Below, piece by piece: positions 1 through 42,198 of a stretch of DNA of 42,198 nt. A model generated the notes under the pieces. The model was not told the origin of the DNA and did no database searches. It worked only from the letters and a program-made list of their open reading frames with translations. The first letter of the stretch is position 1. The number at the start of each line of letters is the position of its first letter. Both the position numbers and the translations under genes were made by a program. The DNA is taken from assembly GCA_029834535.1 (NCBI GenBank), contig JAQMWT010000041.1:1-42198 (forward strand), written 5' to 3'. The stretch is from Chrysophaeum taylorii. Lineage: Eukaryota > Sar > Pelagophyceae > Pelagomonadales > Pelagomonadaceae.

Positions 1-795
1 ACTAGTAGGAACGCTCCGCTACTTGCGCAAGCCCGAAAATCGTAATCTTCGCCTCTTGGTACTACTCTGGTTCTTCCGCTCTAATGGACCATCTTCGACT
101 TCTTATCAGTAATCGTACTGACATGGCCACCATGCTGGATTACACTAAAGAACAAGTTAATTCAGGTAATTTTGATCCGCGGTCGCGTTCGTCGATGCCG
201 ATAATGCACCCTCTTATGAACAAGGCCGCAAATCTACAACCGGTTACTGCTATCTTTTGTTTGGTTCTCTCATCAAAAGTGTAGTTGCAGCCTATTACAG
301 CTGCTTCTACGCACGAGTGAACATAGCCGTGCGCCGATGATGTGGTCTGGTTACGCAAATGACAACAGAAATGGCATACGTAATCATACTTCTCTCCGCC
401 AACCTTCAGGGATACAAAAGCATTAGGGGCAGCCGGTCCTGGTGGTGCGAGTGCCGGGGCTATACTGCCGTGGGATGACTTTGCGCTAGATTATGATGCT
501 CACGACAATCCTCATCGGACGGAATGACATAAAACAGTCTATACTGGGAGACTCCGCCTCTGCTATTCATCATCCCAATCCGACAGTGCGACTAAGGCCA
601 AACGCCAGCACACGGGTTTCGTATACGTGACTACGTAGGTTAAAACGCGTCTTATCGTTTCGGTACCCATGGCCATAGCCGATGGTTACTAAACCGGAGC
701 TCCGCTCTTCAGCAGACTTCGCACGTTACTCGGCTTACAACAACCCACAGCTCAACAAGATGGTTAATCATTACCCTTCATTATGTCCGAAATGA
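1..795 (+). pseudogene. Ty1/copia-like pol 3' end (connection + RNase H region), decayed
   Basis: The forward reading frames match the minus-strand copia element at the right end of this window. The stretch near 14-60 encodes LRYLRKPENR, identical in core to the copy near 39130. Positions 110-200 encode a TMLDY...SGNFDP segment matching TMVDY...TGQFDP of the right-hand copy. Near 680-780, after a frameshift, TKPELRSSADFARYS corresponds to the TKPLAAEFSTFRSLL end of RNase H. Frameshifts and stops separate these pieces, so the gene is dead. The element enters from the left edge; its integrase and reverse transcriptase lie outside the window. It is a diverged relative of the right-hand element, not a recent duplicate. 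Confidence 0.8.
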
Positions 796-1034
796 CCTTA
801 AACTAACCCTGCTATGTAAAAGAATACTGGCTCGCTAAAATGTGAAATGCAATAACAGATGTGATGTGGAGATCCCTCTCATGATGAATCCCACTAAAAA
901 ACCAAGATGCTGCGAGCCGACGCCACTCTACCCTGAACCGTGGTCGTGGTGGTGCACTGTCACTATCCCCACGCGATGGCGACTCCAAGCGTTGCACACT
1001 AGTTCCCTAATCGGGAGCATCAAACCTGACGTCG

Positions 1035-1769
1035 GTGGCTAAAGGACATCAATCTACGCCGTTACGCAAGGCACCCAAGACAGTCCAACAACCATCTAAA
1101 TCGCAACCATCAAAGTCTGAGTGTTTCTGCTTAAACATTGCAAATTTGACGCACTTTGATGATGTCAGGGAATATCCAACCTTGGTGCATCCCCGCCGAA
1201 TTCCTCATCCCCAACATAATAATCCTCGTGTTGGCTTAAGTCTGTTCAGCAGCTGCACGAAACACAACAGACAGACTTGTGGACGATATCAATATCTTAG
1301 TTCACTGCTGTGCGTCAAAGCAAAGCGCATTCGGAACGCCCCGCTATATTCGCTAAGAAGGCATGCGTTTCACCCACCCATTAAAGGGGCTGTCAAAGTA
1401 CATGGGACGAGTACAAAGTTCTACAATAAAACCGAGATGCCAGGCACACCCCTCGTGCTCATCATCTGTACTGAAGATGAACTTAAAACTGACAGAATTC
1501 GCCAAATTATTGAGGATCATCTCGCGTCTGAGCAACATGCATCGCACTGCTTTGATGTACCGCGCACTTTCTTTTTGTTGATTTGTGTGATGTGCAACTT
1601 GTCGAGTCATTTGATATATTTAATTCGCAACAGTCAGCAGCCCTTCCAACTCTCTTGTTTTAATGATCCAGCTGCCCACACAAGAGCTATAATCCTCCGC
1701 CATGGAAAGTCCGTAGCTATTAATAAGCTGCTTAAAGAGGCAATCATGCAGGCTGCAACATCCCTTTAA
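1035..1769 (+). CDS. Copia-element accessory ORF with Cys/His motif (downstream of RNase H)
   Basis: A 244-codon open frame starts about 240 bp after the RNase H remnant. It opens on GTG with no good early ATG, so it is probably the surviving part of a longer or spliced product. Its C-terminal part is homologous to the ORF at 37073-37981: both have C-x2-C, then 20-23 residues, then C-x6-H followed by TRA (here C184, C187, C208, H215), and both continue with a leucine-rich helix. The spacing conservation suggests a small zinc-binding fold; that is inference. Known copia elements usually end with RNase H, so this ORF is extra. I do not recognise the family. It is not obviously an envelope protein, since no signal peptide or clear membrane segment is visible. 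Confidence 0.6.
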   Translation: MAKGHQSTPLRKAPKTVQQPSKSQPSKSECFCLNIANLTHFDDVREYPTLVHPRRIPHPQHNNPRVGLSLFSSCTKHNRQTCGRYQYLSSLLCVKAKRIRNAPLYSLRRHAFHPPIKGAVKVHGTSTKFYNKTEMPGTPLVLIICTEDELKTDRIRQIIEDHLASEQHASHCFDVPRTFFLLICVMCNLSSHLIYLIRNSQQPFQLSCFNDPAAHTRAIILRHGKSVAINKLLKEAIMQAATSL

Positions 1770-1928
1770 CGTTGATGCTCTAAAATCCTGTCAACCCTGA
1801 CACTAACGCCATGCTCTTACTTCAGTTGCCCTTCATTTCGAGTGTAAACATTGGAATTCTTGTGCAGCTTGGTCTTTGTTACAATCCGAAGATAAGACCG
1901 TGTAGTTACCAATCCGGAGTCACTTAAC

Positions 1929-2339
1929 GTGCTCATCGGCAACGTTAACGATGTTTCTCATCAACTGGATGCAACTCTTCTTCCGACGGTACCGCCAATG
2001 TTGCACTACTTTCGCCAACTTCCACCTGATCAACAATTGCATTTAAAACGTGCAATCAAGTTGGCTACCATCCATATCATTGATACCTTTAATAACCATG
2101 AGGCACAGCGAGTTTCAGTCGACGCAGTAGCTCATAACCTCCACACAGCTGTGTCTGATGCACATATTCGTGTTATTCCTGCATTGGATCTACACGCTCT
2201 TACACCGGATGCTGCTATGTCCTTCCTTTCGTCTGTTATATCACCCTTGGTCACCTTGAGTGATGCAATGACTACGCATAATACCAACACTGCTAACGAC
2301 CTATCCTCCGATGATCATAATTCGTCTTCTCAGAGTTAA
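1929..2339 (+). CDS. Continuation of the copia accessory region, function unknown
   Basis: A 136-codon open frame (GTG start) follows the accessory ORF after 160 bp broken by stops. In the broken part a QLPF segment resembles QLPFALHL of the right-hand accessory protein, so this ORF is likely the distal part of the same frameshifted protein or a second small ORF. The product is predicted helical (LPPDQQLHLKRAIKLATIHI), ends in an acidic serine-rich tail (SSDDHNSSSQS), and has no cysteines. Composition matches the element rather than the host genes. No family is recognised. Confidence 0.4.
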   Translation: MLIGNVNDVSHQLDATLLPTVPPMLHYFRQLPPDQQLHLKRAIKLATIHIIDTFNNHEAQRVSVDAVAHNLHTAVSDAHIRVIPALDLHALTPDAAMSFLSSVISPLVTLSDAMTTHNTNTANDLSSDDHNSSSQS

Positions 2340-4131
2340 ACGAACTGGACGATAATAGCGAGGATGAATTGGACCACAGCGATGTTGTGGATACCGATAC
2401 TGCTCTTTGCGCAACATCACAACATCGACGATCGCATTTAATTTCCTGTTCTGTTGTTGTTTGTTCCATTGTTCACTGTTCTCATGTATATTGCAAGTCC
2501 GCCTCAAGAACGTCTGAAATGCATAAACCGTTTTCACACGTTGAGGGGGTCCAGAGAGCTACACTATTATTGTTTGCGACACTGGAACATTTCACACCTA
2601 TCTCTACAAGGCTCACTGTCAAGAGGGTTTTCTCTCCGTAACACGGCGTTCCCTCCTTCCTTCCTTACCCTTCCGCCCTTTTATCTCCGATTATGAAGAA
2701 CCCAATCAGAAGCTCTTTTCCAACATGGAGTACGCCTCCAGGTGCGTACCGTCGTAGGTATGGGGTTTTCTGTTTAATTAACAGAGACTTCGCTCCTCGT
2801 TGTCAGTGTAAACGCTTCTATGGGACCTAATGTCCTTAAGGAGTTAGGGTTTAAATCCCTACCTTGTGTAGTAGCATGTGACAAGCGGAATGGTCTGTAC
2901 ACGCCTAAGACTGCACGCAGTCTCTACCATGTACCCGGAGAGGGTCAAATCTCTCCAAAAACAAGGCGATGGTTCCGCTCCCGCTGGAAGGCGGTTGGCT
3001 TTTATACTTCTTGTCCCCTATGTACTTCCCTCTGGCAGACTTTGCAACGCCTTCATCACCAGCCAGGATGTGTCATCTTTTCGGAAAAAAGAACTCGCGG
3101 CGGAGCTGCACAGGCCGGGTGAGTGATGCATTGCAGCGTATCCTATGTCTCATTTTTTTGCCGTGGACTTTTGGGCGCCACGGGCCGAGGTTCAAAACTG
3201 TTCCCTTCGACAACATTGCACAGCAGATGATTCGTATGGTCTGTGAATCAGGCTCCTCGAAGTTGTCCTGAGTTCAGGACGTCAAGTCACGATGTCGTAA
3301 TTTTCAAATCATCGAACATAATATTTCCGAAACATGGGTGTTGCACAATCCGGACGGACCCCTTTCCCACATGCCTCATCGGCGAGGATATCGAGGGCGA
3401 TCGCCACGAGGTGACCGTCAGTCTGCCAACACGTCCTCAGTCGACGACTTAGCTCTGGAGCCAGCCAGCTCGCCAGAGCGCGGCCTTGCTCTCTTGCTGA
3501 AAAAGCAAGCATTCGGCCGTAAACGACAGAACTGGGCTCTGGTTTTGTGTCACGACTTCTAGAAATTTTATTATTAGAAAGGGGGGGTAAAAAGAAAAGA
3601 AGGGAACTTCGTGCCCTTGAGCGCCCCCCGGTGGCTCCCTATCGGCTCGGCCAGAGTGCTGACGGCGTCGAGAACGCTCGCGCCAAACTCGCGCACTATT
3701 ATCGATGAGAATTTGCGTTCTTGCTTCATCCGTGTTCCCCTCTGCGCGCGCGCATGTCCTTTGTGAATTCTTGGTGCTTCCTTGTTTCCTTGCGCTCATC
3801 CATTCTGGCTCTTAGATGATGAGCCTGGGCGTTGCAAACCTCGACCTTTTCAGGTCTGAGTACAAAAAAAAAATGGGCCCACCACCAGAGAACTTGTGGT
3901 GGTGTGGCCGTCGTTTGTCCGTTGTCTGTCCGCAAAAAAAAATCTCAAATTTGCATTCGTCGTCGTCGCAAGAGATGTCATGGGCGCCCAGGGCTCCGCG
4001 GATCAGACTCTGGGGTCATTCATCACCGTATCGTCATCATCTTCTTCGGAGTCTCGATTATAGAAACTCGGGGAGGGGAGCTCGAGATCTTCACTAGAAG
4101 CTCGACGAGGAGGACATTTCAGGAGGAGGAG
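2340..4131. other. Gene-poor interval, probably retroelement 3' end then host intergenic DNA
   Basis: No convincing gene is seen. Short overlapping frames on both strands lack family motifs. The first part (to about 3250) has the AT-richer composition of the copia element and may hold its untranslated region or LTR, but no second LTR copy exists in the window to confirm this. A small stem-loop lies at 3879-3902 (CCACCAC, 10-nt loop, GTGGTGG) beside two short A-runs. Composition shifts to GC-rich host DNA after about 3600. Confidence 0.4.
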
Positions 4132-4178
4132 GTTTCATTCCATTTCATTTCATTTCATTCCATTTCATTTCATTTCAT
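4132..4178. repeat. TTTCA-type pentanucleotide microsatellite
   Basis: About nine tandem units of TTTCA, with occasional TTCCA variants, lie just beyond the 3' end of the GT15-like gene. Confidence 0.9.
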
Positions 4179-4222
4179 CCGCAGCACCTAGCTACAGTCC
4201 CTAAGCCGCGATGACAGTGCAA

Positions 4223-5959
4223 TCAGCCTTCACTCGTATTTATTATTTTAGAATTCGCGCGGTGCTGACGTGGATATCCAAGTAGTCTCGGGCGCGCGGT
4301 CCGAAGGAGGGGAGCCCCTGGCATGGACTTGGCCCCCCATCTTTGCTGTATATCGGCCCACGTGGCGACTGACGCAGCAGCGGCGGCGGCGTGTTTGCCG
4401 CGGGGTCGGGCGATCGCCCGCGGCGAGGCGTCGGGCGGGTCACCACCAGCACCCGCCGGGTTTTGTTGTTTTCGTGGTTGTCGTCGACAGTCGTATTTGT
4501 CGGCGGCGAAGAGGGGGTCGGTCGCGAGCGCGTTTTCGCACCTGTCGCGAAGAAGGGCGCAGACGCGGGCGACGCGCGGGCAGGCCTCGCGTCGTCGTTT
4601 ATCTCGAGAAAGTACTGCGTAGGCGCGGAGGACGGCCCGGACGCGGGCGCGGAGGTCGGGGAGGTCTTTATCTCCGACAAAGGGCGCGAGGCGGCAGCAG
4701 CAAAAGCGTGGGAGGAGTTCGAGATTGGCGACGCGTCCGGCGCCGTCGCACCAGACGGTGAGGAGGTCGGCGACGCGCGCGAAAGCAAGGGTCGGCAAGC
4801 GCTCGAGCGCGTAATTATCGAGGTCTTTGGCGGCAGCGTCGTTCGCAAATATTCGACGCACGTCGGCCTCGAAGGCGGGCCTGTGGACGCGGAAACGGGT
4901 TGCGAGGTCTGCAACGAGCAAGGCGTCATTTCGGCGGAGCGCGGCCCTGAAGTAGGCGCGTCCCGCGTCGCACGAGAGGCACCCTAGGTCGCCGTCGACG
5001 GCGAGGTTGTCGGTCGAGAAGTGGACGTAGTGGAGGGCCGGGAGGCGTGCGACGCGGCGCGAGACGTTGGCGGGGCCAGCGACGAGAAACTTCAACGCGG
5101 CCGTCTGGACGGGCGCGTCGCCCCAGCGATACCTGTAGATGCCGTCGCTCGCGTCGACGTCAGCGAGAAAGGCGCGGACGGGCGCACTGTTCCACCATTC
5201 GACGCGCGCGACGAAGATGTTGTTAAAGTACATGCGGTCGACGACGTCCCGGGCCGTCTCGCGGCAGAACGCGTCGCGTCGCGCCTCGCAGCGTTCGGCG
5301 AGCCAGGGGCGGAACGTTTCGGCGGTCGCGAGGTGCTCCTCGCGGTTCGTGACGCCGTAGGCGTAGACCGTGCCGCGGCGCTGCCAGACGAGGCGAAAGG
5401 GGTCGTAGGGGACGCGGTTGAGGACAAATACGTCATCGTCGACGCGCATGATAATCGCGTAGGACCGCAGGACTCGGAAGATTTGGACGGCGTAGAATCG
5501 ACACATGTGGCTATACCCGAGAGACCGGTCCAAGGCCTCGCGGTCCACGACGGCGGCGTCGCCCCACACCGACGATATGTTGACGAATTCCGCCCACGGC
5601 ACGTTCGCGGCGATGGCGACCCGATGGCGTTCGTCGAGCGTCCCCTCGTGGAGCGCGAGGTGCGCGTACTCGCGTTCGAGGGCAAAAGCCTCGCGCAGCC
5701 GCGTCGCACTCTCGCAAAAGGCGCTGTACCCCGTCGCGCTCTCGCGCGCGATCAGCAAAGTCACGAAGGCGCACCGCGCCTCCTCGAACGACGACGACGA
5801 CTCGGTTTGTTCTGCTTCCGAAACGGGGTCTGCCCTCTTTTCGCGAGAGTGCACGTAGGCGAGGACCGCGCACTGCAAGGTCGCGGCGCCGACGACCCAA
5901 GCGACCACCGACGGCGCCCGTCGACGCCGCCGCCGCCGCCGCCGCGACTCCTGCTGCAT
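4223..5959 (-). CDS. GT15-like (KRE2/MNT1-type) glycosyltransferase with C-terminal Cys-rich domain
   Basis: The 578-residue protein is predicted to be a type II Golgi membrane enzyme. After an Arg run (residues 6-14) comes one membrane anchor (about 17-35). The catalytic domain (about 60-315) has the GT15 landmarks YSHMCRF (149-155), an acidic RVDDDVF cluster (172-178, metal/nucleotide-sugar binding) and YRYRWGDAPV (275-284). Family members transfer alpha-1,2-mannose from GDP-mannose in the secretory pathway; the substrate here is inferred. Residues about 395-485 form an extra domain with LLPRFCCC (415-422) and VCALLRDRCENALA, shared with the divergent gene at 6504-7715. The tail is low-complexity and Arg/Ala-rich. 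The start is the first ATG; a TATATAT sits only about 30 bp upstream, implying a very short leader. Confidence 0.82.
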   Translation of the reverse strand: MQQESRRRRRRRRRAPSVVAWVVGAATLQCAVLAYVHSREKRADPVSEAEQTESSSSFEEARCAFVTLLIARESATGYSAFCESATRLREAFALEREYAHLALHEGTLDERHRVAIAANVPWAEFVNISSVWGDAAVVDREALDRSLGYSHMCRFYAVQIFRVLRSYAIIMRVDDDVFVLNRVPYDPFRLVWQRRGTVYAYGVTNREEHLATAETFRPWLAERCEARRDAFCRETARDVVDRMYFNNIFVARVEWWNSAPVRAFLADVDASDGIYRYRWGDAPVQTAALKFLVAGPANVSRRVARLPALHYVHFSTDNLAVDGDLGCLSCDAGRAYFRAALRRNDALLVADLATRFRVHRPAFEADVRRIFANDAAAKDLDNYALERLPTLAFARVADLLTVWCDGAGRVANLELLPRFCCCRLAPFVGDKDLPDLRARVRAVLRAYAVLSRDKRRREACPRVARVCALLRDRCENALATDPLFAADKYDCRRQPRKQQNPAGAGGDPPDASPRAIARPRGKHAAAAAASVATWADIQQRWGAKSMPGAPLLRTARPRLLGYPRQHRANSKIINTSEG

Positions 5960-5987
5960 ATCCTGTATCCGCGAAACGGACCAAAGA

Positions 5988-5995
5988 ATATATAT
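5988..5995 (-). promoter_or_regulatory. TATA-like box for the GT15-like gene
   Basis: An ATATATAT tract in GC-rich DNA lies 29 bp before the start codon at 5959. It is inside the short gap after LSM5, which is on the same strand. Confidence 0.45.
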
Positions 5996-6014
5996 CAGCA
6001 GGGTATCCTATCTC

Positions 6015-6036
6015 TCGGTCCACCGCGGTGGACCGA
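6015..6036. promoter_or_regulatory. Perfect 22-bp palindrome between LSM5 and the GT15-like gene
   Basis: The half-site TCGGTCCACCG is followed directly by its exact reverse complement, with no spacer. It lies between the LSM5 stop (6081) and the TATA-like tract of the next gene. It could be a binding site for a dimeric transcription factor or a hairpin in the LSM5 3' UTR. The sequence shows only the symmetry. Confidence 0.6.
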
Positions 6037-6080
6037 TGCGACCCGCGACCCAAAAATGCCGAGGCGACGACGTGCGCGCG

Positions 6081-6476
6081 CTAGCTGGAGGAGGAGGAGG
6101 AGGAGGAGGAGGCCTCGGGGTCGCCGCCGGGAACCATGATGCAGACGTTGTTCCCGTTGAGGAGGATCTGGTCCAACTGGTTCTTCTCGCGGCCCGCGGC
6201 AGTGACGGTGTACTCGGTGACGTCATCCAACACCTGCGCGTCTGTCTGTCTCTCTGTCTGTCTGTCTGTCTTTCTCTCAAGCATCGAAAGGACCTCACCA
6301 TGTTGACGTACTCGTCGAAGCCCCTCAACGTGCCGACGACTTCTTTATCCCTGCGCGACGGCGGCGGCGAGTCCCGACAAGGAAGAGACAAAAGGCGGCT
6401 ACCCTTTCATAATGACCCATATTCGCGAGCCGATGCAGCGGTCGACGAGTTCGAGCGGCAGGAGCCGTCCAGCCAT
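6081..6476 (-). CDS. LSM5: U6 snRNA-associated Sm-like protein LSm5 (three exons)
   Basis: Exons are 6476-6403, 6350-6299 and 6233-6081, giving a 92-residue protein (human LSm5 has 91). Introns of 52 nt (6402-6351) and 65 nt (6298-6234) have GT...GCGCAG borders; the second holds a GACA/CTGT microsatellite. The spliced product starts [19 protein letters not shown] and keeps the Sm1 pattern [21 protein letters not shown] and the Sm2 pattern [18 protein letters not shown]. The Sm2 part is nearly identical to animal and plant LSm5. LSm5 is part of the LSm2-8 ring on U6 snRNA in the nucleus and of the LSm1-7 ring in cytoplasmic mRNA decay. It ends in a polyserine run. Its start codon is only 27 bp from that of the divergent gene at 6504, so the two must share a promoter region. 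Confidence 0.95.
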
Positions 6477-6503
6477 CGTTCTTCTTCGAGAGGGTAAGTA
6501 TTA

Positions 6504-7715
6504 ATGATAGCGTCGTTGCTCTGGCTGCTGTCGCAGTTTGTGGATGGCAACGTGCGCGGGGTGGCGAGCGTGGTGCGAGGGTCGTCCCGCAGCGCCATCG
6601 TGTGTGCCGAAGCCGCGACGCGGGCGAGACTGGCGCTGCCCGCCGGGCTCAACTACCCGCACCTCTTCTTTGGAGACGTGAATGTCGATGATGTGGAGTG
6701 GGCACGATCGGTGCCATCGGTTCCGACGATCGCGCACGCGCTGCGACACGTCTTCGAGGTCGAGGGGTGGGATGCGGTACTGTTCGTCGACCCGGCGGTG
6801 CTGATGGTGCGCGATTTCGGCACGCAAGATCCGCTCGAGAGCGCGCGTCGAGGGTACGTCGGCGCGGAGCGCGACGCGACGCTCCTCGCGGCGCGCGCGG
6901 ACCTTGCTTTGCGCATCGGCGAGATCCTCGGGCGTCGCGCTCCGGTCGCGCTGTACGACGTGGCCGTCTTCGCCGCGACCCCGAGCCACTTCGCCGGCCT
7001 CGGATCCGATCAGCTCGACGCGCTCGCGGCCGTAGACGACGACCGGCGGCTCGTCGACGCGATCATCGTGGCCACCCTCGTAGGCGACGCGCCGACTTTT
7101 GACCTCAAGGCCACCTACGCCGACCTTGCCGCCAACCTCCTCGTCAGGGAGGGGGAGCCCAGCCCCCTCGGCCGCCAACAGTCGAAGGACTTGCTCCTGG
7201 ATACTCTTCGCGGCGCCCGTCGCGACCGCCTCCGACCGCAGACGGCGCTGATGGTCAAGGCGGCGGCGAACCATGCGGACACCTTTCGCGACGATCTCCT
7301 GGATCTGGGAATGTGGCCGGCCTGGCACGCCAACCACACTCTCGCGCTCCCCCACGTCCTTCTCCTTCAGCTTATCGAGAAGTTTGGCGTCGTTTGCGAC
7401 GAGAATATTGTTATCGACAGCCTCGTCCTCTTGCCGAGATTTTGCTGCTGCCACCTCAACACCAACGCCGACCCCCTACGCAAGGCGCGCGACCTCGAGG
7501 ACGCGATCACCCTCGTCGCCCCCGTCGCCCTCGGGGGAGGGGCCTCGCCGACCGCCCGCCTCGCCGCGACCTTTCCCGCGTACGCCGCCGCGCTCCGCCT
7601 GCGCGCGCGGGGGGGCTGCGACTTTCCCCAGGAACCGCAGCACTCGGCGGCCCTCTGCGCCCCCACCCTCCGACCCTGCGAGGCGGCTCTCGCGGCGCAC
7701 GACTGCCCCCGCTAA
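6504..7715 (+). CDS. Putative secreted glycosyltransferase-like protein with C-terminal FCCC domain
   Basis: The 403-residue protein has a hydrophobic N-terminus (MIASLLWLLSQFV) that looks like a signal peptide. Residues about 15-300 resemble a GT-A glycosyltransferase of the GT8/glycogenin type: GWDAVLFVDPAVLMVRDF (88-105) sits where the usual DADTLV metal-binding motif is found, but the second acidic residue is lost (DPA), so activity is doubtful. Residues about 293-400 contain LLPRFCCC (309-316) and ALCAPTLRPCEAALA, clearly related to the C-terminal domain of the GT15-like protein 550 bp away. No intron is needed. The start is the first ATG, 27 bp from the LSM5 start. Certain: signal-like N-terminus and shared Cys domain. 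Tentative: the GT8-like fold. Confidence 0.65.
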   Translation: MIASLLWLLSQFVDGNVRGVASVVRGSSRSAIVCAEAATRARLALPAGLNYPHLFFGDVNVDDVEWARSVPSVPTIAHALRHVFEVEGWDAVLFVDPAVLMVRDFGTQDPLESARRGYVGAERDATLLAARADLALRIGEILGRRAPVALYDVAVFAATPSHFAGLGSDQLDALAAVDDDRRLVDAIIVATLVGDAPTFDLKATYADLAANLLVREGEPSPLGRQQSKDLLLDTLRGARRDRLRPQTALMVKAAANHADTFRDDLLDLGMWPAWHANHTLALPHVLLLQLIEKFGVVCDENIVIDSLVLLPRFCCCHLNTNADPLRKARDLEDAITLVAPVALGGGASPTARLAATFPAYAAALRLRARGGCDFPQEPQHSAALCAPTLRPCEAALAAHDCPR

Positions 7716-8104
7716 TCTTTACTCCCTTCAAGACCACAGTTTTGGCGGCTGCTGCCGCCGGGAACGGAACGAACCAACAACCTCCTTGGACCGACCAACG
7801 AGGCCTCTTGTTGGCCGCCCCCGCGACGACGTATCATTCGATTTCCAATCCGGTGGTGGTGCTGGGGACAAAGAAACCAACGTTTTGTAGATCGAGACGA
7901 GGGTCCGCGCCTCGTTGTTCGAGGTCGCTCGAAAGTTTCTGACGAGGGGGTTACGTTAATTAACGAACGCCAACAACACCACGTCGTCGATAAAGAAAGG
8001 TAAAAAAACAAAACGGTGGCTCTGCGAGCATTTTTGGCAGCACCGACGACAGGCAGGCAGGCCGCCGCCGCCTCGAAGAGAAAAAAATAGGCGCGCGCGG
8101 CGGC
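7716..8104. other. Intergenic between convergent genes
   Basis: This 389-bp stretch separates two converging stop codons and should hold both 3' UTRs and polyadenylation sites. I see no ORF with coding character, no RNA gene and no repeat. Confidence 0.5.
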
Positions 8105-10717
8105 TCACGTCGACGAGATCCATTTCGAAGAACAAACCTTTGAGGCGGGCGAAGGTGGCGCCGAGTCGGCGGCGGTGGTCGGGAGATTATTATTATTTTG
8201 GCCCGCAGCAGTCCTTTGCCCGAGGAGTCGAATCGGGGCCGACGCGTTGGCGACGCCCCCGCGAGGCAAGGACGGTCTGTTCTTGCGTATTTTCTGGTTG
8301 TAGGTGCGGCAGAGGGTTTCGAGCATCTCGTCCGAGGTCGGCAGCGGCTTGCCCCAGGCGAGGTCGGCACCACGATCGAGGTGCTCTGTCGTGTTGGCCT
8401 CGTCACCCGACGCGGAGACGATGACTCCGAGAAAGCCGACGTCGACGAGCGCTGTCACGAGCGCCGAGCCGCGGAGCTTGCCCCCCGTCGTATCGAGGTT
8501 TTCGTCCACAGTGACGAGAACGTTGGCGTTGTGCGCAAACCCGTCAATCTGAGGCAGGATACTCTCGACGGTCGCGTGCTCGTGGAACGTGAATTCGCCA
8601 TCGATTCGACGGCACAACGCCGTAAGCTTGGTGACGATCGATCGCCGGATCATCATCGAGTCTTCGACGACGTAGATCGTCATCACCCTCGGAAGAGCGC
8701 CGGCGAAATGGGTTTGCTGGCTTGGCCGAAAATTCGGACTGGCGACGTCTTGGTCGAATCGCTCCTGCTCGTCGACGACGACAGCCGTTCCTCTTCCTTC
8801 CGGGGTGGGGTCGGGCGCGCCGTTCGAAGAGGAGGAGGAGGATAACGCTTGGACGACCTTGCCGGGCAGCTTAAATCGAAACTCGGTGCCGTGGGGCTTG
8901 GTGGTGTCGCCGTCGCAAAGGTCCTGGACGGCGGTCGACTCGAGCCAGCAGTCGCCTCCGATGGCGGCGGCAAAATGCTTGCACGAGATCAAACCGAGTC
9001 CGACGCCCCGGACGGCGCCGCTCGCTACGTCTTCGCGGAACAAACGGCACGCGATCGACGCGGGGACGCCCGTGCCCGTGTCGATGACCGCGAATTCCAG
9101 CGAGCCCTTGTCTTCCTTCACAAAGGAGAGCGCGACGCTGCCGGATTTGGTGTGCTTGCGCGCGTTGAAAAGCAACGAGTTGGTGATGTGCGTGAATATG
9201 TACGTGTCGAGCTCGACGACGACTCGGAGGTTGTCGTAGCCGTCGGGCATGAGCGCCGCAAATCGAACGCCCGACGGCGCGAGGACGCCCGCCGCGCTTA
9301 CCTTGGAGGACATTAGATCCCAGATGTCGCACGTCGCCGTGTTGGGCTCGGACGCGTACTTGCCCGCGTAGACCTTGTGAAGCTCGAGGCGCGTCGCGAT
9401 GAGCGCGTCCGCCTCTCGCAACAGCGCGATGCTGAGTTTGATGTCGTCTTGGTCGCTCGCGAGCTCGGTGACGATCTCGCCGACGGACTTGTTGCCTTTG
9501 AGCGACAGCAAGATCTGTTCGAGCATCGACGCGGCCGGCGTGTACTTGTTCCGCATCTCGTGCGCGAACTGCAGCAGGACCTTCTTTTGGATCTCGAGTT
9601 CCTCGGCCTTGCCGACGAGCTGGGTCACGTCGTGGCACACGATCGTGCATAGGCGCTCGCCCGTGACGGTATCGAGGGTGCGCGTCGCGTGCGCCACGAT
9701 GTGGAGTTCCTTGCCAAGTTTTGTCTGGCCCTTGACGTCGACCTCGCGCCGGCGCCCGCCCGACGCGTTGCGGTGCGAATACTCGCTGCTCTCGTTCGAC
9801 GATGTGGACGAGGTCCGGCACCCAAACAAGGTCTCCTGGGCCAGGTCGTCGAGGTCCAACGCGAGGGTGATTGGCCGATTTATGAGGTCGCTTTCGTCGA
9901 AGCCAAACGTCGACGCGGCCGCGCCGTTCACGCTCACGACGCGCATCGCCTCGTCGATCACGAATGCCGGCGGCAGGCCCTCGAGGAGCCTCGTCGGGTC
10001 GAGAGGTGGGACGGCACGATGCTGATGACGTCCCACGATATCACAGAGGAGACGTCGTCGTCGTTTTGGTGGCCGTCGACGGCATTCTTCTCCAAGTCGT
10101 CGTCGTCGTCGTCGTCGTCGTCGGCCCGAGAGCCACCAACACCCCGCCGTAGTGGCAAAGACGGCCGTCGTCGCGCCCACCAGTAACGCGACCCAGAAGA
10201 CCGCGGCGCCGTGGACGTCGGCGAGCGAGTCTCGAAACCGTTTCTCGGGCTCGCGGTAACTCGCGGCGTTGCCGTCGTAGAGAAGCGCCTCGTACGCCTC
10301 TCCGTAGTCCCCAAAGTCTCTCGCCGCGTCGCGAGTGACCCACATTCGAACGCCAACAAAGTTCGACTTGAAGTCATCCAGGGCGTCGTCGAGACGCCGA
10401 CGAGTCGAGGAGTCGTCGAAAGACGAGGAGACCGTCGCCACCAAGACGTCAGAGTTGAGTCTGTCGAGCTCGAGCTCGAGACGGTGTACCGTCCTCGCCT
10501 GGTGGACGAGGACGTTGGCCACCGCGCTCATCGCGAGCGCTGCGAGTCCCATTGTCCACAACTCCCACCCCACGGTACGCTCCGACGAGGTCGCCGCATC
10601 ATCGTGCACCACCATCGAAGACGGCGAGGTCGCCCGGCTCGTACCGTGAATTACTTCAAGCTCCGGCTCATCGGGCTGGGTGCGGCCGCACGAAGCCTCG
10701 GCCGTTCCCTCGCTCAT
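8105..10717 (-). CDS. Membrane-bound hybrid histidine kinase with PAS domain and receiver
   Basis: The 870-residue protein has two membrane segments (about 51-71 and 171-193) bracketing a roughly 100-residue external sensor, a very Arg-rich juxtamembrane stretch (199-222), a PAS-like domain (about 245-365), a dimerisation/phosphoacceptor helix with His386 (HEMRNKYTP), and an ATPase domain with N-box (N513, N518), G1 DTGTGVP (546-552) and G2 GVGLGL (571-576). A receiver domain follows at about 678-805, with acidic VVED (682-685), a probable phosphoacceptor Asp in VTVDENLD (735-742), and Lys790 in GKPLP. It should autophosphorylate on His and pass phosphate to its own receiver. The His box differs from the bacterial HELRTPLT, as often in algal kinases. 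The ligand is unknown. No partner phosphotransfer gene is in the window. Confidence 0.88.
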   Translation of the reverse strand: MSEGTAEASCGRTQPDEPELEVIHGTSRATSPSSMVVHDDAATSSERTVGWELWTMGLAALAMSAVANVLVHQARTVHRLELELDRLNSDVLVATVSSSFDDSSTRRRLDDALDDFKSNFVGVRMWVTRDAARDFGDYGEAYEALLYDGNAASYREPEKRFRDSLADVHGAAVFWVALLVGATTAVFATTAGCWWLSGRRRRRRRRRLGEECRRRPPKRRRRLLCDIVGRHQHRAVPPLDPTRLLEGLPPAFVIDEAMRVVSVNGAAASTFGFDESDLINRPITLALDLDDLAQETLFGCRTSSTSSNESSEYSHRNASGGRRREVDVKGQTKLGKELHIVAHATRTLDTVTGERLCTIVCHDVTQLVGKAEELEIQKKVLLQFAHEMRNKYTPAASMLEQILLSLKGNKSVGEIVTELASDQDDIKLSIALLREADALIATRLELHKVYAGKYASEPNTATCDIWDLMSSKVSAAGVLAPSGVRFAALMPDGYDNLRVVVELDTYIFTHITNSLLFNARKHTKSGSVALSFVKEDKGSLEFAVIDTGTGVPASIACRLFREDVASGAVRGVGLGLISCKHFAAAIGGDCWLESTAVQDLCDGDTTKPHGTEFRFKLPGKVVQALSSSSSSNGAPDPTPEGRGTAVVVDEQERFDQDVASPNFRPSQQTHFAGALPRVMTIYVVEDSMMIRRSIVTKLTALCRRIDGEFTFHEHATVESILPQIDGFAHNANVLVTVDENLDTTGGKLRGSALVTALVDVGFLGVIVSASGDEANTTEHLDRGADLAWGKPLPTSDEMLETLCRTYNQKIRKNRPSLPRGGVANASAPIRLLGQRTAAGQNNNNLPTTAADSAPPSPASKVCSSKWISST

Positions 10718-11345
10718 GTCAGGATTCGCCCGGCACCGGCGCAGTATTCCTCCCCGCCCTCGGTCATCGCCACATCACTCGCAACATCAAGAAAGATGCA
10801 GACTTTCCCAAAAGCCTACGATACGTAGCAATTTTCCGTGCTTCATTGTTGCACGAAATACTACACACAACGCGTTCTGATAAAATCCCGCAAAAGAATG
10901 AAATCATACAATTGTAGAAGGCACACCGAAGAATGCTCTATGTAGGAAAGTGAAAAAGGTGTCGACCGAGAGAGAGTGTGACCAAAGAGGTTTGTGCCGC
11001 TAGGCGCAAGGGACACGAGGCGGAGGCGGAGGCGGAGGCGGAGGCGGAGGCGTATGCGCGCGGAGAAGACAACAGCGGTAAAAACGGGCGGCAGAGGCGC
11101 GAACAACTATCCTGGCGATCAACTCGCAGCACGGCGAAATCTCGGCGGACCCCCAAGAGATGCACTCCTCGCCAGAACTCGGGTGCAGGCGGCCATTTAT
11201 TTTTTATAGGCGCTCCTCGTCTCCGTTCGATGGTCGAGAACCACACGCCACGGCGCCCACGACGAAAACGAAAACGTCATTGGCCGTGCTGATCCACAAG
11301 GTGGCCGTTCCAACGTCCCGAAAAATTATGATCGCAGTAATCCTC
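10718..11345. other. Upstream region of the histidine kinase; no gene seen
   Basis: It should contain the kinase promoter. The part before about 10960 is AT-richer. Reading frames here lack coding character and no RNA gene is recognised. It ends at the repeat nest. Confidence 0.45.
11017..11052. repeat. GAGGCG hexanucleotide tandem repeat
   Basis: Six perfect GAGGCG units in tandem, in otherwise unremarkable intergenic DNA. Confidence 0.9.
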
Positions 11346-11475
11346 CTAACTACTAATCGACAGATGTTTGTCTGTCTGTCTGTCTTTAAATGTCGACTGC
11401 TAAGAGGCAGTCTGTCTGTCTGTCTGTTTGTCTGTTTGTTTGTTTGTTTGTCTTTAAATGTCGACTGCTAAGAGG
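11346..11475. repeat. TCTG-cored inverted-repeat cassette, two partial tandem copies
   Basis: The outer end CTACTAATCGACAGAT is followed by a TGTC/TGTT microsatellite and then TTTAAATGTCGACTGC with TAAGAGG. The inner end is repeated at 11452-11475 after a second TGTC/TGTT run. The two ends are imperfect inverted repeats of each other around TCGACA. The same cassette recurs at 12837-12902 and 36690-36795. Confidence 0.7.
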
Positions 11476-11690
11476 GGGGTGTGTGTGGGGAGCATGAACG
11501 ATGTGGGTGGGTTTGTGGGGTATGAGGGATGTGGCTGACGGGCGGAGATAAGTACGCGGGACCTAGTCGGGGTCATCGCCGAGGCGTGGGGCAGGCGAAG
11601 AGAGGACGGGCCCCGCCCGTAGGTCGTACGCATGCTGCCGCCGGACGTATGTGCGACAAGGTTTGTTTGTTTGTCTTTAAATGTCGACAA
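11469..11690 (+). repeat. Interspersed GC-rich repeat unit, copy 1
   Basis: It starts in the G/T-rich stretch GGGGGGTGTGTGTGG, passes a GGGCGGAGATAAGTACGCGG segment and ends near CGGACGTATGTGCGACAAGG before another TTTAAATGTCGAC. The same unit is present, inverted, at 12665-12836 and 36490-36650, and as a shorter version at 36063-36180. It looks like a non-autonomous mobile repeat. Confidence 0.7.
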
Positions 11691-11694
11691 GTGC

Positions 11695-12006
11695 AGGCCA
11701 GTAAGTTCACCTACTCCCAATCTCTAACCCCAGTAAGTTCGCCTAATCCCAGTAAGTTTCATATAAGTTCACCTGGTCAGTAAGTTAACCTAGCTCTAAC
11801 CAACTCCTTTGAGCTCGTCGCTCTCGCCTCCGCCAATCTAAGCTGCTTTGATCCGCACGCGCCGCCAACCTTTGAGTTTACTCTAAAAACCCTTAACTCT
11901 GAAAACCCCAGTATGTTCACCTGGTCCCAGTTTCACCTGGTCACTCAGTTCACCTAGTCCCAATCCCAAACCCCAGTAAGTTCACGTGGTCCCAGTAAGT
12001 TCACCT
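11695..12006. repeat. AGTAAGTTCACC subrepeat tract flanking Helitron remnant 1
   Basis: Variants of CAGTAAGTTCACCT(A/G)GTCCCA, alternating with CAATCTCTAACCCC, repeat many times. One unique segment (CTCCTTTGAGCTCG to the CCTTTGAGTTTACTC region) interrupts the tract. The same tract, in the same position beyond the helicase C-terminus, occurs at 25725-26058 and, much shorter, at 13597-13660. Confidence 0.8.
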
Positions 12007-12666
12007 ATAGTGCGCGTGTAGACGCCGGAAAGGGGGCTTATCGGTATTGCGCAGCACGTGTGGGGTAGGGTGGAGTCGTCGACCCAGATGAGTATATCCT
12101 CGGGGATGCCGATCGACAGAGAGCCACGTAGAGCTGGACGTGGCAGAAGACGGGCTTGGGAAAGAGGACGCCGACCTCGCGGGGCGTCTGGCCCTGGCTC
12201 TTGTTGATCGTTTGGCGTCGGCGGGCCTTAAGGGATACAGGTTGGAGGAGCCTCGGTGACAACGACACGATCGATCATGTATCTGGTACCGTTGCAGTGG
12301 CCGTGCGACGGGTCGAGGTTTCGAAGACCTTAAGCTCGCGCTCAAAGTCAGCATCCCGTTGGTTGTCAGGGAGTTGAAAACTCTACTGTAAAGAGCGAGG
12401 CGTCGTCTTCCGACCCAGCCTAGTCAGCCGAAAAGAACTCCGACGCCTCGTCTCCGGGAAAAAAAGGCCGTGGTCATGCGCGCGTTGTCAGCATCGACAA
12501 CATCGTTTCGACGGGGCGTGAGAATGGCGCGCTGAAAGAGCCGCCGCGGCTCGTGGAAATAGTCTGCGAGGTCGCCGTACACGGCTTGGAGGATCACTGT
12601 CTGGCTCTCGCGTCTACCTGATCCTTACACTCGCGCCTACATGATCCTTACCCTAAATCGAGGGAC
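12007..12666 (-). pseudogene. Helitron helicase (Pif1-like) C-terminal remnant 1
   Basis: On the minus strand, frames in sequence encode AILTPRR...VVDADNAR, then [17 protein letters not shown], then [20 protein letters not shown] and [12 protein letters not shown]. This is the diagnostic C-terminal helicase segment of Helitron Rep/Hel proteins (usual form INKSQGQT...GVYLP.PVFSHGQLYVALSR). An internal deletion removes the GAPVMLL part between LELKV and RNLDP and shifts the frame; a 1-nt deletion follows CR in the last motif. No Rep (HUH nuclease) domain is present. It is a truncated, non-functional copy. Confidence 0.9.
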
Positions 12667-12905
12667 AGACAAACAAACGTACGACCTACGGGCGGGGCCC
12701 GTCCTCTCTTCGCCTGCCCCACGCCTCGGCGATGGCCCCGACTAGGCCCCGCGTACTTATCTCCGCCCGTCAGGCACATCCCTCATACCCCACAAACCCA
12801 CCCACATCCTTCACGCTCCCCACACCCCCCCCCCCCTCTTAGCAGTCGACATTTAAAGACAGACAAACAAACAGACAAACAAATATCTGTCGATTAGTAG
12901 TTAAG
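12667..12905 (-). repeat. Interspersed GC-rich repeat (inverted copy) plus TCTG cassette
   Basis: From 12680 the sequence is the inverse of the unit at 11469-11690, ending with a C-run and CCTCTTAGCAGTCGACATTT at 12834-12856. A GACA/AACA microsatellite follows, then ATCTGTCGATTAGTAG. The two outer ends are imperfect inverted repeats. Confidence 0.75.
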
Positions 12906-12959
12906 AAGACTGGTAAGAGGCGGGTGTGTGTGGGGAGCATGAAGGATGGGGGTGGGTGT

Positions 12960-13600
12960 TTGTTTGTCCCCCGATTCAGGGTAAGGATCAGTTTGGCCCG
13001 CGAGCCAGACAGTGATCCTCCAAGCCGTCTACGGCGACCTCGCGGACTATTTCCACGACCCGCGTCGGCTCTTTCAGCGCGCCATTCTCACGCCCCGTCG
13101 AAGCGATGTTGTCGATGCTGACGACGCGCGCATGACGGCGGCCTTTCCCGGAGACGAGGCGTCGGAGTTCTTTTTGGCCGACTAGGTTGGGTCGGAAGAC
13201 GACGCCTCGCTCTTTACAGTCGAGTTTTCATCTCCCTGACCACCAACGGCATGCTGACTTTGATCTCGAGCTTAAAGTCTTCGCAACCTCGACCCGTCGC
13301 ACGGCCACTGCAACGGCACCCGATACATCATCGATCGTGTCGTGTCACCGAGGCTCCTCCAACCAGTATCCCTTAAGCTCCGCTGACGCCAAACGATCAA
13401 CAAGAGCCAGGGGCAGACGCCCCGCAAGGTCGGCGTCCTCTTGCCCAAGCCCGTCTTCTGCCACGTCCAGCTCTACGTGGCTCTCTGTCGAGTCGGCAAC
13501 CCCGAGGATATCCTCTTCTGGGTCGACGACTCCATCCTACCCCACTTGCTGCGCAATACCGATAAGCCCCCTCCCGGCGTCTACACGCGCACGGTAGGTG
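12960..13600 (+). pseudogene. Helitron helicase C-terminal remnant 2 (opposite orientation)
   Basis: It encodes [54 protein letters not shown] and [20 protein letters not shown], ending with VGNPEDILFWVDDS and [14 protein letters not shown]. It has the same internal deletion before RNLDP as the other two copies but keeps the frame after LCRV, which the others lost. It carries its own TGA where the others have CGA, plus a TAG after EFFLAD. Left boundary (GTCCC...GATT.AGGGTAAGGAT) matches the far ends of copies 1 and 3. Confidence 0.9.
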
Positions 13601-14039
13601 GACGTGCTGGGACCAGGTGAACTTACTGGGGTTAGAGATTGGGACTAGGTGAACTTAGTCACGCGAACGCTCGCGATGCTAGCGCCATAAGCACACTCGA
13701 CGCGAAACGGCGGCCCTCACGTTCGCCCTCTTCCCCCACCGTGGTCTTACGGTGCGTTGTGTCGCGTGTGAGGATGTGCCAGAAGGGCATAGCAGAGATC
13801 TCATAAAAATTCAAAAAAAAAACCAAAAAGAACGTGATATCATAAAAAAGCAGATGTATGGGTACTGGAAAAAAAAAAAAGTCTGCGCCTCTTAACTCGT
13901 TAGTAGTAAAGAGACGAGTGGCCAAAAAAGAACGACCCTCGATTCTTCTTGGCAGAATTCTGTTCCGTGCGGGGAAGCAAATCGGGGGGGAGCTGGGGGC
14001 GCTTTCTGGCTTTCGTACGTGGGGTTTGGTGACGCGGCG
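13601..14039. other. Residual subrepeats, then the carrier-gene promoter region
   Basis: To about 13660 there are a few AGTAAGTTCACC-type subrepeats in inverse form. Beyond that is about 380 bp with A-rich tracts (13803-13900). A minus-strand frame ending at 13659 has weak coding character, but no family or start is recognised, so I do not call it. Confidence 0.4.
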
Positions 14040-15101
14040 ATGGAGAGCCATCGTCTCTACTCCCAACTACTGGCTCGCAAAGAGCCGGTGGTGTACGCGA
14101 GCCCGATGTTAGTCTGCTCCGCATCCGAGGGCCCCGACTTGATCGCCGTGCTCAAGAAGGCGGCCGCGCGCGCGCTGCCCTCCGGCGCAGCCGGCGGCGT
14201 CGCGATGGGCCTGAACATCCTGTGCCTGATGTGGCTCCGGACAACGGTCAACTACCAGTATCGGTGCGCCGTTTGAGTTGGCGTTTCTCTGAGGCTCGGC
14301 TTTTCGCAGTTACGGTACCGGGACCCTGACGGCGATCGGTGCGCTCTACAAAGACGGCGGAGGGGGCATCGCGGGCGTCGCGCGCTTCTACCGCGGCCTC
14401 GTCCCGGCACTCATGCAGGGGCCGCTCTCGCGCTTCGGCGATACAGTCCGTCTCACACCGTGACCGACCGATCGACCCGACCGCAGGCGGCCAACACTGG
14501 CACGCTCGTCATCCTCGACAGTTACGCCCAAACCAAGGATCTCGCGGCGCCGGTGAAGACGGCCTTTTGCTCGATCACGGCCGCGAGCTGGCGGCTTTTC
14601 TTGATGCCGATCGACACGTGGAAAACGACCATGCAGACCGAGGGCTCCAAGGGTATTGCTCTTCTCGTCGAAAAGCTCAAGCTCAAGGGCCCCATCATCC
14701 TCTACAACGGCGGCTACGGCGCCATCGTCGCCAACATCGTCGGCTACTATCCCTGGTTTGCAACCTACAACACGCTCAATGACGTGCTCCCGACAACCCA
14801 CGCGGACGGCTCGCCGTACAGCGGGGTAGAGAAGCTCGGCCGCCGCGCCTTCCAAGGCTTCTGCGCCTCGGCCGTCTCCGACTGCACCTCCAACTCCATC
14901 CGCGTCGTCAAGGTCTACAAGCAAACCCACCCCGACCCTACCATCACCTACGTTCAGTGTGCTCAGCAAATCATCGCCCAGGACGGCGTCATGGGTCTCC
15001 TCGGCCGCGGTCTCGGCACCAAGCTCATCTCCAACGGCATCCAGGGTGCCATGTTTTCGGTCCTCTGGAAGACCATCGAGCCCATGCTCTTTCCAAAGTA
15101 A
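14040..15101 (+). CDS. Mitochondrial-carrier-like membrane protein (three exons)
   Basis: Exons 14040-14263, 14310-14445 and 14487-15101 give a 324-residue protein. The introns (46 and 41 nt) start GTGCG/GTCCG and end CGCAG, and removing them keeps one open frame. The product has the size and repeated helical layout of the mitochondrial carrier family; the PIDTWKTTMQTEG segment fits the family signature P-x-[DE]-x-x-[KR]. The other signatures are degenerate, so the substrate cannot be named, and location in the mitochondrial inner membrane or another organelle is inferred. The start is the ATG after GACGCGGCG; an upstream GTG in frame is disregarded. The neighbouring gene at 15551 is convergent. 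Confidence 0.75.
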
Positions 15102-15550
15102 GGACTGACAGCCTGGCCTGCGTTGTTTCGCGTGGCGAGCAGCCGGCGACGACGACGACGACGACCTCCTCCGCGAGCGAACGAAAGAAAGCCAGTCCGT
15201 CCGTCCGTCCGGTAGAGCGTTCTTTTCTCGTGTGTCGAGGCCCGCCTCTTCTTCGCGGGCCGCCGCCGTACTCCGCTTCTCGCTGCCACTGTATGATGAC
15301 TTCCACTCTCCTCTCTTTCAGATATGTACTTGCGCGCTATAATTCGTTGGGTGGCCGCCGTGAATTCTCTCACAAACAACCACCACTACCGCCTCATCCC
15401 TTCGCACCCCCGTTCCTCCGCATCCAGAAGAAAAAAAAATCGCCGCCGCTGCCGCCGAAGAAGGCTGCACATTCGAGAATCCGTCAATATTATCTTCGTC
15501 GAGACTAGCATTCATTCATTCATTCATTCATTCACTAAAAAATATTAAGT
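15102..15550. other. Convergent intergenic region with CATT microsatellite
   Basis: Shared 3' region of two converging genes. It includes a GAC/GAT-rich simple stretch near 15147-15170, a TCCG tandem near 15197-15212 and a CATT tandem repeat at 15509-15534. No gene is seen. Confidence 0.6.
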
Positions 15551-16159
15551 CTATTCGGCGACGACGACAGCACCTGTTCGGCGAATCACGACGCTGCGGA
15601 CGTCTCGAGCCGACGACGCGCACGGCGTGGCGTTTTTGTGTCGCGGCGACGGCGCGGCGTACGTTCCGGGAAAGACGGCCTCCAGCTCGACGACGGCCGC
15701 AAAGCAGGTCGTGACGAGGGCGAGTCGCCTCCATGTGACGCATGGGTGGCGCGCGGGCCGGAGTCCGGCCGGGATTGGCACGATTTCGCAGGGCAACGTG
15801 AGGTTGAAGCGCTCGCCTCGGCGCAGCACTTTCGGTCGTCGACTGCGCGGCCGTTGTTGCCGAGACATCACGACCCGAACAGATCGCGTCTCGTTGCCGA
15901 CGGCGATCGCCCCCGACCTCCGCGCCTCAATGCTCGCGTAGACGGTGCGCGGGTACCCACCCAGCCGCACGAGGAGGCGGTGCTCGTCGCGCGCCGCCCA
16001 GATCATGTCGTCGTCGTTGTCCGGCGGCACGACATCTGGTTCCTCCGCCAACACGTGGAGCCCACCCGTCGTTGTCACCCGCACCACCAACGACGTCGTC
16101 AAGATCTTCGCCTCGACCACGTCGCCCGCTCGTACTAACGCCGGCGTATCGATACCCAT
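15551..16159 (-). CDS. Hypothetical protein, beta-rich
   Basis: The 202-residue protein has an ATG start and a TATA-like element about 55 bp upstream. I do not recognise a family. The N-terminus (GDVVEAKILTTSLVVRVTTTGG) and the following valine-rich segments suggest an all-beta fold. The middle is rich in Arg (RQQRPRSRRPKVLRRGERF). No signal peptide, membrane span or catalytic motif is seen. GC-rich third positions and the compact spacing are like the neighbouring host genes, which is the main support for it being real. Confidence 0.55.
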   Translation of the reverse strand: MGIDTPALVRAGDVVEAKILTTSLVVRVTTTGGLHVLAEEPDVVPPDNDDDMIWAARDEHRLLVRLGGYPRTVYASIEARRSGAIAVGNETRSVRVVMSRQQRPRSRRPKVLRRGERFNLTLPCEIVPIPAGLRPARHPCVTWRRLALVTTCFAAVVELEAVFPGTYAAPSPRHKNATPCASSARDVRSVVIRRTGAVVVAE

Positions 16160-16212
16160 ACGATATGTGTCACGGAACGGACTTATTGTTGGTTGCGATA
16201 TGACCGTTAGAT

Positions 16213-16221
16213 CCTTTATAC
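16213..16221 (-). promoter_or_regulatory. TATA box upstream of the hypothetical gene
   Basis: On the minus strand the sequence reads GTATAAAGG, about 55 bp before the ATG at 16159, in a plausible core-promoter position. Confidence 0.5.
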
Positions 16222-16259
16222 CCTTGAGCAGCAGGAGCTACCCGTCCATCCGGGAGTGG

Positions 16260-16740
16260 AAATGGTGACAGCACAACTTGGCGCGAACGGCTTAAAACGC
16301 GCATGGACTTCCAACGGCGGCGAGGCCAAGAATGATGGTCGACCTGACGGCGGCGAGAAGTTATACGGAGCCGACGTCGCAGCCAAGGAGCGACGGAGAC
16401 TCGCTAGCATGGCGGTCGCGCCGAAGCACGCGGACGAGTATCGCCACCGTCCGCGAGATCCAGATGCATGTCGAGGCGGCGGTGTGCGAGGAACTCGAGC
16501 AGCTGAAAGTACTGTCGACCATCGAGCACGCCAGCCTCTTCGAGGTCTCTTTCGCAAACTGCCAATGTCATCTCGAGAAGTCGGCGACGACACGTCGCCT
16601 TGTCGCCTCGACAGTTGTGTGCACAACATCTTCCTCGAAGATGGCGCAAAGCCGAGGGCAAGCTCCTCCTCGAGAACCTTCTAACGGACTCGCTTGGCAA
16701 CGGCAACCCCGAGCACCTTCGCCCGACGTACCCGTACTGA
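16260..16740 (+). pseudogene. Unresolved coding region, possibly a frameshifted or multi-exon small gene
   Basis: Coding-like stretches lie in different forward frames. TVREIQMHVEAAVCEELEQL and STIEHASLFEVSFANCQCHL (about 16450-16590) have host-like codon use, and WRKAEGKLLLENLLTDSLGN (about 16645-16735) ends at a TGA near 16738. Joining them needs an intron or a frameshift; I cannot place splice sites with confidence. No family is recognised. It faces the minus-strand ORF ending at 16805. It could be a real gene with one short intron or a decayed gene. Confidence 0.35.
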
Positions 16741-16804
16741 AGACGATCATCCGACGCAACGCACGCCGCTGCGTCGGCATGGAAGACCGACCTCTAGCCA
16801 AAGT

Positions 16805-17067
16805 CTACAAGTCTACGCAGGATGCGACCATCGGCAAGGCCGGCTCCGCCGAGAATAGGTGGTCTTTTTGTCCTTCGGGCACCTCAAGCACTCTAGCTAC
16901 GGCGTCGTAAAAATGGAGCGCCCGCTGCGAGGTGTCGTCGACACCGTACCGCGCGTAGACGGTAACCGTCGTGCCCTCCCGACCGAGATAGCCCGTGTTT
17001 CGTAGCACTGCATGCGACGACCCTGGCCATACATACTATGCAAAATGTCCTCCACGAACATTCGCAA

Positions 17068-17102
<35 letters not shown>

Positions 17103-17126
17103 AAGGTCCTCGACGATGTCATTCAC
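16805..17126 (-). CDS. Small ORF region with polyglutamine run, gene model unresolved
   Basis: A minus-strand frame begins MNDIVEDLE and runs into ten consecutive CAG codons (17071-17100) and GCECSWRTFC. A second frame (to 16805) encodes GYLGREGTTVTVYARYGVDD and ALHFYDAVARVLEVPEGQKD with strong host-like codon use, ending in TAG. The two are one frame apart; a very short intron or a frameshift near 17010-17040 would join them. No known family is recognised. Confidence 0.4.
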
Positions 17127-17369
17127 ATGGAAAAGATCACCTCGGGATGTATACTATTACGGTCCTTTGCATAGTCACTGAAGGATTTTGGCCCCCGCGT
17201 TTCTCAATCGACCCTCGTGCGCATTTTCCCGCCGGGTCAACAACAACAAAAAAAAAGTGCGATGGAGGAGGGCGTCCGTCCGTCCGTCCGTCCTAAAGGG
17301 CGCAAAGTTGGCCGCGAGGGCGCAGCGAATCCGAAGCAAGAAAAATGTTCGGGGGGGGGTCGATCACGA

Positions 17370-17937
17370 TCACAGGCGCTCGACCATGGAGGCGGCGGCG
17401 ACCGGCTGGGGGGGTGCAATTTTAAGATGTTCAAGAATTGCGTCCACCTTGGCGTTGAGGTTGGCGACGTCGGCTTTGACCTAGAGACGACAGATTGTGC
17501 GCAGAGAGACGGAGTCCTATTCTCACGACTTGGATTTCGGCGAGGTGCTGCTCCGCGCGTCGGATCTGGCCCGTGTCACCCCGCGCTTTCATTCGAGCCT
17601 TGAGCTCGCGCACGATCTCCTCGACGAGCCGCCCACTACACCCACAGCCCGGCATCACCACGACCTTGCCGAACTGAAAGGACGCGCAACACCCGAAGGC
17701 CGTGTTCTTTTCGACCGAGCCCAGCTCGCCATACGGGCGCCGCTCGATCGACGTGCAGAGGCAGTTCTTGTTTGACAGGACCGCCTCCTCCGGCTCGAGC
17801 TCCAATTTTGTCGTGATCGTGCACAACGTGCAGATGCAGAGCGGCGGCATGAACTTGACCCAGTAATTCGTGACGTCGTATGCTTTGTGAGCGAACGCCT
17901 CCGTCACCGCCGTGAAGCCAGCATTCGACATCCCCAT
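17370..17937 (-). CDS. Cys-rich conserved hypothetical protein with C-terminal coiled coil (two exons)
   Basis: Exons 17937-17527 and 17480-17370 flank a 46-nt GTGAGA...CTAG intron in phase 0, giving 173 residues. The N-terminal two thirds is rich in paired cysteines: PPLCICTLCT, NKNCLCTS, FGCCASF and MPGCGCSGRL. The C-terminal part is a heptad-like helix (LVEEIVRELKARMKARGDTG, then KADVANLNAKVDAILEHLKI). The cysteines suggest metal binding or a lipid-modified membrane-surface protein; this is inference. I have the impression that similar proteins occur in other algae but cannot name the family. The start codon is 44 bp from the divergent sulfotransferase gene, so they share a promoter region. 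Without splicing, the frame would end in an unrelated tail. Confidence 0.65.
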
Positions 17938-17981
17938 GATATCGATCCGTTGAAGACCACGTCAGCTGTGGCAACCGCTGC

Positions 17982-19211
17982 ATGTTGTTGAGCGCGTTGA
18001 CCCCACGGTGGCGACGGAAGAGCCGGCGACGAATGGTGTGCTCGCGGTGGTTGCAGTCCTCCTGGCACAAGATCGTGGTGTGCGGTGTGGTCGTCATTGG
18101 GTGGTGCGCGGTGCGCGCGCTCTCACCACCACCACCACCAGCACCAGCACCACCAAAGGGAGATGAAGACATTTTGTTGCATCCATCTGTGCCTCTCACG
18201 GGTGACCTGAGCCGTCGGCTCGCGGCGCGGACGGGGACCGTGCAGCCCTTCATAGTCGTCAGCACGCAGCGGTCCGGAAGCACGTACTTCATGAGTATGC
18301 TCCGGAGTATCCAGCAAAGCGGAGGGCCCGTGCGAACGGTCGTTTCCGAGCCCGCGGGACAGGTGCTGCGCGACATGAAGCTGAGCTTTGACCAGGTCAC
18401 CGCAATGAAGTGGCCCGACTTCGAGGCGGTGTTGCGGAAGGCAATGGACAAGTTCGCTTGCAGCGTCGACGACAGCGGCCCGGGAGAGCCGCGGACGGCG
18501 TGCGGGTGCAAGTTGATGTACAACCAAATCCCGGGCTCGAGGAGCGAGCCGACGGAACTCAGCCGCACCATGTTCGAGTGGTTGGTGTCGCACGATGTCA
18601 AGATTGTCCACCTCATTCGCCGCTCGCACGTCCGCAAGGTGTTGTCGATTCTTCGCCTCTCCGAGACGGGCGTCGCGCACACGCGGAAGGGCGGCGATCC
18701 GATGGCGGGCTTCGAACCGCTCGACGTCGACACGCACAAGCTGGTGAGCTCCGTTCGAGAGTCCCTGAGAGTCGCCGTGGCCCACCGCGAGGATATGCGC
18801 GCCGTCATCCCACCCGGCCACCTCCACGAGGTCTTCTACGAGGATCTCCTCAAGGACGCCATGCTCGGCTCCACGCGGACGTTCGCCCGAGTCCTGAAAT
18901 TTATCTCACCCCTCCAGTCGGACCTCAGTACCTGGATCGACCACGCCTCGACCGACATCCTCCGGAACCCCTTCATGCCCTGCGGCATGCTCGTCGCCGC
19001 TTGGCCTGACATCGAGCCCGCCCTCCTTGCCCTCCGCGACACCCAGCTTCACGACGACCCCGCCCTCGACGCCGAGATGCACGCCGAGCTCGACTTTTCT
19101 CTCCACGACTGCAAGCAAGCAACCTACGCGACCCAGCCCCCCACCCCGCGCTGGCATCGCTGGCGCGCATTCCTGCGTGGTGGTGCCTCCGTCGTCGGCG
19201 TCGACGTGTAG
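17982..19211 (+). CDS. Membrane-anchored sulfotransferase
   Basis: The 409-residue protein has a basic N-terminus and one hydrophobic anchor (about 31-46), a proline-rich stem (49-58), then a PAPS-dependent sulfotransferase domain. The 5'-phosphosulfate loop is STQRSGSTYF (94-103) and the 3'-phosphate segment is HLIRRSHVRKVLSILRLS (210-227), both typical of carbohydrate sulfotransferases. It should work in the Golgi, adding sulfate to a glycan; the acceptor is not predictable. The first ATG gives a longer cytoplasmic tail, and an internal ATG (residue 18) would still keep the anchor. It is divergent from the Cys-rich gene (44 bp) and 80 bp before the SH3b-like gene on the same strand. Confidence 0.85.
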   Translation: MLLSALTPRWRRKSRRRMVCSRWLQSSWHKIVVCGVVVIGWCAVRALSPPPPPAPAPPKGDEDILLHPSVPLTGDLSRRLAARTGTVQPFIVVSTQRSGSTYFMSMLRSIQQSGGPVRTVVSEPAGQVLRDMKLSFDQVTAMKWPDFEAVLRKAMDKFACSVDDSGPGEPRTACGCKLMYNQIPGSRSEPTELSRTMFEWLVSHDVKIVHLIRRSHVRKVLSILRLSETGVAHTRKGGDPMAGFEPLDVDTHKLVSSVRESLRVAVAHREDMRAVIPPGHLHEVFYEDLLKDAMLGSTRTFARVLKFISPLQSDLSTWIDHASTDILRNPFMPCGMLVAAWPDIEPALLALRDTQLHDDPALDAEMHAELDFSLHDCKQATYATQPPTPRWHRWRAFLRGGASVVGVDV

Positions 19212-19291
19212 GGTTTAGGGAGTATACAATCAAAGAGTAGTGTTTGAAAAATTCTGTCTACCGTCTGACCAAGAAAGGATTTGGGTGACGC

Positions 19292-20329
19292 ATGGAGGAG
19301 GAACGGTGGCGGTACCGCGTTGTTTACCGCGGAGGGGTCCACGTCCGCGCGTCCCCGAGCCTCGACGGGCCCTTGGTGGGCACTGAAGTCCTCGAGTATG
19401 GCGAGGAATTTATGGCGTCCAAGTCCATGGCCCTCGACGGCGTCATCTATGTGAAGCTCGCTGATGGGCGGGGCTGGGTGTTTGAAAAACGAGGCCCCGA
19501 GCCCGGCGCCCTCGAGGTCCTCGAGCTGCTCAAGTACGAGCCGGGAAGTCGTAGGGCCCAACGCGGCCCGATTGTCGTGGAGGATGAGCCAGAGCGCGGT
19601 CTGTTTTTGTCGAATCGCGCGTCGATCGAGCGCACGACGGTAGCCCTGGCCAAGGCGCAATCCCTCGAAGACGTCGTGGCGACGGTCTCGCGGTCCCGAG
19701 TCAAGCCGCGCGGTGCCGAGCTGGCGACTACGCGAAAGCTTGCCGCGATGCTCGAGGCGAAAGTTGACGTGCAGCACTTTCCCGAGGTTGTGTGGTGGGT
19801 GGCCAAGCTCGAGTACGCAGACCACCACAGACTCGTCGACGCGGTCGCCGCCGACGCCCACAAGACTGTTATGGCCTCGTCGCCACAGCACACGTCGACC
19901 TCGGCTGCGATCTTCAAGGACCTTGGCCATCGCTTTCACAACCTGGCTGCCTCGCTCGTCGACCCGAGCAAGGGCGACTACCACTACCGCCTTCCTGCCT
20001 TCGTCCAGGCCTGGATCATCCTCAAACTCAAATACCTCGACCCAGATTTTTTTGTCGTACCGAATGCGACCATGACGACGACGACGACGCCGACGCCGAT
20101 GGGTGTGAAAATTCCGACGCCTCCGGCGGAAGAAGATCCTCGATGCGGTGCGTACTCCTTCTTCTCCGTGGCGGCGGCGTCGGCGGCGGCGGCGGTCGAG
20201 CCGCCGAGCTTTGTCGGCAAGAATTACCGGCCGCTAGTTGCCGCTTTCTCGGAGAGCGTCAACTCGCTCTTCGCCACCGGCGAACAGTGCCTTTCCAACC
20301 CGGACATTCAGTTCGCCCTCGCTTTTTAG
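19292..20329 (+). CDS. SH3b-like domain protein
   Basis: The 345-residue protein has an N-terminal SH3-type beta barrel (about 5-65): YRVVYRGGVHVRASPSLDGP, GTEVLEYGEEF, and GRGWVFEKR at the end of the repeat, the pattern of bacterial-type SH3 (SH3b) domains seen in many algal proteins. The rest is mainly helical and unknown, with a Thr/Pro linker (about 259-275) and an alanine run near 296-305. No signal peptide or membrane span is seen, so cytosolic location is likely. It is co-directional with the sulfotransferase. Its stop is 85 bp from the convergent GT61-sulfotransferase stop. Confidence 0.65.
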   Translation: MEEERWRYRVVYRGGVHVRASPSLDGPLVGTEVLEYGEEFMASKSMALDGVIYVKLADGRGWVFEKRGPEPGALEVLELLKYEPGSRRAQRGPIVVEDEPERGLFLSNRASIERTTVALAKAQSLEDVVATVSRSRVKPRGAELATTRKLAAMLEAKVDVQHFPEVVWWVAKLEYADHHRLVDAVAADAHKTVMASSPQHTSTSAAIFKDLGHRFHNLAASLVDPSKGDYHYRLPAFVQAWIILKLKYLDPDFFVVPNATMTTTTTPTPMGVKIPTPPAEEDPRCGAYSFFSVAAASAAAAVEPPSFVGKNYRPLVAAFSESVNSLFATGEQCLSNPDIQFALAF

Positions 20330-20413
20330 GTATAGAAAGAAGGAAGGAGTGTGAGTGTTTGTTTTTTTTTCCAACAAAATAAAATAAATTTCAGTTGTAG
20401 TACACCAACCTCC

Positions 20414-23209
20414 TCACGAGTCGACGAGGGCGGCCTCTTGGCGGCGTTTGAGCTGGAGAGCAACATCGTAGAGCGCGAGGTCGCAGGCGTTGCAGGCTTC
20501 GAGGCGAGCGCGAAGATCGTGTCTCAAGGCGTGGCGGTCCTCGACGTCAGAAAATCCCGAGTTCAAGCGGTCCTCGTCCGCGAGGGTCAGCCACGGGAAC
20601 CAGGCGGCGAGGGCGCGGCGCGTCGCCGGCGCGTCGTCCTGGAAGCCGACGACGCACTGTTTCAGGCGATCGGCGGCGAGCGAGGCGTTGAGAAAAAGAG
20701 CACCCCCCGCTGCTGCTGCAAAGAGGTCGGGGCGGTTTCTCCGGAGGAGCTCGAGGTCGGCCGGTCCCCGGCCTTTGTGGAGGTTGAGACCGAGGAGCAT
20801 CTTGCACGCGGCGTCGCACATGCCCTCGTCGCGGTACTTGCCGAAGGCCGATCCTTTGAACTCCTCGAGGAGCCACTGGAAATAGTCGGGTTGGAGGTCG
20901 TTGAGTCGTCGTCCTCCGAGGTCATCGTCGCGCTGGAAGACGCGTTCGTAGTAGAGCGAAATCGCGCGGTCGACGGGGTGGCGGACCATCGTGAAACAGG
21001 CGGGGTGGTCCGCTCGCCCCCAGACGCCCCACTGAAAGTGGCCGGCGACGACGGCGAGTTCGGCTCTGTCGCCCCCGTTGGCGAGGCTCGCGTTCTCGAG
21101 GTCGAAGGCATAGCACCGCTCATCCTGGTGGTAGACGGCGTCGGCGTCGTAGCACGGAACGTAAAAAGCGACGCCCAGGCGCCTCGCGCTCGCAGCGATA
21201 TGCCGGCGCAAGCTCGAGCCCGCCGTCTTCTCGTTGTGCAGGAAGACGAACGGACGCTCGCGCGTCGGCGTCGCCTGCGCGATCGGGAGCCCGAGGCGCG
21301 CGGCGCGCAGCCTGCGACGCGCGAGCGCGTCGACCGCCTCGGTCAGGTCGGCGCACCGCACCTCGCCGAGAACGCGGCGGCAGAACGCGGCGACGTTCCG
21401 CTGGAGCTCGAGACGTACGTCTAATCTGGCGACCAGCGTTGCCTCCCCCCCCCGTCGGGAGGCGACGGCGACCTCGAGGGTTTCGCCGGGTCGGAACACC
21501 CTCCAATCCAAGACGAGCGGCTCGCCGTCGGCGCTTATCGGTCGAGGGGAGTGCGTGATCGTCGCGAGTCCGAGCCCGGGCGTCTCCGCAACGACGCGCC
21601 CCGTCCAATACGTCTCGCTCGCCGCGAGTTCCGTGCCGTCGAGCTCGAGCCAGCACCGGAGCGTGACGCGCTCCTGCCAGGCGACGCGCAGGTCCAGGGT
21701 GCTGAACTCGTTGAACGCCGACGCTTTGAAGCAGGCCGCGTCGGCCCCGACCGGGGCCGCGACGCACAGCCTGACGCGCTCGCTGTCGAGGACCTCGCGG
21801 GGGAGGCCAAGCAGAACCTCCTGGTCGTTCCGAGGCGCCGCGCCGACCACTTCGAGTACCAGCATCACCTTGGCCAGACCACCTTCGCTCTCGACGCGCG
21901 CGTCGGACGCGTGGACCCGCGGACCACCCGCGTCGTCCTCTTCTTCGTCGTCGTCGTCGTCATCTTCTTCTTCGAGTCCGAAAACGGCGACGCCGTCCTC
22001 CGCGTCGAGGGCGGCGACCAGGGCTCTCCTAAATAGAGATTCGTCGATCTCGAAGGCGGCGTCCTTGGTGATCCACGGTCCCTGGAGCCACGCCCGGTGA
22101 GTCCACCGAAAGGCCCTCGGAGTGCCGGGCGCGCAGACGCGGACCGTTCCGACGCCCGAGAGGTTGGCCTGGAGGGCGTAGTGCCAGGCAAACGAGCACC
22201 ACCCGGGCTGGAGCAGCAGCAAGAGAACGGCACCAGGCCGCATGAACACGACGTTGTGCGCGGCCGTGCCGTACTGCGCGACGAGCACGTCCGCGGCGGC
22301 CAAGATCTCGCGCTGTCGAGAGAACGGTTCGTCCTCGAGAGAGACGACCTCGAGCGACTTCGAGCGCGCCGCGACCTCCTCGGCCGCCGCCTTTTTCAGA
22401 GTCTCAAAATTCAACAGCTCGCGCGAGCCTTTGCGGCGCACCAACACGACCCGGTTTTTTCCGCCGCCGCCGCTCGATTTCGGCGCGTCGACGTCGAGGA
22501 AGGCCTTGAAGCGACGATATCTCTCGCGAAGGGAAGGCGTCGCAGTCCCCGCCGATGCGTAGTAGGTCTGGCTCGCGTCGAGTTCCAAACGGAGGTCCGC
22601 GAAGCACGCACGACCGAGGTCCGCGAGCTCGGCGCGCGCGCGCACGCGATGATCGGTGAAGCGCCGCAACAGGCTGAAAGGCGTGTCGGCGTCGACGAGC
22701 GACAGTTTGTCCGAGAGCACGCGCTGCTCGTCCGCGTTGGCCACGTGGAAGAAAAGGTGCGCCTTGTCGCCACCCGTTGCGTAGAACAGCGGCTCGAGGA
22801 TGTCGACGAGGAGGTGGCCGACTTGCCACGTCAGGATGTTGAGCACGAAGACCGTCTCGTCGAACTCTACGTCGCACGTCTCGAGCGACAAGGCTGTGTC
22901 GACGCGGCGCCCGACGATGCTGTCGGTGCCGCCGTGGAAGAAGAGACCCCACTTGCTCGCCGCGAGCAACGTCTCCTCGCCGAGACACGTAGAGCTCTTC
23001 CCGAGCGCCGGCCGGCACACGCCGCGCGAAGGGTCGTGGATATTCAAAGCGACGACAGGCGATGTGCTGTTCAGGCTCGTCCACCCGAGCCGCGACCACG
23101 TCTGCGCGTTGGGAACCGTGTCGTGCGACCCGACCGTAACCGTCGTGCTCCGCGCCATTGCCGCCGCCGCGGCCGCCGTCGTCAGAAAGAAGCACGAGGC
23201 GTTGGCCAT
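20414..23209 (-). CDS. GT61-like glycosyltransferase fused to a sulfotransferase
   Basis: The 931-residue protein has a signal-like N-terminus (MANASCFFLTTAAAAAAMA). Residues about 30-350 match GT61/DUF563: VLNILTWQVGHLLVDILEPL, VVLVRRKGSRELLNFETL, and SRQREILAAADVLVAQYGTA before FMRPGAVLL; the usual HGA is YGTA here. A beta-rich middle (about 385-640) carries a long acidic run. The C-terminus (about 650-925) is a Sulfotransfer_2-type domain with FVFLHNEKTAGSSLRRHI and CFTMVRHPVDRAISLYYE. It is probably a bifunctional Golgi enzyme that adds a sugar and sulfates the same glycan. I chose the ATG at 23209 because upstream codons overlap DBR1 and are low-complexity. It begins only 28 bp after the DBR1 stop, on the same strand. 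Confidence 0.85.
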   Translation of the reverse strand: MANASCFFLTTAAAAAAMARSTTVTVGSHDTVPNAQTWSRLGWTSLNSTSPVVALNIHDPSRGVCRPALGKSSTCLGEETLLAASKWGLFFHGGTDSIVGRRVDTALSLETCDVEFDETVFVLNILTWQVGHLLVDILEPLFYATGGDKAHLFFHVANADEQRVLSDKLSLVDADTPFSLLRRFTDHRVRARAELADLGRACFADLRLELDASQTYYASAGTATPSLRERYRRFKAFLDVDAPKSSGGGGKNRVVLVRRKGSRELLNFETLKKAAAEEVAARSKSLEVVSLEDEPFSRQREILAAADVLVAQYGTAAHNVVFMRPGAVLLLLLQPGWCSFAWHYALQANLSGVGTVRVCAPGTPRAFRWTHRAWLQGPWITKDAAFEIDESLFRRALVAALDAEDGVAVFGLEEEDDDDDDEEEDDAGGPRVHASDARVESEGGLAKVMLVLEVVGAAPRNDQEVLLGLPREVLDSERVRLCVAAPVGADAACFKASAFNEFSTLDLRVAWQERVTLRCWLELDGTELAASETYWTGRVVAETPGLGLATITHSPRPISADGEPLVLDWRVFRPGETLEVAVASRRGGEATLVARLDVRLELQRNVAAFCRRVLGEVRCADLTEAVDALARRRLRAARLGLPIAQATPTRERPFVFLHNEKTAGSSLRRHIAASARRLGVAFYVPCYDADAVYHQDERCYAFDLENASLANGGDRAELAVVAGHFQWGVWGRADHPACFTMVRHPVDRAISLYYERVFQRDDDLGGRRLNDLQPDYFQWLLEEFKGSAFGKYRDEGMCDAACKMLLGLNLHKGRGPADLELLRRNRPDLFAAAAGGALFLNASLAADRLKQCVVGFQDDAPATRRALAAWFPWLTLADEDRLNSGFSDVEDRHALRHDLRARLEACNACDLALYDVALQLKRRQEAALVDS

Positions 23210-23237
23210 GACTTTTTTTGAGGGTAAGCAATCAATC

Positions 23238-24530
23238 TCATCGTTTTTTTTGCTTCTTCCGACCCTCCTCGGCCTCCTCGCCTCCTGGCGGGGCAAAATC
23301 TTCTTCTTCTTCTTCTTCTTCTTCCTCGTCGTCGAGCGCGATGGCGTTGGGGTCGACGACGGTGCGAAGGACCGGCGGTGGCGGCGGGGCGTAGGGGGTG
23401 GTGACGACGTGGGGCAAGCCAAAATGCGCAAGGAAGCGGTCGGTCTGGGGGTTTCCCTCGGAGAGGGGGTTGGCGGGGTGGACGCGGACGACGGGGAGCG
23501 GCGCAAAGTCGGTCGGAATTCGCAAATCCAAGGCTCGGACGGCGGCGAGGTCCTCTGGCGCGACCCGCGGGAACGTCTGGGGGATCGGGACCGTCGCGGG
23601 GGGGGGCAAGGCCCCGTCGATGCCGTGGGTCTTCCTCAGGATCGCGATCCACTCGGCGTCGTAGTAGAGGCGATCGGGTTCATCGCCGAGGACGGGTTGT
23701 CCTTCCAAAGTCACGAGCTGGAGAAAGTCGCGTCGCGGCAGGCACTTGTCGAGCGCGAGGAAACTGGTAGTGATATCTCGAGCCGCGTCGTGCGTAACGA
23801 GAGCCGCGAATTTGCAGTGGAGGTGCGCGGAAAACCATCGTCGCGGCTTCAAGATTCGCAACAACAATTCGTTCGCGGGGCTTCCGAGCTGGCCGCGCTG
23901 GACGTCCTCGCGAAAAAACGGCTTCTCCTGCAACAGCTTCTCGAGGTTGCCCCAGCGTTCGACGCCGCGCGGCCAGTCGTGCGACAAAAAGACGTCGGGA
24001 CGGTTCGCGAGCAGAGCCAATCTGAAGACGTCTATTTCTCGAACGTGGTACGCCGACCGCACGTTCCGGTCGTCACCTCTGGCTGCCGTCGTCTCGAAGT
24101 GATGGAGGTGGTAGTGGTGCCGGTTGTAGATCCCAGACAAACCGGCGATCCTCAGCCCTCGAAACGACACGACGCCCGCCGCTCCCAAGTAGTAGATCCG
24201 CCGAGCCACCCAGCCCCCGTAATACAACGCCCCCAGCGCGTTCGACGCCTCGTGGTTTCCCCCCACCAGTATCGTCAGACACAATGCCTCAGCTTCGCCG
24301 CGGTAATACCGCCCAAACCCTCCCAACTTGCGATACTTGGACGGCACGGCGAGCGCCTCCAAGTCTCGCTCGACCCGAAGCCCCTGAAAGTCGCCGCACA
24401 GCAGCAGCAAGTCCGCCTTCACGGCACGCCGTCGCTCGATCTCGCGCACGGTCTCGTAGATCTCGTCGAGGGACCCGTGGCAACACCCCTCGACCACCAC
24501 GTTGACCAACGAAGAGGAAGAGGAGGACAT
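23238..24530 (-). CDS. DBR1: Lariat RNA debranching enzyme
   Basis: The 430-residue metallophosphoesterase hydrolyses the 2'-5' branch of excised intron lariats in the nucleus. The metal-binding landmarks are GCCHG (15-19), GDFQ (46-49), GGNHEAS (90-96), LSHDWPRG, and SAHLHCKF. The family-specific ALYYGGWVARRIYYLGAAGV, RIAGLSGIYN and ANELLLRILKPRRWFSAHLH segments are all present. The cysteine in GCCHG, distinctive of Dbr1, is kept. The tail has an acidic run and ends in a basic GRKKQKKR, a likely nuclear signal. The ATG at 24530 matches the usual Dbr1 start; the open frame extends upstream to 24692 but there reads repeat DNA. No intron is present. Confidence 0.95.
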   Translation of the reverse strand: MSSSSSSLVNVVVEGCCHGSLDEIYETVREIERRRAVKADLLLLCGDFQGLRVERDLEALAVPSKYRKLGGFGRYYRGEAEALCLTILVGGNHEASNALGALYYGGWVARRIYYLGAAGVVSFRGLRIAGLSGIYNRHHYHLHHFETTAARGDDRNVRSAYHVREIDVFRLALLANRPDVFLSHDWPRGVERWGNLEKLLQEKPFFREDVQRGQLGSPANELLLRILKPRRWFSAHLHCKFAALVTHDAARDITTSFLALDKCLPRRDFLQLVTLEGQPVLGDEPDRLYYDAEWIAILRKTHGIDGALPPPATVPIPQTFPRVAPEDLAAVRALDLRIPTDFAPLPVVRVHPANPLSEGNPQTDRFLAHFGLPHVVTTPYAPPPPPVLRTVVDPNAIALDDEEEEEEEEEDFAPPGGEEAEEGRKKQKKR

Positions 24531-24589
24531 TCTCGGACCTTTTATCACACCTTTTTCGAACAATAATATGCTCCTAAACCCTAGGCGTG

Positions 24590-24700
24590 CTGCACTCACC
24601 ACCGCCTCGGGCTGCCCCACCCAGGCTGCCCGCCCCCAGCAGGACGTCGCACTTCGTCGCAGAAACGTCTGGCGCGCAGTGGCGGTCCGCAATCAACAAC
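24590..24700 (+). repeat. Fragment of the interspersed repeat family, possibly once coding
   Basis: The stretch CACTCACCACCGCCTCGG to CGTCGCAGAAACGTCTGG matches positions 36395-36490 (PTQAARPQQDVALRR versus PTQAARSQQDVTLRR). The amino-acid pattern is better kept than the DNA, which hints at an older coding repeat. Confidence 0.6.
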
Positions 24701-25724
24701 GCGTACTCGTCCCTCGCCTCTACCCCACACACTGTGTGTGATTTTACTCTGTGATTCTGGCGCAGAGCATTTAGCATGCAGTGGTGAGTCACCTGGGAAA
24801 ACCATCCCGTCTCATCATGAACGTCTGGAAATGTGTAATTCGGGGAATGAAAGGTATGTTCCCTATATCCTCAGAACACGACAGGCGGCATCTAGAACTA
24901 CACGAGAAAGGTTAAAAGTGTATAGTACGGACATACCTCGGGGCGCGCTAGACCATGATGATGAGCTTGAGCACAAATCAGAGGACTAATTGACTGTGTA
25001 GAAAGGAAGAAGAAGGGTAAGGAAGAGATCACTTTCTTCTCGACGGACGGATAAGGGTAAGAGGCATCAGATTTCTCTGCACCCCCTCGAGATGTCTTAA
25101 GCGCAAGGTGCGACTATAAAACATCTCTTGAGAAAGATGATGATGAAGGAAAGAAAAAGGAGTATACAGTCTTGATGGTCGCAGAGGTCACATACGAAGC
25201 ATCAAGAGTATAGAAGGAGTGTCTTAAGGCTTAGATTTGGTGGAGGAGCTGAGGGTAGATTTGATGCTTTTGACCAGAACGGTACGAAACACAGGTACAA
25301 CAGACAGTGTGTTAGGGTTATCTGAGGTAGTAGATATCGTTACTGGTTCGAGAGTGTTGGAATCGTCGTCAGCTTCTGTTGTAAGGTGGCGAACGACAAT
25401 AGCAGAATGGTGTGGTACCATGCGAAATGTGAATGCAAGTAAAGCATTCAGTATGGATGGAACAAGCTAATCGAGTTGTAGGGTGTCCAGTTGGTTTTCC
25501 AAGAAGTTGGACTCGGCGAACGGACCCGTGAAGATAGAAGAATCTTCCGATTCACACGAGAGGGGAATGCTCTGAATACATGAGAGTAACTTGTCACGCA
25601 GATGAAGAAGGTGATCGTCCGGGGAAGAGTGGTTGGAGGCATGTTGTTCATGAGCTGTTAGTTTTAAGCGAGACAACCGCTCTGTGATCTTGTACAGTGC
25701 TATAAGTAACACACAAGTGCAGGC
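24701..25724. other. AT-richer interval with no recognised gene
   Basis: About 1 kb between the DBR1 promoter side and the third Helitron remnant. It is clearly less GC-rich than the host genes. On the minus strand two frames have weak coding character: LYKITERLSRLKLTAHEQ... (about 25500-25700, helical) and HHSAIVVRHLTTEADDDSNT... (about 25224-25420). They could be remains of a retroelement structural protein, but no motif supports this. No RNA gene or LTR pair is seen. Confidence 0.35.
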
Positions 25725-26058
25725 CAGTAAGTTCGCCAGTAAGTTCACCTAGTCCCAATCTCTAACCCCAGTAAGTTCTCCTGGTCCCAGTAAGTTCACC
25801 TAGTCCCAATCTCTAACCCCAGTAAGTTCGGCGTAAGCCCACTCGTGCTCACATCCACTCACCCCTCTCCTTTGAACTCGTCCCTCTCACCCTCGCCAAT
25901 CTAAGCTGCTTTGATCCGCACACGCCGCTAACCTTTGAGTTTACTCCTAAAACCCCAGTAAGTTCACTTGGTCCCAGTAAGTTCGCCTGGTCACTAATTT
26001 CACCTAGTCCCAATCTCTAACCTCCGTAAGTTCACCTGGTCCCAGTAAGTTCACTTAC
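25725..26058. repeat. AGTAAGTTCACC subrepeat tract flanking Helitron remnant 3
   Basis: Same organisation as 11695-12006, including the junction AAGTGCAGGCCAGTAAGTTC at the outer end (25711 onward here, 11688 onward there). The units are CAGTAAGTTC(A/G)CC followed by TAGTCCCAATCTCTAACC. Confidence 0.8.
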
Positions 26059-26692
26059 AGTGCGCGTGTAGACGCCGGGAGGGGGCTTATCGGTATTGCG
26101 CAGCACGTGTCGGGTAGGGTGGAGTCGTCGACTCAGAAGAGCATATCCTCGGGGTTGCCGATCGACAGAGAGCCACGTAGAGCTGGACGTGACAGAAGAC
26201 GGGCTTGGGCAAGAGGACGCCGACCTCGCGGGGCGTCTGGCCCTGGCTCTTGTTGATCGTTTGGCGTCGGCGGGCCTTAAGGGATACAGGTTGGAGGAGC
26301 CTCGGTGACACGACAAGATCGATCATGTATCTGGTACCGTTGCACTGGCCGTGCGACGGGTCGAGGTTGCGAAGACTTTAAGCTCGCGATCAAAGTCAGC
26401 ATGCCGTTGGTTGTCAGGGAGTTCAAAACTCTACTGTAAAGAGCGAGGCGTCGTCTTCCGACCCAGCCTAGTCAGCCGAAAAGAACTCCGACGCCTCGTC
26501 TCCGGGAAAAAAAGGCCGCGGTCATGCGCGCGTTGTCAGCATCGACAACATCGTTTCGACGGGGCGTGAGAATGGCGCGCTGAAAGAGCCGCCGCGGCTC
26601 GTGGAAATAGTCTGCGAGGTCGCCGTAGACGGCTTGGAGGATCAATGTCTTGCTCGCGCGCCTACCTTATCCTTACCCTAAATCGAGGGACA
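26059..26692 (-). pseudogene. Helitron helicase C-terminal remnant 3
   Basis: It encodes [20 protein letters not shown] and [12 protein letters not shown] on the minus strand. It shares both inactivating lesions with remnant 1: the internal deletion before RNLDPS and the 1-nt loss after LCR. Boundaries (subrepeats on one side, CCTTACCCTAAATCGAGGGA on the other) match remnant 1, so both spread after inactivation. Confidence 0.9.
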
Positions 26693-26746
26693 ACGCCTCG
26701 GGTGTAGACAAACACCCACAGGGCCACACATGTAGCGTAAGGAGAA

Positions 26747-27067
26747 TTTTAGGGGCTACCTGGCGTGCCTTCGAATCCTGGCTCGCCGATCGCGTCCGTG
26801 CCCTTGGTGGGATCACTGGACGAGGATGGCCGTTCTCCCGCCACGCGACCACAAACAACTTCCGTGCCTGGTCCTCTCAACTTGAGGATCGGCTGTTGCT
26901 TTATGATCAAGGATAATCGAAAATCAGAAATCAGGGTGACATGCGTCACGGAAAAGGAAGATGATGTCATAGAGAACACTGACATCATCGGAACGGAGTA
27001 GGGTGCCCCTGATAAGGGGGGGCCCTAGAAGAGGGGTAAGCCTTAGGAGGCGGAAGTTGCCGCCACA
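26747..27067 (-). repeat. 3' LTR of the gypsy-like element (promoter deleted)
   Basis: 321 nt, colinear with the 5' LTR except for a 71-nt gap and about three substitutions. In element direction it starts TGTGGCGG just after a purine-rich tract (AGGGGAG, near 27072-27078), a likely plus-strand primer. The lost 71 nt contain the TATA box. It ends ...CCCCTAAAA rather than the usual CA. Confidence 0.85.
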
Positions 27068-27107
27068 GGACTCCCCTGGTAAGAATTCGAGCTGCCCCAG
27101 CGAGGTG

Positions 27108-27971
27108 CTAGCGCGAGGAGCGCGGCTTCGCCTTACGAGCATCTCGTGAACGAATCTTCTGGTAAACGCGGGTGATGATCGGTTCAGGAACTCGACCACT
27201 GCGTAAAGTAAACTTGGGGACCAACACGTCAATCTCGTGCGGAGCGAAATCCGTGACACAAGGAGTTGTGTTGGAGGAAATTCGGGACTTGTCGGTGAAA
27301 CTTCGACCTTCAACGTCCTTGAATTCGGGCTTGAGCTTGCGGTGCGAAAGGTGAGAGGTCGGCTTGAAATAAGCGACATCATCGTTCGGACCCAAATCGG
27401 AATAGAAATGTAGAGCACCACGATCATTTTGGTAATCGTAAGGCTCGTAAACTTCAGCAACATAAATCTTCTTGCGCCAATCAGAGCGCTCGGGAATTCG
27501 GAAAACAACAAACTTACCGTGCTGATAATCATCACGGAAGGTTTCTTCGGGTTTGCGGATGGTTTGATCAACGATCGGAGGTACCATCACAGGCGTGATC
27601 TGACTTACATGAACACGCCGCTCTTCGGGCGGAGAGTCGAGAGACTCAATCCTATAGGTGACCGGGGAGAGGCGTTCCTTGATAATAAACGGTCCTCGCC
27701 ATTCCGGTCGAAGTTTGTTCTGAAGGAAAGGGATGTAGAGCAAAACGTGCGATCCTTCCTTGTATTCAACATCAACATGATCAGCATTGTAAGCCAATCG
27801 CTGTTTCTTCAAAGCTTTATCACGAGCTTCGCGGACGATCTTTGTATAATATTTCAATCGTTCGCGAGTTTCGGCGACTGCATCAGAGCGAGTCTTCGGC
27901 AATAATCGTGTATCAAAATCCATGAGCGTGTAGTCAGTCGGCAGCATCGGCTGACGGTTCAGGCGCAGCAT
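27108..27971 (-). CDS. Gypsy-like integrase C-terminal region with GPF motif and extra tail domain
   Basis: The 287-codon frame starts within integrase (LRLNRQPMLPTDYTLMDF, the region after the catalytic core). It continues with a basic helix (AETRERLKYYTKIVREARDK) and the GPY/F module KLRPEWRGPFIIKERLSPVTYRI. After this comes an additional small domain of about 70 residues, KKIYVAEVYEPYDYQ...ALHFYSD...AYFKPTSHL, with a chromo- or SH3-like beta pattern. This tail could target integration to chromatin, by analogy to chromodomains of chromoviruses; it is not a recognisable chromodomain. A basic end (RDARKAKPRSSR) follows. The upstream core is frameshifted. Confidence 0.75.
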   Translation of the reverse strand: MLRLNRQPMLPTDYTLMDFDTRLLPKTRSDAVAETRERLKYYTKIVREARDKALKKQRLAYNADHVDVEYKEGSHVLLYIPFLQNKLRPEWRGPFIIKERLSPVTYRIESLDSPPEERRVHVSQITPVMVPPIVDQTIRKPEETFRDDYQHGKFVVFRIPERSDWRKKIYVAEVYEPYDYQNDRGALHFYSDLGPNDDVAYFKPTSHLSHRKLKPEFKDVEGRSFTDKSRISSNTTPCVTDFAPHEIDVLVPKFTLRSGRVPEPIITRVYQKIRSRDARKAKPRSSR

Positions 27972-28450
27972 AAAGGGAGAAATCTGCGTGCCTGGAATAA
28001 ACTTGCGGTTGTAGCAAAACGCAATATAATGAGCAAAGTCAGGCCAATCCGTGATGTTCCGGCCTTGAAGGCAAGCACGGAGGAAGGCCTTGATAAATCG
28101 GTTGACACGCTCAGCCGGGTTCGACTGGGCATGATAAGGAATCGTAGTTTGGTATCGTGTGTTAGAGATGGCAAAACTCGCGCATCAACTTGTTCACGAA
28201 CTCTTTACCGTTGTCGGTACGAATCATCTGGGGCAAGTAGCCCTTGAGGAGAATGTTAATGACACACACAAGACTCGAGGACAGACTCAGCAGTCTTATT
28301 GTTCAAAACATCCAGAATCAAGAAATGCGAGAACGGATCAAAAATACTAGAAGATACGTCTCGGGACCAGCGCTGGGCAAGGGTCCAAATAAATCCATGC
28401 AAAGAACAGCACCATCACCATCGTAGACGGGCTGCTGCAAGAGCCAGCTC
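27965..28450 (-). pseudogene. Gypsy-like integrase catalytic core, frameshifted
   Basis: Pieces in different minus frames give the DDE triad: LCMDLFGPLPSAGPETYLL (first Asp, about 28390), QMIRTDNGKEFVNKLM (second Asp, about 28215) and SNPAERVNRFIKAFLRACL (Glu, about 28110). Stops after SCVCH and after FCHL and at least three frame changes separate them, so no active integrase can be made from this copy. Confidence 0.85.
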
Positions 28451-30002
28451 GTTTCGGCTCAGGCGTACGAGCTTTCTGGCAAACTAAGCATTCAGCAATG
28501 AAGACTCCAACTTCGTTCGACATGTGAGGCCACCAAAATCGTTCTTGGATAGCCTGGACGGTACTGTGACGTCCCATATGACCACCGTTAACCGGAGTGT
28601 CATGGTAGAGTCGAATAATGCGCTTGCGCAACGTAGCAGGTGCAACCATCATCGGGTGCGAATCAGCAGAAATGCGATAAAGAACATCTTTAACGACTTC
28701 GAATCGTTCGTTCGCTCGGGAACGTCGCGGCGTCTGACCTTGGGCCATTCGGTAGCGAATATCCTCGCAAGTAGCATCAGATTCTTGCTCACGTGCGATC
28801 TCAACGAGCGTCATATTATCGGGTATCTTATCGATATAATCTTTGTAAGCGGCTGCGTCCTTGAAGATCTGTGGCTCATCACGCGCACGGTTCTTCCGAC
28901 GTTGTCTCGTAGCGTGAGACGTTGCCAATTTCATCGGATCCTTTTCAGGGTCTTCGTCTTCCGGCAGTTCGGTCGTAATAAACGACATTATGAAGTGGCA
29001 GCCAGAGACGGGAACTCCTCGGTCATCAACAGGTCGGGGAAGCTCTTGGAACACTAAATACGCGTGGTTCAAAGGTTCTCCAAACTCGTCAGTCTCGATG
29101 ACATGATCTATCGGGTTGCGGGAGAGACAGTCAGGGATACTCATTCCCGGTGACTTTCCCGGCTTGTAACCAAGTTCAGGGTCAAAATTGGCGAGGCGCA
29201 TCGCCCAACGAGCAAGCTGCCCAGACGAGTGCGTCGCCTTACGTAAAAACGTCAAATTTCGGTGATCGGTCTCCAAAACAGTCCGGTGCCCTTCGATGTA
29301 GGCTCGAAAGTGCTCTAGAGAAAGTATAACTGCCAGCAGCTCTAGCCGACGAGGCTCATAATTCCGCATCTCCTTCGGCACAGCTCGGCTCCAGTATTCA
29401 ATTACTCGTTCTTCTCGAGTCACTCTTCCGGCATCGTCCTTGACTTCGACAATCTGGAAGAGATATGCTCCAAGTCCATCCTTGGAAGCATCGGATCGGA
29501 TCTGAAAAGGCAGATCATAATCGGCGTGGTAGACTCCACGGGAATCAACCAAAGCTTCAATAATCGTATCCCAAGCTTTCTGACACTCGGGCGTCCACTC
29601 GAACTTTACACCTTCGAGGCATAATCGTCTTAACGGTTCCACAATCTTCGAGTAGCCCTTCACATATCGCCGGCAGTAATTACTCATGCCGATGAAAGAG
29701 CGTATCTGGGTCTTCGGGGAAGTATTCGGTAAAGTACCTGGAATCGGCATCTTCTGCAGTGCTTCCAGCGTCTTTGGATTCGGCTTCAAGCCTTCTGGGG
29801 TAGAAATGTGTCCCAGAAATTCTATATCATCCTTGAGAAGGTGGAACTTCGCGGTTCGACCGCTGTACCCTCTCTGTGCCAAATGACACATCACTTCGAT
29901 CAAAACTTGTAAATGTCGATGAAGATCGTCGGATCCCATCATAATATCGTCAACAAACGCAACCAAGTCTTGATACATCCATTTCGAAAGGTCGCTCGCC
30001 AT
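28347..30002 (-). CDS. Gypsy-like reverse transcriptase C-half, RNase H and integrase zinc finger
   Basis: The 551-codon frame begins inside RT with the catalytic AFVDDIMMGS and the fingers/connection segment FIGMSNYCRRYVKGYSKIVE. RNase H follows: LPFQIRSDASKDGLGAYL (first Asp), EYWSRAVPKEMRNYEPRRLE (Glu), and VLETDHRNLTFLRK (Asp). A spacer with DEDPEKDPMKL precedes the H2C2 zinc finger of integrase (HDTPVNGGHMGRH ... WWPHMSNEV ... ECLVCQ). The last 40 codons are out of frame after a small indel near 28440. Domain order is the Ty3/gypsy order RT-RH-IN. The first Met is internal to RT, so the true product was a polyprotein. Confidence 0.9.
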   Translation of the reverse strand: MASDLSKWMYQDLVAFVDDIMMGSDDLHRHLQVLIEVMCHLAQRGYSGRTAKFHLLKDDIEFLGHISTPEGLKPNPKTLEALQKMPIPGTLPNTSPKTQIRSFIGMSNYCRRYVKGYSKIVEPLRRLCLEGVKFEWTPECQKAWDTIIEALVDSRGVYHADYDLPFQIRSDASKDGLGAYLFQIVEVKDDAGRVTREERVIEYWSRAVPKEMRNYEPRRLELLAVILSLEHFRAYIEGHRTVLETDHRNLTFLRKATHSSGQLARWAMRLANFDPELGYKPGKSPGMSIPDCLSRNPIDHVIETDEFGEPLNHAYLVFQELPRPVDDRGVPVSGCHFIMSFITTELPEDEDPEKDPMKLATSHATRQRRKNRARDEPQIFKDAAAYKDYIDKIPDNMTLVEIAREQESDATCEDIRYRMAQGQTPRRSRANERFEVVKDVLYRISADSHPMMVAPATLRKRIIRLYHDTPVNGGHMGRHSTVQAIQERFWWPHMSNEVGVFIAECLVCQKARTPEPKRAGSCSSPSTMVMVLFFAWIYLDPCPALVPRRIF

Positions 30003-30711
30003 TTGCTTGCAGAAAAGAGCCGGCCGTCTTCACACCTAGAGGTAATCGCAAGAAACTATGAGCGCCAAGTGGGCTAACCATCGTGACAGCGTCCTGCGCT
30101 GCCGGATCCAGACGAAGGTTGTGGTATCCCCATCTAATATCAATGCATGTCCGCCATCGTCTCATCGCGAGAAAGGCTAAAGCATCATCTTGTCGAATGT
30201 TTGGCCAACTGTCATTGACCAATTGATCGTTGAGCTGACGTAAGTCAACTGCAGCACGGAACGCGTTTGACGTTCCAATCTCAGCTCCTTTCTTCGGAAG
30301 CATCAACACAGGAAAGTCCCAAGGTGAGTTGGCCGGACGAATGACTCCATCCCGGCACCACTCGCTGATCTGCTTGCGGAGACAATCGAGCTTCGCAGGC
30401 GTCAATCGGTAGGGTGTCATCTTAATCGGTCGCGGATTCGCGTCTTTGAATCGTAGAGACACAGGAGGCGAGTCCACAGGTCTCATAATCGGGTCGAAAA
30501 AGGCCCAAGAATATTGCACACAGTGACGGAGCATCAGTTTCGCATCGTCATCTAAGTGCGGATTGTCAGGAATTCCCAGCTCCTGCACAACCTTGTCAAC
30601 TTCTTCCTTCGTAGGAATTTTAACTTTCATTGCTTCGTTGTCCTTGACATGCTCAGGAGTCTGCGGCAGTGGTGCACCCTCGGCATCGCGCGGCGCATCT
30701 TTCCATGGCAC
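29950..30711 (-). CDS. Gypsy-like reverse transcriptase N-half
   Basis: This 253-codon frame carries RPIKMTPYRLTPAKLDCLRK, EWCRDGVIRPANSPWDFPV, a basic PKKG, RAAVDLRQLNDQLVNDSWP and the first catalytic Asp in CIDIRWGYHNLRLDP, then PLGVKTA. A 1-nt loss near 30020 shifts the frame before FCKQMASDLSKW of the next ORF. A second frame change near 30690 separates it from the remnant of the methyltransferase linker. The linker into this ORF is charged (KDNEAMKVKIPTKEEVDKVV). Confidence 0.88.
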   Translation of the reverse strand: MPWKDAPRDAEGAPLPQTPEHVKDNEAMKVKIPTKEEVDKVVQELGIPDNPHLDDDAKLMLRHCVQYSWAFFDPIMRPVDSPPVSLRFKDANPRPIKMTPYRLTPAKLDCLRKQISEWCRDGVIRPANSPWDFPVLMLPKKGAEIGTSNAFRAAVDLRQLNDQLVNDSWPNIRQDDALAFLAMRRWRTCIDIRWGYHNLRLDPAAQDAVTMVSPLGAHSFLRLPLGVKTAGSFLQANGERPFEMDVSRLGCVC

Positions 30712-31010
30712 ATCGAACTTTTCTCGTATTTTAGTTTCACTTCCGGGTGGCTTTTGTTGATCCTCTCGCCTTTGACACGAACACTCGGCTCGCTCTTAAT
30801 CTTCGGTTCCCGATCTCGCTCAGAATCTGGCGGAACGTCTAAATTTGGTTGTGACGTCCCACACATTTCGTTGGCTCGTTGGAGACCTAAAGTACTGCCT
30901 CCGGCTCCACTGAACAGCATCACCACCTTGCGATAAGTGATTGGAAGCCATTGAACCTTTTCATATCGGCGGCGGATCTCCGCTTCGGTGATCTCGCGGC
31001 ATTTCTTCAT
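30711..31010 (-). pseudogene. C5-DNA methyltransferase remnant: motif I only, catalytic part deleted
   Basis: It encodes KKCREITEAEIRRRYEKVQW and then VVMLFSGAGGSTLGLQRANE (motif I, AdoMet binding), nearly identical to the copy at 34239-35630. After CGTS the sequence jumps to QPNLDVPPDSERDREPKIKS, a charged linker leading to RT. About 1 kb of methyltransferase (motifs II-X) is missing. The junction lies at ACAACCAAATTTAGAC, which also occurs at the distal end of the other copy near 34310. A 2-nt deletion in an A-rich stretch shifts the frame just upstream. Confidence 0.9.
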
Positions 31011-31503
31011 CTTCTTCCGACCTTCGAGCGAAATCGTCGCTGCCTTCAGGTCGTTTGAGGGTGGACTTGTCCGCCATGGCGGTCGTAGCGTCCTTCTGCA
31101 CCGTGCTCAGCAACATCGGCGGAGGAGATTCGTCGCATCGCGTCAAGTGACTAGCGACAGAAACGGTGAAAGAAAGGTTCCCCTTGTCGTATCCTTCTTC
31201 ACATTCTTTCGTAAGTTCATTGATCGTAGAGACGTTCAACTCATCTTCGTATCTAACGATATCACCAATCGCAAGGACTTCGCCTTGAGTGACGACCGTC
31301 GGCACTTCTTCCGTGGCAGTAACCGCCACCCGAGCAGCGGACCGGTTGCGCTCTTCGCAAGAAGAACACATTCCTTCGACAACTCCCAACTGCTCGTTCT
31401 CAGCAAACGTAGCGACGAAAACCTGTCCTCTTTCCATAGGCTTCGACAAAATAACCGGTAGATTGTACGTTCGACCGGGCTCGATTTGACGTGCGCGCAG
31501 CAT
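30961..31503 (-). CDS. Protease-distal region leading into the methyltransferase
   Basis: This 180-codon frame encodes RQIEPGRTYNLPVILSKPME, VFVATFAENEQLGVVEG, a CSSC pair, and TQGEVLAIGDIVRYEDELN. It resembles the beta-rich segment that follows retropepsin in many gypsy polyproteins. It continues with MLLSTVQKDATTAMADKSTL, shared almost exactly with the start of the other methyltransferase copy, which shows that protease and methyltransferase were joined in one polyprotein. Its last codons are frameshifted. Confidence 0.65.
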   Translation of the reverse strand: MLRARQIEPGRTYNLPVILSKPMERGQVFVATFAENEQLGVVEGMCSSCEERNRSAARVAVTATEEVPTVVTQGEVLAIGDIVRYEDELNVSTINELTKECEEGYDKGNLSFTVSVASHLTRCDESPPPMLLSTVQKDATTAMADKSTLKRPEGSDDFARRSEEDEEMPRDHRSGDPPPI

Positions 31504-31661
31504 AAGCGTTACTCTCGCGCGTCTTCTCCCGGAGCTGGGGAGAATTTGGTCGTAGCATGTCCCCGCGTAGCCAAGGCTACCTTACGTTCCGGCGGCGGGC
31601 TTCGGAGATCTTTAATCGTGCTCAAACGAGCGTAAACTCGAGTCTTGACCAGGTCGAGACT

Positions 31662-33857
31662 CTACCGAAAGGCATCGTGTTGATGATTGTAAATCGGTAC
31701 GGTTATCGGATTTCGATCGTAAATAGACCGAAAGGTCACGATTGGTGCATCGACTCGTTCATCCTTAACTTTAATCTTCTTGCGCCCGTAGACGACTTGG
31801 GTTCGACAAAAACAGATCCGATCATGGGGAAAATCCACGATGGCTCCTAAAACTCGTATATCGCGCCCTCCCAACAGGAACAGATAATTCGTATCGGCTA
31901 CAATAGCGACAATGGGGGCAGCGAAGTCGTCGGCGAAAGCGACCCGAAGGGCGATCCAACGATGGATCGTCGTCGTATTCAATCCTGATCCGTACAGCTT
32001 GCGCTTAATCGGAAGTTCGCCTTCATCGAAAATCAACTGATCTTTGGTCAACTTTTTGACCATTTCTCGGCAAATATAAGAAACATCTGCCATTCCATCG
32101 ACACCGATGGTCGTCGAGAATTTCGGTCCGTCACGATTCCTGTAGATGTGACAGGCTATAAACGTTAGAGTACCCGTATCTAAACAACGGAGGGTAATCA
32201 AATCATCTTCGATCGTCTTGCCGTCTCGCGGCGTCAACGAAGTGTGAGCACATCGGGCTCTGATTCGCTCATCTCCGGGGTTGGGCATCGATACCGCGGC
32301 TTGAGCTTTCGTATCATCTGTTGTTGGCGTCTTCGCCATAACGCTCGCGGTAGCCTCTTTATCTGGCGGCTTCCGCTCTTCCTCCAAGACAATCTCAGAG
32401 GGAATCAGTGCTGGTAGGGGATCCTGGTCTTCGTAGTTCACGGAAGCAAAGGACCCCTCCCATAAATCATTCATTTCGTCTTTCCAGAATGCATCTGTAA
32501 ATTCATTCGTCGCCTGCTGATCCTCATCAGCATCGGCGATCGGTTCCGTGTCAGCTGCGGCTTTGAGTCTGCAGCTGCGCGGTTGTTCTGGTGGCTTCTT
32601 TAGCAAGAAATTCCGAGCTTTCGTCCACCAATCCTGCAGGTTCCACGTCGGCTCGTCTTCGTCCCGCTTGAGAACGCTGCTTATCTTCTTCATAAATCTA
32701 TCCTTTTCTTCCGGCGGCGTATCCGTGTCTCGATCCGTAGTAATCGAAACCGTTTCGGGGGGGTCCGCAGGAAAAGATGGCGTCGTCCCCGACGTCAACT
32801 CTATCGTAAAATCGTCATCTGCATTACTCGCGCTGGTCATCGTCTCGTCAGTCGAATGCGCGAACGAGTTATCACTGCAGAAATTCATGTCTGGCTCACA
32901 GCCAGTTCGGTCGCCGGCGGTCATCTCTGGAGGGTCCAAAGATAAGCCGATGGCATCGAGGGCTTCCTCATCAAAAATAAACGGTGGGTCGTCCGTGGAC
33001 GACCCGTCAAATAACGTTAACGCAGACACTGGTTCACAAAGTGTAGCTTCTTCATCTTCCGAATCTGAATCGCCTTCCCAGTATCGTGGAGCTTCAAGTT
33101 CCTCGCTCGAATCTTCGAGCTCATCGCTCGACATCTGCTCATAAATCTGTGCCAAAGACCGACGATTGGTCAGCACGTCGTTGGGTGGCTCGTCCATCGG
33201 TGGGCGAGCAAGATCTTCGAATGCGGCCGCGGCAAGGGCGTCGGCTGCGTCGTCGGTGCGGGTGTCCGCGTTCGGGTACACCGTCACTCCTAATGGTAAC
33301 TGTTGACCGCAAGGGGTCGTAAATGCGAACGTTGCAGACGACTGTCCCGAGTCTTCTCGGTAACGACCATCGTCCGAATCTCGATTGCGAGATCTTCGTC
33401 GCCGGCGGCGGCGTGAATGTCTGCTAGAGCTCCTGCTATCTTTCCGTCGGCGTTGGCACGAGCTGCTACGGCTCTTGTCGTGGCGTCGGGGGCTCCGGCT
33501 ATCTCGACGGCCCGTTCGTGTCGAAGACGATCGGCCGTGTCCATCTGTTAAGTGCTGCACGGTACTCATAACCGTGGTTAGCTGCGTGCTCATATCATTG
33601 AGTCTGCTCTGAATATCGTGAGCAGCGCTCGAACCGAAGGTGGCATTAGAACTACCGTCGTCACGCGAATGATTATCTTTCCTTTGTCGGCTCTCCCATC
33701 GTCCTCGCGAAATGGGCTTTCTGCCGTCTACCCGGGTACCGCTGCCGCAGGCGAGCGGAGTGAGATCGCAACTCACGGATAAGGCATTGTTTGCCGGGCA
33801 GAGACGAGTTCTGCCGCCCACCGTACGGATAGATTTGTCGGTGGAAGACGCACGCAA
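31662..33857 (-). CDS. Gag-protease of the gypsy-like element
   Basis: 731 codons. The N-terminal part has a helical segment (AAHDIQSRLNDMSTQLTTVM), then a long Arg/Ser-rich, nucleic-acid-binding-like stretch (SSSRHSRRRRRRRSRNRD). A long acidic, low-complexity middle follows, with no CCHC zinc knuckle. The C-terminal part (about 590-700) has a retropepsin-like fold: GVDGMADVSYICREMVKKL in the active-site position and LFLLGGRDIRVLGAIVDF in the second conserved position. The active-site triad reads D-G-M instead of D-[ST]-G, so either the protease is altered or this copy is mutated. After the stop, about 150 bp in a shifted frame (SLDLVKTRVYARLSTIKDLR) bridges to the next ORF. Confidence 0.75.
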   Translation of the reverse strand: MRASSTDKSIRTVGGRTRLCPANNALSVSCDLTPLACGSGTRVDGRKPISRGRWESRQRKDNHSRDDGSSNATFGSSAAHDIQSRLNDMSTQLTTVMSTVQHLTDGHGRSSSTRTGRRDSRSPRRHDKSRSSSCQRRRKDSRSSSRHSRRRRRRRSRNRDSDDGRYREDSGQSSATFAFTTPCGQQLPLGVTVYPNADTRTDDAADALAAAAFEDLARPPMDEPPNDVLTNRRSLAQIYEQMSSDELEDSSEELEAPRYWEGDSDSEDEEATLCEPVSALTLFDGSSTDDPPFIFDEEALDAIGLSLDPPEMTAGDRTGCEPDMNFCSDNSFAHSTDETMTSASNADDDFTIELTSGTTPSFPADPPETVSITTDRDTDTPPEEKDRFMKKISSVLKRDEDEPTWNLQDWWTKARNFLLKKPPEQPRSCRLKAAADTEPIADADEDQQATNEFTDAFWKDEMNDLWEGSFASVNYEDQDPLPALIPSEIVLEEERKPPDKEATASVMAKTPTTDDTKAQAAVSMPNPGDERIRARCAHTSLTPRDGKTIEDDLITLRCLDTGTLTFIACHIYRNRDGPKFSTTIGVDGMADVSYICREMVKKLTKDQLIFDEGELPIKRKLYGSGLNTTTIHRWIALRVAFADDFAAPIVAIVADTNYLFLLGGRDIRVLGAIVDFPHDRICFCRTQVVYGRKKIKVKDERVDAPIVTFRSIYDRNPITVPIYNHQHDAFR

Positions 33858-33899
33858 CGACGATATTACGCGTGTCGTGGACGATTAGAAGTTCCAGAG

Positions 33900-34362
33900 C
33901 CGAAGGAGCACGAGAACGACGGCGACTCAACCATTTTGGACCCGCTCTGACCTCGGCCGACTAGAACGAGCCAGAGCCGATATGGAAGACGATGATGCTG
34001 CCGTCGAGCAGCTACGATATGAAGAACCGCCAAGCCGTCAGGATGAGACGAACGAGCGGAATGACGATGATGATAATGATGACGATGAAGAAGAGCACGA
34101 TACAGAAGTTGACGAGGAAGAAGAGCTAAACTACAACGACGGCAAGCCCACGGAGAGACCGACGGGAGGACGATCGACAGCTCCGTCAACGCGTGCAGAA
34201 CCCCCAGATGCAACGAAAATGAATGAGTTCTACGAGGCTCACTTGCGGGCATTACGCGAAGAGAACGAACGCGCGCAAGAACGACTTTTAAAACAAATAG
34301 GGGAAGAGAACGAACGTCTAAATTTGGTTGTGGGGGGGGGGGCAGCAGAAGAAGCATGAGAC
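33900..34362 (+). CDS. Inverted acidic coiled-coil fragment, probably retroelement gag N-terminus
   Basis: On the plus strand, opposite to the element, a frame from the ATG at 33982 encodes an acidic run (DDDDNDDDEEE) and an evident coiled coil: NEFYEAHLRALREENERAQE and RLLKQIGEENERLNLV. Gag proteins often begin with such a coiled coil. The frame ends where the methyltransferase segment starts, at GAACGTCTAAATTTGGTTGT, a 20-nt sequence also present at 30835-30854 at the deletion junction of the other copy. The inversion therefore likely arose by recombination or template switching at this sequence. Confidence 0.55.
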
Positions 34363-35630
34363 GTCCCCGGCTCATCTGTTGCAGGCGGAATCAACGGTAC
34401 CTCTGGAGGTTTCCATTTGGTGAGATCTTGAAGATCATCAGTCGACACCCATCTTATGACACGTGTGCGCGTGTTTAACAGCGGAACTTGTACGTGACGG
34501 AGGGTGGTTTCATCAATTTGTAAATAATAATCAAACGGTCGGTCTGTAGGACTCCAAGCTGACGGCAAAGCTTCGCCGCTCAGGCGAAATTCCTTGGTCA
34601 CAGAGTTGTGCAGATCGAGTATTAATAAGGCCATCGTGTCAGGTGGCACGACGGACGCCAAGTGTTTCAACGAGGTCGTCTTGGAGAGGCCGGCCCAATC
34701 AAAATCAGGGGGCATCGTCAGCAACTCCGAAGTCATTTCCAAATTCAGAGATCTGCAATCGGAACGGTGCGGTCCTACGCGAAGCGGGACACGCGTAACA
34801 GTATAAGCTGCGTCTGTCGCGGCTCGTGATGATCCTAAATTGTTCATCTGAAGTAAATGTCGTTCGTCGGTGTAGCCAAGTGCTGCGGCGAACTTTTGCT
34901 GCATATTCTTGCAAGTCTTTGGAACTGCGCGCAAATGGAGCGGATGGCTGGAAACCAACAATCGCACGCGACAGCTCATCAAACTAGGAGTTATGTCGTA
35001 AAAATTGACGACGTATACGTACGGGTGCAAACGCGCAACATAAGAAATAATCGAAGCCTCCTGCTCTATCAACCACATGAAGAAACCAGCCATCTTGCAT
35101 AATTTCATCGTCCAGTGGGTAGCGGTAACTCCTTTCCCAACATCTCTGGAGGTCAAGTTGCACAGAGCGGAGTGTACGCAGGGTGGCGACGCGACACACA
35201 TCGACGACGACCATTCCGCGTAGGGTAAATAAGATTCGATCAACCGTAAGGTTGTAACATAGCGACCACACAATGTGTGCTGCACCACAGGAATATTCGG
35301 AAAGTTCTTGTGGTGGATCTGGTTGGCGGTGTCCGACGCATCGAGTGCTAGCACGACTCGAAACGACGTCCCACACATTTCGTTGGCTCGTTGGAGACCT
35401 AAAGTACTGCCTCCGGCTCCACTGAACAGCATCACCACCTTGCGATAAGTGATTGGAAGCCATTGAACCTTTTCATATCGGCGGCGGATCTCCGCTTCGG
35501 TGATCTCGCGGCATTTCTTTTCATCTTCTTCCGACCTTCGAGCGAAATCGTCGCTGCCTTCAGGTCGTTTGAGGGTGGACTTGTCCGTCATGGCGGTCGT
35601 AGCGTCCTTCTGCACCGTGCTCAGCAGCAT
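34239..35630 (-). CDS. C5-cytosine DNA methyltransferase carried by the gypsy-like element
   Basis: The 463-codon open frame has most C5-methyltransferase motifs in order: I LFSGAGGSTLGLQ (68-80), II region LALDASDTANQIHHKNFPN (94-112), IV VASPPCVHSAL (146-156) with catalytic Cys151, VIII-like SCRVRLLVSS (219-228), IX-like SLNLEMTSELLTMPPDFDW (294-312), and X-like SVVPPDTMALLI (326-337). Motif VI (ENV) is weak. A target-recognition region lies between VIII and IX. Such enzymes transfer a methyl group from AdoMet to C5 of cytosine. No stop or frameshift interrupts it, in contrast to the RT and integrase nearby. The first 60 residues equal the end of the protease-distal region, so it was part of the polyprotein. 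The last roughly 35 codons read through the junction with the inverted fragment. Confidence 0.88.
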   Translation of the reverse strand: MLLSTVQKDATTAMTDKSTLKRPEGSDDFARRSEEDEKKCREITEAEIRRRYEKVQWLPITYRKVVMLFSGAGGSTLGLQRANEMCGTSFRVVLALDASDTANQIHHKNFPNIPVVQHTLCGRYVTTLRLIESYLPYAEWSSSMCVASPPCVHSALCNLTSRDVGKGVTATHWTMKLCKMAGFFMWLIEQEASIISYVARLHPYVYVVNFYDITPSLMSCRVRLLVSSHPLHLRAVPKTCKNMQQKFAAALGYTDERHLLQMNNLGSSRAATDAAYTVTRVPLRVGPHRSDCRSLNLEMTSELLTMPPDFDWAGLSKTTSLKHLASVVPPDTMALLILDLHNSVTKEFRLSGEALPSAWSPTDRPFDYYLQIDETTLRHVQVPLLNTRTRVIRWVSTDDLQDLTKWKPPEVPLIPPATDEPGTSHASSAAPPPTTKFRRSFSSPICFKSRSCARSFSSRNARK

Positions 35631-35633
35631 CGG

Positions 35634-36025
35634 TTTTAGGGGCTACCTGGCGTGCCTTCGAATCCTGGCTCGCCGATCGCGTCCGTGCCCTTGGTGGGAT
35701 CACTGGACGAGGATGGCCGTTCTCCCGCCACGCGAGCACAAACAACTTCCGTGCCTGGTCCTCTCAACTTGAGGATCGGCTGTTGCTTTCACAGGGGTAT
35801 ATATAGCCCCGGGCACTTGCGCACACCAGGACCGGCATTCCTACCCTTCCTTTTGGCTTTATGATCAAGGATAATCGAAAATCAGAAATTAGGGTGACAT
35901 GCGTCACGGAAAAGGAAGATGATGTCATAGAGAACACTGACATCATCGGAACGGCGTAGGGTGCCCCTGATAAGGGGGGGCCCTAGAAGAGGGGTAAGCC
36001 TTAGGAGGCGGAAGTTGCCGCCACA
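35634..36025 (-). repeat. 5' LTR of the gypsy-like element
   Basis: 392 nt, colinear with the 3' LTR. It includes a 71-nt segment (35790-35860) absent there, bounded by GCTTT on both sides. In element direction it runs TGTGGCGG ... CCCCTAAAA and is joined directly to CCGATGCTGCTGAGC of the methyltransferase segment, so the primer-binding site and gag are missing at this junction. Confidence 0.88.
35798..35806 (-). promoter_or_regulatory. LTR TATA box
   Basis: CTATATATA in GC-rich surroundings inside the LTR, read in element direction. It is the likely core promoter of the retrotransposon; the 3' LTR has lost it. Confidence 0.6.
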
Positions 36026-36725
36026 ACACACACCCCCCTCTTAGCAGTCGACATTTAAAGACAAAGTCTCGGCGATGACCCCGACTAGGTCCCGCGTACT
36101 TATCTCCGCCCGCCAGGCACATCCCTCATACCCCACAAACCCACCCACATCCTTCGTGCTCCCCACACACACCCCCCCTCTTAGCAGTCGACATTTAAAG
36201 ACAAAGCTTAGCAGTCGACATTTAAAGACAAAGCGGCGTGCCACGCTCTCGCCCAAACATGCGCAGAGCGCATCGCTGCGCGAACCTGGGTGGCAAGCGG
36301 CTGCGCCAACTTCACAGAGGCAAAGGCGGCCCAAACTCGCCGCATCTACCGTGAGTGGGGGATCGCCAACGCATTAGGCCGGGCTCGCTGTGCCCTCACC
36401 GCCCTCACCCATGTCGCCGCCTCGGAGAACCCCACCCAGGCCGCCCGATCCCAGCAGGACGTCACCCTTCGTCGCACATACGTCCGGAGGCAGCATGCGT
36501 ACGACCTACGGGCGGGGCCCGTCCTCTCTTCGCCTGCCCCACGCCTCGGCGATGACCCCGACTAGATCCCGCGTCCTTATCTCCGCCCGTCAGGCACATC
36601 CCTCATACCCCACAAACCCACCCACATCCTTCATGCTCCCCACACACACCCCCCTCTTACACACACCCCCCTCTTAGCAGTCCTCCCCACACACACCCCC
36701 CTCTTAGCAGTCGACATTTAACGAC
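36026..36725 (-). repeat. Interspersed repeat array with CCTCTTAGCAGTCGACATTT units
   Basis: Several copies of CTTAGCAGTCGACATTTAAA (36041-36060, 36181-36200, 36209-36228, and two near 36690-36725) alternate with copies of the GC-rich unit known from 11469-11690. The longest copy (36235-36500) holds an open stretch encoding RTWVASGCANFTEAKAAQTR and ALTALTHVAASENPTQAARS, related to 24590-24700. I do not recognise the encoded protein. Confidence 0.7.
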
Positions 36726-36727
36726 AA

Positions 36728-36778
<51 letters not shown>

Positions 36779-36780
36779 TC
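36728..36780. repeat. GACA microsatellite within a TCTG/CAGA cassette
   Basis: About twelve GACA-type units between CAGTCGACATTTAACGACAA and ATCTGTCGATTAGTAG, the inverted-repeat ends of the cassette described at 11346. Confidence 0.85.
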
Positions 36781-36786
36781 TGTCGA

Positions 36787-37060
36787 TTAGTAGTAAGGAT
36801 GAGCGTTGGCTGTAGGATGAAAGAGCCGGTTCTCCAGGGAGGTGATTGAAGCAATAGCAGCCTGTAGATCTGTGCGTAGGGACATATTCTCAGCACCGAG
36901 AGCGTTGACCTTGCGAATATGGACTCGAAGAGTTTCCTGGAGCTGTTCGACTTGTTGACGCAAGGCGTCGAAATCAGCAAGCGAAGCAGAAAACGTAGTA
37001 TGTGACGATGGCGAAGATATCTCCAGAGTGTAGGGTCTGGCGTGGAGTGTAAGTAGTTTA
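36787..37060 (-). CDS. Coiled-coil tail ORF at the 3' end of the copia-like element
   Basis: The frame encodes SLADFDALRQQVEQLQETLR and GAENMSLRTDLQAAIASITS, a strong coiled-coil pattern, ending at a stop at 36787 just inside the TCTG cassette. It follows directly after the third copy of the 21-nt motif (37054-37074). It may be the end of the accessory protein after a frameshift or a separate small ORF. Confidence 0.5.
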
Positions 37061-37074
37061 ACGACGTTTCGGTC
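37054..37074 (-). repeat. 21-nt boundary motif, copy 3
   Basis: In element direction GACCGAAACGTCGTTAAAC then TA; one mismatch to the other two copies. It overlaps the stop codon (TGA) of the accessory ORF. Confidence 0.75.
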
Positions 37075-38287
37075 AACACATGCCGTGTAAGTGAAGGGTA
37101 TTTCGCGTTTTAAAGCGCAGAAAGTCTTGATGTTCTGCCTGAGTATAAGTGGGGCCGAACATCTCATCCAGGAGTGACGGCGGTTTTGTATCATCTGAAG
37201 ATGATACGTAGTCGTCAAGATTTTGTACCCAAGATTGAGCAACAGTAGTGACCACATGTTGGAATTTGGTTGGTTTGAACATAGCCTGAGCTTTGCGACT
37301 CTGTGTTCGAACAAGAGTCACAAGGAAATTAAGATGCTCAAGGTGCATCTGTGTTATAAGCCGAAGATGCAGCGCGAATGGCAGTTGTGTGGTGGGATCT
37401 GTGGCTATAGCGGATACGGATAAGACCAAGTTAACAAGTGACGGGTGCTGAGCTAACATACTTGTCAAAAGAGTATATAACTCCCTTGGCAAATGATAGG
37501 CGCGTATGAGGGTAGCGCGTGTATGACCAGCTGGGCGCGCATCACAAGGGAATTGGGAAGAAGTATCATTGCGAGCATATACGGTACGTTGCGTAGGCGC
37601 CTGATTAGTATTTTGACACGCGAAGCACAAGCGAACTGTAATAACAGAAATGGGGATGTGACCATTCTTCTTATGGTCGTCCATGTTGAGGTGACTCAGT
37701 ACTTTGGTAGGTAGTTCACGAGGCGTTTGCGCCTTGGAACTATACGTGGTTGAGTCGAGGAAAGTCGGTTGTCCAAGATCATTGAGGCATTGCGTACAAA
37801 AGGACGACAAAATGAAACGTTCGCGTTTGGGGCCTCTATAGCAGCCAATAGAAGCAATAGCAGGCGCAGCTTCCCAAGGGATAGTAATGCGTACACGCAT
37901 GGATATGAATGTAACCAGTTCCACAAATAATGAAGAGCCATTAGACTCATAAACGGAATGAAGACCAGTAATAAGTTCCACTCACATAAAAGAAGAGAGA
38001 AATGGGGTGACAGGGACACGGTAGTTCTCAAAGAGAGAGATTCCTCGCTCGCACGCAGCATAGTCAATACTGAGGCTGTCCTGGAACGTCAGCGACTGAG
38101 GTGAGACATGCACGGCTGGTGTCGGTGCAACCGCAGCAGCCTGTGTGGTAGCAGCAGTCATGGTTTGTCGCTTTTGCGACAACCTGGGGGAAGGTTCGGC
38201 CGTGGAGAGCGATCGTGGGACTGTCCTTCGGACTACTGGGGAGAAGCCGCGGCCACGGGAGTGCCAAGAAAAGGACATAGGCGACAC
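37073..38287 (-). CDS. Copia-element accessory ORF with Cys/His motif (downstream of RNase H)
   Basis: Two frames separated by one shift near 37985: an N-terminal part (TFQDSLSIDYAACERGISLF) and a 302-codon part from a GTG at 37981. The latter has FCTQC (61-65), then LCFAC (118-122), C146 and H153 in FPCDARPAGHTRAT. The C-x2-C-x20-23-C-x6-H pattern and the following helix are conserved in the left-edge element (1035-1769). Downstream are leucine-rich helices and an acidic YVSSSDDTKPPSLLDEMFG. It is not gag, integrase, RT or RNase H; the position corresponds to that of additional or envelope-like ORFs in some copia lineages. No signal peptide or membrane span supports an envelope role. Nucleic-acid binding through zinc is a reasonable guess. 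Confidence 0.6.
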
Positions 38288-38334
38288 TCACACGCACACA
38301 AAAAATTTGTGGCAAAAGAAGGTAGGGCCAGGGC

Positions 38335-38355
38335 TAGTTTAACGACGTTGCGGTC
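38335..38355 (-). repeat. 21-nt boundary motif, copy 2
   Basis: In element direction GACCGCAACGTCGTTAAAC then TA. It lies 17 nt after the pol stop codon (38373), before the accessory ORF. Confidence 0.8.
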
Positions 38356-38372
38356 ACTGGGGATAGGCATCT

Positions 38373-38926
38373 TCAATCCTGTAGAGGCTTGTCATCAGAG
38401 GCATGATGCATACCGAGTAGAGAACGAAAAGTGGAGAACTCGGCAGCAAGTGGCTTTGTAAAACCATCAGCCACGTTTAGCTTGCCGGGAACATGATGGA
38501 CTCGAAGTTTCTGTAGCGAGATGTACTCACGGATCTTAAACCACCTGGTCGACAGTGCCTTGGATCGAGAAGATCCATCTGGGTTATTAGAGGTGTGAAC
38601 GGCGGCGGCATTGTCAGATAAGAGAGGTAGGCTTCTGATGAAGCGCATATCTTCAGCAATTGGGTTGCCATTGTCATCGAAATCAACAGGATCAGCGGTG
38701 TTCTCACCATTAACATTGCTGACGTAGAAGGTGGGGTTGACGACAAAGGAGAGTTCCAACTGCAGCTTGCGTAGCCAAACAGCTTCATCGCACAAATACT
38801 GACTGCAATCAACTCAGCTTCGTGAGTTGAGCAGGAGACAATCGGTTGAAGCTTGCTTTTCCGACACATAAGGCACTTGAAAAGATAGAAGACAAACCCG
38901 GTGGCAGTTTTCCTATCTTCCTGTGC
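38373..38926 (-). pseudogene. Copia-like RNase H
   Basis: It encodes RKTATGFVFYLF, then QPIVSCSTHEAELIAVSI (catalytic Glu), a frame change, CDEAVWLRKLQLEL, LLSDNAAAVHTSNN (Asp), STRWFKIREYISLQKLRVHH and VADGFTKPLAAEFSTFRSLL at the end of pol. The motifs are the copia pattern. Two frameshifts (near 38925 and 38810) break it. Confidence 0.88.
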
Positions 38927-39195
38927 TAGGGAGGGGCATTGTCAGCGTCGACCATGGCTGCTAAGGGATCAAACTGTCCTGTGGATACATCCTGCGGTTG
39001 GTAGTCGACCATAGTAGAGAGATCGATTCTATTAGCAGAAACAGTGCGAAGGTGAGCTTCAATAGCATTACCTTTAGGATGAAACCAGAGGCGAAGTGAG
39101 CGGTTTTCCGGCTTCCTCAGGTAGCGGAGCAGGTGTTCTAGCATCTGGACATGAACGTACGTGGGTGCATGCATACCACGCGAACATCTGCCCAA
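38926..39195 (-). CDS. Copia-like RT-RNase H connection segment
   Basis: This frame encodes THVHVQMLEHLL-type helix then LRYLRKPENRSLRLWFHPKG, the conserved connection (usual copia form RILRYLKGT...L.F), and leads into the RNase H Asp region (SANRIDLSTMVDYQPQDVST, where the usual D-A-D-W is lost). The frame changes on both sides. It is the part best matched by the left-edge element. Confidence 0.7.
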   Translation of the reverse strand: MGRCSRGMHAPTYVHVQMLEHLLRYLRKPENRSLRLWFHPKGNAIEAHLRTVSANRIDLSTMVDYQPQDVSTGQFDPLAAMVDADNAPP

Positions 39196-39213
39196 GGCTT
39201 GCGAGAAGTCAGG

Positions 39214-40701
39214 TCAGCAGGCGACTTGCATGAACGCCAGCTTGCCAAGGAGGGTGGCTAAGTGCGAGTTGATGTACAACTCTGTTTCAGAGCTGGGAGT
39301 GCCATCTTTATACTTGAAGGACGAGGACATAGGATATTTAAGTGGAGTAACTTGCTGCAAGACAGGATGATCAGCGAAGACTTCATCAAGCTTGGCTTGC
39401 ACATCCTGAGAAATGGATCCATCAGATGTACGACACACACGCATGCCTAGGAGGGTATGGACAGGTTCAAACTGCTCTACAGCATACCGTTTGTGGAGGG
39501 CATCCTGTAACTCAGTACGAAGAGTGTCATCATTGGACACAATAACAATGTCGTCTACAGACAGACTGCATACGACGAACTTAGCATGTGCGGATACTCG
39601 AGCATATAGGAAAGAGTCCGAATGCAGGCGCTTGTAGCCAAGGCTACGGAAGAAGCCGTCTATCTCTATGTTCCAAAGAGATGGCGATTGCCGAAGTCCA
39701 TAAAGTGACTTCAGCAGTTTCGGTAGGCGTCGGCCCTTGTAGTTAGCGTCATCGGGGTCGATAAGCTTGATGCCGTCTGGTAACTGAACGTAGACGTCGG
39801 CATCAATGTCAGACTGAACGAAGGCGTTCGGGACGTCTGCGTGGTAGACAGGCAATTGCTTGTATGCTGCAATCGCCAGTAGTACCCGGATTGCGGTCAT
39901 TGTGGCGATTGGGCTGAAGGTGCCAAAGAAATCGGCGCCAAGGCAGGCTAGGAAGCCACGTAGCACGAGGCGAGCCTTGTGCTTAACGTATTTGCCTGCA
40001 AAGTCCGTTTTAATCTTCAGCACCATCCTGCTGTCAACAGGACGAGAGACACCGTCGTGTAATGAAAGCTTGAAGCAGCCAAAGAGGACAATGTCGAGGA
40101 GTTCCTTGGCGATGGCCTTGAGGTAGGCGTGCCTGTCGTCAGGCGACATACCGTGGAGGCACTTGAGCTTGTATTCGTCGATGGAAACGTCCGCTTCTTG
40201 GACCTTGTATTCATCGGGACCAATAGTGGCTGGTGAACTATAGTTTAACGACGTTGCGGTCGAGGCAGTGAGCGCGAATTCGGGATAAGCGGAAACAGCG
40301 TCAGTAGGAGGGGTAGAGGAAGCAGATTCTAGTTGAATATGGATAGTAGGGTCGACATGTAAGACCTGAGTGATATACTCTGTAGAGACCAGAAGGTATT
40401 CCTCCAAGTCAGACAGAGATGCAGAATTAGCGCCAAAATCGGAAGAATTGTGATCGATAAAGCTGGTTGGCGCCAGATACGTAAGTGCATACTGTAGTGA
40501 AGAAATGCCAAAGGCAGCAGCGTGCTCAGTGAACGCAGCTAAAAGAGGCTGAGAAATGGAGCGCGTAGGTGAACCATCCGCAGTTAGAAAGGTTGCGGCT
40601 GGGATGCTGGATGCGCACTTAGCGTGGGCGAAGTAACCATCGACGTGAGGGTAACGGGCAAGTAAGTCAGTGCGCAACGGGAGAAGAAGACGAGCTAACA
40701 A
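39214..40701 (-). CDS. Copia-like reverse transcriptase
   Basis: 495 codons, open throughout. The RVT_2 domain (about 165-430) has SRPVDSRMVLKIKTDFAGKY (the usual WV.K.K.D..G....KARLV), KARLVLRGFLACLGADFFGT with FSPIATMTAIRVLLAIAA, VYHADVPNAFVQSDIDADVY (first catalytic Asp), LLKSLYGLRQSPSLWN, and SVDDIVIVSNDD, where the usual YVDD is SVDD. The first 160 codons are a poorly conserved linker from integrase and include the first copy of the 21-nt motif, read as TATSLNY. RT is essential for copying the element RNA into DNA. The Tyr-to-Ser change at the catalytic box could impair it. Confidence 0.92.
   Translation of the reverse strand: MLARLLLPLRTDLLARYPHVDGYFAHAKCASSIPAATFLTADGSPTRSISQPLLAAFTEHAAAFGISSLQYALTYLAPTSFIDHNSSDFGANSASLSDLEEYLLVSTEYITQVLHVDPTIHIQLESASSTPPTDAVSAYPEFALTASTATSLNYSSPATIGPDEYKVQEADVSIDEYKLKCLHGMSPDDRHAYLKAIAKELLDIVLFGCFKLSLHDGVSRPVDSRMVLKIKTDFAGKYVKHKARLVLRGFLACLGADFFGTFSPIATMTAIRVLLAIAAYKQLPVYHADVPNAFVQSDIDADVYVQLPDGIKLIDPDDANYKGRRLPKLLKSLYGLRQSPSLWNIEIDGFFRSLGYKRLHSDSFLYARVSAHAKFVVCSLSVDDIVIVSNDDTLRTELQDALHKRYAVEQFEPVHTLLGMRVCRTSDGSISQDVQAKLDEVFADHPVLQQVTPLKYPMSSSFKYKDGTPSSETELYINSHLATLLGKLAFMQVAC
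40241..40261 (-). repeat. 21-nt boundary motif, copy 1
   Basis: In element direction GACCGCAACGTCGTTAAAC then TA, inside the linker just upstream of the RT domain, encoding TATSLNY in frame. Confidence 0.8.
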
Positions 40702-41400
40702 CGCATGTTCCCCCTCTGAGCAGATAGCAGACCAGAGGATACCACCATCGTGACGTAGGGCGGAGAGGGCGGGAGACTTGAACGTAAGAAAGTGGTGGCG
40801 AAGATCCCAGCGGAATCGGCGAGTTTGCCACCAGCGGCTTTGTAAGCACCAATAGTAGACGCTTGCAGCCGGGCTTGGATATTTTTCATGGAGGTTGCCT
40901 TGCGGTTGTTAGGTTGTTTGGAACCTGGGACAAGAATGAGGTCATCTTGTGCAAAAAGGTCTTTGTAAGAAGGAAGCAAGGGCGGCGGTGGCATAGAGCC
41001 AGAATCGTCGACGGGAGCGTCGGAAGAGGAGGAGAAGCAGGAGCAGGGACGAAGAAGGAGCTGAGGGAGGTGGAGAGTGCCCCCTCTGAGGATGAGGTGT
41101 CCCCCTCTGAATGAAATGGTCTTGGATAGCGGCGTGGGGTGTGAGCGAGAAAGGCGCTGGAGGAGCGTGAGGCGGAGGAGCAAGTTCAGGATCAGGAGTA
41201 GGATGCTGAGCATGTAGAGGAATGTAGCTTGGACGAAACACGATTTGACCGTTTTCAGGGTTGAGGACGACGTCGGTATGGTCAACACGTGGGGAGACGA
41301 GCGGGTTTGCGCGTTGGCGCAACATAGATAAGCTATTTGCGGCGGCACGGTTCCCACTTGTGGTGCTGGGGTTCCAATAGAAGGTAGCATTCAGCGCGAA
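40695..41400 (-). pseudogene. Integrase-RT linker region, low complexity
   Basis: Frames here hold a short integrase-distal segment (HTDVVLNPENGQIVFRPSYI, typical of the copia integrase end), then Pro/His/Ser-rich low-complexity sequence (FSSSSDAPVDDSGSMPPPPL), SYKDLFAQDDLILVPGSKQP, and a CCCCCTCTGA-type direct duplication (41089-41108 and 40708-40718). Frame changes near 41150 and 40720 are needed to connect it to RT. Confidence 0.6.
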
Positions 41401-42198
41401 ATCTTGAGCATGTCATGCTGGGGAGTGCTCAGTTGATTGTAGAGAGCTGCTGCGGACTCAGGATAGCATGGTGAATGCGCTCGCGTGGCGTTCCGGAGAA
41501 GGTTGTAGCTTTGGGTGTGTATCACCGCCCAAACATGATGGCTGGTTCCACGATCTTGGAGCCACGATAATGAGCATTAAGGAGAGAGCGAAGGCGAGTT
41601 GAGGAGGCGGCGATGAAGCCGATGGCAGACTCAACTTCAAAGTAAAAGTGGTGCATGTACGGCGGGGCGATGAGCTGAATGCCCTTATCGACCGGTACGG
41701 GGGTAATGTGCGGCTAAAGTAGGCTTGAAGGCATCGGAGTAGAGGGTGCGCAGGTGCATTGAGTTGTGTACGACGTCATACACAAAGTCCAGAGCTTGAG
41801 TGAACTCCGTGGCGTTGGTGGTGCGTGTAAAGTACACCGAAACTTCGAGATAAGTTCCTTGAACACAATGATATGGGTGAATCCCCATTCTGACGGAATT
41901 GTCACATAGCCGCCGTCGCACGCCCAGACTTCGCGGGCTTGGTGAGTTTGCTCAAAAGAGGGCTTGGTATTGAAGTGCTTGTGCGGGTGGCGCTTGCTGT
42001 GCACGATGCAGTTGGTGCATAAGTCGCGATACGGTAGATCTGAGGCAGAGAAGCCAGGGCGAGCCAGTAAGTTGGGGCCTTGGTTGCAACGTTGTCGGGG
42101 CAGTGGTCCGGTGTGCTGACTGGCACGTTCTTTGGCGTTGGAGGTATTCAGCAGATCCGTGTGCGAGGATTTGCGAGGAATGTGATGCGAGCGGGGGA
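41400..42198 (-). pseudogene. Copia-like integrase (zinc motif and DDE core), frameshifted
   Basis: From the right edge: an H...H...CTNC zinc motif (CTNCIVHSKRHPHKHFNTKP, about 42020-41960), WACDGGYVTIPSEWGFTHII (first catalytic Asp), a frame change near 41850, SVYFTRTTNATEFTQALDFV and LRTLYSDAFKPTLA (second Asp), another change, then HHFYFEVESAIGFIAASSTR (Glu). The region before the Glu lacks the usual N-G sequence. The element's gag and protease would lie beyond position 42198. Confidence 0.8.

Follow-up and report, generated by a model that had tools for sequence, protein, structure and literature searches.

Cells commonly silence retrotransposons by cytosine methylation. The window analysed here is the whole of one contig (C41, 42,198 nucleotides) from an assembly of 70.8 Mb in 697 contigs, and it contains a long open reading frame with cytosine-5 (C5) methyltransferase motifs among retrotransposon sequences. 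We asked whether the methyltransferase (MTase) belongs to the retrotransposon and, if so, what it may do there.

A scrambled element in the window

An earlier note, made from the letters of the window, had described an uninterrupted MTase frame built into a Ty3/gypsy-like polyprotein. The frame exists. It is 463 codons long on the minus strand, and the plus strand there is full of stops. The C5-methyltransferase profile PF00145 matches ORF residues 64-119, around motif I, with 23.6 bits where 22 is the cut-off (E = 4e-5). Motif I (FSGAGG) starts at residue 69, followed by the motif IV Cys at 151, the motif VI Glu at 189 and the motif VIII Arg at 221 and 223; these numbers equal those of alignment A4 plus 28. 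Motif VI reads IEQE in the window ORF, not ENV. The features below were placed by profile matches and by comparison with C5b, an uninterrupted copy elsewhere in the assembly.

34239..35630, minus strand: 463-codon ORF with the C5-methyltransferase domain at about residues 62-346; a displaced element segment
34332..34342, minus strand: poly-C tract of 11 C at the MTase/RT junction; its length varies between copies and sets the frame
35634..35789, minus strand: LTR piece, 99.4% identical to 26747-26902 and 97.4% to the C5b LTRs
35856..36025, minus strand: LTR piece, 98.8% identical to 26898-27067
33730..34316, plus strand: inverted leader/gag-start segment, 98.8% identical to the C5b copy, in opposite orientation to the rest
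30853..33335, minus strand: gag/protease region and the first ~90 codons of the MTase ORF (ORFs 31662-33857 and 30961-31503)
29950..30711, minus strand: first part of reverse transcriptase (RT); RVT_1 is weak here (E = 0.21) and has E = 8e-12 in the uninterrupted C5b copy
28347..30002, minus strand: end of RT, RNase H and integrase zinc-binding domain (PF17917, E = 4e-26; PF17921, E = 1e-18; PF00078, E = 1e-4)
27108..27971, minus strand: C-terminal part of integrase (PF22938, E = 1e-6)
26727..27067, minus strand: 3' LTR of the element, matching both C5b LTRs

As the note had observed, the start of the ORF is repeated inside the neighbouring element, with 35365-35633 matching 30853-31119 at 98.5% over 269 nt. 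In the window itself the MTase does not lie inside a polyprotein: this copy is scrambled, and the MTase segment (34312-35633) has been moved beside an LTR piece. About 32 C-terminal residues of the ORF lie past the poly-C tract and run into the inverted piece. The internal copy is without 1,029 nt of the MTase, deleted at junction 30852/30853 relative to C5b. Judged by its sequence, the window copy is a rearranged member of a Ty3/gypsy-type LTR retrotransposon family that was active recently, and the rearrangement could be a by-product of retrotransposition or else a misassembly. A different, copia-type element occupies 39214-42196 (RVT_2, E = 4e-41).

Full-length copies of the gypsy A family

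A search of the assembly found at least 92 copies matching the window ORF at 74-100% identity (92 scored of 1252 candidates), and 59/92 of the copies listed, counted by eye, are free of stops in the matched stretch. The order gag-protease-MTase-RT-RNase H-integrase, which the note had proposed for the element, is visible in other copies as single frames of 3,063 and 3,067 codons. Multiple copies, and an MTase joined to RT in one frame, are thus both present elsewhere in the same genome. The order, the copy number and these single frames place the MTase within the gypsy polyprotein between protease and RT. Three copies illustrate the architecture.

C5b (L031+L032): 3,063-codon frame; direct repeats of 341 bp, 98.2% identical
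C5a (L033+L034): 3,067-codon frame; direct repeats of 336 bp, identical at 336/336 positions (100%); element of 10,288 bp
C477: shorter copy with a 2,393-codon frame; repeats 99.7% identical over 337 bp

C5a and C5b lie 24 kb apart on a 657-kb contig (C5:519501-556500). An LTR pair was found in 5/10 regions examined, and the pairs of two further copies are 94.5% and 90.8% identical. The LTRs start with TGTGGCG and finish with CGCCACA, giving TG...CA ends. No clean 5-bp target-site duplication was seen at the two C5 copies inspected. AGGAG adjoins one C5 copy at its 5' end and the other at its 3' end.

Pfam domains in the 3,006-residue C5b frame are MTase motif I (1386-1441), RVT_1 (1940-2104), RNase H (2174-2311), H2C2 (2495-2553) and rve (2571-2664); PF00145 scores 18.4 bits in this frame, below its cut-off of 22. 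Protease has no Pfam match in the frame and was placed by eye, from VDGMAD and a flap-like LLGGRD. The usual aspartic protease motif is D[ST]G. The putative active site reads DGM in gypsy L013 (VDGMAD) and DGG in copia L051 (IDGGAS).

A C/G tract of variable length separates MTase from RT. The RT frame was located in 30 gypsy A copies: RT shares the MTase frame with no stop in 14, shares it with a stop in two, and lies in another frame in 14. The length of the junction tract switches the polyprotein between fused and split. Homopolymer slippage or sequencing error suffices to account for the differences in length, and programmed frameshifting at this junction is only an idea. The contig pairs C10/C297 and C25/C521 carry near-identical loci at near-identical positions. 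They may be allelic or duplicated contigs, in which case copy counts would be inflated.

A very divergent C5 methyltransferase

Of 7994 candidates scored from a collection of 5.8 billion proteins, none matched the window protein at E <= 0.001, and profile A4 retrieved two weak PF00145 proteins from the protein collection (E = 0.007 and 0.85). Among solved structures, methyltransferases matched only at E = 0.1 and over motif I alone; the top two were DNMT2/tRNA-methyltransferase chains. No MTase structure matched beyond motif I, and one further structure search returned none at all. No chain named DNMT3 appeared among the solved-structure matches up to E = 10. Viral contigs gave no confirmed relative among 28 and 39 pattern matches. 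Matches to phages (11 and 38 records) and plasmids (8 records) were partial, none covering 80% of the query.

On its own the domain is difficult to recognise. A combined profile of gypsy A and a related family, gypsy B, matched seven bacterial, phage and environmental C5-methyltransferases at 99.2% (E = 7e-20, columns 64-348 of 449), and hhalign placed the leading Glu of EQE opposite that of ENV. Every one of the ten A/B rows in A4 keeps the GAGGS core, ASPPC, both Glu of W--E-E and R-RLL. The Cys, Glu and Arg-x-Arg positions, which we take to be motifs IV, VI and VIII, are unchanged between gypsy A and B, although the two are only ~37% identical there. ENV is absent from both families, with EQE or EEE in its place. 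On this evidence the gypsy domain is identified as a very divergent C5-methyltransferase.

Motif conservation was counted in 32 loci chosen by an intact motif I, 31 of which have the whole region (29 gypsy A and 2 gypsy B). ASPPC is kept in 31/31 and WLIEQE in 29/31, the two B rows having WTLEQE. [CS]RVRLL is kept in 28/31, the exceptions being L006 (RARLL) and the two B rows (SRTRLL), and 25 fit a stricter form of the motif VIII pattern. SVVPPD is kept in 28/31.

Gypsy B and copia-type families also carry methyltransferases

In gypsy B (L055, L057, L058, L063 and L064) the domain sits in the same place and is 36-37% identical to that of gypsy A. The family has at least 107 matches (96 scored of 1050 candidates) and frames of up to 2129 codons. 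Three gypsy B sequences each have two stretches that match PF00145 (34-38 bits, E = 2e-8 to 2e-9). The better stretch is C-terminal in L058 and L063, reaching profile position 321 of 324, and N-terminal in L055.

Scanning the genome with PF00145 gave at least 121 matches (123 scored of 474 candidates). The best 57 of 121 rows (to E = 2.4e-4) were sorted by eye into 48 copia-type, 2 host-type (C634, C621) and 7 others; the profile ranges of the other 64, which score lower, are gypsy-like. The seven others (C64:38045, C193:27577, C395:19786, C490:57866, C23:3967, C216:62478 and C683:59821) have copia-like scores and ranges.

The copia-type family (C96 L051:596-4000, C314 L053:2-2806 and C545 L059) has at least 125 matches (116 scored of 662). 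In C96 a protease-like IDGGAS, recognised by eye, is followed by an MTase with PCQ and ENV, then integrase, then the start of RVT_2; C314 has a protease-like stretch and then the C5-methyltransferase. In the 1135-residue C96 protein the MTase spans 349-477 and rve 1016-1110 (E = 0.003, below its cut-off). A downstream piece of 1 kb breaks off at RVT_2 (E = 0.0016, also below cut-off). From these weak single matches the order in C96 reads clearly as protease-MTase-integrase-RT, which is of Ty1/copia type.

The copia profile matched the middle part of C5-methyltransferases at 98.3% (E = 2e-14, 140 columns) and also at 96.5%, gave one match in the protein collection (E = 0.095), and did not match the gypsy MTase profile (0.2%). 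In a tree built without any Dnmt3 sequence, gypsy rows and copia rows formed separate 100/100 groups, neither joined with host genes, and the deep order had no resolution. An AU test on 18 rows, leaving out 5 of the tree's 23, did not reject a single gypsy plus copia clade (p = 0.61, the constrained tree being even slightly better). Also not rejected were gypsy with DNMT2 (0.42), gypsy with DNMT5 (0.20) and copia with DNMT5 (0.26). The profiles and groups suggest that the gypsy and copia MTases were likely acquired separately.

The window's own copia family is also abundant (at least 86 scored of 2054 candidates), and no PF00145 row lies near the few copies inspected by eye (such as C9 and C560). 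As this family is abundant apparently without an MTase, elements do not require the enzyme to succeed. The window element is 35% identical to the MTase-bearing copia over a 91-residue RT overlap.

Selection and mutation

Pairwise dN/dS was calculated by NG86 for the MTase (29 sequences, 2 of them from family B), the upstream protease region (20) and RT (7). Rows bearing stops were excluded (2 MTase, 9 protease, 20 RT), the RT losses being mostly due to the frame change at the junction. For the MTase, dN/dS was 0.324 at dS < 0.03, 0.21-0.24 at dS 0.03-0.2 and 0.139 above. For the protease region it was 0.36-0.40, falling to 0.19 above dS 0.2, and for RT 0.17 overall. With stop-bearing rows included, values at dS < 0.2 were 0.227 for the MTase (353/441 pairs) and 0.377 for the protease region (159/370).

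Between gypsy A subfamilies (C5, C472 and C441 vs C235 and C619) dN was 0.12-0.15 and dS 1.15-1.45. Gypsy B pairs gave dN/dS of 0.14/1.0 between subfamilies and 0.031/0.102 and 0.015/0.019 (L063/L064) within them. Copia pairs gave 0.27-0.32/1.4 between and 0.071/0.143 within. A dN/dS of about 0.1 between subfamilies indicates that the MTase is under purifying selection. A frame open by chance is ruled out by these values. Constraint is clear across large divergences and weak among the youngest copies, a pattern to be expected if many new insertions are already inactive.

C-to-T change at CpG showed no excess between copies (per site CG 0.0145, CA 0.0120, CC 0.0214, CT 0.0247). Nor was CpG depleted, observed/expected being 1.29 in one element and 1.35 in a host stretch of the window. 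With neither excess change nor depletion, there is no footprint of CG self-methylation.

The host and earlier cases

Two host-type MTase genes were recognised. The DNMT5-like gene (C621, L054:1467-3998) has a 2086-codon open frame and matches 7r76 at E = 3e-143; this structure was deposited as 'DNA repair protein Rad8', and we take it to be Cryptococcus Dnmt5. The DNMT2-like gene (C634, L052:124-1101) matches 1g55 at E = 8e-39. No DNMT1/3/6-type host gene was recognised among the PF00145 matches listed, a scan that exon-split genes could escape. The large subunit of Rubisco, on a 103.6-kb contig, has 7yk5 as its best solved match, then 5mz2 and 5n9z, all presumably diatom enzymes. PF00504 has 84 matches, some being fragments of a single gene. 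The Rubisco match fits a photosynthetic stramenopile, in agreement with the note's suggestion of a lineage different from the earlier cases, and the abundance of light-harvesting genes makes a pelagophyte a tentative guess.

Those cases, in Symbiodinium and Klebsormidium, are borne out by the literature. DNMTs occur in Symbiodinium LINE and DIRS elements and in a Klebsormidium Gypsy Pol (PMC5890265), where earlier DNMT-RT links are credited to Iyer 2011 and Lin 2015. KnitGypsy-Dnmt3 of Klebsormidium nitens is Dnmt3-derived, lies within the Gypsy Pol ORF and has several intronless copies with Ka/Ks < 0.2 (PMC5890265). It resembles gypsy A in having a C5-methyltransferase in Gypsy Pol, multiple copies and purifying selection. 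However, KnitGypsy groups with Dnmt3, whereas the gypsy A/B enzyme is a long-branch orphan with EQE rather than ENV, for which no close relative was found. KnitGypsy has a DIRS-like repeat layout (PMC5890265) and gypsy A a conventional ~336-bp TG...CA LTR pair; the host of the former is a charophyte and that of the latter an ochrophyte-like alga.

SymbioLINE-Dnmt and SymbioDIRS-Dnmt3 are alike in high copy number, a conserved MTase, several families per genome and one orphan type. Their carriers are LINE and DIRS elements, in contrast to the LTR Gypsy and Copia elements here, and Symbiodinium Copia is described as without the domain (PMC5890265). SymbioDIRS-Dnmt3 enzymes carried out de novo CG methylation in yeast; KnitGypsy and SymbioLINE enzymes gave no methylation there, a result called inconclusive in that paper (PMC5890265). 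DIRS elements with a Dam-like adenine methyltransferase are also DNA-modifying retrotransposons, but the adenine enzyme is structurally unrelated (PMC5890265).

DNMT3 in LTR Copia and DIRS elements of streptophytes and dinoflagellates, and orphan DNMTs, are reported in PMC12344493. Its Copia case is likewise an LTR element with a C5-methyltransferase, but a DNMT3, and the 2018 paper it cites reports Gypsy, not Copia. No copia element with a non-DNMT3 C5-methyltransferase was described in the accessible parts of the literature searched. The brown alga Ectocarpus, a stramenopile, has a mobile element, Sola1-1_Ec32, that also carries a DNA methyltransferase gene. This element is a DNA transposon whose enzyme is separate and of ParB-plus-N4/N6 type, not a C5 enzyme within a retrotransposon polyprotein (PMC12477816). 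The available text of PMC9998398, PMC3145265, PMC12477816, PMC6338049 and PMC10538959 does not mention a C5-methyltransferase in a stramenopile LTR element; most subscription journals were outside reach. As far as these searches go, the kind of element is already published, and what is new is a further lineage, an orphan enzyme and three families. Because no resemblance to Dnmt3 showed up, an origin independent of the earlier captures is plausible.

Possible role of the methyltransferase

The order, copy number, near-identical LTRs, conserved catalytic positions, purifying selection and related MTase-bearing gypsy and copia families are read directly from the DNA. As to function, we lean towards a gypsy-borne C5-methyltransferase that is carried in Gag-Pol and methylates the element's own DNA in a recently active family, and self-methylation is the mechanism we infer to be best. 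The MTase would be made as part of Gag-Pol, would be packaged in the virus-like particle, and would methylate the element's newly made double-stranded DNA and possibly also chromatin at the landing site. On entering the nucleus, a new copy would already bear 5-methylcytosine, and the DNMT5-like enzyme of the host could preserve this mark. An element marked in this way would be favoured through weaker sensing by the host, less attack by nucleases or a smaller fitness cost. The host DNMT5-like gene and the activity of SymbioDIRS-Dnmt3 enzymes in yeast speak for this reading. Counting against it are the altered motif VI, the missing CpG footprint, the weaker constraint in very recent pairs, structure matches confined to motif I, the yeast results for KnitGypsy and SymbioLINE, and the abundance of an apparently MTase-free copia family.

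We wondered whether the domain might instead be kept for RNA binding or methylation (of genomic RNA or primer tRNA), or for a non-catalytic nucleic-acid-binding or assembly role in Gag-Pol. The loss of Asn-Val from motif VI, the two DNMT2/tRNA-methyltransferase chains that head the structure matches (through motif I only, at E = 0.1) and the lack of a CpG mutation footprint are consistent with such a role, and RNA has been raised as a target of the LINE enzymes (PMC5890265). However, the Cys, the Glu and both Arg are invariant across the ~37% identical families, unlike a dead domain, and the copia enzyme retains PCQ and ENV. Grouping with DNMT2 was neither supported nor rejected (AU p = 0.42). 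We regard this explanation as possible but doubtful.

That the MTase acts mainly in trans, marking host or rival-element DNA de novo with self-marking as a side effect, seems unlikely. The host-type genes recognised in the PF00145 scan are only DNMT2-like and DNMT5-like, which leaves room for a de novo role, but 7 of the best 57 rows are of the other, unplaced type and exon-split host genes could escape the scan. It is more speculative still, and we think improbable, that the element MTases are the de novo arm of the alga's cytosine methylation, with three LTR families, whose two very different enzymes each follow the protease, putting 5-methylcytosine on incoming element DNA and the host DNMT5-like enzyme only maintaining it. 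If true, genome methylation would be seeded by parasites, repeatedly, in both LTR superfamilies.

A host MTase overlapped by a chance insertion, an assembly artefact or a contaminant is highly improbable even though the window copy is scrambled and on a 42-kb contig, since at least 92 copies lie on many contigs, two with frames of >3,000 codons on a 657-kb contig, and related gypsy B and copia families also carry the MTase. For the family, the artefact and host-gene readings are refuted, a host gene under a chance insertion being ruled out by copy number and frames; the scrambling of the window copy alone could be an assembly error.

Retrotransposons here carry and conserve the type of enzyme that cells use against them, and under the favoured reading of self-methylation the parasite may exploit the silencing mark for itself. 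In two gypsy families and in one copia family the domain lies downstream of the protease, which suggests that it brings a repeatable advantage linked to the particle or cDNA stage. With a DNMT5-like gene and an apparently MTase-free copia family side by side in a compact genome of 71 Mb, the function of such enzymes becomes testable.
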